Origin: Betaproteobacteria bacterium | GTDB taxonomy: Bacteria; Pseudomonadota; Gammaproteobacteria; Burkholderiales; Casimicrobiaceae | Direction: 5' to 3' | NCBI GenBank assembly: GCA_013298695.1 | Contig: JAAFIS010000007.1 | Location: forward strand, 1 to 64,000 | DNA length: 64,000 bases | Shown: positions 1-64,000 of the stretch, in pieces | Numbering within the stretch: position 1 is the stretch's first letter | How the letters are laid out: each line of letters opens with the position of its first letter | Notes under the pieces: generated by a model | Database searches by the model: none | What the model was told of the DNA's origin: nothing | Seen by the model: only the letters and a program-made list of their open reading frames with translations | Translations under genes and position numbers: made by a program

Positions 1-896
1 CTGATCTGAAAACCACTGCCAACTACACCGCCCGCCACCAGCGCCCCCGAAATCTTGATCGCTGCGCTGCTAGCAATCGGCGCGCTGTAGAGCTCGAGAA
101 CGTTATCGGTGTCTTTGTCGGCACGAAATACCACGCGGGTGCTGTCGGGGCTAATCAAAAAACCGGACACGTTGCCGCCCGTCACCAGCGGCCCCGAAAT
201 TTTGATCGAGGCGCTGCTGGCAATGGGCGTGCTGTAGAGCTCGAAGACGGTGGCAGTGTCTTTGCTGGCAACAAACACCACGCGGGCGCTGTCGGGGCTG
301 ATCTGAAAAGCAAACTGAACGTTGCCACCCGTCACCAGCGCCCCCGAAATCTTGATCGGGGCGCTGCTGGCAATCGGCGTGCTGTAGAGCTCGAAGACGT
401 TATCGGTATCTTTATCGGCCACGAACACCACGCGGGCGCTGTCGGGGCTGATCTGAAAACCACCGGCAACCCTACCGCTCGGCACCAGTGTCCCCGAAAT
501 CTTGATAGGGGCGCTGCTCGCAATGGGCGTGCTGTAAAGCTCGAAGACGTTAACGGCGTCTTTGTCGGCAAGAAACACAACACGGGCGCTGTCGGGGCTG
601 ATCTGGAAACTGTCCACTATGCCACCGGTCACCAGGCCCCCCGAGAGATTGGTGATCACGCCGTCCGATAAGCGAACGCTATACAGTTGGTCCTTGCCGT
701 CGGTATCCTTATCGGCGATAAACACGGCGAATTGACCGTCGGGGCTCACGGAGAATATCGAAGAAACATCGCCGCCCGTCACCAATCCGCCGGAGATTTT
801 GACGGGCTGGGCGGAGAGCGTGGCGCTCAAGCTTACGATGACCACCATCGCTCCAGTAAATCGGGCGATACGGAAAAAAAATTGGTACAGCGACAT
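1..896 (-). CDS. Exported PD40/TolB-like beta-propeller protein, 3' end outside the window
   Basis: Reading leftwards from the ATG at 896-894 the frame stays open to the window edge, so the C-terminus is missing. Residues 1 to about 30 form a signal peptide ending near LSAQ. The rest is a chain of repeats of about 50 residues with the core ISPDSARVVFVADKDTDN followed by ELYS.PIASSAPIKISG; the DNA itself repeats with a period of about 147-150 bp (matching points near 141, 288, 438 and 588). Such PD40 repeats fold into beta-propellers in TolB and related periplasmic or secreted proteins. The N-terminus is nearly the same as that of the 588-residue protein at 1455-3221, so the two are tandem paralogues. 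Function is unknown; binding or a surface role is only inference. Confidence 0.8.
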   Translation of the reverse strand, partial: MSLYQFFFRIARFTGAMVVIVSLSATLSAQPVKISGGLVTGGDVSSIFSVSPDGQFAVFIADKDTDGKDQLYSVRLSDGVITNLSGGLVTGGIVDSFQISPDSARVVFLADKDAVNVFELYSTPIASSAPIKISGTLVPSGRVAGGFQISPDSARVVFVADKDTDNVFELYSTPIASSAPIKISGALVTGGNVQFAFQISPDSARVVFVASKDTATVFELYSTPIASSASIKISGPLVTGGNVSGFLISPDSTRVVFRADKDTDNVLELYSAPIASSAAIKISGALVAGGVVGSGFQI

Positions 897-1190
897 AGTA
901 GTTTATCTCTCGTCAAGCCCGCACAAAACGGGCATTTAGTGTTTTTCTTGACCGTTTAATGGTTTAATGGTTTGGATAGCGCGCATCGACCTGAGTCGAA
1001 TGCTGTAGCGTGTAAACGGAATTTCCAGTCGGTTTACGCCAATTCGGATCGCAATACGGCTAAACATTTCGCTGAAGTGATTCCACACGAGCAATGCCTT
1101 GACCGTAGACGCTTGCGACGTCCACGCGCATCATTTCATTCCCGCCGCGCGAATCGCGGCGTGTTTTGTTGCGGCGAGCTAACCCGAGAA
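897..1190. other. Intergenic stretch with two hairpins, no gene seen
   Basis: No convincing coding frame. It holds a small GC hairpin at about 916-933 (GCCCGCACAAAACGGGC), a short direct repeat of GGTTTAAT near 950-970, and a perfect 7-bp stem (CGCCGCG/CGCGGCG) at about 1143-1161 followed by TGTTTTGTT. The last looks like a plus-strand terminator, but no plus-strand gene precedes it. Confidence 0.4.
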
Positions 1191-1375
1191 TCAGAACACT
1201 AGTCGAAACGCTGAAAGCGCCCTCACAATTTCCGCCTCGATGGTGGTCGAGCTTGTTCGCGTGGCATTCACGCCAACCGCGTTGGCGATGAGCGCGCTGC
1301 CACGCATACCGAGTTGATGGCGAATGAGCAGCAGCGTGAAATCGAGCGCAGCAAGCTTGAAAGGCGAGACGAGTG
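1191..1375 (-). pseudogene. Relic of a dockerin-like C-terminal domain
   Basis: Translated leftwards this stretch gives an open frame of about 60 codons bounded by an in-frame stop upstream (near 1375) and TGA at 1193-1191. It contains TLLLIRHQLGMRGSALIANA, which aligns with ALLLARYQLGIRGSALIENA at the end of the neighbouring 588-residue protein, and the following residues (VGVNAT, then IEAEIVRAL) continue the match. There is no start codon or propeller part attached. I read it as the remaining tail of a third tandem PD40 gene after deletion. Confidence 0.7.
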
Positions 1376-1454
1376 TATTACTTCAGACGATCAATCCGAT
1401 TCATGCACCATGCGATTTGCCGCGAATATCGATGCGTTGCCGTAACGCAAACTT

Positions 1455-3221
1455 TTACAGCGGTATCGCGAAGCCAAGTGCCGCGCGAATGCGCGACTCA
1501 ATGGCAGTTGGGCTGCTGATCGTTGCGTTGGCACCGAGCGCATTTTCAATCAGGGCACTTCCGCGAATTCCAAGCTGATAGCGCGCGAGCAATAGAGCGT
1601 CTGTCAATGACATAACTCGGTCATCGCCATCGAAATCTAGCGCTAGTTCGCGGCCGCCGGTTTGTACGCGGAAGAGTTCAAACACTTCATTGGTTTGCGT
1701 GTCGCCATAAAACAGAACGCGGCTGCTGTCTGCGCTGATTTGAAAACTCAACACATCGCCGCCGGGGACGATCGAGCCAAATAGCGTTTCGCGGCTTCCG
1801 CCCCCGATAGGCACGCTATACAAAACTTCGGAGTCAGTGGTGCTCAGGCCTGCTCTAAAGACAACGCGCGAGCCATCGGGGCTTATCTGGAAATCATAAG
1901 TGACGTAGTCAATGAAAAAAGTGCTTCCGGAGATCGTGGTGCGCGCGCCGCCTTCGATCGGCGTAGTGAAAAGCTCGAAAACATTGTCAGTTTGTAAATC
2001 GCCATGAAAGACTACTTGTTTGCTATCTGGACTAATCAAAAAGCTAGCGTAAGACCTCAGGGTGCCAGCGGTTGGGATCGTGCCTGAGAGCGTGGCGCGC
2101 GGGCCGCCGCTTATCGAGGCGCTGAAAAGCTCGTACACCGTGCTCACGCGCAGATTACCAACGAACACGACGCGAGTGCTGTCGGGGCTGATCGAAAAAT
2201 CAGTCACGTTTCCTGTGCCAACGATAGCGCCCGAGAGCGCCACACGCGGACCGCCCACAATCGGGGCGCTAAACAACTCGCGAACGCTTCCACTGGGGAT
2301 GCCGACGAACACCACGTGCGCGCTGTCGGGACTAATCAAAAAACTGCCGCTGTTGAACAAGGGAGTACCGGAGAGGTTCACGCGAGCGCCGCCGTTGATC
2401 GGTACTCCAAAGAGATCGACCACACCATCCGTTTGCAAATCGCCGGCAAACACCACGCGGGCTCCGTCCGGACTAATCAGAAAACCACCTACGTTGCCGT
2501 TGAGCACCAGCTTGTCCCCGGAGAGCAAGACGTGAGGGCCGCCGCTGCTGATCGAGGCGCTAAAGAGTTCAACTGCTTGATTTGCCTGCAAAACACCACG
2601 AAACACGACGCGGCTGCTGTCGGGGCTGATCAAAAAGGCATTGATACCGCTGTTCGTAGCCGTGCTCGCAGCGATGGTGACGCGCGGGCCGCCACCTATG
2701 GGCGCGCTGAAAATCTCGCTCACCGCGTCGGTCCGCAGATCGCCAAGGAAGACAACGCGAGTGCCATCCGGGCTGATGCGAAAAGTGCCGACATTGCTGC
2801 CGGTAACCACGCTACCGGAGAGTGTCACGCGCACGCCGCCGTCGATTGCGACGCTGAATAGTTCGATCGCAGCAGCGTTTTGCAGGTTTCCTGAGAAAAC
2901 TACGCGAGCACTGTCTGAACTGATTTGAAACGATGCCACATTCGCGCCGAGCGGAAATGCACCGCCGGAGATATTCTGGATAGCGCCTGTTGAAAGGCGA
3001 ACGCTGTATAGCTCATTTCTGCCTGCGACATCTTTATCGGCGATGAAGACCGCGAATCTCCCATCGGGGCTGAGGGCGTATTGAGGTAAGACATCGCCTC
3101 CAGCGACTAAACCGCCAGAAATTTTGACGGGCTGAGCGGAGAGCCCCGCACCCATGCAAATCGTCGCGATAAGAGCACCAATCCAATAGCTGTAACCGCG
3201 TAAAAAACTAATAGTCAACAT
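1455..3221 (-). CDS. Exported PD40 beta-propeller protein with dockerin-like tail, 588 aa
   Basis: Residues 1-30 are a signal peptide (hydrophobic GALIATICMGAGLSAQ). Residues 31 to about 520 are some eleven repeats of about 45 residues with the core ISPDS.RVVF.G.LQT....ELFS..I.GG.R..LSG, typical of PD40/WD40-like propellers. The last 60 residues differ: they hold the acidic loop DFDGDDR followed by ALLLARYQLGIRGSALI, resembling a type-I dockerin or EF-hand half. The same tail occurs in the relic at 1191-1375 and in the YVTN protein at 31715-33118, so it appears to be a module shared by exported propellers in this genome. The protein is a tandem paralogue of the gene at 1-896. Ligand and role are unknown. 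Confidence 0.8.
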   Translation of the reverse strand: MLTISFLRGYSYWIGALIATICMGAGLSAQPVKISGGLVAGGDVLPQYALSPDGRFAVFIADKDVAGRNELYSVRLSTGAIQNISGGAFPLGANVASFQISSDSARVVFSGNLQNAAAIELFSVAIDGGVRVTLSGSVVTGSNVGTFRISPDGTRVVFLGDLRTDAVSEIFSAPIGGGPRVTIAASTATNSGINAFLISPDSSRVVFRGVLQANQAVELFSASISSGGPHVLLSGDKLVLNGNVGGFLISPDGARVVFAGDLQTDGVVDLFGVPINGGARVNLSGTPLFNSGSFLISPDSAHVVFVGIPSGSVRELFSAPIVGGPRVALSGAIVGTGNVTDFSISPDSTRVVFVGNLRVSTVYELFSASISGGPRATLSGTIPTAGTLRSYASFLISPDSKQVVFHGDLQTDNVFELFTTPIEGGARTTISGSTFFIDYVTYDFQISPDGSRVVFRAGLSTTDSEVLYSVPIGGGSRETLFGSIVPGGDVLSFQISADSSRVLFYGDTQTNEVFELFRVQTGGRELALDFDGDDRVMSLTDALLLARYQLGIRGSALIENALGANATISSPTAIESRIRAALGFAIPL

Positions 3222-3379
3222 AGAAATTGAATCCCAATCAACCCTAGTAATGAGGTTGCGTGTTCATGGCGCTGTTCGCTTTTTCTCGCACTTTCTGATC
3301 CGCGAACCCAAGTGATATGGTAATCCAGAAAACGTAGTCTCGATCGCGGCGCGCAAAGCCGTGGCTCTGCGTCCATGAG

Positions 3380-4273
3380 CTAACTCTGTCGACGAATCGA
3401 TTCAACGCGGACAATGCCATGCCCTTCTACCGTTTTCTTCGGCGGCACTTTCCAAGCGTGGCCATAGACGATTTCCACGCTCATCCGAATCATTCCGTTG
3501 GCGTCGCGTTGGGCTTCGAGGGCGTCGTTCAAGTGCTGCCACGCGCGCGGCGTGAGGCAGCCTTTTGAACGCATCGCCACCGTGCTCATCGCACCTTGCG
3601 CACGCAGATCCGCCCAGAGCGCATCAGTTGTTTTGTATTCGAGCGTGATCACTTCCATGTCCATCACCGGGTCGGCAAATCCGGCGTGAACGAGCATGTC
3701 GCCGATGTCGTGTAAATCGGTGTAGACGTGTAGGCTTGATAGGCGCTCCGGTAACGCTTTCGACACCGCGCGTTGGAGTTCGCGCAACGTGTCAGGCCCG
3801 GGCGCGGTGAACATCAGCACGCCATCGGTTTTGAGCGCTCGATTCCATTCGGCGAAGAGGGCGGGCAAATCGTTGGCCCAGTGCAGCGCGAAATTGCTCC
3901 ACAGCACGTCGGCAGCGCTGTGTTTGATCGGGAGCTTTGTCATGTTGGCGACGAGCGCGGAGGCTCGCGACTTGCGGGTAAGTTTGGCGACGATGCCGCT
4001 TGGTGAAGGTGACGCAAGGGTGACCATCGCCATCGCTTGATCGATAGCGATCACGTTGGCTTCGGGAAATCGTGCTCGCAGTAGAGCGGTGTGGGTGCCC
4101 GGCCCGCAGCCGACATCAAGGATCGTTTGCGGTGCGAGTTTCATCACGTCGAAACGCTCCAGCAAACGGTTGCCGATTTCAAGTTGGACTACAGCGGCGT
4201 TCGCGTATTTCGACGCGGCAGCGTTGAAACGTTGGCGAATGAGGTGGGAATCGAGTTTGGGTGGAGCGGACAT
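3380..4273 (-). CDS. bioC: Malonyl-ACP O-methyltransferase BioC-like, 297 aa
   Basis: A class I SAM-dependent methyltransferase. The glycine-rich SAM motif DVGCGPGTH is at residues 53-61, and the DQAMAM and LWSNFALHW segments match the BioC family, which methylates malonyl-ACP (or malonyl-CoA) so that it can prime pimelate synthesis for biotin. The C-terminal half with TDLHDIGDMLVHAGFADPVM is also BioC-like. It is divergent from comF (4441), a common betaproteobacterial arrangement. No other bio gene is in the window, so the exact substrate rests on family resemblance. A more general methyltransferase cannot be excluded. Confidence 0.75.
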   Translation of the reverse strand: MSAPPKLDSHLIRQRFNAAASKYANAAVVQLEIGNRLLERFDVMKLAPQTILDVGCGPGTHTALLRARFPEANVIAIDQAMAMVTLASPSPSGIVAKLTRKSRASALVANMTKLPIKHSAADVLWSNFALHWANDLPALFAEWNRALKTDGVLMFTAPGPDTLRELQRAVSKALPERLSSLHVYTDLHDIGDMLVHAGFADPVMDMEVITLEYKTTDALWADLRAQGAMSTVAMRSKGCLTPRAWQHLNDALEAQRDANGMIRMSVEIVYGHAWKVPPKKTVEGHGIVRVESIRRQS

Positions 4274-4310
4274 GAAACAATGACTCGATAAACGCGGATT
4301 GGTAGAAATG

Positions 4311-4393
4311 CGTTCATGGTTCGATCCTTCGACACGCTAAGGATCACCACGAACGGGGACGGCGGGCTTACCACGAACGGGGACGGCGGGCTC
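4311..4393. repeat. REP-type palindrome plus 24-bp tandem repeat between bioC and comF
   Basis: The segment GTTCATGGTTCGATCCTTCG to about 4355 resembles a dispersed proteobacterial repeat that reads GTTCGTGGTGAGCC on the other strand. It runs into two copies of ACCACGAACGGGGACGGCGG at about 4346 and 4370 (period 24 bp). It lies in the divergent promoter region of bioC and comF. A related piece lies inside comF at 4841-4868. Confidence 0.6.
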
Positions 4394-4440
4394 ACCTTGA
4401 TCGGACTAACAGGTTCACGAAGAACAAAGAAACAAGATAA

Positions 4441-5262
4441 ATGAGCATTGTAGGAAGCCTTCGCGAATTGATCACTGCGCGACGTGGCGAGGCCTCGTCG
4501 CAGGCAGTTTCCACGAATGAATCAGTCGCGCGCCGCACGCTCAACCGCCTGCTGCCTGCGCGTTGCGTGCTTTGCGCGGACGCCTGTGAGCGTGTTGTCT
4601 GTTCGCCGTGCGACAGCGCGCTCGTGCGCGTTCCCGATGAAGCCTGTCCGCGCTGCAAACTTCCCTCGTCGAACAGCGAAGTCTGCGGACGCTGTTTGCG
4701 CTTTCCGCCGAAATGGGAAACGCTCGCAGCGACGTTCATGTACGAATTTCCACTCGATCGCTTGGTTGTTGGCGCGAAGCATGCGCGGCACTGGGGCGTG
4801 TTTGATTGGGCAGCGAGTTTGCATGATGCGTGGCCGTTTGCTCCTTCGTCAGGCTCAGAACGAGCGGAATCCGTGTTGATTCCCGTGCCCATCGCCGCGA
4901 ATCGACTCGAAGCGCGCGGCTACAACCAAGCGCTTCTACTCGCACGGTCGCTCGCAAAACGGTTTCAATTGCGCGTAGACGATGAGGCAATCATTCGCAT
5001 CCGCGACACCGGTTCGCAGGCGTATCGCAATTGGGTCGAGCGGCGCAGCAACGTGAAACACGCGTTCGCGGCGACTCGATCATTGAAAGGCGAATCCGTC
5101 GTCTTGGTCGATGACGTTCTGACGACTGGCGCCACACTCAACGAATGTGCCCGTGCTGCAATCGATGCCGGTGCCGCGCGAGTGGATGCGTTTGTGATCG
5201 CGCGAGTGAACCCACCGCGCGCGCGTTCGCGGATCCAGAAATTTAATCGTGCGGTTGCTTAG
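4441..5262 (+). CDS. comF: ComF family phosphoribosyltransferase-like protein, 273 aa
   Basis: The N-terminal part carries a zinc-ribbon-like set of cysteines (42, 45, 54, 57, 69, 72, 82, 85), and the C-terminal part a PRTase fold with the PRPP-binding loop VVLVDDVLTTGAT at about residues 219-231 and the RGYNQALLLARSLA segment. ComF proteins are linked to DNA uptake in competent bacteria (family knowledge). Residues 134-143 (APSSGSERAE) are encoded by a stretch that looks like the dispersed repeat CTCCTTCGTCAGGCTCAG, inserted in frame in a loop. The gene is followed by trmL after 41 bp, probably in one operon. Confidence 0.85.
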   Translation: MSIVGSLRELITARRGEASSQAVSTNESVARRTLNRLLPARCVLCADACERVVCSPCDSALVRVPDEACPRCKLPSSNSEVCGRCLRFPPKWETLAATFMYEFPLDRLVVGAKHARHWGVFDWAASLHDAWPFAPSSGSERAESVLIPVPIAANRLEARGYNQALLLARSLAKRFQLRVDDEAIIRIRDTGSQAYRNWVERRSNVKHAFAATRSLKGESVVLVDDVLTTGATLNECARAAIDAGAARVDAFVIARVNPPRARSRIQKFNRAVA

Positions 5263-5303
5263 ATGGACGGCACCAAGCACGCCCCCACCATTGAGCTCAT
5301 TAG

Positions 5304-5765
5304 ATGATCTCCGTCGTTCTCGTCAATCCCGAAATTCCCCCAAACACGGGCAACGTGATTCGCCTTTGTGCGAATACCGGTGCTGAGTTGCATTTGGTAC
5401 GTCCGCTCGGCTTCCCGCTTGATGACGCTCGCATGCGCCGCGCCGGGCTCGACTATCACGAATACGCGACGATGAAGGTGCATGATGATTGGAACGCGTG
5501 TCGCGCGTCCCTCGCGCCGCGACGGCTGTTTGCAATCGAAACGACGGGAACGCGATCGCTCTACGACGTGGCGCTTCACGACGACGATGTGTTCGTGTTC
5601 GGTAGTGAAACAAAAGGGATGTCGCACGACGTGCTTGCAACGTTCTCGCCAGAAAACGTGTTGCGCATTCCGATGCGTCCGGCGAATCGCTCGCTGAATT
5701 TGTCAAATTCAGTCGCGGTCACGGTGTACGAAGCGTGGCGGCAAATTCAGTTCATCGGCGCGTGA
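5304..5765 (+). CDS. trmL: tRNA (cytidine(34)-2'-O)-methyltransferase TrmL, 153 aa
   Basis: A SPOUT methyltransferase that 2'-O-methylates the wobble base of leucine tRNAs. The family signature is present from end to end: NPEIPPNTGNVIRLCANTG at the N-terminus, FGSETKGM in the middle, and the knot-forming LSNSVAVTVYE at the C-terminus. The length is the usual one for TrmL. It follows comF on the same strand and is the last gene before a convergent FAH gene; the paired palindrome element at 5872-5957 lies between them. Confidence 0.93.
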   Translation: MISVVLVNPEIPPNTGNVIRLCANTGAELHLVRPLGFPLDDARMRRAGLDYHEYATMKVHDDWNACRASLAPRRLFAIETTGTRSLYDVALHDDDVFVFGSETKGMSHDVLATFSPENVLRIPMRPANRSLNLSNSVAVTVYEAWRQIQFIGA

Positions 5766-5871
5766 CGTTTGCTGGCAACGCGAGGAGTTTCGTAGGCTCT
5801 GTTGAGTCACGAACCGCAGCGCGTGTGCCGCGAAACACTTGCAAGATTTAGCAATTCAACTCGCAACGCTT

Positions 5872-5957
5872 TCGCCCAATTTAATCGGGCGATAGCAAAA
5901 AATAAGTGCTATTGCAACAATATAATAAATTCGGATGATCGCCCGTTTAAATTGGGC
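5872..5957. repeat. Paired-palindrome element, copy 1 (86 bp)
   Basis: Two palindromes, TCGCCCAATTTAATCGGGCG at 5872 and TCGCCCGTTTAAATTGGGC at 5939-5957, flank about 46 bp of AT-rich sequence. The right arm is the inverted copy of the left. It sits between the convergent ends of trmL and the FAH gene and could act as a two-way terminator. The same layout recurs at least six more times in the window. Confidence 0.8.
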
Positions 5958-5975
5958 AAAAACGATAATAGCTGC

Positions 5976-6830
5976 TTATCGGTTCGCGCTGTATTTCTTC
6001 ACGATTTGACGCTGTTCGCCCAAGCCTTCGATGCCCAGCGCCATCACGTCTCCCGGCTTCAAAAACACGGGTGGCTTCATGCCGAGCCCAACACCCGGTG
6101 GCGTGCCGGTCGTGATCACGTCACCCGGCTCTAACGTCATCAACTTTGAGCAGTAAGCAATCACCGTAGCGACATCAAAGATCATCGTTTTCGTCGAGCC
6201 TGTTTGCATGCGCTTGCCGTTAACGTCGAGCCACATCGCGAGTTTTTGTGGGTTTGGCACTTCATCCGAAGTGACTAGCCACGGCCCCATCGGCCCGAAG
6301 GTGTCGAAGCCTTTGCCTTTGTCCCACGTCATGCCGTGCTCCATCTGCCACGCGCGCTCCGACACGTCGTTCACCACGCAATATCCGGCAACATATTTCA
6401 ACGCGTCTTTTTTCGATACGCTGCGTGCCTGCGTGCCAATGACCACGCCCAACTCGCACTCCCAATCGCTCTTCACCGAATCTTTCGGCAGCATCACGTC
6501 GTCGTTGGGCCCCACGATACAGCTCGTCCATTTGTTAAACACGACTGGCTCTTTCGGGATTGGAGAGCCAGTTTCTGCCGCATGGTCAGCGTAGTTCAAG
6601 CCAATCGCTACAAACTTTGCGGGTCGCGCAACGCATGCGCCGATACGTGTTCCTTTTTTCACCAAAGGAAGTTTGTCGGTTTTGAGTTTTGCAATCTTCG
6701 CCAACGTTTTCGCGTTGAGCGCATCGCCGTTCCAATCAGAAACAAATTCAGCGACAGAGCGAATATTGCCGTCTTTATCAACGATGCCAGGTTTTTCTTT
6801 ACCGACTGAACCATAACGGAGAAGTTTCAT
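5976..6830 (-). CDS. Fumarylacetoacetate hydrolase family protein, 284 aa
   Basis: An FAH-fold hydrolase or lyase. The conserved entry FVAIGLNYADHAAE, the PVVFNKWTSCIVGPND loop, the metal-binding ECELGVVIG and NDVSERAWQ segments and the closing TTGTPPGVGLG are all present. Its closest type by eye is the family of 2,4-diketo-3-deoxy-L-fuconate hydrolases and ureidoglycolate lyases. The neighbouring SDR gene, on the same strand and read before it, would supply the oxidation that makes a diketo acid, so the pair may perform the last two steps of a non-phosphorylating L-fucose or similar sugar-acid route. That pathway is inference; no other gene of it is in the window. Confidence 0.85.
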   Translation of the reverse strand: MKLLRYGSVGKEKPGIVDKDGNIRSVAEFVSDWNGDALNAKTLAKIAKLKTDKLPLVKKGTRIGACVARPAKFVAIGLNYADHAAETGSPIPKEPVVFNKWTSCIVGPNDDVMLPKDSVKSDWECELGVVIGTQARSVSKKDALKYVAGYCVVNDVSERAWQMEHGMTWDKGKGFDTFGPMGPWLVTSDEVPNPQKLAMWLDVNGKRMQTGSTKTMIFDVATVIAYCSKLMTLEPGDVITTGTPPGVGLGMKPPVFLKPGDVMALGIEGLGEQRQIVKKYSANR

Positions 6831-6845
6831 ATTTTTCTTTCAGAA

Positions 6846-7100
6846 AGGACGACGGGGCTTCGCCCCCTTAGACGACGAGCCTTCGGCTCTACGACGACGC
6901 ACCTACGGTGCCATGACGGAACTGTAATGCGCGGGGCTGTTCGTCGCAGCATAGAGTTTCAAATTCATTGCGAACGAAGGTGTGCGTTGGTTAAGCTTTG
7001 CGTCATAGCGACCACCGGGAGCGACGTCATAGCGCAAGGCGCGTCGTTCTAGCGCCGCAGGCGCGACGTCCTTCACGATTTAGCGAAAGCTAAATCGTGA
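6846..7100. repeat. Hairpin array 1 (variable stems, constant linker)
   Basis: The gap between the FAH gene and the SDR gene holds two groups of small perfect hairpins. Left group (6846-6917): stems GGGGC-TTC-GCCCC, GAGCC-TTC-GGCTC and GCACC-TAC-GGTGC joined by linkers of the type TAGACGAC. Right group (about 6995-7100), in the opposite orientation: GCGC-AAG-GCGC, GCGCC-GCA-GGCGC joined by GTCGTTCTA, then a terminal hairpin at 7073-7100 with 12-bp perfect arms (TCACGATTTAGC). The right arm of that last hairpin is the end of the SDR gene, including its stop codon; the left arm is an inverted copy of it. Confidence 0.85.
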
Positions 7101-7827
7101 TCCCGCCGTCAATTGAATATGCATTTCCGGTCGCAAACGCCGACTCGTCGCTCGCAAGAAACACCACCAGCGGTGCGATTTCCTGTGGTGTTGCGAGCCT
7201 GCCCATCGGCTGTCGCGCGATAAACATTTTGCGCGCTTCGTTCACGTCACCGAGTGCGGCCATTCGATCCAATAGCGACGGTGTCTCCACGGTGCCAGGG
7301 CAAATGGCATTGCAGCGCACGCCGCCCTTCACGTAATCCGCCGCCACGCTTTTCGTAATACCGATCACCGCCGCTTTTGTTGCGCCGTAAACGAAACGAT
7401 TGGGTAAGCCCTTCACGCTAGAGACCACCGATGACATGTTGATGATCGAGCCGCCGCCGTTTGCGGTCATACCGGGCAACACGGCCTGAATCATTTTGAA
7501 CATCGAACGAACATTTAAGTTGAATGAAAAATCCCAGTCATCATCACTCGTTTCCATGATCGTGCCTTGATGCACAAAGCCCGCGCAGTTGAAGAGCACA
7601 TTCACGCGCGGCAACGCGCGGACAACTTTGGCAATTTCTGCGTCGTCGAGTACATCAAGCCGCATGGTTTCGATGCCCGGAACTGTCGCGAGCGACTCCA
7701 ATTGCTTTGAATTGATATCGGTGGCGATAACGCGCGCACCTTCTGCTGCCATCGCAATCGCGCTTGCTCGACCAATGCCTTGACCCGCGGCCGTCACCAG
7801 CGCCGTTTTTCCCTTGAGTCGATCCAT
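7090..7827 (-). CDS. SDR family oxidoreductase, 2-keto-3-deoxy-L-fuconate dehydrogenase-like, 245 aa
   Basis: A classical short-chain dehydrogenase: NAD-binding TAAGQGIG at residues 12-19, NAG-equivalent FNCAG near 79-83, catalytic Ser133, Tyr147 and Lys151 (YGATK), and the PGTVETPS loop. Overall it resembles the DHRS6-like and 2-keto-3-deoxy-L-fuconate dehydrogenase group. I start at the ATG at 7827, which has AAAGGAAA a few bases upstream, rather than at the upstream ATG 27 bases earlier. The last codons and the stop form one arm of a hairpin (7073-7100) at the edge of the array. It is transcribed towards the FAH gene, with which it may form an operon. Confidence 0.85.
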   Translation of the reverse strand: MDRLKGKTALVTAAGQGIGRASAIAMAAEGARVIATDINSKQLESLATVPGIETMRLDVLDDAEIAKVVRALPRVNVLFNCAGFVHQGTIMETSDDDWDFSFNLNVRSMFKMIQAVLPGMTANGGGSIINMSSVVSSVKGLPNRFVYGATKAAVIGITKSVAADYVKGGVRCNAICPGTVETPSLLDRMAALGDVNEARKMFIARQPMGRLATPQEIAPLVVFLASDESAFATGNAYSIDGGITI

Positions 7828-8019
7828 GTTTGAGTTTCCTTTTTCTTGCAACAAATTTGCGCGTGTGTTCGATGCGGCGACAGCGTGCGCGCCACCGACG
7901 TGTCTCGCTTTTGGTGAGTTTTAGGCGCGAAAATGAACAACACCTACGTCGACAATCATACTCAACGAGATTGAAGGCAGAATTACTTATTCACGCTTAA
8001 CCGGAACACGCGACGCGAG

Positions 8020-9282
8020 ATGAGCGAATCGCCGAAAAACAAGACACCGCTTTATCGCCTCGAAGCCCTTGCACATCAACGCGAACGGGCATGGGGTGAG
8101 TTGGTCGTTCTCACGCCGGGTATTGCTCGAGCTTTGCTGTGGGCACTCGTGCTACTGGCAGTCGGTTTTGTGGCGTTCCTGTTCACTGCGGAATACACGC
8201 GCAAAGCGCGCGCGTTTGCGGTGCTCAGCTACGTCACCGATCCGACAATTGTGGCCGCGACCGATGCAGGCACGTTAGCCGCGCTGATGGTGAAAGACGG
8301 GGATCGCGTCATCAAGGGCCAAGTGCTGGCAACGATTTCTACCGAGCGAACCGTAAACGGCGAAGCAACGTTTGCCAATAGCGCTGCCGATGCCCAGGCG
8401 CGTAAGGCGGCCATTGAGCGTGAGAAGCGTGAGCTTGATGCACAGCTTGCAGCGCAAAGCTCGCAACTGAAGCAGCGCGTTGCAGCCATTGAGGGCGAGC
8501 GCGCTGCCTTGGCGCGCGAGATTGCTGCGCAACAAGAGCGCGTCGCGCAACTGCAGGTGCAGGTTGATCGATTTAGGCAGCTTGCGCGCGACAAATTCGT
8601 GTCTGAGTTAACGCTGCAAACGAAGCAAGACGAACGCGCCGAACAGGTAGTGAAACTCGAAACTTTGCGCCGTAGCGACGCTGCGTTGGTGCGTGAGCTG
8701 GCGCAAGCGCGCAGTGAATTGCCATTGCTACAAACGGCGACGCGAACAAAGCTCGCTACGCTTGATCGCGATGCCGCCAGTCTTGCCCAGTCGTCGCGGG
8801 AAGACGCATCGCGCCGCGCCTACGACGTGACTGCGGCCGCTGAGGCAATAGTTGAACGAGTGATTGCAACACCCGGACAAACGGTGAGCGCGGGCGCACC
8901 TTTGATGCGTTTGCAAGGCGGAACGGGGCAGCTACAAACGGATATTTTTGTGCCGACACGTGCTGCGGGATTTTTGCGCACGGGGCAAGCGGTTCGGCTA
9001 GCCGTTGATGCGTTTCCGTTCGAACGCTATGGCCACATTAATGCAACCGTTGGTGAGATTGGGCGCGTTGTGTTGGTGCCCGGTGAGTCCGGCGTTCCCG
9101 CTCAAATCAAAGAGCCCGCGTTTCGTGTGAGAGCAACGCTTGCCAACACTTGCGTCGAGGCTTACGGCGAACGATATCCGCTAAAAAACGGGCTCACTGC
9201 GCAAGCCGATATCGCGCTTGATCAGCGTCCGCTTTACCGTTGGATCGTTGAGCCCATCTTGCGGTTAAGGGGTGGCTTGTGA
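8020..9282 (+). CDS. HlyD-type periplasmic adaptor of an ABC exporter, 420 aa
   Basis: A membrane-fusion protein of a type I secretion or peptide-export system. One transmembrane segment lies at about residues 38-57, followed by a lipoyl-like half motif (DAGTLAALMVKDGDRVIKGQ), a long alpha-helical coiled coil at about 115-250 rich in Arg, Glu, Ala and Gln, a second lipoyl half (RVIATPGQTVSAGAPLMRLQ) and a beta-barrel domain. The gene overlaps the ABC transporter gene by four bases, so the two are translated together. No TolC is encoded next door; the TolC-like gene at 59173 belongs to the copper cluster. Confidence 0.9.
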   Translation: MSESPKNKTPLYRLEALAHQRERAWGELVVLTPGIARALLWALVLLAVGFVAFLFTAEYTRKARAFAVLSYVTDPTIVAATDAGTLAALMVKDGDRVIKGQVLATISTERTVNGEATFANSAADAQARKAAIEREKRELDAQLAAQSSQLKQRVAAIEGERAALAREIAAQQERVAQLQVQVDRFRQLARDKFVSELTLQTKQDERAEQVVKLETLRRSDAALVRELAQARSELPLLQTATRTKLATLDRDAASLAQSSREDASRRAYDVTAAAEAIVERVIATPGQTVSAGAPLMRLQGGTGQLQTDIFVPTRAAGFLRTGQAVRLAVDAFPFERYGHINATVGEIGRVVLVPGESGVPAQIKEPAFRVRATLANTCVEAYGERYPLKNGLTAQADIALDQRPLYRWIVEPILRLRGGL

Positions 9283-11357
9283 GTGCGTCAACATTGCGAT
9301 CGCTGAATTTTTGGCGTCGACGCACGCCGCTTGTGATGCAAACTGAAGCGGCGGAGTGCGGGCTTGCTTGCTTGGTAATGATTGCCGGGCATCACGGCTA
9401 CGAAACCGATTTGCAGTCGATGCGCCGTGAACACTCGATCACGCAGAAAGGCTCATCGCTGAAATCGATTATCGAGATCGCCGACAGCATGCACATGGCG
9501 GCGCGCCCGTTGCGCGTTGAGCTTGCGGGGCTCGCCAAGGTTCGTTTGCCTGCAATCGTGCACTACGATTTCAACCATTTTGTGGTGATGACTGAAGTTA
9601 CGGCCGACGCCGTGATGCTGCACGATCCCGGACGCGGCGCGCGCACCTTGTCTATTGAAGAGTTCTCAAAGCATTTCACCGGGGTGGTGTTGGAACTTAC
9701 GCCGACGGCGAACTTCAAGCGCGAACGCCGCAAAGAATCGCTCTCGGTTTGGTCTTTTTTTGAGCGCGCAACCGGCCTGAAGTCTGCGCTTTTGCGCTTA
9801 TTCATCGGTGCGATCGCTTTTGAAGTGTTCGCAATCGCGATGCCTTGGCTTACCCAGCTCACGGTCGATGAAGTGCTGGTTGCCGCAGACCGTAATCTGA
9901 TGACTGTGCTAGCCATAGGCTTCGTACTAATCGTGCTGATTCAAGGATGCATCTTTGCGCTGCGCGGATGGTTGCTCGTGCATCTCACGACCACGCTATC
10001 ACTTCAAGTGCTCACGCAACTGTTTTCGCATCTGCTGCGCTTGCCGCTTGCCTTCTTCGAGAAGCGCCACGTTGGTGATTTGCTTTCGCGCTTCTCCTCG
10101 ATGGATGCGATTCAGCGCACGCTCACCGCAAGTTCGGTTGAAGTGATGATTGACGGCTTGCTAGCGGTGTCGATGCTTGCGGTGATGTTGATTTATTCGC
10201 CGCAGCTCACCTTAATCGTTCTCGTGTTTGCCGCGGTGTATGCACTGCTTCGTTGGACGCTATATCGCCCGATGCGCGAAGCGATGAATGAACAATTGGT
10301 ATTCACAGCGCTACAACAATCTCATTTCATTGAGAGTTTGCGCGGCGTACAAACCATCAAGCTGCATCAAGGCGAACCTGATCGACTCGCTCGATGGCAG
10401 AATTCGGTTGTTGACACGCTGAACGCATCAATCCGCTCGCAAACGCTCGCACTCATTTCAAAAAGCGCGAGCTTCGTGATATTTGGTGTGGAATCTGTAA
10501 TTGTGATTTGGCTCGGTGCCAATGAAGTGTTGAACGGCGCATTTAGCGTGGGCATGCTGCTCGCGTTCTTGGCGTACAAGCTTGTTTTCGTGACTCGCCT
10601 CGCAAACTTAATCGATAAGGTCAGCGAATTTGCGCTCCTGAATTTGCACGCGGATCGAGTGGCCGATGTCGCGCTGGCCGAACGTGAGGAAACCGGCCAT
10701 GCCCCCGCGCCTGATTTATCGAGAGCACGCTGGGACATTGAAAATTTGGGCTATCGCTACGGCCCGCAAGATGCGTTTATTTTTCGCAACGTGAATTTCA
10801 CCATTGAGCCGGGCGAAACTGTTGCGCTTACCGGGCCGTCCGGCGTTGGCAAGACGACGCTCGCAAAAGTGGTGCTGGGGCTATTGCCCGCAACCGAAGG
10901 CCGCGTGCTAATTGATGGGATCGACATCCGAGAGATAGACCCCGCAAGCTTGCGCGGCCAAATCGGCGCGGTGATGCAGGAAGACTATGTATTTTTCGGG
11001 TCAATCGCCGAAAACGTAAGCTTGTTTGAGCCTGAAATGGATCAGGAGCGCATCCGCGAAGCGCTGAATGCTGCTGCTCTGCTTGACGACATCGAGAGAA
11101 TGCCGATGCGAATCGACACGCTCGTCGTCAATGCTGGAAGTGTGCTCTCAGGCGGGCAGCGCCAAAGGCTGCTGCTCGCGAGAGCGCTGTATCGCCAACC
11201 GAAGTTCCTGATGCTCGATGAGGCCACCAGCGCGCTAGACAACGCGCGCGAGGCGACTGTCAATCAAGTCGTCAAAAACCTAGGCATCACCACACTCATC
11301 ATCGCTCACCGCGATTCAACAATCGCGATGGCGGGGAAGCGGGTGAGGTTGGGTTAG
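9279..11357 (+). CDS. Peptidase-containing ABC transporter (C39, double-glycine exporter), 692 aa
   Basis: Starts with GTG at 9279 inside the stop of the adaptor gene. Residues 15-125 are a C39 cysteine peptidase: Gln21 and Cys27 in QTEAAECGLACL, His100 in NHFVVM and Asp116 in HDPGRG, a complete catalytic set. Six membrane helices follow, at about 160-450. The nucleotide-binding domain has the Walker A GPSGVGKTT at about 520, the LSGGQRQR signature at about 622 and the Walker B FLMLDEATSALD. Such exporters remove a leader after Gly-Gly and export the rest of the peptide. A candidate substrate with the right leader is encoded on the other strand at 11459-11596. Confidence 0.93.
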   Translation: MSASTLRSLNFWRRRTPLVMQTEAAECGLACLVMIAGHHGYETDLQSMRREHSITQKGSSLKSIIEIADSMHMAARPLRVELAGLAKVRLPAIVHYDFNHFVVMTEVTADAVMLHDPGRGARTLSIEEFSKHFTGVVLELTPTANFKRERRKESLSVWSFFERATGLKSALLRLFIGAIAFEVFAIAMPWLTQLTVDEVLVAADRNLMTVLAIGFVLIVLIQGCIFALRGWLLVHLTTTLSLQVLTQLFSHLLRLPLAFFEKRHVGDLLSRFSSMDAIQRTLTASSVEVMIDGLLAVSMLAVMLIYSPQLTLIVLVFAAVYALLRWTLYRPMREAMNEQLVFTALQQSHFIESLRGVQTIKLHQGEPDRLARWQNSVVDTLNASIRSQTLALISKSASFVIFGVESVIVIWLGANEVLNGAFSVGMLLAFLAYKLVFVTRLANLIDKVSEFALLNLHADRVADVALAEREETGHAPAPDLSRARWDIENLGYRYGPQDAFIFRNVNFTIEPGETVALTGPSGVGKTTLAKVVLGLLPATEGRVLIDGIDIREIDPASLRGQIGAVMQEDYVFFGSIAENVSLFEPEMDQERIREALNAAALLDDIERMPMRIDTLVVNAGSVLSGGQRQRLLLARALYRQPKFLMLDEATSALDNAREATVNQVVKNLGITTLIIAHRDSTIAMAGKRVRLG

Positions 11358-11458
11358 CTGTATGTGTCCGGTGGAGCGCGCGTGTCGCGAGAAGCGCTTC
11401 GTTTCCCATTTTTTCAAGGTGTCCGACCCTAACCCTCCGACGGCACGCCGCCGCGACT

Positions 11459-11596
11459 TTAGCCACCCATTTGAACGACGTCGCCACCACCCACGAAAAG
11501 CAGCTCGATATCATCCAGGTTACGGAGTGTCACAACATCAAGCGATTGCATTTCGACGTTTGATTGATCTTGCGCGAAAGGGGTGGTTGAGTTCAT
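11459..11596 (-). CDS. Candidate double-glycine leader peptide, 45 aa
   Basis: ATG at 11596-11594, stop TAA at 11461-11459. The product is short and acidic, and ends in LDDIELLFVGGGDVVQMGG (residues 27-45). The pattern of an acidic helix with Leu, Ile and Glu just before Val-Gly-Gly is the usual leader that C39 exporters cut, and the gene lies only 101 bp beyond the end of such an exporter, convergent with it. Cleavage after Gly37 would leave eight residues (GDVVQMGG). No strong ribosome-binding site is visible (GGGAT about ten bases upstream). It is too short for routine gene callers. The overlapping plus-strand frame at 11362-11622 has no recognisable protein character. Confidence 0.55.
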   Translation of the reverse strand: MNSTTPFAQDQSNVEMQSLDVVTLRNLDDIELLFVGGGDVVQMGG

Positions 11597-11693
11597 TGCA
11601 TTTATCCCGGTTGACTGGTTGAAAGATTTATCTAAAAGGCTCAGAATCGCCTACACACATCACTAATATGCCGTTGGCATAGGTAAAAATCAA

Positions 11694-13664
11694 GTGAACA
11701 ACGAAACGCTGGTGAACATGATCGATAGTTCAGTGATGGACCTTGACAACCACGGCTTAGCTGATTTGATTACTGAGTTCGGTCAGCAACTCGAAGGTTT
11801 GCTTCGATCGGGTAAAGACGCAGATTTTCAGCTGGCCGTGAAGGCCGCTCGTATCGTTGCTTTTTCTACTGCTCCGGAACCCGCGCCAGTTGCAATCAAA
11901 TTGATCTTGGACGTCGCATTCGCGATGTCGTTGCGTGGCAGCGGACACGATGCAATGCCATTGGTGGAAAGAGCAATCGATCTTTCTACGACTCACGCGC
12001 TTCGTCCCGAATTGCGACGGTCCTACAGCGTATATGGCGTACTGAGCACGGATACGGGAGTTCCGGCGAAAGGTATCGAGTGCGCGCTTCGTGCGATGGA
12101 AATCGCAACGGAACTTGCCGAAGACAAAGGTATTGTCACTGCTCAGGTAAACCTGACTGCCGCGCTTTGCATGATGGGGCTGTATCGAGAGACCATTGAC
12201 ATCGCGCTCCAGGCACAGTCGAGATACGGAGACGACAATAGATTTCGGATGGAAGTCGCTGCGGCAAGAACCAACATGGTTAATGCGTGCATTGCGCTCC
12301 AACGATTCGATCAGGGTGCAGAGGCAGCAAAATCGTCGGCCGCGCTTTTGGGCCTTCCACGGGACAGCGGTGGTATTTTTCTTCGGCTGATATGTGAATC
12401 AAATTGGTTGAAATGCGCGATTGGGCTCAACGACGCGGAGACAGCATTTTCACGACTGAAGATGGTTCAAGGGCTTGCAGATGCGTTCGCCACACCGCGC
12501 ACCGAGCTGAATCGGCAACTCGCGGAGGCGGCGCACGATATCTTTGCCGGCGATCTGACAATCGCTGCTGCGCGACTCCTCAAACTCCTCGAAACCTCAA
12601 AAGCGATGCCCACACTCTACCGCGACAACCTTGTGTTGCTGGTGCGTGCGTATGAGAAGGCGCATGACCATACCGGCGTGTTGATCTACCTTGGAAAACT
12701 CGTTGAGTTCCTCGCGAAATCGCAGGTGGATAACGTGAAGCGCGCGCTCGATGCGTTGAAAGTGAAAGTGCAGACGCCGATGCCGGGCAAGGATGATGTG
12801 CAGGATTTGATTGCGGCGATTCAGCGCGATGGACAATTGCCTCGCAAGGATGTGGAAGTGCCCGAGCCGATGTATCGCGATGCCTACGAGCGGCTTGCGG
12901 TGACGGCGGAATTGCGCGAAGACACGTGGGGCAAGCATGCCTATCGCGTCGGCCGGCTCGCGGGCTTGCTCGCAGAAGAATTGGGCTACGGCCATCGCTT
13001 CAGCGAAGAGGTTGAGCTCGGCGCGCGCTTGCATGACATTGGAAAACTTGGCATTCCCGATGGCTTGTTGTTGAAGCCCGGCAAGCTCACTGAGGCCGAG
13101 TTCACCATCATTCAGCGCCACACGTCGCTCGGCGCGCAGCTCCTGTCGCTCTGCCCGAATCCTGCCTTTCGTATGGCGGAAATCATTGCGCATCATCACC
13201 ATGAAAAGTGGGACGGCTCGGGCTACCCCGACAAGCTTGCGGGCGACGCGATTCCATTGCCTGCGCGCATTGCTGCGGTGGCCGATGTTTACGACGCGCT
13301 TACTCACGTTCGTGCGTACAAACATGCGTGGACGCACGCGGAGGCTGTGGGCTATATCGTGTCGGCATCTGGCACTCATTTCGAACCACGAATCGTGGAT
13401 GCTTTTGTGACGATGGTTGAGCGCGTGCGCGCCAAACGCGGCAAAAAGTTTGAAGATTATTTGGCTGCGCCGAGCTCTGTTTCCACGTTAGTAAAAGCGC
13501 GCAGAGAGATGCAAGACATGCTTGATGCGATGTATCGAATTGATGAAGAGAATGCGAAAAACGCAGCGCTTTTAGCCGCCGATTTGGGCGACAAAGTTGC
13601 CCCCGATTTAGCAATCAATGAAAAGCAAGAAAGCGCTAAAAATCGCCAGGAAAGTGCTGATTAA
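11694..13664 (+). CDS. HD-GYP domain protein with TPR-like N-terminus, 656 aa
   Basis: Starts with GTG, with AGG 11 bases upstream. Residues 1 to about 380 are alpha-helical with repeating Ala/Leu patterns suggestive of TPR-like repeats. Residues about 410-600 form an HD-GYP domain: HDIGK at about 446, then HHHHEKWDGSGYP at about 500-512, and DVYDALTH. HD-GYP proteins degrade cyclic di-GMP; the metal-binding and GYP residues are present, so activity is plausible. The TPR-like part would then be the input or partner-binding region. The C-terminal 50 residues are charged and probably helical. It is monocistronic here. Confidence 0.9.
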   Translation: MNNETLVNMIDSSVMDLDNHGLADLITEFGQQLEGLLRSGKDADFQLAVKAARIVAFSTAPEPAPVAIKLILDVAFAMSLRGSGHDAMPLVERAIDLSTTHALRPELRRSYSVYGVLSTDTGVPAKGIECALRAMEIATELAEDKGIVTAQVNLTAALCMMGLYRETIDIALQAQSRYGDDNRFRMEVAAARTNMVNACIALQRFDQGAEAAKSSAALLGLPRDSGGIFLRLICESNWLKCAIGLNDAETAFSRLKMVQGLADAFATPRTELNRQLAEAAHDIFAGDLTIAAARLLKLLETSKAMPTLYRDNLVLLVRAYEKAHDHTGVLIYLGKLVEFLAKSQVDNVKRALDALKVKVQTPMPGKDDVQDLIAAIQRDGQLPRKDVEVPEPMYRDAYERLAVTAELREDTWGKHAYRVGRLAGLLAEELGYGHRFSEEVELGARLHDIGKLGIPDGLLLKPGKLTEAEFTIIQRHTSLGAQLLSLCPNPAFRMAEIIAHHHHEKWDGSGYPDKLAGDAIPLPARIAAVADVYDALTHVRAYKHAWTHAEAVGYIVSASGTHFEPRIVDAFVTMVERVRAKRGKKFEDYLAAPSSVSTLVKARREMQDMLDAMYRIDEENAKNAALLAADLGDKVAPDLAINEKQESAKNRQESAD

Positions 13665-14326
13665 AAATTAAGCAAAACGACTTGTTTTTACAGTTCGGCT
13701 ATTCCGGTTTTCTAGCAAATTTACACGGTCAAAGTGGCTAAAATTCAATTTTCGCGAAGAATAGAAAACTGCGCGCAAGCCCAATAAAATTGGCGTTTAA
13801 GTAAAGGTGCTGACTACAAAAGTTGTAAAAATACAACACTTTTCTCTGTAAATCGTTCACTTTTTCGCGTGTTTTTCAGCGCCTGTTCCGAGGAAAACAG
13901 CAACCTGCAACCCAGAAAGCTGAATTTGAGCGTGAGTTTTCTGCGGGCGAAGCGCTACCTGAGTTGCCGCGCTTCACTTCGTTCCGCACGCTACGACCTC
14001 GTTCCCTTCCGATCAATCGGGACTTGAGCACGGGTAAACCCGCAGCAGGGTGTCGATCCGGCGCTCATTGCACCGAGCGGTCGTTATCCGCGAGCCCGAC
14101 GAAGTGGCGACCTACGGCAACTTCAGGCGGTGAGTTGCGGGCGTTTGCCCCGCAGCGCTGGGATTTTCTGGGTCGCATCCCGCCGCCGCGCAACTCGGCG
14201 TGAGGCTAGACGAGGAAACCGCTTGCGCTGACCGTCAGCTATTGAAGGTGCTGACGCGCATCGTTCATTCGATAATCGATCCCACTGAATGAACCCGGCG
14301 CGTTGCTGCGTCGCCGCAAAAAATCC
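13665..14326. other. Long non-coding stretch before metY
   Basis: No supported gene in 660 bp. The first 300 bp are AT-rich and contain a palindrome AGCCCAATAAAATTGGCG at 13778-13798 that matches one arm of the paired-palindrome family. The part from about 13960 to 14250 is GC-rich with an open but unrecognisable frame. I see no known riboswitch here, although the position upstream of a methionine gene makes a regulatory RNA possible. Confidence 0.35.
13714..13798. repeat. Paired-palindrome element, degenerate copy
   Basis: The right arm AGCCCAATAAAATTGGCG (13778 onward) is clear. A weakly matching left arm, AGCAAATTTACACGG, starts about 85 bp upstream, the spacing seen in the intact copies. 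I treat it as a decayed member of the family. Confidence 0.4.
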
Positions 14327-15619
14327 ATGTACGAATTCGACACCTTGTCCCTGCATGCGGGTGCGCGCCCCGATCCGACCACCGGCGCGCGGGCCACGCC
14401 GATCTATCAATCCACGTCGTTCGTGTTTGAAGACGCCGATCACGCCTCAGCTCTCTTCAATATGGAGCGCGCGGGGCATGTGTATTCGCGTCTTTCGAAT
14501 CCGACTAACGCTGTGCTCGAAGAACGGGTTGCGGCGCTTGAGGGCGGCATTGGCGCGATTTCTGTCGCGTCCGGGCAGGCAGCATTGCATTTGGCGATCT
14601 GCACGCTGATGGGCGCGGGCGGGCACATCGTCGCCAGCCGCGCGCTCTACGGTGGTTCTCACAATTTGTTGGATTACACGTTGCCGCGTTTTGGGATCGA
14701 GACGACTTTCGTTGATCCTGGCGATTTGGATGCGTGGCGCGCGGCGATTCGCCCGAATACGCGGCTCTTGTTTGGTGAGACGCTCGGCAATCCCGGAAAT
14801 TTGCTGATCGACATCGAACAGGTCGCGGCGATTGCGCACGACGCGGGGCTACCGTTGATGCTTGATTCGACATTGACAACACCGTACTTGATTCGCCCTT
14901 TCGAGCACGGCGCAGATATCGTGTTCCATTCGGCAACGAAGTTTCTTTCGGGACACGGTACAGTGATCGGTGGCGTACTCGTAGATAGCGGTCGCTTTGA
15001 TTGGCTTGCGGAAAAAGCGAAAGAGAAATTCCCGACACTCACCGCGCCGTACAAAGGGTTTCACGACATGGTGTTCGCAGAGGAATCTTCAACGGCGGCG
15101 TTTTTGCTGCGCTGTCGTCGTGAAGGTTTGCGCGATTTCGGCGCTTGCATGTCGCCGATGAATGCGTGGCAGATTCTGCAAGGCATCGAAACGCTGCCTG
15201 TGCGCATGGATCGCCACATCGCAAATGCGCGTGCAGTGATTGCGTTTCTGCAATCGCACCCGTTTGTTGGTGCGATTCATCATCCCGATGTTCAATCGCA
15301 TCGCGATCACGTGCTCGCGAAAAAGTACTTTCCGAAAGGATCGAGCGCCGTGTTCTCTTTTGACATCAAGGGCACTCGCGCGCAGGGCAGAGCACTGATC
15401 GATAACTTGCGACTTTTCTCGCATCTTGCGAACGTGGGTGACGCGAAGTCGCTCGTGATTCATCCGGCGAGCACGACGCACTCGCGGATGAGCGCTGATG
15501 CGTTGAAAGCATCAGGTATCACCGAAGGCACGATTCGTTTGTCGATTGGTTTGGAAGCTGCGAGCGATTTGATTGACGATCTAAAGCGGGCGTTGAAGAT
15601 GGCGGAGAAGGCGGTATGA
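14327..15619 (+). CDS. metY: O-acetylhomoserine sulfhydrylase (MetY type), 430 aa
   Basis: A PLP-dependent enzyme of the Cys/Met metabolism family that makes homocysteine from an O-acylhomoserine and sulfide. TLSLHAGARPDPTTGARATP at the start, the ASGQAALHLAI segment, LMLDSTLTTPYL, and the PLP-lysine region HSATKFLSGHGT are typical. The long insert with KGFHDMVFAEESSTAAF and the GLRDFGACMSPMNAWQILQG run fits MetY (about 430 residues) better than the shorter MetZ. I prefer the ATG at 14327 over an upstream TTG. Which acyl-homoserine is used cannot be read from sequence alone. Confidence 0.88.
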   Translation: MYEFDTLSLHAGARPDPTTGARATPIYQSTSFVFEDADHASALFNMERAGHVYSRLSNPTNAVLEERVAALEGGIGAISVASGQAALHLAICTLMGAGGHIVASRALYGGSHNLLDYTLPRFGIETTFVDPGDLDAWRAAIRPNTRLLFGETLGNPGNLLIDIEQVAAIAHDAGLPLMLDSTLTTPYLIRPFEHGADIVFHSATKFLSGHGTVIGGVLVDSGRFDWLAEKAKEKFPTLTAPYKGFHDMVFAEESSTAAFLLRCRREGLRDFGACMSPMNAWQILQGIETLPVRMDRHIANARAVIAFLQSHPFVGAIHHPDVQSHRDHVLAKKYFPKGSSAVFSFDIKGTRAQGRALIDNLRLFSHLANVGDAKSLVIHPASTTHSRMSADALKASGITEGTIRLSIGLEAASDLIDDLKRALKMAEKAV

Positions 15620-15658
15620 AAAACTCTCACGTTGGGTTCGCTGATGTCCGACCTATTC

Positions 15659-15760
15659 GCGTCATCCCGGCGAAGGCCGGGATCCACGTATCAAAAGCTA
15701 AATGCGTCGAGGTAAATTTCTCGTATGCGCAGAGGGGGCCCGGCCTTCGCCAGGATGACA
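15659..15760. repeat. REPIN-type element, GTCATCCCGGCGAAGG family
   Basis: Left arm GTCATCCCGGCGAAGGCCGG at 15661 and an inverted right arm GGCCCGGCCTTCGCCAGGAT near 15737-15756, about 50 bp apart. This short palindrome is widely dispersed in proteobacteria. It fills the gap between metY and the alpha/beta hydrolase gene; the ribosome-binding site of the latter follows directly. Confidence 0.75.
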
Positions 15761-15776
15761 CCAAAGGGAGGCATTC

Positions 15777-16628
15777 GTGAAACTCTCGGTCAACACCGCG
15801 ACGGCTTACGCCTACACCGGCACCAAACCGTTCATCGCATCGCAACCGACTGCCGTCTTCATCCACGGCGCGGCGAATGATCACAGCGTGTGGGCGTTGC
15901 AATCGCGCTACTTCGCGCATCACGGCTGGAACGTGCTCGCGCTTGATTTGCCTGGACACGGGCAAAGCGAAGAAGCGCTTTGCACGAGCGTTGAAGCGCT
16001 CGCCAAATTCGTCGCTGATTTTCTCGATGCCGCACAGGTGACAAACGCGTGCGTGTTCGGCCACAGCATGGGTTCACTCACCGCACTTGAACTTGCTGCA
16101 ACGCGCGAAGACTTGGTCGCCAAGCTCGGGCTCATCGGCACCGCGGTGCCGATGGCAGTGGGCGACGCACTGCTTGATGCTGCTGCTAACGATGAGGACA
16201 AAGCGCGCAAGATGATTATCGATTGGTCATACGCACCCGCATCGCAACTTGGAAATAATCACGCAGCGCCGGGCGCGTGGTTACCTGGCAACAGCCTCGC
16301 GCTGATGCGGCGCATGAAGACGGGCGTGTTGCACACCGATCTCGCAGCATGTAAGGCGTATGCAACGGGGCTTGATGCCGCGAAGCGCGTGGAAGCGCCG
16401 ACCTTGTTAGTGATCGGCGAGAAGGACATGATGACGCCGCCGAAGGCCGCTGCCGCTGCAATCGATGCGATCAAACATTCGCGGGTCGTACGCTTGAAAG
16501 ACGCGGGGCACACGATGCTTTCCGAAGCGCCGAGTGAAGTGTTGAAGGCGCTTTGGAGTTTTGCGAATTTGCAGACCGCGCAAAAGAACACCATCCCCAC
16601 CCGGCGCTTTGCGCCGACCTCCCCTTGA
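15777..16628 (+). CDS. Alpha/beta hydrolase, 283 aa
   Basis: GTG start with AAAGGGAGG seven bases upstream. The fold is shown by FIHGAANDHSVW (oxyanion region), the nucleophile elbow FGHSMGSLTALE with Ser at about residue 100, a late acid in LVIGEKDMMTPP and the closing His in DAGHTMLSEAP. The substrate is unknown. The last 13 residues (NTIPTRRFAPTSP) and the stop codon are encoded by a dispersed repeat at 16589-16689, so the natural C-terminus has been replaced or extended by the repeat. It may be co-transcribed with rsmE downstream. Confidence 0.85.
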   Translation: MKLSVNTATAYAYTGTKPFIASQPTAVFIHGAANDHSVWALQSRYFAHHGWNVLALDLPGHGQSEEALCTSVEALAKFVADFLDAAQVTNACVFGHSMGSLTALELAATREDLVAKLGLIGTAVPMAVGDALLDAAANDEDKARKMIIDWSYAPASQLGNNHAAPGAWLPGNSLALMRRMKTGVLHTDLAACKAYATGLDAAKRVEAPTLLVIGEKDMMTPPKAAAAAIDAIKHSRVVRLKDAGHTMLSEAPSEVLKALWSFANLQTAQKNTIPTRRFAPTSP

Positions 16629-16689
16629 GGGGGAAGGAGTCGTGTTCCCTCCCCTTCAAGGGGAGGGCTAGGCTGGGGATGGGGTTCCA
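16589..16689. repeat. REPIN-type element, CCATCCCCAC/CCTCCCCTTCAAGG family
   Basis: Begins with CACCATCCCCACCCGGCG and ends with the inverse GGCTGGGGATGGGGTT; inside are GACCTCCCCTTGAGGGGG and CCCTCCCCTTCAAGGGGAGG. The outer and inner parts pair, making a long imperfect hairpin. It overlaps the last 14 codons of the alpha/beta hydrolase gene and ends 18 bp before rsmE. Confidence 0.75.
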
Positions 16690-16706
16690 TTACCTCATCT
16701 AATCGT

Positions 16707-17402
16707 ATGCCTCGTTTCTTCTCCGAACAATCCGTCACTGAAAATTCGCGCGTCACGCTCGACGCGCGTGTCGCGCAACACGTACGCGTGTTACGTTTGC
16801 GCGTGGGCGATGCGATCACGCTCTTCGACGGCACGGGCGGAGAGGTGCCCGCGACCGTTATCGAGATCGGAAAGCGCGATGTGATTGTCGAAACGCAGGC
16901 GCGCATCACCGTGGAGTGCGAACTTGAGTTTCACATCACGCTCTGCGTCGGTTTAATTGCGAACGATCGATTCGATTGGTTGATACAAAAAGCGGTCGAA
17001 CTGGGCGTCGCGGAAATTCAACCGATGTACACCGAGCGTTCGCAGCGCATTCCGGGCGATGTTGAGAAACGCGTTTCGCATTGGCGTGGTGTTGTGATTG
17101 CTGCGTGTGAGCAGTGTGGGCGCAATCAGTTACCAAAAGTGAATGCACCGGTGTCGTTGGATGATGCACTTAAACTCCAACGGAATACCGCGACTGCGTT
17201 GATGGATGCAGATGGAGAAGGCGAAATTACGCTCGGTAAAAGCGTTGACGCAATCACAATACTCGTCGGCCCCGAGGGCGGTTTTTCACCGATAGAGTTA
17301 GAAGTACTCCGCGTTAGTTGCAAGCATCGGTTGCGAATTGGAGAAACGATTTTGCGCGCGGAGACGGCGGCGCTAGCGGCGCTAGTGAAAGTCGCAATGT
17401 AG
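16707..17402 (+). CDS. rsmE: 16S rRNA (uracil(1498)-N3)-methyltransferase RsmE, 231 aa
   Basis: A SPOUT-class RNA methyltransferase acting on 16S rRNA. The N-terminal PUA-like part (HVRVLRLRVGDAITLFDG) and the knot motifs VGPEGGFSPIELE and LRIGETILRAETAALAAL are clear, and the length is usual. The stop codon TAG lies in the left arm of a perfect 22-bp inverted repeat (17398-17463) whose other arm holds the stop codon of the convergent holA gene. Confidence 0.93.
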   Translation: MPRFFSEQSVTENSRVTLDARVAQHVRVLRLRVGDAITLFDGTGGEVPATVIEIGKRDVIVETQARITVECELEFHITLCVGLIANDRFDWLIQKAVELGVAEIQPMYTERSQRIPGDVEKRVSHWRGVVIAACEQCGRNQLPKVNAPVSLDDALKLQRNTATALMDADGEGEITLGKSVDAITILVGPEGGFSPIELEVLRVSCKHRLRIGETILRAETAALAALVKVAM

Positions 17403-17463
17403 GAGCGGCTCTGCCGCGAATCGCGACTCGTGAGCAATCAATCGCGGCAGAGCCGCTCCTACA
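17398..17463. repeat. REPIN-type inverted repeat supplying two stop codons
   Basis: Two perfect 22-bp arms, TGTAGGAGCGGCTCTGCC at 17398 onward and its inverse ending at 17463, separated by 22 bp. TAG in each arm is the stop codon of the gene entering from that side (rsmE at 17400-17402, holA at 17461-17459). The GTAGGAGCGGCT palindrome is a well-known REP type in gammaproteobacteria and betaproteobacteria. It probably also ends transcription of both genes. Confidence 0.85.
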
Positions 17464-18424
17464 GCTCGCCATGTGCAAACGCAGCCATCGCGCCGAGCGT
17501 TAGCCAAGCATCGCCCGCCGCTTGCCCTTTGCTCTGCGCATCCAGTGTTGCGCAACGCTTCAACAATTCTGCAATCCGTCGGGGATCAATCGCGCTATGT
17601 GCGTGCTCCATCGCCTTCTGCCGCTTGCCCCATACTCGTGCATTGCGCAGCGCTTGCGCGAGCGGTGCGCCCTGTCGTCTTGCGAGAAAAATACTGGCGA
17701 GCGCGTGTACGTCTTCGGAAATCATCCACGACAGACGTGGCGCTTGCTCACCCTCTGCGTATAAGCCTTCGAGCACGCGAGCATAGCGCGCGAGATCGCC
17801 TCGCAAGAATGCTTCCGAGAGTTCGTTCGGATCGTAGCGCGCGACATCAGCCACTGCGGCGACTAAATCTTCAATCGCAAGCTTGCCCTTTGGTAGAAAG
17901 AGCGAAAGCTTTTCGATCTCTTGTTTTGCCGCAAGCAAATTGCCTTCGCAGCGCTCACACAAAAAATCGACAACGTCGCGATCTGCGTCAAACGAATATT
18001 TCTTCAGTCGCTTACCGATCCAGTTCGGTAATTGTTCGCGTTCAACAAGCGGTGCAGAGATCACGTCACCTGCACGAGAACAGGCTGCGAACCACGCGCT
18101 TTCTGTTGCGCTGCGATCCAGCTTCGGCAGGTTGAAAATGTAGAGCGTGTCGGGCGCGGGATTAGTGGCAGCACCCGCAAAAAATTCACACGCGTCGGCG
18201 GACGGTTTCGTTGTGTTGATCGTAATCTCAACAATTCGAAGCGTTGAGAAGAGCGAGAAATTGTCACTCGCCTGCGTCACAAGTGACCAATCGAAATGCG
18301 CGCTATCGACGATGTAGTGATCACGTTCGCTGTAACCAGCGACGCGAGCCTGCGCTCGAATTTCGTCAGCCGCTTCCAGCTTGGTGAGAGTTTCCTCACC
18401 GTGGATTAAGTGAAGCAATTTCAT
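17459..18424 (-). CDS. holA: DNA polymerase III delta subunit HolA, 321 aa
   Basis: The clamp-loader subunit that opens the beta clamp. The N-terminal AAA-like part has LLHLIHGEETLTKLEAADEI and the middle SATESAWFAACSRAGDV; KLSLFLPKGKLAIEDLVAAV and the C-terminal FLRGDLARYARVLEGLYAEG are typical of HolA. The neighbours lptE and leuS, in the usual leuS-lptE-holA order on the minus strand, support it. The first six codons form one arm of a 12-bp perfect hairpin (18407-18435) that begins the upstream array, so the ribosome-binding site region is in a strong secondary structure. Confidence 0.93.
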   Translation of the reverse strand: MKLLHLIHGEETLTKLEAADEIRAQARVAGYSERDHYIVDSAHFDWSLVTQASDNFSLFSTLRIVEITINTTKPSADACEFFAGAATNPAPDTLYIFNLPKLDRSATESAWFAACSRAGDVISAPLVEREQLPNWIGKRLKKYSFDADRDVVDFLCERCEGNLLAAKQEIEKLSLFLPKGKLAIEDLVAAVADVARYDPNELSEAFLRGDLARYARVLEGLYAEGEQAPRLSWMISEDVHALASIFLARRQGAPLAQALRNARVWGKRQKAMEHAHSAIDPRRIAELLKRCATLDAQSKGQAAGDAWLTLGAMAAFAHGEL

Positions 18425-18741
18425 TGCTTCACTTAAAGGACGTCGTGCGCTTTGCGCACTAGGACGACGCGAGCTTCGCTCGCTAAGACGTGGCGAAGCG
18501 AAGCTTCGCAGGACGAAATGACGTCGCTCACTGCGTTCACTAGGACGACGCGCTTCGCGCTAAGACGCGAGCATGTCGCAGTCGACACGCTGCTTCGCGC
18601 AGGCTTCCGATTAGCTAACATTTTTTTTGCATACCTTTGCGTCCTAGCGCGAAGCGCGTCGTCCTAGGGCTTTAGCCCGCCGTCCTAGGCCGAAAGGCCG
18701 ACGTCCTGCAGGCACTTAGGCGGGACGCCGGACAGCCTGCA
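18407..18741. repeat. Hairpin array 2, filling the lptE-holA gap
   Basis: The whole gap is built of hairpins. At the holA start, TAAGTGAAGCAA (18407-18418) pairs with its inverse outside the gene (18424-18435). Then follow GTGCGC-TTT-GCGCAC (18445), GCGAGC-TTC-GCTCGC (18469), GCGAAGC-GAA-GCTTCGC (18493), degenerate units, and GCGC-TTC-GCGC (18550), joined by TAGGACGAC or TAAGACG. After a break at about 18600-18640 the orientation flips: GCGC-GAA-GCGC, GGGC-TTTA-GCCC and GGCC-GAAA-GGCC joined by GTCGTCCTA. A last weak pair TGCAGGC/GCCTGCA spans the lptE stop. Confidence 0.88.
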
Positions 18742-19264
18742 ACCGGCGAAGGATTTGAGAGGCGCCATCCAACTGCATATCGCGAATAAGTTGTCGCTCC
18801 TCCGCCTCTTTAGCAAGCGCTTGTGATTCTGAATAGGAGAAGTCGCGACGAATCGTAATTTCTCCCGGCTCGCCCCAGACTCGCTGGCGAGCGTCGACAA
18901 ATTCGTAGCGGATACGATATTCCAACTCGAACTCTCGCGCACGACCGCTGCCGGATAACGAGAGAACGCGCTTGTCGAACGTCACCTGTAGAAAGCGAAT
19001 CGAAAAATCAGCGTCTTCTATTTTCGTTTTGAGTCCAATGCCGTTGCGCATGAGTCCGTCGATGACATCGGGCACGACGGGCGCACCTGCGCCGCCGAGC
19101 GCTTGCGTAACCGGCGCTTGCACATACACGCTGGTGAACGGATAGTTCGCCGCCCCGCGCAGTTGAAACCCGCAGGCGGCGAGCGTTGCTAGCGCTACGC
19201 TAGCCAGGACGACGGTCGCGATGCGCCCTAGGACGACGCGCTGACGCGCTAGGACGTCGGCCAT
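18716..19264 (-). CDS. lptE: LPS-assembly lipoprotein LptE, 182 aa
   Basis: The outer-membrane lipoprotein that plugs LptD in LPS export. The lipobox TLAACGFQLRG gives the acylated Cys at about residue 31. YPFTSVYVQAP, SIRFLQVTFDKRVLSLSGSG and FELEYRIRYEFVD are LptE-like. I start at the ATG at 19264; an in-frame ATG at 19294 is possible. The start codon is inside the hairpin GGCCA-T-TGGCC, and residues 1-26 (signal peptide) are read through three to four units of a hairpin array with in-frame linkers GTCCTAG and GTCGTCCTAG. The ancestral start may have been lost and replaced by repeat sequence. Position between leuS and holA is the usual one. Confidence 0.85.
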   Translation of the reverse strand: MADVLARQRVVLGRIATVVLASVALATLAACGFQLRGAANYPFTSVYVQAPVTQALGGAGAPVVPDVIDGLMRNGIGLKTKIEDADFSIRFLQVTFDKRVLSLSGSGRAREFELEYRIRYEFVDARQRVWGEPGEITIRRDFSYSESQALAKEAEERQLIRDMQLDGASQILRRLQAVRRPA

Positions 19265-19275
19265 TGGCCTACGAC
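19188..19275. repeat. Hairpin array 3, coding for the LptE signal peptide
   Basis: From left to right: GCTAGCG-CTA-CGCTAGC (19188-19204), linker CAGGACGAC, a GTCGCGATGCGC unit, linker CTAGGACGAC, a CGCTGACGCG unit, linker CTAGGACGTC, GGCCA-T-TGGCC (19259-19269), then TACGACG. All but the last few bases are inside the lptE reading frame and specify MADVLARQRVVLGRIATVVL and the start of the hydrophobic core. Confidence 0.8.
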
Positions 19276-19361
19276 GCGAGCAGATTTCAATCATGGTGTT
19301 GCTTTGCATTGCGGTTGAATTTCGAAAAATCTCAATTTGAAGACTGTAGATTGTGAAGCTT

Positions 19362-19451
19362 TGCGTCATAGGCACGCAGTGCCGTCGTCCTAGCAAGCGA
19401 AGCGTGCGTCGTCCTAGGCCGCAGGCCGACGTCCTTGTCGTTACACGACAA
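19362..19451. repeat. Hairpin array 4, upstream of lptE and overlapping the leuS end
   Basis: After CTTTGCGTCATA come GGCAC-GCA-GTGCC, linker GTCGTCCTAG, CAAGCGAAGCGTGC (one mismatch), linker GTCGTCCTAG, GGCC-GCA-GGCC, linker GACGTCC, and a terminal hairpin TTGTCGT-TAC-ACGACAA at 19435-19451. The right arm of the last hairpin is the end of leuS with its stop codon. Confidence 0.85.
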
Positions 19452-22233
19452 TATTCACCAGGCGACCTGGTACCACAATGATTTTTTTCGGTGCTCGGCC
19501 CTCGCCGAATTTTTGGACTTCGGGCGCGGCTGCGGCTGCGCTTTCAATCGTTGCTTTGTCTGCGCTGGATGACACGGTGATCGCGCCACGCGTTTTTCCG
19601 TTGATCTGCAATACGAGCTCGATTTCGTCGCGCACGAGTGCGGCAGTGTCGGGCTGGGGCCAGGCGGCATCGAGCAATGAACCATGCACTTTTTCAAAGC
19701 CAAGATCGCTCCAAAGCTCACAGGTGACATGAGGCGCAACGGGATAAAGCGCTCGCAACAACACCGACGCGCCTTCGCGCGAAAGCGCAGGGCAAACGCC
19801 GGGCTTCACCGCTTCGAGTGTGTTCAACATTTTCATCGTCGCTGAGACAACCGTGTTGTATTGACGACGCTCGTAGTCGTAGTTAGATTGCTTGAGCGCT
19901 GAGTGCAGTTCGAAGCGTGTTGTTTTCAATTCACTCGTGAGCTTTGATGCATCAACTGCACCGGCGCTCGAAATTTCTCCCGCGCGGTCTGCACAATACG
20001 TCCACACGCGCCGCAAGAAACGCATCGCGCCTTCGACTGCCGTGTCTGACCACACGGCTGGATCTTCGGGTCCGCCGACGAACATGACGTACAAACGCGC
20101 TGTATCCGCGCCGTATTTGTCGATCAGATCTTGTGGGTCAACGCCGTTTCTCTCACTCTTGCCCATTTTGCCGATGCCGCCGTATTCAACGCGCGTGCCG
20201 TCGGGCAGCGTGCCGCCGTTGATATGGCCTTTTTCGTCGTGCGTGGTTTCTACTTCAGTCGGCGGAAAGTAGTTTTTCGCGCCGTGTTCGCCGGGCGTGA
20301 AAAAGATGTGATTCAAGAGCATGCCGTGATTCATGAGCCGCTCAAACGGTTCGTCGAATTTAAGCATTCCCATATCCCGCATCGCTTTCGTCCAAAAGCG
20401 CGCGTAGAGGAGGTGGAGCACAGCATGTTCGATGCCGCCGATGTATTGATCCATCGGCATCCAGTAGTCGTTGCGCGCATCCACCATCGTGGGCTTGCCA
20501 TCGATTTCGGCATTCGGTGACGCGTAGCGCATGTAGTACCACGCGCTATCAACGAAGGTGTCCATGGTGTCGGTTTCGCGACGTGCAGGCTTGCCGCATT
20601 TCGGGCACGAGCACTGCAAGAACTTTTCATCAGTTTTGAGCGGACTGCCGCTGCCGTCGGGAATTAAGTCCTCTGGCAATACAACCGGCAAATCCTCGTA
20701 CGGAACGGGCACAACGCCGCAATCCTCGCAATGAATGACGGGGATCGGCGTGCCCCAATAGCGTTGGCGTGAAATGCCCCAGTCGCGCAGGCGATAGGTG
20801 GTTTTCTTTTCGCCGAGGCCTTTCTCAGCGAGTGCCTTGGCGACCACATCTACCGCATTTGACGTGTTTAGCCCCTCAAGCCACGCGCACTGCTGCATCT
20901 CGTCAAAACGTGTTCGCGTACCTAGATTATTTGAGTCGGTAACCCGCCAAAGTTCGATCCAGCCAGTTGTGTAAGCGCCGCTCTTATCGCCGTATGAAAC
21001 GTGCCAATGAGATTCGGCGTAAGCGGAAAAGATTGGTTGGTTGATTCTGTCAACTTGCGGCTCACTACCAGCTCTTGCGCCGGTAACGAAATGAGTAACT
21101 TGCTTTATATCAATCCCGTACTTCCACGCAAACGCCCAGTCACGCTCATCATGCGCAGGCACACCCATCACCGCGCCATCGCCATACGTGATGAGCACGT
21201 AATTACCGACCCAAACTTCAATCTGCTCGCCGCTTAACGGATGCGTCACAAACAAACCCGTAGCAACGCCTTCCTTCTCTTTCACCGCAAGCTCAGCCTC
21301 AGTCGTGCCGCCTGCTTTGAGCGCTTCGATTTTCGGCGCGAGCGCAGGATTTAATTCACCCGCACGCGCTGCAAGCGGATGCTCCGGTGCGACCGCGACG
21401 AAGGTAACGCCCATGATCGTGTCCGCACGCGTGGTGAACACGTACATCTTGCCGTCTTGAATCGGCTTCCCGCTCGCGTCTTTAATGTCATGTGGAAAGG
21501 CGAAGCGCACGCCTTCCGACTTGCCGATCCAATTTTCTTGAATCGTGCGCAAGCGCTCCGACCACCCGGGCAACTTGTTCAACGTGTAGTCGAGCAATTC
21601 CTCAGAATACTTGGTGATGTTTAAGTAATACCCAGGAATTTCGCGCTTCTCAACGATTGCGCCGGAGCGCCAGCCGCGCCCGTCGATCACCTGCTCGTTG
21701 GCGAGCACGGTTTGATCCACCGGATCCCAATTCACGATTTGTGTTTTGCGATACGCAAGCCCGTTTTCGAGCATCTTCAAAAAGAACCACTGATTCCATT
21801 TGTAATACGCGGGATCACAAGTAGCTAGCTCGCGCGACCAATCGAAGGCAAGGCCGAGCGCCTTGCATTGCGCTTTCATGACTGCGATGTTTTCGTACGT
21901 CCACTTCGCGGGCGGCACACCGTTTTTCATGGCGGCGTTTTCAGCAGGCAAACCGAACGCATCCCAGCCCATCGGCATCAACACGTTGTAGCCCTGCATA
22001 CGCATGTAGCGTGCGAGCATGTCGTTGATCGTGTAATTCCTCACGTGACCCATGTGGAGTCGACCTGACGGATACGGCAGCATCGAGCAGGCGTAGTATT
22101 TGCCTTTCGGAAAACGCGGATCGTTTTCAACCGCTTTGTAGGCGTCGACGGCGTTCCAGCGCGACTGCGCGGCGGCTTCAATCCGCTTCGGGTCATAGAC
22201 CACGGCGGTTTTTTGATTGTGAGTTGATTCCAT
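19441..22233 (-). CDS. leuS: Leucyl-tRNA synthetase LeuS, 930 aa, with an enlarged insertion
   Basis: Class I aminoacyl-tRNA synthetase. The HIGH-type motif is [17 protein letters not shown] near the N-terminus and the KMSKS-type motif KMGKSERNG is present. The editing (CP1) domain contains [20 protein letters not shown] and [12 protein letters not shown]. Between YGIDIKQV and the return to the Rossmann fold ([17 protein letters not shown]) there are about 45 more residues than in typical bacterial LeuS, including [19 protein letters not shown]. The total length of 930 is accordingly above the usual 860-880. Its stop codon lies in a hairpin at the edge of array 4. Upstream, 177 bp separate it from the divergent dsbD. 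Confidence 0.95.
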
Positions 22234-22370
22234 GCGGGAAAACGCGGCGATTGAGAGGCCAGCCGCGCCTTAAAATTAGCGATAAACCATTGAATTGTAA
22301 GGTTTTGAGCGAAGCGATTGACGGAACCTTTTGCACCGCGTTTCGCTCTCAACCTGCTCTCTCCACACTA

Positions 22371-22482
22371 GCGTCATCCCGGCGAAGGCCGGGACCCATC
22401 AATCCATCCTATGCCTCGGCCATTCTTCGCATTGCGCTTTCTAAGCGCGCAACGATGGATCCCGACCCTCGTCGGGACGACG
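22371..22482. repeat. REPIN-type element overlapping the dsbD start
   Basis: Left arm GTCATCCCGGCGAAGGCCGG at about 22373 and right arm ATGGATCCCGACCCTCGTCG at about 22453, the latter inverted. The dsbD start codon (22411) lies between the arms, and the right arm is translated as QRWIPTLVGTT. Confidence 0.75.
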
Positions 22483-24657
22483 CTTGCTGCGTTGCTTGCA
22501 CTTAATTCATTCGTCGCGAACGCCGCATCGATCAAAACGCCACACGCTGAAGTTGAACTCGTCGCCGCTGAAAACGCGCTGGTTCCAGGCCAATCCTCGC
22601 GTATTGCGCTCTCCATCAAACACGCGCCGCACTGGCACACCTACTGGAAAAATCCCGGCGATTCTGGCTACCCGACGAAGGTGACATGGGATTTGCCGCC
22701 GGGGTATTCGGTGAGCGCGTTTGACTGGCCAGTGCCCAAGCGCTTGGCGACCGGGCCGATTGTGAATTTCGGCTATGAAGGCGAAGTGCTTCTTCCGGCG
22801 TCGATATCCATCCCGCGTGACGCCGCAGTTGGCGCTAGCGTTACGATCAAAGGCAAAGCTGAGTGGCTGGTGTGCAAAGACGTGTGCATTCCAGAAGATG
22901 GTGAAGTGTCGCTATCGCTGCCGATTGCTGGGACTGCGCGCATGGTGAACTTAGACGCGTGGAATAAAGCCGAAGCGTTAGTTCCAAAGCCGCTCGCGGG
23001 CTGGAGCGGCGAGGCACGCATTCACGGCCGCGATCTGTGGATCGAATTGAAACCGTCGACCGAAGCCGCGAAACTCACGCGATTCGACGTGTTTCCGGAA
23101 GCCGAACAGATCACTGAACCGGCGGTTCAAAAGGTTTATTCGACTTCGACTGGTTACGGCGCGATGCTCAAATTGGTGGACGGCGCAAAAGTGCCCAATC
23201 AGTTCCAGCTTGTAGTGTCTTCGCCCAATAATATTGGGCGTGAGCAGAATTTTGGTTATTTATCGGTAACTACAAAAAACATTGCTGTTGCCCAAGATAT
23301 TGGCGGCTACACATTACTGGCTGATTCCGCGCCGAGCGCGAGCCTAACGCCAGCAACCGCGTCGGTGGGCTCGCCCTCAGCGCCCGTCGCCGCAGCGAAC
23401 TCGACCGACGCGATGTCATTTTGGGCGGCGATTACCTTCGCCTTCGTCGGCGGCATGATTTTGAATCTCATGCCCTGCGTGTTTCCGGTGTTGTCGTTGA
23501 AGATTTTGTCGTTTGCGCAACATGCGGGCGCGAAAAACGGAAGTAGCGCAAATGCGGTCGAGCGTCGCGGCGCGATGCGGGTTCACGGTCTTTTCTACGC
23601 CGTTGGCGTGATCGTTTCTTTCCTCGCACTCGCAGGCGCGTTGCTCGCCTTGAAGAGCGCGGGCAGCGCCGTCGGTTGGGGTTTCCAATTGCAAAACCCG
23701 AGCGTGGTATGGGTGCTCGCCGTCGTGTTTTTCTTGATTGGTTTGAACTTGATGGGTGCGTTTGAAGTGGGCACCTTGGCACCTTCATCGCTACTCAATT
23801 TCACCGCGAAAAATCCCGGCATTGATGCGTTTTTCTCAGGCGTGCTCGCGGTGATCGCAGCGAGTCCGTGCACTGCGCCGTTCATGGGTGCAGCGCTTGG
23901 TTTTGCGCTAACGCAGAGTACGCTGGCGGCGCTGGCCGTGTTCGCAGCGCTCGGTGTCGGCATGGCGATTCCCTACGTGTTGCTCGCGTGGTTTCCGAAG
24001 TGGCTAGATCGTTTGCCGCGACCGGGGCCGTGGATGGTGACCTTCAAACAAGTGCTCGCGTTTCCGATGTTCCTCACCGTCGTGTGGCTCATTTGGGTGA
24101 TCGCGCAACAGGCAACGATTGACGGCGCAGCGATTGCGCTCGTGGGCTTGGTAGGCATCGCATTTGGTGCCTGGTTATTGGGTTCGCTTCGCACGCGAGC
24201 GCGTGTCGCGGGGGCGATTGCCGGCGCGATTGCGATTGCGTTTGCGTGGCCGACGACTGCGATGGTGGAGCAAGCAAACTCAGCGAACACTTCGCAAAGC
24301 GCAACATCATCGAACGGCGCACAATGGAAGCCGTGGAACCCGGATGAAATTGCGAAGTTAAACGCCGAAGGCAAACCGGTATTCGTTGATTTCACTGCGG
24401 CGTGGTGTGTGAGTTGTCAGGCAAATAAACGCCTCGTGCTCACTCGCGACGAAGTGGTGAAAACCTTCGCACAAAAAAACGTCGTGCTGATGCGCGCCGA
24501 TTGGACCAACCGTGACGAGCGCATCACCAAAGCGCTTACTGCAATGAATCGCTCGGGTGTGCCGGTCTATGCGCTGCATGCGCCGGGCAAGCCTGTTCAG
24601 TTACTGCCAGAATTATTAACGACCGGAATTGTCGTTGGCGCTATAGCAAAGCTATAG
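22411..24657 (+). CDS. dsbD: Thiol:disulfide interchange protein DsbD, 748 aa
   Basis: Carries electrons from cytoplasmic thioredoxin to the periplasm. The N-terminal exported domain has the Cys pair in AEWLVCKDVCIPED; the eight-helix membrane core has Cys in LNLMPCVFPVLSLKI and AASPCTAPFMG; the C-terminal thioredoxin domain has AAWCVSCQANK. Residues 13-23 (QRWIPTLVGTT) are encoded by a REP arm, so the start and signal-peptide N-region come from repeat DNA. Residues about 271-298 (from SPNNIGREQNF to AQDIGG) are encoded by an in-frame copy of the 86-bp paired palindrome. The stop codon is in a GCTATAGC hairpin that opens array 5. Confidence 0.9.
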   Translation: MPRPFFALRFLSAQRWIPTLVGTTLAALLALNSFVANAASIKTPHAEVELVAAENALVPGQSSRIALSIKHAPHWHTYWKNPGDSGYPTKVTWDLPPGYSVSAFDWPVPKRLATGPIVNFGYEGEVLLPASISIPRDAAVGASVTIKGKAEWLVCKDVCIPEDGEVSLSLPIAGTARMVNLDAWNKAEALVPKPLAGWSGEARIHGRDLWIELKPSTEAAKLTRFDVFPEAEQITEPAVQKVYSTSTGYGAMLKLVDGAKVPNQFQLVVSSPNNIGREQNFGYLSVTTKNIAVAQDIGGYTLLADSAPSASLTPATASVGSPSAPVAAANSTDAMSFWAAITFAFVGGMILNLMPCVFPVLSLKILSFAQHAGAKNGSSANAVERRGAMRVHGLFYAVGVIVSFLALAGALLALKSAGSAVGWGFQLQNPSVVWVLAVVFFLIGLNLMGAFEVGTLAPSSLLNFTAKNPGIDAFFSGVLAVIAASPCTAPFMGAALGFALTQSTLAALAVFAALGVGMAIPYVLLAWFPKWLDRLPRPGPWMVTFKQVLAFPMFLTVVWLIWVIAQQATIDGAAIALVGLVGIAFGAWLLGSLRTRARVAGAIAGAIAIAFAWPTTAMVEQANSANTSQSATSSNGAQWKPWNPDEIAKLNAEGKPVFVDFTAAWCVSCQANKRLVLTRDEVVKTFAQKNVVLMRADWTNRDERITKALTAMNRSGVPVYALHAPGKPVQLLPELLTTGIVVGAIAKL
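23221..23306. repeat. Paired-palindrome element inside dsbD (86 bp)
   Basis: TCGCCCAATAATATTGGGCG at 23221-23240 and TTGCCCAAGATATTGGCGG at 23288-23306 flank 47 bp. The length and layout are those of the intergenic copies (for instance 5872-5957). It has no in-frame stop and is translated as part of the periplasmic domain of DsbD. Confidence 0.8.
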
Positions 24658-24737
24658 CAGGACGACGGGCTTTCGCCCTAAGACGACGCGCTTCGCGCTA
24701 TGACGACGCCTGCCCCGGACTTGATCCGGGGACGCAA
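24640..24737. repeat. Hairpin array 5, after dsbD
   Basis: Begins with GCTATAGC-AAA-GCTATAGC (24640-24658), which includes the dsbD stop codon. Then linker AGGACGAC, GGGC-TTTC-GCCC, linker TAAGACGAC, GCGC-TTC-GCGC, linker TATGACGAC, and a longer stem CCCCGGACTTGATCCGGGG, followed by GACGCAAAGCTTTGC, the inverse of the AAGCTTTGCGTC boundary seen in arrays 1 and 4. Only the left-facing orientation is present here. Confidence 0.85.
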
Positions 24738-24793
24738 AGCTTTGCTGATATTGATTTGCTTTTCGATTGTTTGTTTTTTTGAAGGAAATTGAA

Positions 24794-25414
24794 ATGAAAC
24801 TTAACCTCCTCACCTCGTTGCTTACCTCCGCCGCAATCATTGCCTCGTTCGCCGCGAACGCTGCGACTGTCGGCCAAGCCGCACCTGATTTCACTTTGAC
24901 AGACGTGAACGGAAAGAGCGTGAAGCTCTCCGATTTCAAAGGTAAACACGTCGTGCTCGAATGGACGAATCCGGGGTGCCCGTTTGTTGTGAAGCATTAC
25001 GGCTCGAACAATATGCAGACGCTGCAAAAAGATAAAACCGCGAAAAACGTGGTGTGGCTTGCAGTGAACAGCACCGCGAAATCACACGGCGATTACCTTG
25101 CGCCTGCCGCACTTTCCTCAAAAATGATCGGCGAATGGAAAGCCGCGCCCACCAATTTGTTGATGGATGAGAGCGGAAAAGTCGGTCAAGCCTATCAAGC
25201 GAAAACCACACCGCACATGTACGTGATCGACCCGGCCGGTAAGCTCGTATTTGCAGGCGGTATCGATGACAAACGCAGTGCAAATCCTGCCGACATCAAA
25301 GGTGCGAAAAACTTCGTGCGCGCTGCGCTTGACGAATCAATGGCCGGAAAGCCGGTAACGGTTGCGACCGCTACGCCGTACGGATGTAGCGTCAAATACG
25401 CCAACAGCATGTAA
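24794..25414 (+). CDS. Exported redoxin-domain protein, 206 aa
   Basis: Start at ATG 24794 with GAAGGAAA upstream. Signal peptide to about residue 25 (ending FAANA). The body is an AhpC/TSA-type fold: APDFTLTDVNGKSVKLSDFK, then EWTNPGCPFVVKHYGSNNMQ with a single Cys in the active-site position, and PHMYVIDPAGKLVFAGG. This single-Cys NPGCPF subgroup is common in proteobacteria as an exported redoxin of unknown partner. A second Cys is near the end (PYGCSVKY). Being next to dsbD it may receive electrons from it; that is inference. Confidence 0.85.
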   Translation: MKLNLLTSLLTSAAIIASFAANAATVGQAAPDFTLTDVNGKSVKLSDFKGKHVVLEWTNPGCPFVVKHYGSNNMQTLQKDKTAKNVVWLAVNSTAKSHGDYLAPAALSSKMIGEWKAAPTNLLMDESGKVGQAYQAKTTPHMYVIDPAGKLVFAGGIDDKRSANPADIKGAKNFVRAALDESMAGKPVTVATATPYGCSVKYANSM

Positions 25415-25419
25415 GTCGC

Positions 25420-25508
25420 TCGCCCAATTTAACTGGGCGAACACGCGATTAGAAGATCAAAGCGAAAAATTAAGAAAAACGATTCATCGCCCGCATCAAG
25501 CGGGCGAT
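25420..25508. repeat. Paired-palindrome element, copy between convergent genes
   Basis: TCGCCCAATTTAACTGGGCG at 25420 and ATCGCCCGCATCAAGCGGGC at 25486 (ending 25508), about 45 bp apart. It lies between the redoxin gene and the nitronate monooxygenase gene, which converge. Confidence 0.8.
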
Positions 25509-25548
25509 TACTGTCATAGTTGCTGGCGATTGTGAGCGCGATTAATCG

Positions 25549-26520
25549 CTACAAAAATCTCGCGGAATCGGCATGTGTTGTGGCAGCGGCGTCGCGATAT
25601 TCGCGCTGCAGCCGCGCCACAACCTCCGCGGTGGACGGTGCGTCGTCCATCTGCCCCACGCCTTGCCCTGCGCCCCAAATATCTTTCCACGCTTTCGCCG
25701 CGCTGCCGCCGAAATTCATCGATGTTTTGTCGGCAACCGGAAGATTGTCGGGATCGAGTCCCGCGTTTTTCACCGAGCCCTTTAAATAGTTTCCGTGCAC
25801 GCCAGTGAACAGCGGCGAATACACGATGTCTTGTGCGTTCGAATTCACGATCATGTCTTTGTAGGCATCTACTGCGCGCGCCTCTTGGGTGGCGATAAAT
25901 CGAGTTCCGATGTAGGCGAAATCTGCGCCCATCGCTTGCGCCGCGAGGATGCTCGCGCCGTGTGCAATCGAGCCTGACAGCGCGATGGGTCCGTCGTAGA
26001 ACTTGCGCACTTCGCGCACCAAGGCGAATGGCGAAAGCGTGCCTGCGTGTCCGCCTGCGCCCGCGCAAACGAGGATCAAGCCATCTACGCCCGCTTCAAT
26101 CGCTTTCTCAGCGTGGCGGATCGAAATCACGTCGTGAAACACGATCCCGCCCCAGCCGTGCGCTTGTTTGGCAACGTCGCCCGGTGCGCGCAAACTGGTG
26201 ATCAACATCGGCACTTTGTATTTCTCGCAAAGCCCCATATCGTGATCTAGGCGATCGTTACTCGCGTGAATAATTTGATTGACCGCGAATGGCGCAATGC
26301 GCCGTTCAGGCTGTTTTAGTTTTGCCGCGTGCAGCGTTTCGGTAATCTCGGCAAGCCACTCGTCGAGTTGCTCTTTCGGCCTCGCGTTGAGCGCGGGGAA
26401 CGAACCGACGATACCCGCCATGCACTGCGCGAGCACGAGCGGCGGGTGCGAGATGATGAACAGCGGTGCACCGATGACGGGCAGTGTCAAAGATTGATCA
26501 AAGAGAGACGGAATAGACAT
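25549..26520 (-). CDS. Nitronate monooxygenase family flavoprotein, 323 aa
   Basis: An FMN-dependent TIM-barrel enzyme of the 2-nitropropane dioxygenase family, which oxidises alkyl nitronates. LTLPVIGAPLFIISHPPLVL at the N-terminus, AHGWGGIVFHDVISIRHAEK, GLILVCAGAGGHAGTLSPFA (FMN phosphate loop with the catalytic His of GGHAG), and GADFAYIGTRFIATQEA are diagnostic. I prefer the internal ATG at 26520 because the protein family begins near SIPSLFDQSL. It is monocistronic and convergent with the redoxin gene. Confidence 0.9.
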   Translation of the reverse strand: MSIPSLFDQSLTLPVIGAPLFIISHPPLVLAQCMAGIVGSFPALNARPKEQLDEWLAEITETLHAAKLKQPERRIAPFAVNQIIHASNDRLDHDMGLCEKYKVPMLITSLRAPGDVAKQAHGWGGIVFHDVISIRHAEKAIEAGVDGLILVCAGAGGHAGTLSPFALVREVRKFYDGPIALSGSIAHGASILAAQAMGADFAYIGTRFIATQEARAVDAYKDMIVNSNAQDIVYSPLFTGVHGNYLKGSVKNAGLDPDNLPVADKTSMNFGGSAAKAWKDIWGAGQGVGQMDDAPSTAEVVARLQREYRDAAATTHADSARFL

Positions 26521-26791
26521 ACTGCTTAGAAGAACCGGGTCAACGACCGCCACGAAGACGGGCGACAAACCCTACTTTTTATCAGCGATGCTGGGCTGGA
26601 TCGATGTTTGTAGTCACTGAACGACACACATCACATTTCCGCGCTCGCGTAGGTTGAACCCTACGAGCGATCGTGCATCACGCTGATGTTTAACAGCACC
26701 CTAGTTTCTCAAAATGCAAGCACCGGGTTTGTGCGTCACAAGCGTAAGCAGCGCGCCCAAGCCCTAGAGTTCATCGATTGAAAGGGAAACT

Positions 26792-27352
26792 ATGAAAATT
26801 AAACTGATCGCCGCCGTTATCGCCTGCAGCGCAGGAATCGCAGCGCATGCAATGACCAAAGCGGAATACAACACCGGTCGTGACCAGGTGAAAGCCACCT
26901 ACAACGCCGATTACTCGCTGTGCAAGCCTTTAACCGGGAACGCACGCGACATTTGTCGCGAAGAAGCTCGCGGTAAACGCGACGTTGCCTACGCGGAGAT
27001 GAAGGCAATGTATGAGCCGACTGCATCGCACCAGTACGACGCGCGCAAAGTCAAAGCAGATGCTCAATACTCAGTTGCGAAAGAGCGCTGCGATGACAAA
27101 TCGGGTAACGCCAAAGACGTTTGCCGCAAGGACGCTAAAGCCGTTCACGTGAAAGCACTTGCCGATGCGAAAGTAGCTGAGGTGTCGAAAGAATCTGGCA
27201 AAGGTTCAATCAAAACAACCGAAGCCAAAGCGGAAGCAAACAAGGACGTTCGCGAAGCGGCCTACAAAGCTGATGCAGAACGCTGCGAAAGTTTGTCGGG
27301 CGATGTAAAGACCAAGTGCGTTGCCGACGCTAAGCTCAAGTACGGAATGTAA
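26792..27352 (+). CDS. Exported protein with Cys-pair repeats, 186 aa
   Basis: A signal peptide of about 20 residues (AAVIACSAGIAAHA) and then three helical repeats, each with the pattern A.Y..D...C..L.G.A.D.C..EA: CKPLTGNARDICREEAR, CDDKSGNAKDVCRKDAK and CESLSGDVKTKCVADAK. Each repeat has two cysteines about ten residues apart, likely forming a disulfide within a helical hairpin. This type of small exported protein is common in betaproteobacteria and has no assigned function. A clear rho-independent terminator follows at 27394-27418. Confidence 0.85.
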   Translation: MKIKLIAAVIACSAGIAAHAMTKAEYNTGRDQVKATYNADYSLCKPLTGNARDICREEARGKRDVAYAEMKAMYEPTASHQYDARKVKADAQYSVAKERCDDKSGNAKDVCRKDAKAVHVKALADAKVAEVSKESGKGSIKTTEAKAEANKDVREAAYKADAERCESLSGDVKTKCVADAKLKYGM

Positions 27353-27393
27353 TCGTTACTTGCTTCGGCATTGCTCGTGCCGATTCCTCTCTC

Positions 27394-27418
27394 ACCCGCC
27401 CTTGAGGCGGGTTTTTTC
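27394..27418 (+). terminator. Rho-independent terminator
   Basis: Stem ACCCGCC-CTTGA-GGCGGGT followed by a run of T, 42 bp after the stop of the Cys-repeat protein and just before the convergent end of ssb. Confidence 0.85.
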
Positions 27419-27438
27419 ATTGTCGGCTTCGCGTTTTG

Positions 27439-27915
27439 CTAGAACGGAATATCGTCGTCGAAATCGTCGAGTTTCGATTTCTTCGGCGCTGCGGCACCAC
27501 CGCTTGACGGCATCGCGCGAGGCGCGGGCGCGGGCGCTGCACCAGAAGCCCCACCGTCGTCGTACGCCGCGTCGCCACCACCGGTGCGCCCGCCCAGCAT
27601 CTGCATGCGGTCGCCACGGATTTTGGTGAGCGTTTTTTCTTGGCCTTCCTTATCGGTCCACTTATCGTATTGAATCCGACCTTCAACGTAGACGGGCATG
27701 CCTTTTTTCAAGTACTCGCCGCATACTTCCGCGGTACGACCAATGAATTCGATGCGATGCCAATCGGTGCGCTCTTGTGCGCTGCCGGCTTTGTCTTTCC
27801 ACTTCTCAGTCGTTGCGATGGAGAACGAAGCCACCGCTTCGCCGCTCGGCAGGTAGCGCATTTCGGGGTCACGCCCCAGGTTGCCGATTAAGGTCACCTT
27901 ATTTACTGAAGCCAT
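27439..27915 (-). CDS. ssb: Single-stranded DNA-binding protein SSB, 158 aa
   Basis: OB-fold N-terminal domain (NKVTLIGNLGRDPEMRYLPS, then WHRIEFIGRTAEVCGEYLKK and VYVEGRIQYDKW) and a Gly/Ala/Pro-rich linker ending in the acidic tip DDFDDDIPF, which binds partner repair and replication proteins. The ATG is two bases from the stop of the MFS gene, so the two are one transcript. Confidence 0.97.
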   Translation of the reverse strand: MASVNKVTLIGNLGRDPEMRYLPSGEAVASFSIATTEKWKDKAGSAQERTDWHRIEFIGRTAEVCGEYLKKGMPVYVEGRIQYDKWTDKEGQEKTLTKIRGDRMQMLGGRTGGGDAAYDDGGASGAAPAPAPRAMPSSGGAAAPKKSKLDDFDDDIPF

Positions 27916-27917
27916 TG

Positions 27918-29111
27918 TTAACTCTCTTTCCTTTTACCTGGCGGTGTCATCGAATAAGCCGCCACGAACCAAATCGCCGCAAGCGCGGCGCACCCATAAA
28001 AAACGGTGTCGTTACCGAACCGTTTTGCTAGTGTACCGCCGACGATTCCACCTGCAAAAAGCCCAAGCGCCATCGTAGTGTTGTACACGCCCAACGCAAA
28101 CCCCTTCACTCTGGCGGGCGCAAGGCGCGACACGAGCGAAGGCTGCATTGCTTCTAATAAATTGAAGGCAATGAAAAACAAAATCAAGAACACAACCAGC
28201 CCCGCTAGCGCTTGATTTGAAAGCGCTGGCGCAAGCAACATGGTGAGAATCAAAAGCGCGATCGCTGACAAGAAAACGACTCTAATTTTCCCCTTGCGCT
28301 CGGCGGCGATCATTGGCGGCACCATTGCCGCGAACGACAACACAATCACCGGCAAATACACCATCCAATGTGAGGGGGATGGCAATGCGCCGCGCTCTAC
28401 AAGGAGGGTTGGCACGACGACAAACAGCGCGGTTTGACACAGGTGCAACACGAACACGCCGACGTTTAAGCGAAATAGCTGCGGATCAAAAAGTACGTCG
28501 CCGTGAGCGATGGGCTCTGGCTTCTCGGGGTTGACCGTCGCGGACGGCACCAACCAGATCACCACCGCGACGCCGAGCATCGCAAGCACGGCAGTGATCC
28601 AAAACAATCCGGAGAGTCCGATGGCGGCAGTAAGCGGCGGCGCCGCAATTAAAGAAATGGCGAAGGTGAGTCCAATCGAGCCGCCCACCACGGCCATCGC
28701 TTTGGTGCGCACTTCGTCCCGGGTTGAATCAGCAATGAAAGCGGAGACTGCGGCACTCACCGCACCTGCGCCTTGAATCGAGCGCCCAACGATAACGCCG
28801 CCAATGCTGTCGGCGAGCGCTGCCACAACGCTGCCGATTGCGAAAATGATGAGCCCGAACACAATGACGGGTTTGCGGCCGAGACGATCCGACGCTGCGC
28901 CAAACGGAATCTGAAACATCGCTTGAGTTAAGCCGTAGATTGAGATCGCGAGCCCAATCAAATAGGCTTCTCCGCCGCCGCGCAGATCTTTTCCGTAAAT
29001 CGCAAAAACTGGCAAGATCAAAAACAATCCGAGCATGCGCAACGCGAAGATTGATGCGAGCCAACCGCTGGCGCGGCGCTCGGTGGAGGTCATGGAGTTC
29101 GAATTTGTCAA
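27918..29111 (-). CDS. MFS transporter, 397 aa
   Basis: Twelve predicted membrane helices. The motif-A region GAASDRLGRKPVIVFG lies between helices 2 and 3, and IVGRSIQGAGAVSAAVSAF (motif-C-like) in helix 5. It belongs to the drug-efflux-like MFS group usually found next to ssb in betaproteobacteria, where uvrA is normally the divergent neighbour. Here uvrA is about 4.9 kb away. Substrate unknown. Translationally close-coupled to ssb (2-base gap). Confidence 0.9.
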   Translation of the reverse strand: MTNSNSMTSTERRASGWLASIFALRMLGLFLILPVFAIYGKDLRGGGEAYLIGLAISIYGLTQAMFQIPFGAASDRLGRKPVIVFGLIIFAIGSVVAALADSIGGVIVGRSIQGAGAVSAAVSAFIADSTRDEVRTKAMAVVGGSIGLTFAISLIAAPPLTAAIGLSGLFWITAVLAMLGVAVVIWLVPSATVNPEKPEPIAHGDVLFDPQLFRLNVGVFVLHLCQTALFVVVPTLLVERGALPSPSHWMVYLPVIVLSFAAMVPPMIAAERKGKIRVVFLSAIALLILTMLLAPALSNQALAGLVVFLILFFIAFNLLEAMQPSLVSRLAPARVKGFALGVYNTTMALGLFAGGIVGGTLAKRFGNDTVFYGCAALAAIWFVAAYSMTPPGKRKES

Positions 29112-29152
29112 AGGGTAGTGCGGAAAAAGTTGATTGCTCGTCAGCGGTAGGT

Positions 29153-30403
29153 TTACGTAGGTGACGCAGATTCGGACGCAGGGTCGCCTGCGATGGCAAA
29201 TTGATTTCGACCATTGCGTTTTGCTGCATACATTGCACTGTCTGCGCGCCGCAGCATGCGACTTTCGTCGTCTGGCCCGGAACTGATGCCAATGCTTAGC
29301 GTAACGGGCGGTGAATTCGCCAACATGGGAAAGCGATGTGCAGCGGTGGCGGCGCAGAGTTTTGCGGCAACGTGGGCCGCGCCTTCCGTGCTGGAGTTCG
29401 CGAGCAAGACCACGAATTCATCGCCGCCGAGCCGCCCGCACAAATCGGCGCGTCGGAGCGCTTTCGTGAGCAAAGTCGAAAACTCTCTCAACACGCTGTC
29501 GCCGACCGCATGGCCGTGCGAATCGTTAATTTGTTTGAAACCGTCGATATCGATCAGCATCAGCGCGACGCTCTGCTGCTGCCGCCGAGCGAGCTCAATC
29601 ACTGCTTCCGCAGTTTCGGAAAACGCGCGGCGATTGCGCAGGCCTGTGAGTACGTCGATTTGCGCCTGATGCTCGGCAACACGCATTGCGTCTCGAAGCG
29701 CGTGCGACAGTCGGAAACTTTCATCCAGCGACTTGCTGTGGACGGACACACCGCGCATAGACACGATAAAGAACAACAGTCCCGCAACAGCGAGTGTGAC
29801 GCTGAAGTGGTCCGTACGCAACGTAAGTGAAATCACCATCGGAATCAACACAATGCAAATTGCAAGGATGGCCATCCACACAAACACGCCGTAGGCCGAA
29901 AGCGCCGCGCCCGCCAGACCGACGGAGAAAACGTAGGTCGCAGTCATCAGCACGGTCGAATCCTGCGGAATCACCAGCAGCGGGCCGAACCCCCAAATCG
30001 AGCTCACCAGAATGAGGCTCAGCACATACGGAATGCGCCAGCGCAAGATCGCTTCGCCCGTGGGGTTGGCGCGGCGATACAGGATGAACAGCAACAAGCG
30101 AATCAGCGTCACGCTCGCGAGCGTAATGAGCCACATCGTGAGATCGAAATGCTTCACCTCTGGCGCGAACTGCCAAACCAGATGAGCCCACAAAATGCCC
30201 GCGAGTAGCGAGCCGAGCGCACCGTGCGACGACTGTCGATAGAGAAGTTCCCACTTCGCCAGATGAACTTGCGCGGCGATTGTGGTCTCGCTCGCGAGTT
30301 CGGGAGCACGATCACGCGGGGCGAGCGATGGCGAAATGGTGGGCAAATTCATTGACGACTTAGCTCGACTCGTATCGAAAAAGATCGACGCATCAGTCGG
30401 CAC
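29153..30403 (-). CDS. Membrane diguanylate cyclase (GGDEF), 416 aa
   Basis: Six or so membrane helices at about residues 65-220, then a GGDEF domain: DVLTGLRNRRAF, LMLIDIDGFKQINDSHGH and the active site GGDEF at 326-330. An allosteric I-site RRAD (317-320) lies exactly five residues before, so product inhibition is expected. It should make cyclic di-GMP from GTP in response to an unknown membrane or periplasmic signal. Confidence 0.92.
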   Translation of the reverse strand: MPTDASIFFDTSRAKSSMNLPTISPSLAPRDRAPELASETTIAAQVHLAKWELLYRQSSHGALGSLLAGILWAHLVWQFAPEVKHFDLTMWLITLASVTLIRLLLFILYRRANPTGEAILRWRIPYVLSLILVSSIWGFGPLLVIPQDSTVLMTATYVFSVGLAGAALSAYGVFVWMAILAICIVLIPMVISLTLRTDHFSVTLAVAGLLFFIVSMRGVSVHSKSLDESFRLSHALRDAMRVAEHQAQIDVLTGLRNRRAFSETAEAVIELARRQQQSVALMLIDIDGFKQINDSHGHAVGDSVLREFSTLLTKALRRADLCGRLGGDEFVVLLANSSTEGAAHVAAKLCAATAAHRFPMLANSPPVTLSIGISSGPDDESRMLRRADSAMYAAKRNGRNQFAIAGDPASESASPT

Positions 30404-30510
30404 AACCCGTCATTATGCAGAGGCTCGGAAGGCTAGTGGGCAAACTGGGTCACACGACGAAGCGTGAAGGGTCAACGGTCGAACTGGTGAAGCAGCTTAA
30501 ACACCACTAC

Positions 30511-30594
30511 ACCAATTATATTGGGCGAAATCTAGGGTTACCTACATTATCAAGACCACAAAAAATAGCGCTATCGGCTCAATGAATTGGGCTA
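30511..30594. repeat. Paired-palindrome element
   Basis: ACCAATTATATTGGGCGA at 30511-30528 and GGCTCAATGAATTGGGCT at 30576-30593 with an AT-rich middle. It lies upstream of the GGDEF gene and just after the next minus-strand gene ends (30607). Confidence 0.7.
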
Positions 30595-30606
30595 TGGTGT
30601 TGAAAG

Positions 30607-31431
30607 CTAGTTTACGGAAGCCCCTGAAAGTTTTGCGTTCAGGAATCGGCGCAAAAAGCTTTCGTAGCGCGAGAAATTAGGCACGTGACACGCGCCATCG
30701 ACGATGTGAATAGGTTCGCTTCTAGAAAAACGCGTTTTTAATAAGTTTGCCGATTCGATAGGCGTGATGCGATCTACTTCGCAATGAATTTGCTGCACCG
30801 GAACCGTTACGTTCGGCGCGGCGAGGTCCGCGCGGTATTGATCGCGAAGCAGCCAGCTCACGGGCAACCAAGGATACGCGCGTTGCGCGACATCAAGCGC
30901 CGATGCGAAGCTCGAATCGAGAACCAACGCAGCGCTTTGCACTTCTGCCGCCAATATCGTGGCGACAGTCGTGCCGAGCGATTCACCAAACAACACGATG
31001 CGCTCGGGCGGAATACGCCTCTCAGAAACGAGCGCGTCGTAGGTTGCTCTCGCGTCAATCCGTAAACCCGCCTCGCTCGGCGAACCGCTTGAACCACCGT
31101 AGCCGCGCCACGATACGGCCATCAAGCCTGCGCCGGTCTCAGTAAGTCGTGCGAAACGCGCGGCACGTGCGTGAAGGTTCGCGCCGTTACCGTGCAGATA
31201 CAAAAACACCGGTTGCCGCTCATCACGCGGTGCGATCCACCACGTCACAACCGTTTCGCCGTCGCTCGTCTTCAACGTTGACTGCGTTGCCTTCGCCAAT
31301 CCCGCGGACACTGGATTCATAGGCGACGGATCAGGGCGATATTGCATGCCGCGCTGCGCGAAAAACAAATAACTGGCGATACCGAGATAGGCGACGAGGG
31401 CGATCACTGCGAGGCGGATAACGTGTTTCAT
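30607..31431 (-). CDS. Membrane-anchored alpha/beta hydrolase, 274 aa
   Basis: One N-terminal membrane segment (VIALVAYLGIASYLFFA). The hydrolase domain has the oxyanion region LYLHGNGANLHARA, the GYGGSSGSPSE loop, nucleophile LFGESLGTTVAT (Ser near 157), an acid in HCEVDRITPIESA and a late His in DGACHVPNF. It resembles the YqkD/Bem46-like group of single-pass hydrolases. Substrate unknown. Confidence 0.87.
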   Translation of the reverse strand: MKHVIRLAVIALVAYLGIASYLFFAQRGMQYRPDPSPMNPVSAGLAKATQSTLKTSDGETVVTWWIAPRDERQPVFLYLHGNGANLHARAARFARLTETGAGLMAVSWRGYGGSSGSPSEAGLRIDARATYDALVSERRIPPERIVLFGESLGTTVATILAAEVQSAALVLDSSFASALDVAQRAYPWLPVSWLLRDQYRADLAAPNVTVPVQQIHCEVDRITPIESANLLKTRFSRSEPIHIVDGACHVPNFSRYESFLRRFLNAKLSGASVN

Positions 31432-31714
31432 CGGAGTATTCTCGCAGCGTAAGCTTGAACACGGAATTTCGCTTACAGCAACGCTTCAAACGTATCGCGC
31501 ATCTTGGGCTTAATTGACTTAATGCATTAAATTGACGACTAAAGTTAACGCGACTAAGTCTCCAATAAATAAGCAGAAATAGCTTAAAGGTATTAGTCAT
31601 ATGAACATGCTCGCATGAAGGTTTGTCGCACTTCAAGTGGCGAAAACGTCCGTACTGTTGAGACGCATGCATCTGCGGTGTCGCGCAGGCGCGCCGTCAC
31701 TTACGGAGGGATCT

Positions 31715-33118
31715 ATGACGGTTTTTGATTCGGCACTCGCGCTGAGCCGCATTCGGCGGCGGTTAAATATCTGCCCTCATCCGCGAAGCACTCGGAAAAG
31801 CTTCCTATGGGTTGCACTGAGCGTTCTTTCGGCGTTGCCGCTTGCGGCAAAACCGTACAGCTTCATCGCGCTTCACGATCAGAACAAAGTCGCGATCTAC
31901 GATCATGCGCTCAGTTCGTGGATCGCCACGGTCACGGTTGGCACTGCGCCGATGGGTGTGGCCAGCGACGCGTCGCAGCGAAACGTGTTCATCAGCAATC
32001 ACAGCGCGAATTCGGTGACGATCATTCGCACTGCGAATCGTTCCGTCGCAGCGACCATACCCGTGGGCTCGCGCCCTTTAGGCATCGCGGTGTCGCCCGT
32101 GCAGCCGCGTGCGTACGTCGCGAATTTTGGCGCGGCGACGGTTTCGGTGATCGATACCGCCACCAACACGGTGATTTTGACGATTAACGTCGGCAACCAG
32201 CCTGCCGGGCTGGCAATGACACCAACCGGCGATCGCTTATTTGTCGCCAACGCCGGCGACGGTACGGTGTCGGTGATCGACACCGCAAGCAACACGGTTG
32301 TGTCGACGATCACCGTGAGCGACGCGTCGAACCCAAAGCCGCGTCCGTACGCGCTCGCTTTTGTGTCTGTCGGTGGCGCTAACCGCCTGTTGGTCGCGAA
32401 CAACAACGCAGGCAAGGTAAGCGTGTTCGACGGCGCAACGTATGCGCCGACCGCGACCATTCCCGTTGGGCCGCACCCTACTGCGCTCGCGGTAGTCAAT
32501 CCGAACAAGGTTTACGTTCTCAACAGCTTTAACTCCACCGTCACGCCCATCGATCCCTTCGCAGGCGCCGCGCTCGCCTCACCGATTGCCGCGCCGTCCG
32601 GAGCGATTGCATTAGCGACATCGAGCGACGGTAGCCTCGCGGCGATCGCCGCGTACCCCAATAAATTTGCAGTAATAAACACTACGACCAACGCCGTGAC
32701 CGCCGGTCCGCTAGTTTCAGGCGGCCCCAACGCGCCGGTAACGATTGGCAATTTCATCGTCAACCCGCCGTTCGAATGTGCGCTCGACATCAACAACGAC
32801 AACGCGTTCAATGGCCAAGATGCGATCCTCATCATTCGTTATCTCGCGGGGCTACGTGGCAGCGCGTTGGTGAGCGGCTTCCCGGCGCTTGACGCTACTG
32901 CTGCGCAGAGTTTGCTGGCAAGCCTCAATCTTGACGCTGATGGCGATGGCCAAAGCTACGCGTCAACGGATGGCATCTTGCTCAGCCGCGCGGCGAGCGG
33001 CGTGGTTGCCGCAGCGCTGATCGCCAACGCACGGAACACCGGGTTTGTCGGCGTCCGAGACGCCACCGGTACTTTGAACTGGATTGAGACCACCCACGGC
33101 GCTGATTGCTTGCCGTGA
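31715..33118 (+). CDS. Exported YVTN beta-propeller protein with dockerin-like tail, 467 aa
   Basis: ATG at 31715 preceded by GGAGGG. A signal peptide ends near LPLAAKP. Residues about 48-360 are YVTN-type repeats such as PRAYVANFGAATVSVIDTAT and RLFVANAGDGTVSVIDTAS, a seven-bladed propeller type common in surface proteins. The C-terminal 110 residues contain two acidic loops (DINNDNAFNGQDA and DADGDGQSYASTDG) each followed by a helix, LIIRYLAGLRGSALVSG being the first. That matches the tail of the PD40 protein at 1455-3221. The next gene encodes another exported protein and may be co-expressed. Confidence 0.85.
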   Translation: MTVFDSALALSRIRRRLNICPHPRSTRKSFLWVALSVLSALPLAAKPYSFIALHDQNKVAIYDHALSSWIATVTVGTAPMGVASDASQRNVFISNHSANSVTIIRTANRSVAATIPVGSRPLGIAVSPVQPRAYVANFGAATVSVIDTATNTVILTINVGNQPAGLAMTPTGDRLFVANAGDGTVSVIDTASNTVVSTITVSDASNPKPRPYALAFVSVGGANRLLVANNNAGKVSVFDGATYAPTATIPVGPHPTALAVVNPNKVYVLNSFNSTVTPIDPFAGAALASPIAAPSGAIALATSSDGSLAAIAAYPNKFAVINTTTNAVTAGPLVSGGPNAPVTIGNFIVNPPFECALDINNDNAFNGQDAILIIRYLAGLRGSALVSGFPALDATAAQSLLASLNLDADGDGQSYASTDGILLSRAASGVVAAALIANARNTGFVGVRDATGTLNWIETTHGADCLP

Positions 33119-33163
33119 GTGCATCACGCCCCCCGATTTTTTGAATACTGAAGGAGAAATGAA

Positions 33164-33916
33164 ATGACTTCCAAAACGATGTTCGGTGCGTTGCTTGTCG
33201 GGGTGATCGCGTTACTGAGCGCACCCGGCGCGCACGCTCAATTGGATGCGAATCTGGTGTATACGCCCGTACCGCCCTGCCGGATCGTAGACACTCAGCT
33301 GGCGGGCGGCGCGCTTACAGCAAACTCTGCGCGTAGTATTGATGTCACGGCGGTAGTTGACTACGGTTTTCAAGGAGGTGACGCTAGCAATTGCGCCGGT
33401 GTTGGCGCGGCGGGTTCATTCGCCGCAGTCGCCCTGAACGTCACCGTTATTAATCCAAGCGTTTCAGGCACGCTAAAGGCTTACGCGTTTCTGGCAACGA
33501 CGCCCGCCACCGCGACCGCGATGAGCTTTGCCGCTGGAGAAGTGCGAAGCAATTTCGTGATTGTCAAAATCGACCAAGGCGCGTCCGCCAATGAACTCAC
33601 ATTGCTTTCAACTGCGAATGCGCACGTCACCGTCGATGTTGTTGGTTATTTCATCGTGCCACCAACGACACCGGTGATGGAATGTGTAACCACTGCCCAG
33701 ACGTCGCTAACGATAGGCGCAAGCGGCGGCACCGGCAATGCGATTTCGCCCAGTTGTGCTGCCGGGTTTCTTTCAACCGGTACCAATTGCGAAAGCAGTG
33801 TCTGGCAAATGCCTATTGTGTATCAGTCAAAGGGCACCTGTTCGGCGCAAAACAATAGCGCCAGTTCAGCGACGTTGCGCGCGTCGCAGACGTGTTGTCG
33901 GGTGCTTTTGCAGTAG
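33164..33916 (+). CDS. Exported protein with a PCRIVDT/GYF surface domain, 250 aa
   Basis: GAAGGAGAAATGAA precedes the ATG. A signal peptide ends at AHAQ (residue about 26). Residues 33-165 contain [35 protein letters not shown] and VTVDVVGYF, the conserved marks of a beta-sandwich domain common in secreted proteins of actinobacteria and proteobacteria. The last 80 residues have six cysteines. It lies directly after the YVTN propeller gene and may be secreted with it. Function unknown. Confidence 0.8.
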
Positions 33917-34050
33917 CAGAAGCATCAGCGCTCGGTGTTCGTTGCATGCAGAAACGCGTGAGGTGAGCTTGCTTACTTAGCTGCGAATGTCTCCGCGTCG
34001 CGCGATAATCGTTGCATTCCTGAAAGCGGTGCAACGATGACTCGCGCGCA

Positions 34051-36897
34051 ATGACTTCCGAAAACAATTTTCTCCGCGTGCGCGGTGCGCGCACCCACAA
34101 TCTCAAAAACATCAGTATCGATATTCCGAAACACAAACTCGTGGTGATCACGGGTTTGTCGGGATCGGGGAAGTCGTCGCTCGCGTTTGACACGCTTTAT
34201 GCCGAAGGGCAGCGGCGCTATGTGGAGTCGCTCTCCGCTTACGCGCGGCAGTTTTTGCAGATGATGGATAAGCCCGATGTCGATTTGATCGAAGGCTTAT
34301 CACCTGCAATATCGATTGAGCAAAAAGCGACCTCGCACAATCCGCGCTCGACAGTGGGCACCGTCACTGAAATTCACGATTACCTGCGGCTGCTGTACGC
34401 GCGCGCGGGTGATCCGTATTGCCCAAACCATCCGCACATTAAGCTCGCGGCGCAAACGATTTCGCAAATGGTCGACGCGACGCTTGAAATGAAAGAAGAC
34501 ACGCGGATCATGTTGCTCGCGCCCGTGATCGCTGATCGGAAAGGTGAGCACGTAGAACTTCTTGTCGAACTTAAAGCGAAAGGTTTTACGAAAGTGCGGG
34601 TTGACGGTGCAGTTGTTGAACTTGATCCTTTGCCCAAGCTCGCGAAGACCCACAAGCACACCATTGAAGTGGTGATTGATCGGCTCAAGGTGCGCGCCGA
34701 CATGAAACAGCGTTTGGCGGAATCATTTGAAACCGCGTGTCGCATGGCCAATGGTCGCGCGTTGGTGGTAGAGATGGATAGCGAAAAATCGTCGTTGTTT
34801 TCGTCAAAATTTTCCTGCCCTATTTGTGACTATTCGCTTGCCGAACTCGAGCCACGATTGTTTTCGTTTAACTCGCCGATGGGCGCCTGCCCAACGTGCG
34901 ATGGTCTGGGTGAAATCGACGAATTCGAACCTACGCGTGTTGTGGCGAATCCTGATTTATCGCTTGCCAGCGGAGCGATCAAAGGCTGGGATCGGCGGAC
35001 GATTTTCTATTTTCAATTGCTGCAAGGGCTCGCGAAACATTACAAATTCGACGTGGAAAAGCCGTTTAACAAATTACCTGAAACCGCCAGAAACGCCGTG
35101 CTTTACGGCAGCGGTGAAGAGGTCATCGAATTTGATTACGTCAGCGAGAAGGGCAACGTACAAGTACGAAAGCATGCATTCGAAGGCGTGATTCCGAATT
35201 TTCGTCGGCGTTATCGCGAGACCGAATCTTCGATGGTGCGCGATGAATTGTCGAAATTCCAGACTCGAACACCGTGCCCAGATTGCGCGGGCGCGCGCGT
35301 GAAACGAGAGGCGCGCTTTGTGAAGGTGGGTGACGGTGCACAAAGCAAAGCAATTTACGAATTGAGCCGATTGCCACTAGCAGAAACACAAAAGTATTTC
35401 GAAACGCTAAAGCTTGAAGGCGCTAAATTCAAGATCGCAGAACGCATCATTTGGGAGATCAAAAATCGCGTTCGTTTCTTGAACAACGTCGGCCTGAATT
35501 ATTTGTCGTTGGATCGCAGCGCGGAAACGCTCTCTGGCGGTGAGGCGCAGCGCATTCGGCTTGCGTCACAAATTGGATCAGGGCTGACCGGCGTAATGTA
35601 TGTGCTCGATGAGCCTTCGATTGGCCTGCATCAACGCGACAATGATCGCTTGCTGGAAACGCTTAAGCACCTACGCGATCTCGGAAACAGCGTGCTCGTG
35701 GTTGAACATGATGAAGACGCGATCATGAGCGCGGATTACGTTATCGATTTGGGCCCCGCCGCGGGCGTGCATGGCGGTGAGATTGTTGCGCACGGAAAAC
35801 CTGCCGACATTCGAAAAAGCAAAAAGTCGCTCACTGGTTTGTATCTGTCGGGCGCAAAAGAAATCGAGCTGCCGAAAAAGCGTGTCAAGCCGGATGCGAA
35901 GAAGCAAATTGTGATTCGCGGCGCATCGGGCAATAATTTAAAGAAGGTAGACGTATCGATTCCCGTCGGGTTGCTCACCTGCGTGACCGGCGTTTCCGGT
36001 TCGGGAAAATCAACGCTTGTGAACGATACGCTGTACCGAGCAGCGGCGAAAACGATTTACCGCAGCGTCGAAGAGCCCGCTCCGCATAAATCGATCGAGG
36101 GACTGCAAGCTTTTGACAAAGTCATTAACGTCGATCAGAGCCCAATTGGGCGCACGCCACGCTCGAATCCCGCGACTTACACGGGGCTTTTCACGCCGAT
36201 TCGCGAGCTTTTCGCGCAAACACCTCAGGCTCGTGAGCGTGGCTATGAGCCCGGCCGCTTCTCGTTCAATGTGAAGGGCGGGAGATGTGAGGCCTGCGAG
36301 GGCGACGGTGTGATTAAGGTGGAGATGCATTTCTTGCCAGACGTTTACGTCGCCTGTGATGTGTGTCACGGCAAACGCTACAACCGTGAAACGCTCGATG
36401 TTCAATATCGCGGAAAAAACATCACCGAGGTGCTCGAGATGACGGTGGAGGAGGCGAAAGCGTTCTTCCAAGCGGTACCCTCAATTGCAGCCAAAGTGAA
36501 CTTGCTGGACGAAGTAGGGCTGGGCTACATTCGTTTGGGACAGGCCGCGACCACGCTTTCAGGCGGAGAGGCGCAGCGCGTAAAGCTTGCGTTAGAACTT
36601 TCAAAACGCGACACCGGGGCAACGCTCTACATCCTTGATGAACCGACGACCGGGCTCCACTTCGCCGACATCGATTTATTGATGAAAGTAATTTATCGCT
36701 TACGCGATCACGGCAACACCGTGATTGTGATCGAACACAACCTTGACGTAATCAAAACGGCTGACTGGGTGATCGATCTTGGCCCCGAAGGTGGCGGCGG
36801 CGGGGGGCGAATCATCGCGCAGGGTACGCCGGAAACGGTGGCTGCCGTGAAGGCCTCAGAAACGGGAAAATACTTGCGTGAAAAACTCAAACGCTGA
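34051..36897 (+). CDS. uvrA: UvrABC excinuclease subunit A, 948 aa
   Basis: The damage-recognition ATPase of nucleotide excision repair. Two ABC ATPase cassettes: Walker [13 protein letters not shown] near residue 34 and [12 protein letters not shown] near 650; signatures [12 protein letters not shown] and [12 protein letters not shown]. Zinc fingers are CPICDY...CPTCDG near 252-282 and CEACEGDG...CDVCHG near 748-775. The length is usual. It starts with ATG, with no upstream neighbour on its strand closer than 134 bp. Confidence 0.97.
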
Positions 36898-36941
36898 TGG
36901 TGCTCAAGCGAGCTGCGTTGTAAACGACTTTTCTCGTCTAA

Positions 36942-37024
36942 CTCCAATTTTATTGGGCGAGAGAGTCGATTAGAGGCTTCCCCGATATTACGCGATAATG
37001 TAGCAGACGCCTGAGAAAATTGGC
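36942..37024. repeat. Paired-palindrome element, partly decayed
   Basis: CTCCAATTTTATTGGGCGAG at 36942 and a weaker arm TGAGAAAATTGGCTACA near 37012-37026. It lies between the convergent ends of uvrA and ubiA. Confidence 0.6.
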
Positions 37025-37045
37025 TACACAAAGGAAAACCTGAAA

Positions 37046-37942
37046 CTAGTAGAACTGTGGCCAGACTTTCGTTCGCACCAAACAATCAAGCGCCACGCCA
37101 ACAAACACCGTAAGCCCGAGCAAATTGTTTCCACGAAATGCCTGGAAACAGCGCGCTGGTTCGCGAGTTCGGATCAACGTGTAGTGATGAATCGCAAGCA
37201 GTGCTGCGAGCGCGAGCGCGCCGTAGTGAATAAATCCCGCGTCATAGCTGTAGCCAATAGCCGCCATGCCTGAAAGAAACAAAAGGTAGCTCACCATCAC
37301 TGCGGCCACGTCGAACTTGCCGAAAAAGATCGCGGAAGTTCGGATACCAATCTTCAGGTCGTCGACGCGGTCGACCATCGCGTATTGCGTGTCATACGCC
37401 ATCACCCAAAAGAAATTCGCCGCAACCAGCGCCCACGCAATCATCGGTACGTCGCCGCGCACTGCAGCAAACGCCATCGGAATGCCCATGCTGAACGCGA
37501 TGCCGAGAATGGCTTGCGGCACGGCGAAAAAGCGCTTGGTAAACGGGTAGACAATCGCGATTAGCACCGCAGGAATCGCCCAAGCGCGGGCCGCATTATT
37601 GAGCGGGATCAGCAAAATTGCCGCACTCAACGCGCAGAACGTCGCCACCCAAAGCGCTTCTTTGCCGGAAATTTCGCCCGATGCCAGCGGTCGCTTTTCT
37701 GTTCGCTTCACGTGCGCGTCGAAATCTTGATCTGCCCAATCGTTGATCGCGCAACCTGCGGAGCGCATCAAAATCGTTCCAAGAACGAAGATCCAGATGA
37801 ATCGCAGATCGGGCGCACCGTAACTGGCAATCCACAATCCCCAAAGCGTTGGCCACATGAGCAACATAAAGCCAACGGGCTTATCCAATCGGATCAACCG
37901 CTCATATGCGTTGAGTTTTTCTTTGATGAGCGTTGCATTCAT
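37046..37942 (-). CDS. ubiA: 4-hydroxybenzoate polyprenyltransferase UbiA, 298 aa
   Basis: An integral-membrane prenyltransferase of ubiquinone synthesis. The first Asp-rich motif is in NDWADQDFDAHVKRTEKRPL and the second in YDTQYAMVDRVDDLKIGIRT; about eight membrane helices. The usual length. Its start overlaps the stop of the upstream SDR gene by four bases (ATGA type), indicating coupled translation. Confidence 0.95.
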   Translation of the reverse strand: MNATLIKEKLNAYERLIRLDKPVGFMLLMWPTLWGLWIASYGAPDLRFIWIFVLGTILMRSAGCAINDWADQDFDAHVKRTEKRPLASGEISGKEALWVATFCALSAAILLIPLNNAARAWAIPAVLIAIVYPFTKRFFAVPQAILGIAFSMGIPMAFAAVRGDVPMIAWALVAANFFWVMAYDTQYAMVDRVDDLKIGIRTSAIFFGKFDVAAVMVSYLLFLSGMAAIGYSYDAGFIHYGALALAALLAIHHYTLIRTREPARCFQAFRGNNLLGLTVFVGVALDCLVRTKVWPQFY

Positions 37943-38910
37943 TCGATCAAACTCCTTTGCAGTGCTTCGGCAGGCTGCATTGTGCTCAACATCGCTTGGG
38001 GCGTTGCATATTGCAACTTAAAGCGCAGCTCATTTTTTATTCGCGCATTTCGAATGCGACGTGACTCACTCATAAAGGAAAGCATCATCGGTGTAACGTG
38101 TTTCGCGAGCTCCGCGCGTGGCATGCGTGGCGGGCGTGGCAGCGAAAGCGCAGCCGCAACGCCATCGAAATAATCCCCCATCTTGCTCGCACCATCATCG
38201 ACTGCGTTGTAAACGCGAGCGGGCTTTGCGCGAAACAACGCGAACCAACAAAGCCTTGCTAAATCGTTTGCGTGAATGTGATTGGAGTAAACGTCTTCGG
38301 AGTTGATCAACGCTGGCAGACGTTCGCGCAGTCGCTCAATTGGTAAGCGGTCTTGCGCGTAAATTCCGGGCGCGCGCAGCACACACATGCGCTCACGCCG
38401 AGCGCTACGCACTCGCGCTTCCGCCGCCACCCGGCGCTTCGCGCGCGCAGATTGCGCGCGAAGCGTCGTTGTTTCATCAACCCAATCGCCCGCGCGGTCG
38501 CCGTACACGCCCGTCGTGCTGACATAAACGTTGGTCAGCGCACGCGACGGACGTGGCGTGCGGCGAGCGCGTTTTTCTGCGAACAATTTTGATCCGCGCA
38601 GCGCTTTGGTGCCGCTTGCTGCTGTTGCCGCAAGCCAGCGTGACATGCGGGGATCATCGCGCCCGAGATTTGGAGGTGGCGCAAGATAAATGACCGCTGC
38701 AGCGGCTCGACATAGTGCGGCTGCGCGCGTGAGCGAGCGCCGCGCATCAAGATCTCCGTTGACCGCTAGAATTTTCAGTGAGTGCAGCGCAGTTTTCGCT
38801 ACTTCACTGCGTACCATCGCACAATGTTGAACGCGCGCTGCTGTTGGTTCGCGAAACAAGCGCTGCGCCACGTCACCCGCGCCCACAATCACAATACGAA
38901 GTTTTTTCAC
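37939..38910 (-). CDS. NAD-dependent epimerase-like SDR protein, 323 aa
   Basis: An extended SDR with the N-terminal Rossmann motif IVIVGAGDVAQRLF, VIYLAPPPN, a catalytic YGDRAGDW segment (Y of YxxxK-like position weakly conserved) and SNHIHANDLARLCWFAL, as in YeeZ-like proteins. Arg-rich segments at residues 110-170 are unusual. It precedes ubiA in an overlapping pair. Its start codon is only five bases from the start codon of the divergent reductase gene, so each gene's leader must lie in the other's coding region; GAGG nine bases upstream, inside the reductase gene, serves as its ribosome-binding site. Confidence 0.8.
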   Translation of the reverse strand: MKKLRIVIVGAGDVAQRLFREPTAARVQHCAMVRSEVAKTALHSLKILAVNGDLDARRSLTRAAALCRAAAAVIYLAPPPNLGRDDPRMSRWLAATAASGTKALRGSKLFAEKRARRTPRPSRALTNVYVSTTGVYGDRAGDWVDETTTLRAQSARAKRRVAAEARVRSARRERMCVLRAPGIYAQDRLPIERLRERLPALINSEDVYSNHIHANDLARLCWFALFRAKPARVYNAVDDGASKMGDYFDGVAAALSLPRPPRMPRAELAKHVTPMMLSFMSESRRIRNARIKNELRFKLQYATPQAMLSTMQPAEALQRSLIE

Positions 38911-38915
38911 ACGCT

Positions 38916-39944
38916 ATGCCTCAAGTCACTTTAACGCCCGGCGATCACACCTTTGAGTGCGGCACCGATGAGTCTATTTTGTCAGCCGCGCTGCGCTCAG
39001 GTTACCTGATTCCTTACGGATGCAAGAACGGCGCGTGCGGATCCTGCAAAGGCGTAGTTCTTTCAGGTCACGTGCTGCATTCGCATTTTCAACCCTCCAC
39101 GCTCCCGGAAGTTGAGCGCGCTCAGGGCAAGGCACTGTTTTGCGTCGCGCGACCGATTTCAGACGTGGTGATCGAGGCGCGGGACGTTCGAAAAACGGGT
39201 GACATTGTGGTGAAGACCATGCCGTGTCGCGTCGAGCACCTTGATCGCGTTACCGACGATGTGATGATTTTGCGGATCAAACTGCCATCGAGCGAGCGAT
39301 TGCTGTATCGAGCGGGGCAATACATGGAAATCATTTTGAAGGACGGAAAACGCAGAAGTTTTTCGATGGCCAACGCACCACACGACGATGCATTGATCGA
39401 GCTTCACATCCGCCACTTGCCCGGCGGTGCATTTACGGATCGCTTGTTTGGCGTGCGAGAGCCGGTGTTGAAAGCGCGTGAAATTCTTCGCTTTGAAGGG
39501 CCGCATGGTTCATTTTTTTTGCGCGACGAATCCACAAAGCCGATCATTTTTCTCGCTAGCGGCACCGGTTTCGCGCCGATCAAAGCAATCATCGAACACA
39601 TGATTTACAGCGGCAACAAACGGCGCGCCGTGCTCTATTGGGGCGGGCGTCGCCCTAGAGATCTCTACCTTGATCATCTCGCAAAGTCGTGGGCCAGTAA
39701 GCGGCCCGATGTGTTCGCCTATGTGCCGGTGATTAGCGAAGCGCAGACAGAGGACGATTGGACGGGTCGAACTGGGTTTGTTCATACCGCAGTGATGCAT
39801 GATTTCCCCGATCTCTCAGGTTATCAGGTGTATGCGTGCGGTGCGCCGATTGTGGTGTCGTCGGCTCGAAGCGATTTCGTTTCGCGATGTGGTTTGAGTG
39901 AAGACGACTTTTTTGCCGATAGTTTTACGTCGCCGCTGGATTAG
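38916..39944 (+). CDS. 2Fe-2S ferredoxin/FNR-type reductase (CDP-6-deoxy-glucoseen reductase-like), 342 aa
   Basis: Residues 1-90 are a plant-type 2Fe-2S domain with cysteines in YGCKNGACGSCKG and LFCVARP. Then an FAD-binding barrel (RRSFSMANAP) and an NAD-binding domain (IIFLASGTGFAPIKAIIEHM and VYACGAP). It is of the AscD/E3 type annotated in betaproteobacteria next to ubiA. A housekeeping electron-transfer role is more likely than sugar deoxygenation, as no deoxysugar genes are near. I start at ATG 38916, which matches the family N-terminus, not at the in-frame site 138 bases upstream. Its stop overlaps the convergent GGDEF gene by 20 bp. Confidence 0.88.
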   Translation: MPQVTLTPGDHTFECGTDESILSAALRSGYLIPYGCKNGACGSCKGVVLSGHVLHSHFQPSTLPEVERAQGKALFCVARPISDVVIEARDVRKTGDIVVKTMPCRVEHLDRVTDDVMILRIKLPSSERLLYRAGQYMEIILKDGKRRSFSMANAPHDDALIELHIRHLPGGAFTDRLFGVREPVLKAREILRFEGPHGSFFLRDESTKPIIFLASGTGFAPIKAIIEHMIYSGNKRRAVLYWGGRRPRDLYLDHLAKSWASKRPDVFAYVPVISEAQTEDDWTGRTGFVHTAVMHDFPDLSGYQVYACGAPIVVSSARSDFVSRCGLSEDDFFADSFTSPLD

Positions 39945-41121
39945 CGTCTTGCAGTTGAATTTCGCGGCGACGAGTTTTTACTCGATACATCGCCGCGTCG
40001 GCTTCGTGTAGGGTGTTAGATAAATGCGGCTCATCGATGCGCGGGCATTTCGCCCAACCAATCGATACCTCTGCTTTGCTACGAGATGAACTTGTGGAAA
40101 ACAACGTGCGCGTGTTGAGCACACTGATACTTTGCTCGCGAACATACGTTTGCACTCGGTCAACGATGCTTGCGGGGTCCGGCACGTGTTTTGCCAACAT
40201 CACAAACTCATCGCCGCCGAAGCGCGCAATCAACGCCCCACGCGGCGCGGTCTCCCTTAGTGCGTCACCAAGGATACGCAGAATTTGGTCGCCGGTTTCG
40301 TGGCCTTTGGAATCGTTGATTTCCTTAAAGCGGTCAATGTCGAAAACAAACACGCAGCCGTTGGTCAGTTCGTGCCCAGACGCACCTTGAATTGCCGAGT
40401 AAAAACCACGTCGACTCAACACGCCCGTGAGTTGGTCGGTGTACGCCAGCGCACGCACCTGCGCGGCGCGCGTTGAGTTCACGATGATCACGAGGCCCGC
40501 CATCGTTGCAAGCAACACTGCGTTGGCGATCAAGTGCGTTGCGGAGTTCATCGGCGTTTGCACCAGCGCTCCGGTAGGCGCGAAACCTAGCGCAGCGTGT
40601 ACCGTCCGGCCGATCATGAATACCGCGAACAGGCTCAGCGAAAGCGCGACCACTCGAACGCCTATGGCAAGATGTCGCGCTTGAGCTTTACGAACCTCGA
40701 TAACGGTTAACGCCGAGGAAATCGCGAGCCCGATCGAAGTGACCGAAATGCGCGCAGGCACGCTGACCACGATGTAGGTAAACACGATGTTTGCGATTGC
40801 AGCCATCCCGGCGGCCAGCGCCATCCAGTGCAATACTCCCGCATTACGGTTGTATACCCGGGCGCCGTGCCACAGCAAAAACCCAGCAACCAGCAAAAGC
40901 GTATTTGCGATGACCCGCGAGACAAAGTCGAAGGTGAAGTCTTGCAGAGCATTGCCTGCGAGCGCGGCCGACAGCAGTATCGAGGCTACGAACCAATAGC
41001 GCGTTCCGGGAATTGGGCTTCCGTCGCGTAATGCGGCCCATAAAACTCCGCTGAACACGAGGCCTGCCAGCGACGCAGCGATCGCCAACGAACGTGGATC
41101 AAGCAACAGGAGTAGCGACAT
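39925..41121 (-). CDS. Membrane diguanylate cyclase (GGDEF), 398 aa
   Basis: Seven or eight hydrophobic helices in residues 1-215, then a GGDEF domain with DQLTGVLSRRGF, FVFDIDRFKEINDSKGHETG and GGDEF at 302-306. The residues at the usual I-site position (PRGA, 293-296) are not RxxD, so it probably lacks product inhibition, unlike the GGDEF protein at 29153. The signal sensed is unknown. Confidence 0.92.
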   Translation of the reverse strand: MSLLLLLDPRSLAIAASLAGLVFSGVLWAALRDGSPIPGTRYWFVASILLSAALAGNALQDFTFDFVSRVIANTLLLVAGFLLWHGARVYNRNAGVLHWMALAAGMAAIANIVFTYIVVSVPARISVTSIGLAISSALTVIEVRKAQARHLAIGVRVVALSLSLFAVFMIGRTVHAALGFAPTGALVQTPMNSATHLIANAVLLATMAGLVIIVNSTRAAQVRALAYTDQLTGVLSRRGFYSAIQGASGHELTNGCVFVFDIDRFKEINDSKGHETGDQILRILGDALRETAPRGALIARFGGDEFVMLAKHVPDPASIVDRVQTYVREQSISVLNTRTLFSTSSSRSKAEVSIGWAKCPRIDEPHLSNTLHEADAAMYRVKTRRREIQLQDANPAAT

Positions 41122-41372
41122 ACACGTGATTATGTCGCTTAAAAATCCCGCAAGCCTTTATGCCTCTCAACCAACCGAGATGCAGTAGCCCCGTCATGAC
41201 ATACGCATGTGAATCAGTTGAGCTTGGCATCAGCGATTAATTCCGGTTTGCTCGAGGGAGATTCTCACTTAACGATAGACACAGAAATGTCTCGCGTCAT
41301 TGATCGAAATCAAAGATCGCTCGAGACCCTACGGAAAAAACGGGCGCTGAGAAACCTCGCGCACTACGTGTC

Positions 41373-42116
41373 CTATTGCAATCGGATATCTGCGTAGCAG
41401 GCGCGCGCGGTCCCGTGCATCGTATCGGTATCGGTCATCAGCGCAACGCTTTCGATGTCGCCGGGCTCTTCGCCATTAAACGCGCGCCGATAGTCGGCGC
41501 GCACATCTCGAATCACCGAGACCCAGCTTGATAGCCCAGGCTCCCCACTGCGGACAACGATTTTTTTGATTCGAGATACCGTGTGATGGGGAATCACGGT
41601 CTCGGGTTTGGCGTCGGGTTCCCAGATGTATTGAATGGATGCGAACGGAATTTCCCATCCACCGATGAGCTTTGCCATGTTCATATTGGAGCGATCGATT
41701 GCGTCAATTTTTTCGCGATCGCCTTTGAAAGCGATAACGACCCGCGCTGGCGCATCATCCTTGTCGCGCGATTGGTTGTCCGCCCCCGCGACCAAGTTGG
41801 GCACGTACCAACGCCATGAAAGTGTGCTGGCACCCGATTGCCTGCCTGGCACGTTAGCGCCGAGTAGCGACCACGATGCGTTGGCTTCGCCAAGAATGCA
41901 CGGCACACCGCTGATTTCAGCGCGCGAATACTGGGTCGGCGTTTTGAAACGGATCACGACCGGGTGCCACGGCGCGGCACTCGGGTCGTTCGGCAGCGCG
42001 AGCTCTGAGCCGGATGAGGCTTCTTGCGGTGAAACGGTGCCGGTGGTGGTGCATCCCGCGAGCAAGAAAATTGCAAGGAGACATGTTGTCACCTTGGCCA
42101 GCGAGAGACTTCTCAT
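41373..42116 (-). CDS. DUF3047 lipoprotein, 247 aa
   Basis: A lipoprotein signal peptide with lipobox LLAGCTTT (Cys near 22). The body matches the DUF3047 family: ASTLSWRWYVPNLV, PARVVIAFKGDREKI, IQYIWEPDAKPETVIPHH, KKIVVRSGEPGLSSWVSV and RDVRADYRRAFNGEEPGDIE. The family is exported and of unknown function. It is read in the same direction as the inositol monophosphatase gene 42 bp upstream. Confidence 0.88.
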   Translation of the reverse strand: MRSLSLAKVTTCLLAIFLLAGCTTTGTVSPQEASSGSELALPNDPSAAPWHPVVIRFKTPTQYSRAEISGVPCILGEANASWSLLGANVPGRQSGASTLSWRWYVPNLVAGADNQSRDKDDAPARVVIAFKGDREKIDAIDRSNMNMAKLIGGWEIPFASIQYIWEPDAKPETVIPHHTVSRIKKIVVRSGEPGLSSWVSVIRDVRADYRRAFNGEEPGDIESVALMTDTDTMHGTARACYADIRLQ

Positions 42117-42158
42117 AGCTACCTTCGCGCTGGGCGCATTCTTAATGTTGCACGAACG

Positions 42159-42980
42159 TTACCTAGGTTTCGCGCGCGAATGATGCGAGAGAACCCTCAC
42201 TAGGGCCTCCGTGACTGCTGGCGTGCCTGCGATCACCTCATTCGTATGTAAAAACGAGTCTCCGCCGTTGAAATCGCAAATGTGACCACCCGCTTCGCGA
42301 ATGAGGATACTTGCTGCGGCAGCATCCCAAGCGCCTAAGCTCATGACGAAAAAACCGTCAGCACGACCGGCTGCGACGTGCGCCAGATCAAGGGCTGCCG
42401 CGCCTGTGCGTCGAATGCTCGCGCAGTGGCGCGCCACCTCAGTCCACGCCGCAAGTACCGTCTCAAAGGATGACTGCTTTGCTGAAGGCAACACCGACGC
42501 AACGAGCGCTTGGTCAAGCGCAACACAATTTGAAACCCGGATTGGGGAAGGCGCGGCTTGGCCGACCCGAATCCAAGCGCCCGATCCGTATTCAGCGAAG
42601 AAGTATTCGTCAGTGAGTGGATTGGCAACGACGCCAGCGCAAACCCCCCCTTCAAAAGCGACCGCGATCGAAGTGGCAATATACGGAAAGCCATGAATGA
42701 AGTTGAAGGTGCCGTCGAGCGGGTCAACAATCCACTGATATCCCGTTGCAGCGGCTTGCCCAAGCCGCCTCGCGCCGCCTTCTTCACCGAGCATGTCATC
42801 ACCAGGAAACTGATGGGTAAGCTCAGTCTCCATCGCAAACTCGATTTGTTGATCCGTCGCGGTTGCAAAATCACCGGGCGATTTGTAGTTCACTGCGTGC
42901 GTTGCCTCAGCAAACGCGATTCTTATCTTTTGACATGCCTGTTCGGCAAGTGAGAGGGCCAGTTGCAGTCGAGGGCTCAT
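42159..42980 (-). CDS. Inositol monophosphatase family protein (SuhB-like), 273 aa
   Basis: A Mg-dependent phosphatase. The metal-binding residues appear in GEEGG, WIVDPLDGTFNFIHGFP (the family signature) and LGAWDAAAASILIREAGGHI. The length is usual for SuhB/IMPase. Whether it acts on inositol phosphate or in ribosome assembly as SuhB cannot be told from sequence. Confidence 0.92.
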   Translation of the reverse strand: MSPRLQLALSLAEQACQKIRIAFAEATHAVNYKSPGDFATATDQQIEFAMETELTHQFPGDDMLGEEGGARRLGQAAATGYQWIVDPLDGTFNFIHGFPYIATSIAVAFEGGVCAGVVANPLTDEYFFAEYGSGAWIRVGQAAPSPIRVSNCVALDQALVASVLPSAKQSSFETVLAAWTEVARHCASIRRTGAAALDLAHVAAGRADGFFVMSLGAWDAAAASILIREAGGHICDFNGGDSFLHTNEVIAGTPAVTEALVRVLSHHSRAKPR

Positions 42981-43038
42981 CGTTGAAGAATACGCGAATC
43001 AATTTGTTCGCGTTGATTCTTTTCTAAAGGAAACGTTT

Positions 43039-43356
43039 GTGTCAGAAATATCAATAACACGCACCCATCACAGCACGCTTCCCGAAGCGAAGAAAGTGGC
43101 CGATAAAGTGGCGGCCAAGCTCGGTAATGACTATCAACTGCAGTCGAGCTGGGCGGGCGACGTGTTGCACTTCGAGCGCAGCGGCGTGCACGGAACCCTC
43201 GCGGTCAATGCCAAGGAATTCAAGATTCACCTGAAGCTTGGATTTTTGATGGCGGCGTTCAAAGGCCCAATCCAGAAAGCGATTGAGGAGAACCTCGAAA
43301 AAATGCTGAAACCCGCAAGCGCGGGAAAGAAACCATCGACCAAGGCAAAAAAGTAG
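43039..43356 (+). CDS. Polyhydroxyalkanoic acid system family protein, 105 aa
   Basis: A GTG start with AAAGG nine bases upstream. The small basic protein matches the PHA-system (PHA_gran_rgn) family: LPEAKKVADKVAAKL, W.GDVLHFERSGVHGTL and LKLGFLMAAFKGPIQKAIE. It ends in a Lys/Ala tail reminiscent of DNA- or granule-binding tails. The family is associated with PHA granules in betaproteobacteria; no PHA synthase lies near. Confidence 0.87.
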   Translation: MSEISITRTHHSTLPEAKKVADKVAAKLGNDYQLQSSWAGDVLHFERSGVHGTLAVNAKEFKIHLKLGFLMAAFKGPIQKAIEENLEKMLKPASAGKKPSTKAKK

Positions 43357-43409
43357 CGCACGTGCATCGTCGATTTATCTGAGAATACGCTATTAGATTT
43401 ACACCTGTT

Positions 43410-43497
43410 CGTCCAATTAAAATGGGCGACAAGCAGAAAAAAAAGATATTTCGAGAAGTATCACAATGTCGATATTCGCCCACTTAACGTGAGCGAA
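43410..43497. repeat. Paired-palindrome element
   Basis: CGTCCAATTAAAATGGGCGA at 43410-43429 and TCGCCCACTTAACGTGAGCG near 43476-43495. It is between convergent genes (the PHA-system protein and soxR). Confidence 0.75.
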
Positions 43498-43513
43498 CAG
43501 GAAGGAAGCTGTA

Positions 43514-43978
43514 CTACGTTTTGGTAGGTACAACAACGTCAACTGCTCGATCCCCAAGCAAATATCTCGCGCCGCTGCCGCGCGATTTCGCGGCGTCTGA
43601 CGGGTTGTAGAGCGCACAAGATTTAAGCGACAAACAACCGCAGCCAATGCAGCTCGTGAGTTGATCGCGCAGTTGCGTCATTGCCGCAATCTTCGCGTCT
43701 AACAGCGGCTTCCATTGTTTCGAGAGCTTCGCCCAATCGGCGGCGTTTGGCGTGCGTTGTTCCGGTAGGCTCGCAAGCGCTGCCCGAATCTCGTTCAAGC
43801 TTAAACCCACGCGTTGCGCTGCGAGGATAAATGCAACTCGCCGCAGCGCTTCTTTCTTGTATTGACGCCGCCCGCTCTCGCTTCGCGCGCCCACGATTAA
43901 GGCTTCGCTCTCATAAAAACGAAGGGCGCTTGCAGCAACGCCCGCGCGCTTCGCCAGCTCACCAATGCTGATCCACAT
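43514..43978 (-). CDS. soxR: Redox-sensitive MerR-family regulator SoxR, 154 aa
   Basis: A MerR-type N-terminal winged helix (ISIGELAKRAGVAASALRFY), a dimerisation helix and the SoxR 2Fe-2S motif CIGCGCLSLKSC (four cysteines, CxxCxC then C). The cluster senses superoxide or redox-cycling compounds. I start at ATG 43978 (MWISIGELAK) rather than the GTG at 44002. A MerR-type promoter lies just upstream (44003-44033) and faces the divergent 425-residue gene, which is therefore the likely target. Confidence 0.93.
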   Translation of the reverse strand: MWISIGELAKRAGVAASALRFYESEALIVGARSESGRRQYKKEALRRVAFILAAQRVGLSLNEIRAALASLPEQRTPNAADWAKLSKQWKPLLDAKIAAMTQLRDQLTSCIGCGCLSLKSCALYNPSDAAKSRGSGARYLLGDRAVDVVVPTKT

Positions 43979-44002
43979 CGCAGCATCCTCGTCAGAAATC
44001 AC

Positions 44003-44033
44003 TTGACTTCAAGTTTACTTTAACTTGCATAGT
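44003..44033 (+). promoter_or_regulatory. Probable SoxR-controlled promoter with 19-bp spacer
   Basis: A -35 box TTGACT (44003-44008) and a -10 box CATAGT (44028-44033) are separated by 19 bp, the over-long spacing that MerR-family activators correct. The spacer contains the dyad CAAGTTTACTTTAACTTG, with the half-sites CAAGTT/AACTTG of the E. coli SoxR box, though set further apart. It points at the gene starting at 44066. Confidence 0.65.
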
Positions 44034-44065
44034 TCGCTTCGTTATCCCCCACGAAAGCAATAACT

Positions 44066-45343
44066 ATGACTTCTATCGCGGCACTACGCGCGCTCCCACT
44101 TTCCTTGTTTGACGATGATCGTTTGATCGATGAATGGCGATCTAGTCCTTTTGCGTCGATGGGCGACACCGCACTTATTGAAATGTGCATTGACGCCATC
44201 GCCACGCCAAAAACGACGCTCACGCCGAACTCGTTTCTGCTGCACGCACCACTTGAACTACTCGCGCGGGCAGCGCTGCTGCCGCGGGTCGAGTTGAATC
44301 GACGCGAAGAAGCGCGCCGCCGCATTGCAGGAATTGCGGTGCGCTATGGGCACGCGGGCGATGAGGTGCAACAGCTGGAATTACCATTTGACGACAACGA
44401 AACCGCAATGCAATCGCTGAGCAGCGCGATGTCAAACGGCGATCAGCGCATTGTCGATGCTGCATTGACACACTTGGCGCAACGCCAATCGCTTGCGGTG
44501 ATTGCAACAACCTTGTTTGATCCGGTGATGACATCGCTAGGTGCGGCCGGCCATGCTCCGATCCTCTTGGCGGAGTTGCAGCGTGTTGCCGGGCGCTATG
44601 GCAATGCAGCAACGTTGTTGCGCGCGCCGCTACGCTATTTGCTCATTCATCCAGCGGCTCGCTGGCATTGGTACGAACAACGCTCGGTGCCAATCAAGTC
44701 AGACGCTCATGAAGCGCAAACACTCGCTCGTGTGCTTGCGAAACCGGAATCGGTCAGTGTTGCGAATCAGAGCATTTCAACGCAGTTCACAGCCGTTGCC
44801 TCAACCGGGAATCTCGCACGCGATCTCGGTGCGTTCGCTTTCACAGATACCAACATCATCGAAAAAGCGCTGTTGCGCGCAGCAGCCCACTCGATGTTGC
44901 AAGATGACGCCAAACACGCAGCGTACGGATGGACGCATTGTTTAACGATGCCGCTGGCGTTGTTAACGAACGCGCGCATTTCGCAGAATCCAAGCGGCGC
45001 AGTTGCCATGGCGAGCGCCGAGATTTACGCGTTCCGTGCAACGATGAGCGGTATCGCGCTTGACTATCAGTGGATTCCCGAACCACCGCGTCATCGCGAA
45101 CTCGCTATCGCAACGCCGCAAGAGGCTGCCTCCATTGCATTTCACGCCACTGTGCACTCAAGACGTGGGCTGCACAGCGAACTCGCGACCTTTGCAGCAA
45201 CACATCGCGACGCGCATCTTGCTAAATACACACTCGCATGCTTTGACGCTGCGGCATGCGATCCAGAATGCAGCTCGCTTTATTTCGCTGCGGCAGCGTA
45301 TCTCGGCGCTTGGTGGCGTGAGCGCGATCTTGCACGTTCGTAA
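44066..45343 (+). CDS. Conserved hypothetical protein, probable SoxR target, 425 aa
   Basis: No family that I can name with confidence. The protein is largely alpha-helical, with no signal peptide or membrane segment. Conserved-looking parts are APLELLARAALLP, LLRAPLRYLLIHPAARWHW, the His-rich DDAKHAAYGWTHCLTMP near 291-307, and DAHLAKYTLACFDAA plus LYFAAAAYLGAWW near the end. Several His residues could bind metal or a cofactor; this resembles the pattern in Baeyer-Villiger-type questin oxidase relatives only vaguely. Its divergence from soxR and the MerR-type promoter suggest induction by redox stress. Confidence 0.7.
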   Translation: MTSIAALRALPLSLFDDDRLIDEWRSSPFASMGDTALIEMCIDAIATPKTTLTPNSFLLHAPLELLARAALLPRVELNRREEARRRIAGIAVRYGHAGDEVQQLELPFDDNETAMQSLSSAMSNGDQRIVDAALTHLAQRQSLAVIATTLFDPVMTSLGAAGHAPILLAELQRVAGRYGNAATLLRAPLRYLLIHPAARWHWYEQRSVPIKSDAHEAQTLARVLAKPESVSVANQSISTQFTAVASTGNLARDLGAFAFTDTNIIEKALLRAAAHSMLQDDAKHAAYGWTHCLTMPLALLTNARISQNPSGAVAMASAEIYAFRATMSGIALDYQWIPEPPRHRELAIATPQEAASIAFHATVHSRRGLHSELATFAATHRDAHLAKYTLACFDAAACDPECSSLYFAAAAYLGAWWRERDLARS

Positions 45344-45367
45344 AGGCGACAACGCTTCATAAGTGCA

Positions 45368-46963
45368 CTAAGCGAGCGCGAACGACTCAGCTCGTGCTTT
45401 TTCCCAGTAGTACGCAAACACGCGGTGGCTCGTGGTGTCGCTGAGCAGCTCGCCGGGTTTCAAAAATTTGTATAGCGTGGCAAGCGATGTCACCTCAGTC
45501 GAGCTGATGCGGCGAATGATGTGCTCGGGCCGTAATTGATTGGGGTGTGAGAGTCCGGCCGCAGCAACGAGCTCTGAGAGCGCGTGCAACGTGCTGTGAT
45601 GAAACTCTTTCACCCGCGTGGCTTTGTCAGGTACGACCAGCGCGCGTTGACGAACAGGATCTTGTGTGGTCACGCCCGTTGGGCAATTTCCGGTGTGACA
45701 GGTCTGCGCCTGAATGCAGCCCACTGCGAACATGAAGCCGCGCGCGGAATTGCACCAATCCGCGCCCATCGCAATCGTTTTCGCAATGTCGAATGCTGAA
45801 ACGATTTTGCCGCTCGCACCGATCTTCACGCGGTCGCGCAGTCCAACACCAACCAGCGTGTTGTGTACCAGAAGGAGTGCCTCGCGAAGTGGGACTCCGA
45901 CGTGATCAGTGAATTCGACAGGCGCGGCGCCGGTACCGCCTTCTGAGCCGTCAACCACGATGAAATCAGGCGCAATTCCGGTTTTCACCATCGCTTTTGC
46001 AATGGCGAAAAACTCCCACGGGTGACCGATAGCGAGCTTCATGCCAGCGGGCTTTCCGCCCGACAGCTCTCGCATTTTCGCGATGAACTCAAGCAGTTCA
46101 ATGGGTGTTGAAAACACGCTGTGCTTCGCGGGCGAAATGCAGTCCACACCTACGGTGACGCCGCGCGCTTGCGCGATTTCGAGCGTGACTTTCGGGCCAG
46201 GTAGTACGCCGCCATGTCCTGGTTTCGCCCCCTGCGATAGTTTTAACTCAACCATCTTTACTTGCGGATCACGCGCTTGCTCGGCGAAACGAATCGGGTC
46301 GAATTTGCCGTCTGAGGTTCGGCATCCGAAATAGCCGCTGCCGATTTCCCAAATCAAATCGCCGCCGAATTCACGGTGATATTGCGAGATCGAACCTTCG
46401 CCCGTATCGTGCGCAAAATTTCCTGCTTTTGCGCCCTTATTAAGCGCTCGGATGGCGTTCGCGGAGAGCGCCCCAAAACTCATCGCGGAAACGTTGAACA
46501 CGCTCGCGCTGTAGGCGTTTTCTCCGCTGCCAATCGTCAATCGAAAATCGGGCGAGGCGATCTGTACTGGCGCGATGGAGTGGTTGATCCACTCATAACC
46601 TGTTTCATACACGTCAAGCTGGGTGCCGAAGGGCCGCTTATCGGAATCACGCTTCGCGCGCTGATACACGAGCGAACGAGACGCACGAGAAAACGGCGAG
46701 GCCTCATTGTCGCTCTCGATGAAATACTGGCGCATTTCTGGCCGGATGTACTCGAAAAAAAAGCGAAAGTGAGCAAGGATTGGGTAGTTGCGACGGATGG
46801 CTTGTTTCGTTTGCAAAACATCGGTTACGCCAACGAATGAAAGCGCGCCGAACAGCACGATCATCGGCCAAGTAATCCAGTGTGCTCGAAACACCAATTC
46901 CAAAAATAGGCTCGCCACGAACGCAACGAGAACAGCGGCTAAAGTGAAGAAACGAGAGGGCAT
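45368..46963 (-). CDS. FMN-binding glutamate synthase family protein, 531 aa
   Basis: Two N-terminal membrane helices (residues 5-50), then the FMN-binding TIM barrel of the glutamate synthase large subunit: SMSFGALSANAIRALNKGAK, HDTGEGSISQYHREFGGDLI, KLSQGAKPGHGGVLPGPKV, DGSEGGTGAAPVEFTDHVG and CHTGNCPTGVTTQDPVRQ (3Fe-4S-type cysteines). It lacks the amidotransferase domain. This stand-alone membrane-linked form is common; substrate unproven. Confidence 0.9.
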   Translation of the reverse strand: MPSRFFTLAAVLVAFVASLFLELVFRAHWITWPMIVLFGALSFVGVTDVLQTKQAIRRNYPILAHFRFFFEYIRPEMRQYFIESDNEASPFSRASRSLVYQRAKRDSDKRPFGTQLDVYETGYEWINHSIAPVQIASPDFRLTIGSGENAYSASVFNVSAMSFGALSANAIRALNKGAKAGNFAHDTGEGSISQYHREFGGDLIWEIGSGYFGCRTSDGKFDPIRFAEQARDPQVKMVELKLSQGAKPGHGGVLPGPKVTLEIAQARGVTVGVDCISPAKHSVFSTPIELLEFIAKMRELSGGKPAGMKLAIGHPWEFFAIAKAMVKTGIAPDFIVVDGSEGGTGAAPVEFTDHVGVPLREALLLVHNTLVGVGLRDRVKIGASGKIVSAFDIAKTIAMGADWCNSARGFMFAVGCIQAQTCHTGNCPTGVTTQDPVRQRALVVPDKATRVKEFHHSTLHALSELVAAAGLSHPNQLRPEHIIRRISSTEVTSLATLYKFLKPGELLSDTTSHRVFAYYWEKARAESFALA

Positions 46964-46994
46964 GCGAAAAACTTGGGAAGAGTTGCGGTTGGAA

Positions 46995-48146
46995 TCAGGA
47001 CCCCGGATCGTACAGTGCGATGCTTCGAAACTCGAGCCGCGATGGCAAACCGGGAGCCACCAGCATCTCTCGGGTCGCGCAGTTCATGACCACGCCACAC
47101 AGGCTCTCGACTTGCGCGTAGGCCGGTAACTGCGCATCAGGTGCTCTGCAGATCGCGCCCATTGGATTGGCGTTCGGTGAGGAACATTCGTCGCGAAGCA
47201 GGGTCGTGATGTTGCGAGTTGTGATTCGATCGGGCCAGCCGGTGACATGCTGGTTGGCACGTTCAAAGCGAGCGTCGCTGGTGGGTGAATCAGACAGTGG
47301 TGCCTGAAAAGCTGCTAGCGAAGCTGCACAGAAATGATTGGTGTGAACGACGACACCTTGATCCGCTGAAATCACCTCAACACCGTTCGGGCCGTACTCA
47401 ATTGAAGCAATGGTCTGCTGTGCGTCGCCAACGATTGCATTGCTTGACGCCGAAAAGCGCAGCGTTTTCGCCAGCGCAACCACGTCGGTGACTGAGTCCA
47501 GATCAAGCGCTAAACGTTGAAACACGTGAACCGGTATGCCAACGCGTTGACGATCATTGGTAGCGCGAAGAATGTTGAGCCCGATGGCAAGCCCGTTCGC
47601 GTTGATTCCAATTTTCGCGAGCATGCCGGCTTCGGTAAGCGTTAGGAAATTTGGCAGCTGGGGCTCGCGCATAACGCGAAGCACGACGATGTTGTTGCGC
47701 TGTAGCCCGACCCAATCCCAATTTTGTGCGACCCGAGTAGCGCCATCCGCGCACCGCGAACCGGCAACGGCAAAGCTCGTGCACTCACTGAGTTCAAACA
47801 ACCCTTGCGCTTCGTTTTTACGTAGCGCCGCGATGATCAACTCGTTTGTGTCAGGCAATAGCGTAGGCGGCAAGATTTCTGTTCGGCAATTCAGCGCGAG
47901 GATTTCGTTTAACTTAAATCCTGAGCCCGCAGCGATGCCTTCAAGCTCTTCGATCACGCCGCCGATGCCGGACACTGCGTCACAAAATTCGCCAGCGCGT
48001 TGTTGCGCTTCGATCCAACTGATTCCGCAGCGCGCAAACAACGACGCGTAGGTGCGAACTGATCCCAGTATTTGTACACGCGCTTGCACACCATAGGCAT
48101 AACCGCGTTCGAACGCATTTCCGCTAAGGTTGAGGATCGGAAACAT
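46995..48146 (-). CDS. C45 family autoproteolytic acyltransferase/hydrolase, 383 aa
   Basis: An Ntn-hydrolase of the isopenicillin-N acyltransferase type. The predicted nucleophile is Cys122 in LSECTSFAVAG, exposed by self-cleavage, followed by the family block GATRVAQNWDW and IGINANGLAIGLNILRA; GVVVHTNHF is the late conserved block. I start at ATG 48146 (MFPILNLSGNAFERGYAYG), where the family similarity begins. Substrates of bacterial members are mostly unknown. Confidence 0.85.
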   Translation of the reverse strand: MFPILNLSGNAFERGYAYGVQARVQILGSVRTYASLFARCGISWIEAQQRAGEFCDAVSGIGGVIEELEGIAAGSGFKLNEILALNCRTEILPPTLLPDTNELIIAALRKNEAQGLFELSECTSFAVAGSRCADGATRVAQNWDWVGLQRNNIVVLRVMREPQLPNFLTLTEAGMLAKIGINANGLAIGLNILRATNDRQRVGIPVHVFQRLALDLDSVTDVVALAKTLRFSASSNAIVGDAQQTIASIEYGPNGVEVISADQGVVVHTNHFCAASLAAFQAPLSDSPTSDARFERANQHVTGWPDRITTRNITTLLRDECSSPNANPMGAICRAPDAQLPAYAQVESLCGVVMNCATREMLVAPGLPSRLEFRSIALYDPGS

Positions 48147-48243
48147 TTGTTGATTGTAGGTTCGCAATTTCCGTCCACTGCAAGCTATTTCAAATACCGA
48201 CACTGCGCAGAAGAAGAGCGTTTTCCGCGCGTAGAATCGACGC

Positions 48244-48969
48244 ATGAAAACTGTACTCGTCACCGGCGCGACACGCGGAATCGGCTACGCCGTCGCCAAA
48301 GCCCTGCTTACTCGTGGCGCCCGGGTACTCGCGCTGGGTCGTGACTTTTCTCGTTTTGACTTGGATGGCGAACGCTGCGAGCGGATCAATTTCGACTTGC
48401 GCGCCGTTGACCAGATTGAAATGCTCTGCGTGGGTCTAGGCGACATTGATGTTCTGATCAATAACGCGGCGATGTTGACCGCAAGATCGTTTGAAGACTA
48501 TGGCGCTGAGTCTCGCCGCGATGTCATCGCGACCAATATTGAAGCACCGGCCGAGCTAATTCGCTGCATCGTCCCGCGTATGATTCTGCGCAGCGCTGCG
48601 AGCGTAGGTTCAGCGCCGAAGATCTGCGGGCGCGTGGTCAATATCGCCTCGGTCGCTGGCTTTGGCGGGCATCCTGATGCTTGGTATGGCGCGAGCAAAG
48701 GCGCGATTCTGAATCTGACCAAAAGCCTTGCGAAGCTCTATGGGCCGCAAGGTGTGTTGATCAATGCTGTCGCGCCCGGCCCTACTAAAACTTCAATGTT
48801 TGACCAGTTGCCGCAGTCACGAATCGATGAGTTCACTCGGTTAGTTTTCGCCAAGCGCTTCGCTGAGCCAGATGAAATCGCGCAGGTCATCGAATGGCTC
48901 GCGTTAGACGCGCCGGAGTACGTGAATGGCAGCTGCATTGACGCAGCAAGCGGGGGATACTTACGCTAG
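48244..48969 (+). CDS. SDR family oxidoreductase, 241 aa
   Basis: A classical SDR with VTGATRGIGYAVAKAL, NNAAMLT, NIASVAGFGG, YGASK (Tyr and Lys catalytic) and PGPTKTSMF. Ends GSCIDAASGGYLR. Related to 3-oxoacyl-ACP reductase FabG but substrate unknown. It lies divergent to the C45 gene and upstream of a TonB receptor. Confidence 0.9.
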   Translation: MKTVLVTGATRGIGYAVAKALLTRGARVLALGRDFSRFDLDGERCERINFDLRAVDQIEMLCVGLGDIDVLINNAAMLTARSFEDYGAESRRDVIATNIEAPAELIRCIVPRMILRSAASVGSAPKICGRVVNIASVAGFGGHPDAWYGASKGAILNLTKSLAKLYGPQGVLINAVAPGPTKTSMFDQLPQSRIDEFTRLVFAKRFAEPDEIAQVIEWLALDAPEYVNGSCIDAASGGYLR

Positions 48970-48991
48970 AACCCCGGTAGCTAATTCGGCA

Positions 48992-49080
48992 TAACCCATT
49001 GGCAATTGGGCTAAGCGGTGGTTTTATGTATCTTGCGATATTTATCGTAAAAGTGACTATAGCCCAATAAAACGGGCGTT
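48992..49080. repeat. Paired-palindrome element
   Basis: TAACCCATTGGCAATTGGGC at 48992 and TAGCCCAATAAAACGGGCGT at 49060, separated by an AT-rich stretch. It lies between the SDR gene and the TonB receptor gene; the remaining 190 bp before the receptor gene hold no gene. Confidence 0.75.
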
Positions 49081-49269
49081 TTAGGTCATAGTTTGCGTTT
49101 TTTCTGAACGATTCGTTTTTCGGTGTGCATGCAGCCAAGGCGAACTCACTGAGTCCGTTTCTTGCTACATGCACGCGGTGTGCGGATGAAGTTAAGCGCC
49201 GCGTCGCTAGGCTTTGGTAAATCATGCGCTACGCTTCTTAATCGAGTTTGATTTTGTGGGGAAAAAACT

Positions 49270-51687
49270 ATGACTATCCTTCGCGCCGCGATTCTGCGCG
49301 GTCTTTATGGCGCGGCTGCGCTGTCGGCATCACTTCACGCAAACTTAGCGCTCGCACAAAATCCGCCCGCCGCCCCTGCTAGCGACGCAAAAACGGCGCC
49401 CACAGTTGTCGAACAAGTCAATGTGATCGGCACCCGCCGAATGAACGCGTCGTCCACCGACACCGTCGTTCCTGTTGATGTGGTGCCGCTCGCGAAATCC
49501 GCCGAAACTGGCGGTAATTTCGATCTCGCGCAAACGCTCGCAAATATTTCTCCGTCGTTTAATTCAACGCGTCAAACTGGAGCGGACGGCGCGGATTTGG
49601 TAGACGGTGCCGCGTTGCGAGGTTTAGGCTCGGATCAAACGCTCGTGCTCTTAAACGGCAAGCGCCGACACACGACTGCGTTAGTCAACATTTTCGGCGC
49701 TCGCAATCGAGGCAACACAGGCACTGACTTCAATACGATTCCTGCGTTGGCTGTTGAGACGGTATCGGTGCTTCGCGACGGCGCAGCGGCGCAATATGGC
49801 TCTGATGCGATAGCCGGCGTGATCGACATTACGCTTAAGCGTCGCGCAGGCTGCGAAGCGGTGGTCGGGTATGGTCAATACAGCGTAGGCGACGGCAAAA
49901 ACTATTTGGGGAGTGCCTATTGTGGGTTCGCCACGGCAAGCGGTGGTGCAGTCGCGCTGACGGCAGAGTACAGCGATCGGGGGCGCTCCAATCGATCTGA
50001 CCCCGGTAACCCGCGCATCATTGGCGACAGCGCTGTAACCAATGCAACATTTTTCCTCAATGGCGACCTGCCGACAGTCGCTAGTGGAAAACTCTATTAC
50101 ACGCTCGGTCTGCAGAAGCGCGACGCCTCGTCCGGTGCTTTCGCGCGGGGCGGAATCGGCTCCGACGACATACCGTCGCGCAACTCCGCTGCGATGTATC
50201 CCGGCGGATTCGTACCGTTCATCAATGGCGACCTCGAAGATCGAACGGTCATTCTTGGGCATCGTATGCAATGGGGCGAATGGAACACCGATATTTCGCA
50301 AACCTACGGCTACAACGATTTGCGATACAACATTTCGAACACGTTGAATGCGTCGATCGCCAATCGCGATCTACTCAACGGCGGTCGCGGTATCAGTCCA
50401 ACGCATTTTGATGCAGGCGGCTTCTCGTTTCAACAAGCCACCACCAATATCGATTTTTCGCGCTTCTTCCCCACAATGCTTGGCGGCACCAACGTCGCGT
50501 TCGGTGCGGAATATCGTCGCGAAAAATACAAGATCTTCGCGGGCGAGCCCGGCTCATACAACGATGTTGATGGCGCCGGTGAAGGTGGCAATCCTGGAAG
50601 CCAAGGCTTTCCGGGTTTCCAGCCAGCAGACGTAACCAACAAAGGCCGCAACAGCGTGGCTGCATACGTTGATCTTGAGATGGACTTGAGCAAGCAACTG
50701 AAGTTGCAAACTGCGCTGCGCGGAGAACGCTACAGCGATTTCGGCTCAACGCTCACTGGAAAAATTGCCGGCAGTTTCAAACTGAGCGATGCGACGCTAC
50801 TGCGCGCGTCGGCCAGCACGGGCTTCCGCGCGCCCTCATTGCAACAAGTATTTTTCTCTTCCACGTTTACTGATTTCATCAGCGGCAAACCGCTCGACGT
50901 CGTGCTCGCTCCAAACGGCAGCGCGGTTGCCAACGCCGCCGGTATCCCCAAGCTCAAAGAGGAAAAATCTTCGAGCTTCACGCTAGGCGCCACGTTCGCA
51001 CCGTCGAAAAACGTATCGATCACCACCGACTTCTACAGTATCGACATCAAAGACCGCATCGTGCTCTCGGGACGCTTCGACGCGGAGAACTATCCTTCGC
51101 TGGGCGCGATCTTGCAGGGATTGGGCGTGGGACAGGCGCAGTTTTTTGTGAACTCGGTAAAAACGCGCACTCAAGGGATGGATCTAACGGCTTCGCATCG
51201 TTCCGAGATGGGTGCAGCTCGGTTGAACACATTTTTAGCGTTCAACTACAGCAAAACTCAGGTCAAAAATATCAACACCCCGCCGTCGCTCGCAGGCTTT
51301 GAGGACGTACTCCTATCAGAGCGGGAACGGCTCTTTATTGAACAAGGAGGTCCGCGCACCAAGGCAACGCTTGGCTTCGACTACAGCGTTGGTAAATGGG
51401 GCAGTGAGTTGAAAATCATTCACTATGGATCGCAAGAGCTAGGCACCTTTACGGGCACGGCCGGCGGCGAGCCGAATCAGAAATACAAACCCAAAACGTC
51501 TGCCGATTTGTCGTTAACTTACGCCTTCGATAAAACCACGAAATTTACAATTGGTGGCACAAATATCTTCAATGTGAAGCCGACTAAGCAAAACGAAAAT
51601 GAAACTGACAATGGCTTCAAGTATGAAAGCGTGCAGTTCGGGCTAAACGGAGCGGCAATTTTTGCGAAACTCTACAAGAAGTTCTGA
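49270..51687 (+). CDS. TonB-dependent receptor, 805 aa
   Basis: A signal peptide (to about residue 29, LALA-Q), a TonB-box-like VEQVNVIGTRR, a plug domain with VDGAALRGLGSDQTLVLLNG and VETVSVLRDGAAAQYGSDAI, and a 22-strand barrel ending in Phe (LYKKF), as outer-membrane proteins do. DSSFGF-like TGFRAPSLQQVFFSS is the usual barrel block. Substrate unknown; no siderophore or vitamin genes are nearby. A terminator follows. Confidence 0.93.
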   Translation: MTILRAAILRGLYGAAALSASLHANLALAQNPPAAPASDAKTAPTVVEQVNVIGTRRMNASSTDTVVPVDVVPLAKSAETGGNFDLAQTLANISPSFNSTRQTGADGADLVDGAALRGLGSDQTLVLLNGKRRHTTALVNIFGARNRGNTGTDFNTIPALAVETVSVLRDGAAAQYGSDAIAGVIDITLKRRAGCEAVVGYGQYSVGDGKNYLGSAYCGFATASGGAVALTAEYSDRGRSNRSDPGNPRIIGDSAVTNATFFLNGDLPTVASGKLYYTLGLQKRDASSGAFARGGIGSDDIPSRNSAAMYPGGFVPFINGDLEDRTVILGHRMQWGEWNTDISQTYGYNDLRYNISNTLNASIANRDLLNGGRGISPTHFDAGGFSFQQATTNIDFSRFFPTMLGGTNVAFGAEYRREKYKIFAGEPGSYNDVDGAGEGGNPGSQGFPGFQPADVTNKGRNSVAAYVDLEMDLSKQLKLQTALRGERYSDFGSTLTGKIAGSFKLSDATLLRASASTGFRAPSLQQVFFSSTFTDFISGKPLDVVLAPNGSAVANAAGIPKLKEEKSSSFTLGATFAPSKNVSITTDFYSIDIKDRIVLSGRFDAENYPSLGAILQGLGVGQAQFFVNSVKTRTQGMDLTASHRSEMGAARLNTFLAFNYSKTQVKNINTPPSLAGFEDVLLSERERLFIEQGGPRTKATLGFDYSVGKWGSELKIIHYGSQELGTFTGTAGGEPNQKYKPKTSADLSLTYAFDKTTKFTIGGTNIFNVKPTKQNENETDNGFKYESVQFGLNGAAIFAKLYKKF

Positions 51688-51705
51688 ACGAAATCGAACC
51701 ACACG

Positions 51706-51732
51706 AGCGGGCCATGCGGCCCGCTTTTTTTT
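51706..51732 (+). terminator. Rho-independent terminator of the TonB receptor gene
   Basis: AGCGGGCC-ATGC-GGCCCGCT stem followed by eight T residues, 18 bp after the stop codon; it also reaches the end of the convergent GGDEF-EAL gene. Confidence 0.88.
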
Positions 51733-51734
51733 CA

Positions 51735-54083
51735 CTAGCCCACCATCGCCTGATTCTCAAAACGAGTCGAATACTCGCTGTTCCACGCTTCGAGAAACGG
51801 CACGATTTCCTGCTCCGCCATTGGATGCGCAAAATAAAACCCTTGCGCTTCATAGCAGCCTTTTGCCATCAATAAATCCAGCTGCCCCTTCGTTTCCACG
51901 CCTTCCGCGGTTGCGCGCAATTTGAGCGCCGAGGCGAGCTGGATAATTGCGCGAATAATTGCGCTCGCATCCCCCGTGGTGTCGTCGACTAAACCTGAGG
52001 TAAAAGCGCCGTCGATTTTTAGTCGATCAATCGGGAAACTGCGCAGATACGCGAGCGAGGAGTAACCGGTGCCAAAATCATCAAGCGCGATGCTGTAGCC
52101 CCTCGATCGCAACGCGCGAAGCGTTTCTCGCGCGTGAACACTGTCTTCAATCAAGCTCGTTTCGGTGATTTCAAGTTCGAGCTGGCTCGGCGCGATTCCG
52201 GCGTTGGCCACGGCTTGATCCACGAGATCAACCAGCGAGCGACTAATGAATTGAACTGCGGATAAATTCACCGCAACGAATAAGTCTGGTGGCAATGCAC
52301 GCGCTGCTTTGCAAGCCGTTTCTAAAGCCCATTTCCCGATCGGGACGATGAGGCCAGATTCTTCAGCAATCGGAATGAATTCGGATGGCGCGATGAACGA
52401 TCGCCCATCACGATACCAGCGCATCAGTGCTTCGAATCCGACCACACGCATGGTGCGAGTATCGATTTGCGGTTGGTAATGGAGCACCAGTTCTTTGTTG
52501 GCGAGTGCGTTGGCGAGATCGGTTTGCACAATCACTCGTTGGCGGCTACGTGCGTCCATTTCGCTATCGAACATACTTAAACGGCCGCGCCCTGCGTCTT
52601 TGGACGAGTAGAGCGCCGTGTCGGCAGATTTCAATAGTTGCTCTGCAGTTGAGCCGTGTGCAGGGGCGTGAGCAACGCCGATACTGCAACGAATCTCGAT
52701 TCGGTTTTCGTTCACCAAAAACGGTTCGCGAACGGCTTCCATGAGTCGTTGCCCTTGCCGCAAACACGCGTGCTCGTCTGTGGCGTCTGGTGCGATCAGC
52801 GCGTATTCGTCGCCACCGAGGCGGCAAAGCATTTGTTTTTCTTCAACGCATTCGCTGAGCCGTTGCGCGATGAGGGCCAACAGCTGATCGCCAACGACGT
52901 GCCCTAATGAGTCATTTACGACTTTGAAGTTATCGATGTCGATTACGAAAAGCGCAGTAATGCTGCTGTTCTCAGCGTCTTTGAGCGTCGCGTCAAGATA
53001 GCCCTGAAATTGGTGTCGATTAGGAAGCGAAGTGAGCGAATCGAAGTTCGCGAGCTGAATCATTTCTAGTTCGCGTCGCTGCGCGTCGGTGACATCGGAG
53101 CCCACGCCGCGCCAGCCGCGATGAACTCCCAGGCGGTCAAAAAGCGGTTTCGCCGTCAGCGACCACCAGCGGAGTTTGCCGTCAACCACCAAAGGGACGA
53201 CCTGATCTCGAAAGGCTTTTCGCGACGCGAGACGAAGCTGGAGAAAGTCATGTTCTTCACTAATCTCGCGCCCGTCTTTTCTAAAACTATCTCGCAGCAG
53301 CTGCACCAGCGACAATCCTTCGAGCGCGATTCGGCTCTGTCCGAACGCTTCGACTAATCTCGGTGAAACGTGACGCAAATGTCCTTGGTGGTCCGTGTCC
53401 CAGAGCCAATCTCGCGCCGAACCTTCAAAGTCTTTCAGCAGAAGGTTGACCAGTTCATGCTGGCGCTCGGCACTGGCTTCAGCGCGCGCCCTATTTGCAA
53501 AGTTGCGAGATGCAAACGCAATGATTGCAACCAACACGGCCCCATAAACCAAAAGCAACGCGGTCAGTATCTGAAAAACTGGTTTACCAGTAACTTGGAG
53601 CGCCATGCAGGCGACGATGATCGTTGACACGGTCCATCCGTATCCCGCGGCCGCGATCGATGACAAGACAAATCCGCCTAGGCCTATCATCGCAGCGACG
53701 ACGGCTACGATGACAATCTGCGCGTCGCTGCTCGCGCGCTGAAACCACATCGCAAGCGGCGCCATCAAACAAATTCCAAGCACGGCAGAGCGAATTGCAA
53801 CGAAGCGGACGTCGGCAGCCGATACTTGCATGCGACTGAGCTGGCGTCGATAAACGTGCCAGACTGTGTACGTTTCGATACAAACCACAATAAAAAGCGG
53901 GAGCAAAACAGCCAGTGGACCGACGTCGCCCATGAAGGCCCAAGCGGCGGCTAGCGCGCATCCGAGCACAGCGGGCACGGTGATCGGCAGATGTGCTGCG
54001 AACGCAAGATACTGACGCGAGCGAATATCGGCGCGCAGGGCATCGTCATTGCCTTCAATGCGAAGCTCAGCCGAATGGTTCAA
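51735..54083 (-). CDS. Membrane GGDEF-PAS-EAL protein, 782 aa
   Basis: Five to six membrane helices (residues 30-195), a PAS domain (about 220-335; DWLWDTDHQGHLRHVSPRL), a GGDEF domain with the variant GGDEY at 423-427, and an EAL domain with EALMRW at 551-556, NLSAVQF and DDFGTGYSSLAYLRSFPIDR. The EAL catalytic residues look complete, so it probably degrades cyclic di-GMP. GGDEY keeps the catalytic Glu, so a residual cyclase or GTP-sensing role is possible. Confidence 0.92.
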   Translation of the reverse strand: MNHSAELRIEGNDDALRADIRSRQYLAFAAHLPITVPAVLGCALAAAWAFMGDVGPLAVLLPLFIVVCIETYTVWHVYRRQLSRMQVSAADVRFVAIRSAVLGICLMAPLAMWFQRASSDAQIVIVAVVAAMIGLGGFVLSSIAAAGYGWTVSTIIVACMALQVTGKPVFQILTALLLVYGAVLVAIIAFASRNFANRARAEASAERQHELVNLLLKDFEGSARDWLWDTDHQGHLRHVSPRLVEAFGQSRIALEGLSLVQLLRDSFRKDGREISEEHDFLQLRLASRKAFRDQVVPLVVDGKLRWWSLTAKPLFDRLGVHRGWRGVGSDVTDAQRRELEMIQLANFDSLTSLPNRHQFQGYLDATLKDAENSSITALFVIDIDNFKVVNDSLGHVVGDQLLALIAQRLSECVEEKQMLCRLGGDEYALIAPDATDEHACLRQGQRLMEAVREPFLVNENRIEIRCSIGVAHAPAHGSTAEQLLKSADTALYSSKDAGRGRLSMFDSEMDARSRQRVIVQTDLANALANKELVLHYQPQIDTRTMRVVGFEALMRWYRDGRSFIAPSEFIPIAEESGLIVPIGKWALETACKAARALPPDLFVAVNLSAVQFISRSLVDLVDQAVANAGIAPSQLELEITETSLIEDSVHARETLRALRSRGYSIALDDFGTGYSSLAYLRSFPIDRLKIDGAFTSGLVDDTTGDASAIIRAIIQLASALKLRATAEGVETKGQLDLLMAKGCYEAQGFYFAHPMAEQEIVPFLEAWNSEYSTRFENQAMVG

Positions 54084-54372
54084 ACACTACCCCCCAATTG
54101 CTGTCTGTTATCTCGCGGAGTACGGCACCCCCCAGCTTATCTGGCGCAACAGCGGGTGTTTCTTGCCCCAACCGCCGCAATGCCCAAGTCCCGTCACACT
54201 CCGACTAATGAGAGTACAAACTCTAGGTGCGCGCGTCAATCTATTCCGAGCTTCATTTGTAGCTTTCATAAGCAGAAAAACCGCTTAAAATAACGGGTTA
54301 ACACTCAACCAGCCGCAATCGGGCGTTTCTTGCCCAACATGTTTACCTACTGCGGCGCCAACGAAATCAGTC

Positions 54373-56214
54373 ATGACATCAGCTTCTAACCAGGCGCTGC
54401 GCAATATCGCCATCATCGCGCACGTTGACCACGGAAAAACCACGCTCGTCGATTGCTTGCTCAAGCAATCCGGAACTTTCGCAGCACACGAGCAAGTGGC
54501 TGAGCGCGTGATGGACAGCAACGATATCGAAAAAGAACGCGGCATCACGATTCTCGCGAAGAACTGTGCTGTTGTTTACAAAGGCACGCGAATCAACATC
54601 GTCGACACGCCGGGGCACGCCGACTTCGGTGGCGAAGTTGAGCGTGTGCTGTCGATGGTGGACGCAGCGCTGTTGCTCGTTGATGCGGTGGAAGGGCCGA
54701 TGCCGCAGACACGTTTCGTGACGAAAAAGGCGCTTGCGCTCGGTCACAAAATCATTGTTGTAGTGAACAAAGTTGATCGTCCGGGCGCGCGCCCCGATTG
54801 GGTTGTCAATCAAACGTTTGAATTGTTTGACAAACTCGGCGCAACCGAAGAGCAACTCGATTTCCCAGTGGTCTACGCGAGCGGATTGAACGGCTGGGCT
54901 GCGCTTGCCGAAGGCGAAATTGGCGAGAACATGGATCCGTTGTTCGACACCGTGCTCACTAAAGTGCCTGCACCGGAGCTCGATGACAAAGCTCCGCTTC
55001 AATTGCAAATCGCAGCGCTTGATTACAACAACTACGTTGGGCGTATCGGCATCGGACGCGTGCGTCGCGGCAGCATCAAGCCGAACGCGCAGTACGCGAT
55101 TCGCTATGGCGACGAAGACAAAGGCGTCGCCAAAGTGAACTCAGTGCTCACGTTTAAGGGGCTCGAGCGCGTTGAAACTGATCTGGCCGTCGCGGGTGAC
55201 ATCGTCGCCATCACCGGCATTCCGGACATCGGCATCGGTTTCACCGTGTGTGATCGCGAAAAGCCCGAAGGGCTGGTTCCGATTGCAGTGGATGAGCCCA
55301 CGCTCACAATGAGCTTTTGCGTAAATACGTCGCCGCAAGCGGGCCGTGAGGGCAAATTTGTGACTTCTCGACAGATTCGAGATCGCCTGCAACGCGAGTT
55401 GCTGTCGAACGTTGCGCTAAAAGTTGATGACACTGAAGACGCGGACATCTTCCGTGTTTCCGGTCGTGGCGAGTTGCATTTAACGATTCTGGTTGAAAAC
55501 ATGCGCCGTGAAGGCTACGAGCTTGCCGTCGGCAAGCCGGAAGTGCTGTTCAAAATGATCGACGGCGAGCAATGTGAACCGATGGAAAACCTGACCGTTG
55601 ACGTTGAAGAAGGCCATCAAGGCGGCGTAATGCAAGCGCTTGGCGAGCGTCGCGCTGAACTCCTGAATATGGAAAACGACGGTCGTGGTCGTGCGCGGCT
55701 AGATTACCGTTGCCCAGCGCGCGGACTCATCGGCTTCCAAAATGAGTTCATGAACTTAACGCGCGGTACCGGCTTGATCAGTCATGTGTTTGACGGTTAC
55801 GCCCCGCACCGAGGCGACATTCCGGGGCGTCGTAACGGCGTGCTCATTTCACAAGATGACGGCGTTGGCGTTGGCTATTCGCTGTACACCTTGCAAGAGC
55901 GCGGTCGCTTGTTCATCTCGCCTGGCGACATTGTCTACGAAGGCATGTTGGTGGGTATTCATAGCCGCGACAATGATCTCGTCGTCAACCCGATCAAAGA
56001 AAAGAAGCTCACTAACGTGCGCTCGGCGGGGAAAGACGAAAACATTTTGCTTACCCCACCCGTCAAGTTAACCCTGGAATACGCCGTTGAATTCATCGAA
56101 GACGACGAGCTGGTCGAAGTGACGCCGAAATCGATTCGTCTGCGTAAACGCTATCTAAAAGAGCACGAGCGCAAGTCGGCGATGCGTAAATCCGAAGCGG
56201 CCGCTACAGCTTAG
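54373..56214 (+). CDS. typA: Translational GTPase TypA/BipA, 613 aa
   Basis: Ribosome-binding GTPase of stress and low-temperature ribosome assembly. G-domain motifs [28 protein letters not shown] and NKVDRP are present, followed by the EF-G-like domain and the BipA-specific C-terminus with [19 protein letters not shown]. Usual length. A 9-bp perfect stem (CGCGTCGCG, 56252-56280) lies downstream. Confidence 0.97.
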
Positions 56215-56251
56215 CCTTCGATCTGACCGCCAGCGATTGACAAAACTGAAC

Positions 56252-56280
56252 CGCGTCGCGTGAACTTTTCTCGCGACGCG
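56252..56280. terminator. Possible transcription-ending hairpin after typA
   Basis: CGCGTCGCG and its inverse CGCGACGCG are separated by 11 bases (TGAACTTTTCT). There is no T run after it, so termination is uncertain. It separates typA from the copper cluster. Confidence 0.4.
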
Positions 56281-56294
56281 CTACTCTACGCAGC

Positions 56295-56690
56295 ATGAGC
56301 CTCGCAAAACGCATTGCCCTCGTTTGCCTAACAAGCCTTTGGCTTGTGATGGCTTCGCATGCGCAGATGCGAATCACGAGTGTGTTCGCGGCGAACTTGA
56401 GCATCCAAGACCATCCTGGATTGCCAACAGCTTCCGAGCGCGCCGCCCGCAGTGATTGGGCGATGAAGGAAAATTACGTGGTAGTTGACGCGTCAATTTT
56501 CTGGGATGCCGTGGAGCATTACGACGGATCACATGAGCATACCGCGACCTGCGCAATGTCAGCCGCCGCGATGCCTATGCCGCGCATTGAGTCGATCGTT
56601 CCAATGCTTTGCGCCTCGTTGAATCCGCAAGCATCGTTTGATCGCGATTCATTCATCTCGACGATCGACACTCCGCCTCCTCGAACCTAG
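56295..56690 (+). CDS. Small exported protein at the head of the copper cluster, 131 aa
   Basis: A signal peptide (ALVCLTSLWLVMASHAQ, cut near residue 23), then a short domain rich in Ser, Met and His: HYDGSHEHTATCAMSAAAMP. Two cysteines and several Met/His could bind metal. No family recognised. It is the first plus-strand gene of the metal cluster and is read in the same direction as the rest; expression with them is inferred. Confidence 0.55.
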   Translation: MSLAKRIALVCLTSLWLVMASHAQMRITSVFAANLSIQDHPGLPTASERAARSDWAMKENYVVVDASIFWDAVEHYDGSHEHTATCAMSAAAMPMPRIESIVPMLCASLNPQASFDRDSFISTIDTPPPRT

Positions 56691-56757
56691 TCCGCTTCCC
56701 AATAGTCGCTTGCCAACGAACGTCGGCAAGCGAGTTTTCGTATTGTCGGAGCAACTT

Positions 56758-57447
56758 ATGGTTCAAAACAGATCGACACAATTTCGCGTGTCGCAAATAG
56801 TCTCAGCGTTAGTTACAGTGTGCGCCCTAGGCTCACTTTCTAGTATTGCGAACGCGGGCTTTTTCATCCCCAAAGACACCACGATGGTGATGACAACGCT
56901 CACGCCGGACGAGCAAAACTATGACGTCGCCTACGGCTTCACGCGTCAGCTGAGCGGGCAATTCGGCGTGACCCGCGTACGTGAGGGTGAATCGGGTGCG
57001 CCATGGCGCAACGTTGTGATGGCGCAAGCAACCTATTTGGTGTATCGCGCCAGCACCGATGACGGCATTTTCAACGCCTACGTTTGGGGCGGACCGCTCG
57101 CCGAAACGCTAGCGGGTAGCGGCTCGACACGACTCGGCGTCAATACGGGGGTGTGGCTCGACTATGAAACGCGGCGCGTTTATTCGCGAGTCAAGATTCA
57201 CGGGTTTAAGAGCAATCAATGGCGTCGAAACGAAGTCGTCGCGCAAGCGATGCTTGCGCCGTATGCAGCCGATTACGAAGACATCGCGTCTTGGGGCGGC
57301 GTGCAAGTTAAACGTGTGAGCGGAGACAAAACCGAAATAACGCCTTACGTTCGCTTCTTTCAGCGCAACTGGTGGATTGACGCTGGTGTGAGCGTTGATC
57401 GCAAACATCGAAACGATTTTTTTATTAACTTTATGCGTACTTTTTAG
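56758..57447 (+). CDS. Exported beta-rich protein of the metal cluster, 229 aa
   Basis: ATG at 56758 with GGAG seven bases upstream; the longer in-frame alternatives upstream overlap the previous gene and are less likely. A signal peptide ends near SIANAG. Alternating hydrophobic and polar residues (VAYGFTRQLSGQFGVTRV, ITPYVRFFQRNWWIDAGVS) suggest a small outer-membrane barrel or beta-sandwich. No family named. Ten bases before the HMA protein, thus in the same operon. Confidence 0.7.
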   Translation: MVQNRSTQFRVSQIVSALVTVCALGSLSSIANAGFFIPKDTTMVMTTLTPDEQNYDVAYGFTRQLSGQFGVTRVREGESGAPWRNVVMAQATYLVYRASTDDGIFNAYVWGGPLAETLAGSGSTRLGVNTGVWLDYETRRVYSRVKIHGFKSNQWRRNEVVAQAMLAPYAADYEDIASWGGVQVKRVSGDKTEITPYVRFFQRNWWIDAGVSVDRKHRNDFFINFMRTF

Positions 57448-57456
57448 GAGATCAAC

Positions 57457-57789
57457 ATGAAACTCATCAAAACACTTATTGCTTCTGCATTCATCATCAC
57501 GGCGATTTCTGCGCAGGCGGAAACCGTCAAGATTAAAGTGGACGGAATGGTTTGCGCATTCTGCGCGGGCGCGATTGAAAAGAAGATGAAAGCGAACAAA
57601 GAAACTGCTGAAGTCTTCGTGAGCCTCGAAAACAAAATCGTCGCGGTCGCTCAAAAACCAGGTCAAAAACTTGACGACGCAAAACTGAAAGCGCAAATTG
57701 CAGATGCGGGCTACGAAGTGAAAGGCATCGAGCGAGTAAGCGCAACGATCGCTGATATTCGCAATGAAGTGAAAGCGAAAAAATCCTAA
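57457..57789 (+). CDS. Exported heavy-metal-associated (HMA) protein, MerP/CopZ-like, 110 aa
   Basis: AGGAG precedes the ATG. Signal peptide to about residue 21 (ISAQA). The HMA fold has the metal site GMVCAFCAGAIEKK (CxxC) and the later GYEVKGIERV. Such periplasmic proteins carry Cu(I) or Hg(II) to a membrane partner. The stop overlaps the start of the MerT-like gene by one base, as in mer-type pairs. Confidence 0.9.
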   Translation: MKLIKTLIASAFIITAISAQAETVKIKVDGMVCAFCAGAIEKKMKANKETAEVFVSLENKIVAVAQKPGQKLDDAKLKAQIADAGYEVKGIERVSATIADIRNEVKAKKS

Positions 57790-58178
57790 TGGATTTCGAA
57801 GCGGAACAAAAATTGGGAACCGGTGCAACCTGGTTCTCAATTTTCACAAGCGCATCTACGCTGGTTTGCTGCGCAATTCCAGCGTTACTCGTCGCGTTGG
57901 GGGCGGGCGCAACGCTTGCCGCCTTCGTCGGCGCAGTGCCGCAAATCGTGTGGCTTTCAGAGCACAAAACTTCGGTGTTTTTGCTCGCAGGCGTCATGCT
58001 CGCCGTCGCGGGATATTTCCAATGGCGAGCACGGTTTCTACCGTGCCCCGCTGATCCTGCGCTCGCACGCGCGTGCACAAGACAGCGCAAAGTTTCGCAA
58101 GTGATTTATTTCGCATCGGTTGCGATTTATTTGCTCGGTGGTTTTTTCGCGTTTGTACTGCCCGCGTTGCTGTACTAA
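57789..58178 (+). CDS. MerT-like membrane metal-transport protein, 129 aa
   Basis: Four predicted membrane helices. The first holds a Cys pair (STLVCCAIPALLVALGAGAT), as in MerT, and a cytoplasmic or periplasmic pair is in RARFLPCPADPALARACTRQ. Coupled to the HMA gene by a one-base overlap, which suggests that the HMA protein hands metal to it. No merA or merR is in the window, so mercury specificity is not shown; copper is as likely. Confidence 0.8.
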   Translation: MDFEAEQKLGTGATWFSIFTSASTLVCCAIPALLVALGAGATLAAFVGAVPQIVWLSEHKTSVFLLAGVMLAVAGYFQWRARFLPCPADPALARACTRQRKVSQVIYFASVAIYLLGGFFAFVLPALLY

Positions 58179-58255
58179 TCAATCGTATTTGATCCAGAAC
58201 AAACATTTGTGATTACCACCGACCAAATGAATTTGAACGGAAATACACTTCAAGC

Positions 58256-58681
58256 ATGAGCAGGTTTCGCGCAATACTCGTTTGGCTGCTGTTCCTTGCA
58301 ATTCCGTTGCAAGGCGCTGCTGCGACTACGATGATTGCGTGTGGCCCGAATCACGCTGCGAGGATTGGACACGCAACCGAATCAAGCGCACCGAACCCGC
58401 ATAAGATCGCTTCACAGCACTCGCACCTTGATTCAACAACCACGCATCACCATCACGCCCCCGTCACCGACTCGATCAACGCTCAAGGCGCTGAGCCCGT
58501 ATCGCCGCTGCTTGCAAAAGGCAAGTGCAGCGTGTGTGCATCCTGTTGTAGCGGATCGATAATCACGACGCAAACTGATGTGTTTGCGTTCGAGAAATTT
58601 GTAGCCACCCAATTTCCAGTGTTTGCATCGGCATTTGCTGACGCTCCTCTACACAGATTCAAGCGTCCGCCGCGAGCTTAG
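58256..58681 (+). CDS. His/Cys-rich exported protein, CopL-like, 141 aa
   Basis: A signal peptide (ILVWLLFLAIPLQGAAA), a His-rich stretch HSHLDSTTTHHHHAP and a Cys cluster GKCSVCASCCSG. This is the layout of the small leader-like or metal-binding proteins placed ahead of copper-resistance genes in proteobacteria. A metal-binding role is likely; the exact family is not certain. Confidence 0.65.
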   Translation: MSRFRAILVWLLFLAIPLQGAAATTMIACGPNHAARIGHATESSAPNPHKIASQHSHLDSTTTHHHHAPVTDSINAQGAEPVSPLLAKGKCSVCASCCSGSIITTQTDVFAFEKFVATQFPVFASAFADAPLHRFKRPPRA

Positions 58682-58789
58682 CGCTCCGCCGGGTCACTGC
58701 GGTGACCCTCGACTAGTCGCGTCTGCGCTCGACGCACTTGCCCGAACCCTTGTCTCTCGTTTCAGTACTTTTACTTGTTGAGGTCACTC

Positions 58790-59176
58790 ATGTTTCGCTA
58801 TTCTTTTTTCATCGGACGCGTAGCAGTCGCTTCGTCTGCGTCGCTCGCGCTTTGCACAACTGTTGCGATCGCTAGCAACGACCTGACCCCGCCTACTTTT
58901 AAACTCTCTTACGAATCCGCATTTGTCGGCTACCGGCCTTTGGGTGATCTCAACGTTGGCTCATGGCGTGACGCCAACGACACGGTGACCAAAGTGGGTG
59001 GGTGGCGTGAGTATTTGAAAGAGGTGCAGCGCGCCACTTCGCCGAGCCCAGCCGCGCAACAGTCCGCTCCCGCTGCTCGGTCGCCAACCGCCGTACCCAC
59101 GACCGCACCCATCACGCCGACTCCTGCGAAACCAGCACCTGACGATCCGCACGCCGCACATCGGAGGCCACAATGA
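58790..59176 (+). CDS. Exported Pro-rich protein ahead of TolC, 128 aa
   Basis: I start at ATG 58790, which begins a signal peptide (VAVASSASLALCTTVAIAS). Then a conserved-looking block FKLSYESAFVGYRPLGDLNVG and WRDANDTV, and a disordered Ala/Pro/Thr tail ending in PDDPHAAHRRP. This type of protein is found directly before the outer-membrane factor of copper clusters in betaproteobacteria; no function known. The stop overlaps the tolC-like start (ATGA). Confidence 0.65.
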   Translation: MFRYSFFIGRVAVASSASLALCTTVAIASNDLTPPTFKLSYESAFVGYRPLGDLNVGSWRDANDTVTKVGGWREYLKEVQRATSPSPAAQQSAPAARSPTAVPTTAPITPTPAKPAPDDPHAAHRRPQ

Positions 59177-60633
59177 GCCGCAACCCTCGAACAGCGCGCG
59201 TCGTCGTGCCACCGTTGCGACGCCGAATGCTATTCGCGCTTTTTGCGGCGGGCATACTAACGCTCGCGGGTTGTGCAACGGTTAACGTTGACCAACGAAT
59301 TGCGAAAGTCGATCAAGACGCGAAAGCGTTCACCCAAGGTCAATTGTCGCTGCGCCGCTCGGATGCGGCACGTAACGAAGCGCAATCGGCCGCTGCGAAA
59401 TTACTGGAAGCACCGCTGTCCCGCGACAGTGCGGTTCGCCTCGCTTTAGTAAACAGTTCTGAGATGCAAGCGATGCTTGCCGAGGCATGGATGAATGCGG
59501 CCACCAGCGCACAGATGAGTCGCATTGCGAATCCTGTGTTCACGTTCGAGCGACTCAGCAATCCCGTTGAGCTGGACTATGGACGTTTGCTTGCGTTTGG
59601 ACTGCTCGACGTGCTGACCTTGCCGCAGCGCCTACGCGTTGCTAACGCGAAGCTTGAGCAGCAACAGATTGAAACAACCATTGCGGTGATTGATCGGGTA
59701 ACGCAGGTGCGACTGGCGTGGACTTCGGCGGTTGCGGCGGAGCAATCCCTCGCCTATGCGAAGCAAGTGTTAGATGCTGCGGAAGCGAGCGCGGAGCTTG
59801 CGCGTCGAATGCAACAAGTCGGTAACTTCAACAAGCTTCAACGCGCTCGGCAGCAGGCGTTTTATGCCGACGCAGTGGCACAGTTCGCCATCGCAAAGCA
59901 ACGCACCGTGAGCGCACGCGAAGCGCTCATACGCGCCATGGGACTTAGTGACACACAAGCCGAGCAACTTAAATTGCCTGCGCGCTTGCCCGATGTACCG
60001 ACTGCGCCGCGCTCGCCGGAGGACGTGAGTCGTGCGGCAAGCGTGAACCGTCTAGATGCAAAATTGTCCGCATCGATGCTGAACGCGGCGGCGCAAGGAG
60101 AGCGTTTAAGCTGGTTGACGAGTCTTACCGACATCGAGCTGGCGGGTGCGCGCAACACCGCAGTCGAGCGCGCTGACGGACATGCTACGCGCACGCGGGG
60201 TTACGAAATTGAGGTGCGCGTTCCGCTGTTTGACGTGGGTGATTTGCAACGACAAGCGATGTCCGCGCAAGCGCTTGCGGCGCTCAATCGCCACGAAGCG
60301 ACGTTGCGCGCAGCCGGTTCGCACTTGCGAGAGAGCTACGCGGCCTATCGAACGACCTACGACATCGCAAAACATTTTCGTGATGAAGTGGTGCCGCTGC
60401 GAAAACTCATTAACGAAGAGAACGTGCTTCGCTACAACGGCATGATCATCGGCGTGTTCGAACTTCTCGCAGACACCCGCGACCAGATCGCGAGTGTGAT
60501 TGCCGCAATCGAAGCGCAGCAGCAATTCTGGCTTGCCGACGCAGCGCTAGAGGCAACCATTATTGGCAAACCGATGTCGATGTCGGTTGGCTCGCCGTCT
60601 CCGCCCAGTGGCGGCGGCAGTGCGGCGCATTGA
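59173..60633 (+). CDS. TolC-family outer-membrane efflux lipoprotein, 486 aa
   Basis: A lipoprotein signal with LTLAGCATVN (Cys about residue 34), and two TolC repeats of long helices and short strands: LALVNSSEMQAMLAEAWMNA and, in the second half, FDVGDLQRQAMSAQALAALN. It is CusC/OprM-like. No RND pump or adaptor is encoded nearby, so it may pair with a pump elsewhere. Its start overlaps the previous gene, and the multicopper oxidase start follows 37 bp after its stop. Confidence 0.9.
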   Translation: MSRNPRTARVVVPPLRRRMLFALFAAGILTLAGCATVNVDQRIAKVDQDAKAFTQGQLSLRRSDAARNEAQSAAAKLLEAPLSRDSAVRLALVNSSEMQAMLAEAWMNAATSAQMSRIANPVFTFERLSNPVELDYGRLLAFGLLDVLTLPQRLRVANAKLEQQQIETTIAVIDRVTQVRLAWTSAVAAEQSLAYAKQVLDAAEASAELARRMQQVGNFNKLQRARQQAFYADAVAQFAIAKQRTVSAREALIRAMGLSDTQAEQLKLPARLPDVPTAPRSPEDVSRAASVNRLDAKLSASMLNAAAQGERLSWLTSLTDIELAGARNTAVERADGHATRTRGYEIEVRVPLFDVGDLQRQAMSAQALAALNRHEATLRAAGSHLRESYAAYRTTYDIAKHFRDEVVPLRKLINEENVLRYNGMIIGVFELLADTRDQIASVIAAIEAQQQFWLADAALEATIIGKPMSMSVGSPSPPSGGGSAAH

Positions 60634-60670
60634 GCGCATTGAATTCAACGGATTTAAGGAACAACACCCT

Positions 60671-62116
60671 ATGAACAGTCGAAGAAGTTTTCTGCGCTCC
60701 GCGGGGCTCGCGGGAGTTGCCGGTGGCGTGGCAGCGGCCTCAGTCAGCCGCGTTGCGATGGCCGCGCTACCCGAACCTGTTGTGCAAACAAAACCGGACA
60801 CCATGCCGCCGCTGATGCCCAACACCGGACGTCCGTACAACCCCGTAGTGACGTTAAATGGGTGGACTTTGCCGTGGCGGATGAACAATGGTGTCAAAGA
60901 ATTTCATTTAGTGGCTGAGCCCGTCGTGCGCGAAATGTCGCCCGGGTTCAAAGCACATTTGTGGGGCTATAACGGGCAAAGCCCGGGCCCAACCATTGAA
61001 GTGGTCGAAGGCGATCGCATCCGGCTCTTTGTTACCAACAAGCTCGGTGAACTCACGAGCATTCATTGGCATGGTCAACGTCTGCCGAACGGCATGGACG
61101 GCGTGACCGGGCTCAATCAAAAAGGCATTCCGCCTGGAAAGACTTTTGTCTACGAATTCGTCGCGCGACGCCCCGGCACTTTCATGTATCACCCGCACGC
61201 CGACGAAATGGTGCAGATGGCGATGGGGATGATGGGCTTTTGGGTGACACACCCCAAGACCACGCATCCGCTGATTGATGAGGTGCAACGCGATTTTTGC
61301 TTTTTGCTCAACGCATACGACATTGATCCGGGCGCTTACACACCAAAGATCATGACGATGATCGATTTCAATCTTTGGAGCTGGAACAGTCGTATCTATC
61401 CGGGCATTGATCCGCTCGTCGTAAAGAAAAACGACAAGGTGCGTATCCGCATCGGCAATCTCACGATGACCAATCATCCGATTCATCTGCACGGACACGA
61501 GTTTGAAGTCACCGGTACCGACGGCGGGCCGACGCCGCGCGGTTCACGCTGGATGGAGGTGACCACCGACATCGCTGTGGGTCAGATGCGGCAAGTCGAG
61601 TTTTTGGCAGACGAAGAGGGCGACTGGGCGTTTCATTGCCACAAGAGTCACCATACGATGAACGCGATGGGACATGACGTGCCGACAATGATTGGCGTTG
61701 ACCATCGTGGTGTCGCCAAGCAAATCACCAATGTGATTCCGGACTACATGGTGATGGGAGAACGCGGCATGAAGGATATGACTGAAATGGAGATGCCGCT
61801 ACCCGACAACACCGCGCCAATGATGACGGGCGAAGGCCCGTTCGGTGCAATTGGTATGGGCGGCATGTTCAGCGTTCTCAAGGTACGCAAGGATCAAAAG
61901 CCAAACGACTATCGCGATCCTGGCTGGTTTAAACAACCCGCAGGCACGGCTGCCTTCGAATTCACCGGCGCGCTGCCGGAGCCGCATCGATTTAAGTCTG
62001 AGCAGCTCAATCAAGGCCCAGTAACCGGCCTATACAACCCCACCGACACCTCAGCACCAGCGCGCGCCATCGAGGTTAAGGTGAGGAAACCAGCAGGGCA
62101 CAAACATGGTCACTGA
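60671..62116 (+). CDS. Multicopper oxidase, copper-resistance type, 481 aa
   Basis: A Tat signal peptide (Arg4-Arg5 in NSRRSFLRS) shows export in folded form. The copper sites are complete: HWHGQRLPNGMDG, YHPHADEMVQMAMGMMGFW, NHPIHLHGHEFEV and HCHKSHHTMNAM. A Met-rich segment MKDMTEMEMPLPDN near residue 370 is like those that bind Cu(I) in CueO and CopA. The predicted role is oxidation of Cu(I) to the less toxic Cu(II) in the periplasm. I start at ATG 60671, which begins the Tat signal. Confidence 0.93.
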   Translation: MNSRRSFLRSAGLAGVAGGVAAASVSRVAMAALPEPVVQTKPDTMPPLMPNTGRPYNPVVTLNGWTLPWRMNNGVKEFHLVAEPVVREMSPGFKAHLWGYNGQSPGPTIEVVEGDRIRLFVTNKLGELTSIHWHGQRLPNGMDGVTGLNQKGIPPGKTFVYEFVARRPGTFMYHPHADEMVQMAMGMMGFWVTHPKTTHPLIDEVQRDFCFLLNAYDIDPGAYTPKIMTMIDFNLWSWNSRIYPGIDPLVVKKNDKVRIRIGNLTMTNHPIHLHGHEFEVTGTDGGPTPRGSRWMEVTTDIAVGQMRQVEFLADEEGDWAFHCHKSHHTMNAMGHDVPTMIGVDHRGVAKQITNVIPDYMVMGERGMKDMTEMEMPLPDNTAPMMTGEGPFGAIGMGGMFSVLKVRKDQKPNDYRDPGWFKQPAGTAAFEFTGALPEPHRFKSEQLNQGPVTGLYNPTDTSAPARAIEVKVRKPAGHKHGH

Positions 62117-62177
62117 TGGCCTTGCAACCACAGCAAAGATCAACAATGTTCGATTTCAATTTGACGAGGAAACACGC

Positions 62178-62699
62178 TTGAAATATCTATCCATCACTCT
62201 CGCCGCGCTGGTGCTTGCTATGCCTGCCGCGTTGCTCGCGCACGGCAAGGAGGATCACAACAAATCGAAAATCGTCACCGTCAAGAAGGAGCAAAAGGCT
62301 TGGGGCATTGCTGGCGACGCAAAAGCCGTTAAACGTACGATCAAAGTCGGTATGGCAGACAACATGCGGTTCACGCCGAACGCAATCGAAGTCAAACAAG
62401 GCGAGACGGTGAGGTTCGTGATTGCGAATAACGGCAAGATCATGCATGAATTTGTGATCGGCACCAAGACGGAGCTCGACGAACACGCCGCGATGATGCT
62501 GAAGTTTCCCAACATGGAACATGACGAGCCGTACATGGCGCACGTCGAGCCCGGTAAATCAGGCGAAATTGTTTGGATGTTCAATCGCGCGGGCGATTTT
62601 GACTTTGCGTGCTTAATCGCCGGTCACTATCAGGCTGGCATGGTCGGCAAGATTAAGGTCGTCGCCGCGTCGATGCCGTTTGGCGCGCGAAAATCTTAA
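62178..62699 (+). CDS. Exported cupredoxin-domain protein, 173 aa
   Basis: I choose the TTG at 62178, eight bases after GAGGAA, because it opens directly on a signal peptide (KYLSITLAALVLAMPAALLA). The longer frame from 62106 overlaps the oxidase gene and lacks this feature. The cupredoxin fold has the type-1 copper ligands: His in KIMHEFVIGT, and Cys, His and Met in FACLIAGHYQAGM. Probably passes electrons to or from the neighbouring multicopper oxidase, or binds copper. Confidence 0.85.
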   Translation: MKYLSITLAALVLAMPAALLAHGKEDHNKSKIVTVKKEQKAWGIAGDAKAVKRTIKVGMADNMRFTPNAIEVKQGETVRFVIANNGKIMHEFVIGTKTELDEHAAMMLKFPNMEHDEPYMAHVEPGKSGEIVWMFNRAGDFDFACLIAGHYQAGMVGKIKVVAASMPFGARKS

Positions 62700-62821
62700 T
62701 GGCAATGATTGGGTCAACAGCGCCCCGCCGCTATGCGTTATTACACGATTAGTTATATCCGCCCATTGAGCTCAGCTCTAACCATCAACCGATTTCACAC
62801 ACACATTTTCTGGAGTTATTT

Positions 62822-63169
62822 ATGAAACGCACTATTTCAATTGCCACCGTCGCTTCGTTTGCGGCGCTTTTCGCATCCGCATTTGCACAAAACCATGATC
62901 ATGCGAAGGCCGCAGCGACACCAAGCGCTACTACGACGCCCGCTGCCCCGATGGCGGACGGCGAAGTTCGACGCGTTGATAAAGATGGCGGAAAAATTAC
63001 GCTTAAACACGGCGAGATCAAAAGCCTCGACATGCCCGCGATGACGATGGTGTTTAACGTAAAGGAAAAATCAATGCTTGAAAAAATTCAGGTGGGCGAT
63101 AAAGTCAAGTTCGCGGCGATCAGCGAAGCCGGCAAATACGTGGTTACCGATTTGCAAGTCACGAAGTAG
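62822..63169 (+). CDS. CusF-like periplasmic copper-binding protein, 115 aa
   Basis: A signal peptide ends at SAFAQ (residue about 23). The CusF/CopK-like OB-fold segment has LKHGEIKSLDMPAMTMVFNV; His63, Met74 and Met76 match the metal ligands of CusF, while the Trp that covers Cu(I) in CusF is replaced by Met71. It probably carries Cu(I) or Ag(I) to efflux machinery. Last gene of the cluster. Confidence 0.88.
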   Translation: MKRTISIATVASFAALFASAFAQNHDHAKAAATPSATTTPAAPMADGEVRRVDKDGGKITLKHGEIKSLDMPAMTMVFNVKEKSMLEKIQVGDKVKFAAISEAGKYVVTDLQVTK

Positions 63170-63185
63170 CGCATGAAGAAAACGG

Positions 63186-63210
63186 CGGCGCATGATTTCT
63201 GTATGCGCCG
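63186..63210. terminator. Hairpin between the copper cluster and the dioxygenase gene
   Basis: CGGCGCAT-GATTTCTGT-ATGCGCCG, an 8-bp perfect stem between two convergent genes. No T run follows on the plus strand, so its role as terminator is only likely. Confidence 0.5.
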
Positions 63211-63225
63211 TGCATTGGTCGTTCG

Positions 63226-63858
63226 CTAAGCCTTTGCCAAGACGATGTCAAAGATCGCGGCTAACTTCGCCGCGGCGGCAGCATCGCGCAACGCTTGCGT
63301 TTTCACCGTGAGTTTCGCCCGCTCGCGTGAGAAACCGCCGAATCCGCTGCGCTCTTCGTTCTCACCTGCGAAGTACATTTGCGTGGTGAGGGTGCGGAAA
63401 CCTTTTGCCGCAACGCGATAGTGAATGTGCGCGGGCCGACCGCCGTAGTTCACGGGCTTCACCGTACGGAAACGATAGCCGCCGCTCGCCTCAGTTGCCA
63501 CGCGGCCAAAGCCTTGAAAACCGCGCTTGAGCGGCTGATCGCCGTCATCATTCGGATGTCGGTATTTGCCCGCCGCATCGACTTGCCAAATTTCCACGCG
63601 CGCATCGCGAATGGCTTGACCATCGATGCCGAGTACACGCCCGGTGAGCAGCATACTTTCGCCTTTTTCGTAGCGACGTCCACCGACCGTGATTAAGTCG
63701 CCATCGATTTCGCCGCTCCAGTTTGTAGGGTAGAAAGGCCCCTCCGAGTCCTGCGGCGTCGGCGCGAGCAGGCTCGGTTGCGCGAGGGCGCTAGGAATGA
63801 GCGGCACGGTAGCGAGCGAACTCGCTGCAAGCAACACACTACGTCGGGATACATGCAT
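63226..63858 (-). CDS. Intradiol ring-cleavage dioxygenase family protein, exported, 210 aa
   Basis: A Tat-like signal peptide (SRRSVLLAASSLATVPLIPS). The body is the intradiol (protocatechuate/catechol) dioxygenase fold: QDSEGPFYPTNW, RVEIWQVDAAGKYRHPND (Tyr ligand) and NYGGRPAHIHYRV (His ligands). Exported members of this family have unknown substrates. I start at ATG 63858, six bases after AAGGAG, since the ATG at 63864 abuts the ribosome-binding site. Convergent with the CusF-like gene. Confidence 0.85.
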   Translation of the reverse strand: MHVSRRSVLLAASSLATVPLIPSALAQPSLLAPTPQDSEGPFYPTNWSGEIDGDLITVGGRRYEKGESMLLTGRVLGIDGQAIRDARVEIWQVDAAGKYRHPNDDGDQPLKRGFQGFGRVATEASGGYRFRTVKPVNYGGRPAHIHYRVAAKGFRTLTTQMYFAGENEERSGFGGFSRERAKLTVKTQALRDAAAAAKLAAIFDIVLAKA

Positions 63859-63926
63859 AACCATCTCCTTGCCAAGCTGATTTGACTGCTCAATCGCGCG
63901 TCAGGTTCGCTATCGAGAGCGGCTTC

Positions 63927-63947
63927 GCGTCCAATTCAAATTGGTCA
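63927..63947. repeat. Single arm of the paired-palindrome family at the window edge
   Basis: GCGTCCAATTCAAATTGGTC matches the left arm of the 86-bp element. The second arm would lie at the end of, or beyond, the window and cannot be checked. Confidence 0.5.
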
Positions 63948-64000
63948 CTCGACGCAGTCATTCTTTTGATACGGATTTCGCAGAATTCGCAGGTTAGTGC

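Follow-up and report, generated by a model that had tools for sequence, protein, structure and literature searches.

In some uncultured betaproteobacteria, REP-like hairpin arrays between genes often carry a mirror image of the adjoining gene end at their borders; this inverted copy fills the stretch that separates the linker from the gene and directly abuts the linker. Most likely, these mirror copies are written and kept by template switching; we put the probability that template switching at the array boundary both writes and rewrites the outer arm at roughly 0.7. The arms lie flush with the array, are absent from the array-poor relative G002 at the 21 termini compared, and pair in a species-specific manner, and the coding arm is not slowed in its divergence. 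These observations bear on where REP-like repeats get their palindromes.

Array architecture and edge hairpins of the window

The window, that is, the whole stretch of 64,000 nucleotides analyzed here (G000:C20:1-64000), belongs to a 4.08-Mb draft genome of 22 contigs (G000). Its LeuS is 78% identical to those of two MAG records (Betaproteobacteria and Pseudomonadota) and 60 to 65% identical to those of the other 78 loci kept, which are largely from Burkholderiales. The arrays are rows of unlike hairpins between genes, joined by a (CT)AGGACGWCG linker, and each unit, from the outside toward the center, consists of a small hairpin followed by a linker. Interior linkers mostly read CTA(G/A/T)GACGWCG; those at the outer border mostly read NAGGACGWCG, where N is C, A, or G in most cases. 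Linkers are in the + sense in left halves and in the - sense in right halves, in the fashion of BIMEs (+ + + - - -), and some arrays are one-sided.

Interior stems are varied, with 153 distinct bodies among 210 interior units. Their scores are mostly 2 to 6, on a lenient scale by which 204 of the 210 units have no internal mismatch; the bodies start with CG, and loops are mostly of 3. In uncounted examples, a unit that recurs, CTCCCG..GGTCGC, and the motif GACGCAAAGC often take the innermost position; the interior parsing caught just two copies of this unit, as the innermost linker failed to match the parse. A search of the whole window against Rfam at the gathering threshold gave no matches.

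A linker-pair pattern matched 77 + 72 times in G000, compared with 6 + 4 times for its reversed control. According to this count, 6 of the 17 genomes of the genus are array rich (G000, G009, G014, G005, G010, and G012); the remaining 11, with G002 among the array-poor, have counts near or below their own controls.

Table 1. Coordinates of the arrays and edge hairpins in the window
Feature	Start	End	Strand	Description
Array 1	6845	7073	.	FAA-hydrolase gene start to SDR gene end; linkers + + + - -
SDR-stop edge hairpin	7073	7100	-	Outer arm 7073-7084, loop 7085-7088, gene arm 7089-7100; 12 bp
holA-start edge hairpin	18406	18436	-	Gene arm 18406-18419, loop 18420-18422, outer arm 18423-18436; 14 bp
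Array 2	18436	18708	.	Between holA and lptE; linkers + + + + - - -
lptE-end edge hairpin, weak	18707	18741	-	7-bp arms 18707-18713 and 18735-18741; loop 21
lptE start-region edge hairpin	19188	19204	-	7-bp arms 19188-19194 and 19198-19204, both coding, inside lptE
Array 3	19205	19436	.	Between lptE and leuS; linkers + + + - - -
leuS-stop edge hairpin	19435	19451	-	Outer arm 19435-19441, loop 19442-19444, gene arm 19445-19451; 7 bp
dsbD-end edge hairpin	24640	24658	+	Arms 24640-24647 and 24651-24658; 8 bp
Array 4	24658	24740	+	Downstream of dsbD; + linkers only; ends in GACGCAAAGC at 24731-24740

The four edge hairpins described in an earlier, sequence-only reading (SDR, holA, leuS, and dsbD) are all present, as confirmed by rechecking their coordinates, with the holA arms being 14 bp (18406-18436) rather than 12 bp long. 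In that reading, one arm of each hairpin was coding sequence that includes the stop or start codon, and the other lay just outside the gene. This is true of the SDR stop codon (7090-7092), which lies in the gene arm; the holA start codon (18422-18424), however, falls within the loop and outer arm. At dsbD, the picture of an arm outside the gene fails, as the stop (24655-24657) is part of the outer arm and nearly all of both arms is coding. Compared with shuffles, single-stranded DNA folding gave z values of -4.54 (SDR), -6.95 (holA), -3.00 (leuS), and -2.62 (dsbD). Arms of 7 to 8 bp are weak taken singly, whereas those of 12 to 14 bp are not. The FAA-hydrolase edge at 6845, one of seven outer edges that the window contains, has no mirror arm.

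The N terminus of lptE is a read-through of the right-hand part of array 3 (window 19192-19291, minus strand). Hairpin and linker sequence encodes the hydrophobic stretch of the LptE signal peptide (..RVVLGRIATVVLASVALATLAAC in G000), and a similar array-encoded signal-peptide stretch is found in L084 of G005 and L081 of G009. The HolA start of G000, G009, and G002 lies about 20 residues later than that of most genus relatives (window 18406-18424), and this late start, shared by G008 and G016, falls at the ..LIHGEE motif. A separate family of small palindromes (TCGCCCAATTTAATCGGGCGA) is found at 848-868, 5872-5892, 5939-5959, 23221-23241, 25420-25440, 25487-25507, and 43409-43429, twice paired at a distance of 67 nt. 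Positions 1-3221 of the window hold diverged tandem repeats of about 147 to 150 nt that bear no relation to the arrays.

Frequency of mirrored gene ends at array edges

A first set comprised 118 outer edges from at least 80 arrays of G000, G009, and G005, among the matches listed. The arm score was the longest perfect inverted repeat whose outer arm ends at most 4 bases from GGACG, and the expectation was drawn from swapped pairs of edges (13806 pairs in this set). At 34 of the 118 edges, the perfect arm is 8 bp or longer, compared with 0.62 expected, and at 23 it is 10 bp or longer, compared with 0.03 expected (both among the matches listed). The proposal that array edges mirror the adjoining gene ends thus withstands a statistical comparison with swapped edges.

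A five-genome set, scored by one rule throughout, comprised 169 edges from 120 arrays, those of G000, G009, and G005 being among the matches listed; 51 edges from 40 arrays in G010 and G014 served as a hold-out. Among the matches listed, arms of at least 8 bp were found at 17 of 57 edges in G000 (0.20 expected), 17 of 38 in G009 (0.19 expected), and 3 of 23 in G005 (0.41 expected). The corresponding values were 0 of 18 in G010 (0.06 expected) and 2 of 33 in G014 (0.03 expected), or 2 of 51 for the hold-out together (0.08 expected). Edges without such an arm are the majority even in G000 (40/57) and G009 (21/38), again among the matches listed. Mirroring is thus frequent in G000 and G009 only, and arrays of G005, G010, and G014 mostly lack it. 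The sequence-only reading would be refuted if most arrays elsewhere showed no match to neighboring gene ends; by this standard, the rule fails for most arrays of G010 and G014.

Given the two arms in the hold-out, the writer of these copies may be frequent only in G000 and G009, or it may be limited to one form of border. Of the 51 hold-out edges, 36 do not read GGACGWCG, being largely tandem linkers such as GGACGAGATGACG; a total of 39 edges overlap a gene end or lie at most 20 nt from one. In the five-genome set, arms scoring at least 7 occur at 47 of 112 GGACGWCG edges versus 5 of 57 others, a difference that is confounded by genome (matches listed). Within G000 and G009, the counts are 43 of 81 versus 2 of 14 among the matches listed.

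The 39 arms of at least 8 bp in the five-genome set (matches listed) are nearly all flush, with an offset of 0 or 1 from the linker in 36. Their loops, mostly 3 to 4 nt long, measure 1 to 5 nt in 28 cases and 7 to 40 nt in 11. Overlap with coding sequence is seen for 19 of the 21 arms that face a stop and for 11 of the 16 that face a start, two arms having no gene assigned. At edges of G000, G009, and G005 located 5 to 20 nt from a stop, 22 of 35 score at least 7, and at the same distance from a start, 7 of 26 do so (matches listed). Stop codons at the edges of these three genomes give no clear signal.

Origin of the outer arm in the gene end

Orthologous gene ends were compared between genomes that differ in arrays. 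We followed holA and 20 further termini, selected because G000 or G009 has a hairpin there, into G002, G010, G012, and other genomes, so that terminus scores of G000 and G009 are biased by the choice of genes and those of the other genomes are unbiased. IscU and one misread frame were excluded from the chimeric query and from the orthologous-terminus scoring. The holA, lptE, leuS, and dsbD genes are syntenic in the genus. In G002, the gap between lptE and holA is 13 nt long, with neither array nor mirror. Across the 21 termini in G002, holA included, the best score is 8 even when the best of 23 end positions is taken, whereas edges in array genomes reach 21. Thus, G002 keeps the protein ends at the termini followed, yet it has no comparable arm. 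No linker lies within 60 nt of 20 of 22 G002 termini; an AAGACG is found 51 nt away at one, and the AGGACG near the holA terminus is the coding end of lptE.

Linkers can also lie flush with a gene in the absence of a mirror, as at PurA (G005 and G010), GatA and IscS (G012), and several termini in G010 and G014. The leuS edge of G005 has its linker on the stop codon with no mirror, and the dsbD array of G014 has no mirror. These mirror-free flush linkers at orthologous termini suggest that the linker came first and the mirror later. In the HolA tree, G002 groups with G009 (83/83), inside the G000 clade; hence, G002 may have undergone a joint loss of arrays and mirrors. The label "array-rich" takes four changes on this tree, and at least three. 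Overall, the sequence comparison supports a derivation of the outer arm from the gene end. The sequence-only reading had the outer arm copied from the coding arm, and the armless G002 termini, together with orthologous edges that each mirror their own gene, bear this out.

Arms that change together between species

The last codons of PrfA differ in G000, G009, G010, and G012, and every outer arm mirrors its own gene over 12 to 13 bp, perfectly in G010 and G012 and with one mismatch in G000 and G009; the arm is 5 bp long in G005, and G002 has nothing comparable. At the SDR end, G000, G009, and G012 each carry their own mirror in differing letters, and G002 carries none. The holA start of G009 has an arm that differs from that of G000 and mirrors its own holA, with 8 of 8 differences mirrored, amino acid changes included; in G002, this start has no mirror arm. 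The PurA arms of G000 and G009 each mirror their own gene, and G014 has an 8-bp arm there. The MutS start has different arms in two species, each mirroring its own gene. The lptE start-region arms are 12 bp long in G014, 12 bp with one mismatch in G009, and 7 bp in G000. In IscS of G000, the copied segment lies 32 nt upstream; in G010, the copy was taken at the stop.

Sixteen orthologous pairs, six of which are PrfA and not independent and one of which has no shared positions, provided 148 shared stem positions with 57 coding-side differences. Of these differences, 51 are mirrored (27 transitions and 24 transversions) and 6 are broken; for G000 and G009 alone, 28 of 30 are mirrored. Because stems were admitted only at a score of at least 7 in both species, and were thus picked for pairing, part of this agreement is by construction. 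The independent evidence is the excess of arms over swapped edges.

Interior units provide uncounted examples of the same kind. In orthologous arrays, the interior ABC units differ in both arms (GAAGTGCGC/GCGCACTTC versus GAAGCGCGC/GCGCGCTTC), and the first unit of the SDR array is GCGCC/GGCGC in one genome and GCACC/GGTGC in the orthologue, with both arms altered.

Copying and its alternatives

Paired changes in a stem are usually taken as proof of selection on RNA structure. At array edges, the direction of copying is readable since one arm is held by a protein. In 11 pairs, four of them PrfA, third codon positions differ at 32 of 52 sites in coding arms and at 123 of 267 sites upstream; without PrfA, the counts are 15 of 28 and 95 of 175, respectively. 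Arm third positions therefore vary no more slowly than those upstream, and pairing does not slow the coding arm. The mismatches in 48 stems, read in the transcript sense, are 4 G-U, 5 A-C, and 3 other, with no excess of G-U. Taken together, these two results favor copying over selection for an RNA fold, albeit in small samples.

A rather improbable alternative is that the hairpin at the gene end is itself selected, for mRNA 3' protection or for translational or termination control, with single mutations of the outer arm being selected to pair. Mirrors occur more often at stops than at starts, as selection on transcripts would give, and REPs within 15 nt of a stop are described as affecting translation in Escherichia coli (PMC12306157). 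Yet transversions are mirrored nearly as often as transitions (24 versus 27 of 51), which, like the G-U and third-position results, argues against this scenario on small counts; moreover, mirror-free orthologous arrays persist, and the holA hairpin encloses a start codon. Hairpins can likewise enclose GGA(G) in the loop (GatB and IscU); these cases, along with the two sources of the IscS copy, favor a mutational writer. Such a Shine-Dalgarno-like GGA(G) is seen in the loop of edge hairpins at some gene starts, at the right edges of L119:3006 and L125 (G000) and in L140 (G009) and L184 (G010).

Alternatively, a linker-specific nuclease of the HUH/Y1 type could nick at the CT of CGTCC|T|, and the free 3' end could be extended by self-primed or wrong-strand copying and then rejoined. 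E. coli TnpA-REP is described as cutting at a CT beside a palindrome (PMC8266576), and in our arrays the junctions are flush at the CGTCC|T| point. Y1_Tnp genes are present in 15 of the 17 genomes of the genus, but their counts do not track array number in these 17 genomes, and the linker is found at 2 of 20 Y1_Tnp loci examined and not at the G000 copy. We regard this scenario as quite improbable, and on the same distribution we rejected Y1_Tnp as a mobilizer of the arrays.

Mobile elements that prefer palindromes exist. The hairpins might be older, as terminators or targets, with the arrays having moved in beside them, but we found nothing in favor of this and regard it as very improbable: the 21 termini of array-poor G002 have no comparable hairpin, arms at one site differ between species, and linkers flush with genes occur without a hairpin. 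A fold-back chimera of assembly or amplification is scarcely credible even though G000 and G009 are drafts (22 and about 350 contigs), given arms at linkers, at orthologous sites, in separate assemblies, and with species-specific letters.

A template-switching model for array edges

Under the template-switching model, DNA synthesis would stall or restart at the outer boundary of the array (...|AGGACG) and copy about 8 to 20 nt from the end of the gene in the wrong sense, using as a template either its own folded-back strand or a displaced strand. Synthesis would then rejoin the normal template at the linker, leaving a gene arm, a short loop, a mirrored outer arm, and the linker. As the gene end drifts, repeated events would re-copy the outer arm, in the manner of quasipalindrome correction. 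We propose that this repeated re-copying lets the two arms covary with no need for selection on the fold. We infer DNA synthesis as the copier, and also its recurrence, from these patterns. The sequence-only reading had offered fold-back synthesis or template switching as the process; for template switching, the signs are indirect (24 of 51 mirrored differences being transversions, no G-U excess, and a coding arm that is not slowed), and growth of the arrays by fold-back is conjecture. The same process may also keep interior stems matched yet unlike one another.

A broader form of the model, which we consider unlikely, would make the AGGACG linker a site at which palindromes are written. A nick or fork block directed by the linker would turn the outside neighbor into a hairpin and re-copy it; gene ends would be captured, interior stems would be former neighbors, and the outer arm would at times be copied back into the gene. 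At the GatA end of G009 (L140), both arms are coding and the TAG of the linker serves as the stop codon. As the residue preceding HPAL, G009 has A, G000 and G002 have K, and G010 and G012 have R. This A beside HPAL, in one case, makes copying into the gene possible.

Pairing that is maintained without clear signs of selection calls for caution in covariation-based RNA discovery, and array edges offer a natural system for testing how template switching acts in bacterial evolution.

Comparison with known systems

We found no account of palindromes copied from gene ends at repeat arrays in the open-license PMC literature, surveyed mostly at the title level. Intrinsic terminators consist of a G+C-rich hairpin followed by a run of T; here, by the definition of an edge, AGGACG follows the outer arm, and edge hairpins also occur at gene starts. 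Coding palindromes of Nematomorpha mitochondria resemble the edge hairpins in being inverted repeats with coding arms, but they are described as lying inside animal mitochondrial genes, without linker arrays (PMC6649704).

The arrays are closer to REPs and BIMEs with a GTAG or CGTC tag, described as intergenic palindromes with a fixed tag, in head-to-head pairs, near gene ends (PMC3733652, PMC8266576). As in the CGTC-tagged REPs of Di Nocera 2013, which have the motif at one palindrome end, AGGACG/CGTCCT adjoins the units, and many arrays contain units in inverse orientation, as BIMEs do, others being one-sided. In contrast to REPs and BIMEs, stems here are not conserved, outer stems copy genes, and the tag is (CT)AGGACG. 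GTAG REPs associated with a RAYT (REPtrons) have GTAG before the palindrome; our linkers mostly read CTA(G/A/T)GACG in the interior and C/A/G-AG-GACG at the outer border. Nor do the arrays directly flank a Y1 transposase gene in the 20 Y1_Tnp loci examined, lying about 1 kb away in two of them (L212 and L219). In several Y1_Tnp loci (L204, L212, and L219), TAGGAGC motifs occur as inverted pairs, an arrangement expected of GTAG-type REPs.

Template switching is described as making E. coli palindromes more perfect (PMC7202029) and has been inferred for RNA genes and stems (PMC8794818). In the accounts given by these two sources, template switching and quasipalindrome correction create perfect inverted repeats with short loops in one step and keep them paired, transversions included. 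The edge hairpins resemble them in two respects: near-perfect inverted repeats are missing at 21 termini of a relative, G002, which may have lost its arrays, and paired changes include transversions (51 of 57 differences mirrored, 24 of them transversions, in stems picked for pairing). What differs is the setting, since here the events would occur at the border of a repeat array, with the neighboring gene end as the template, at many loci per genome.
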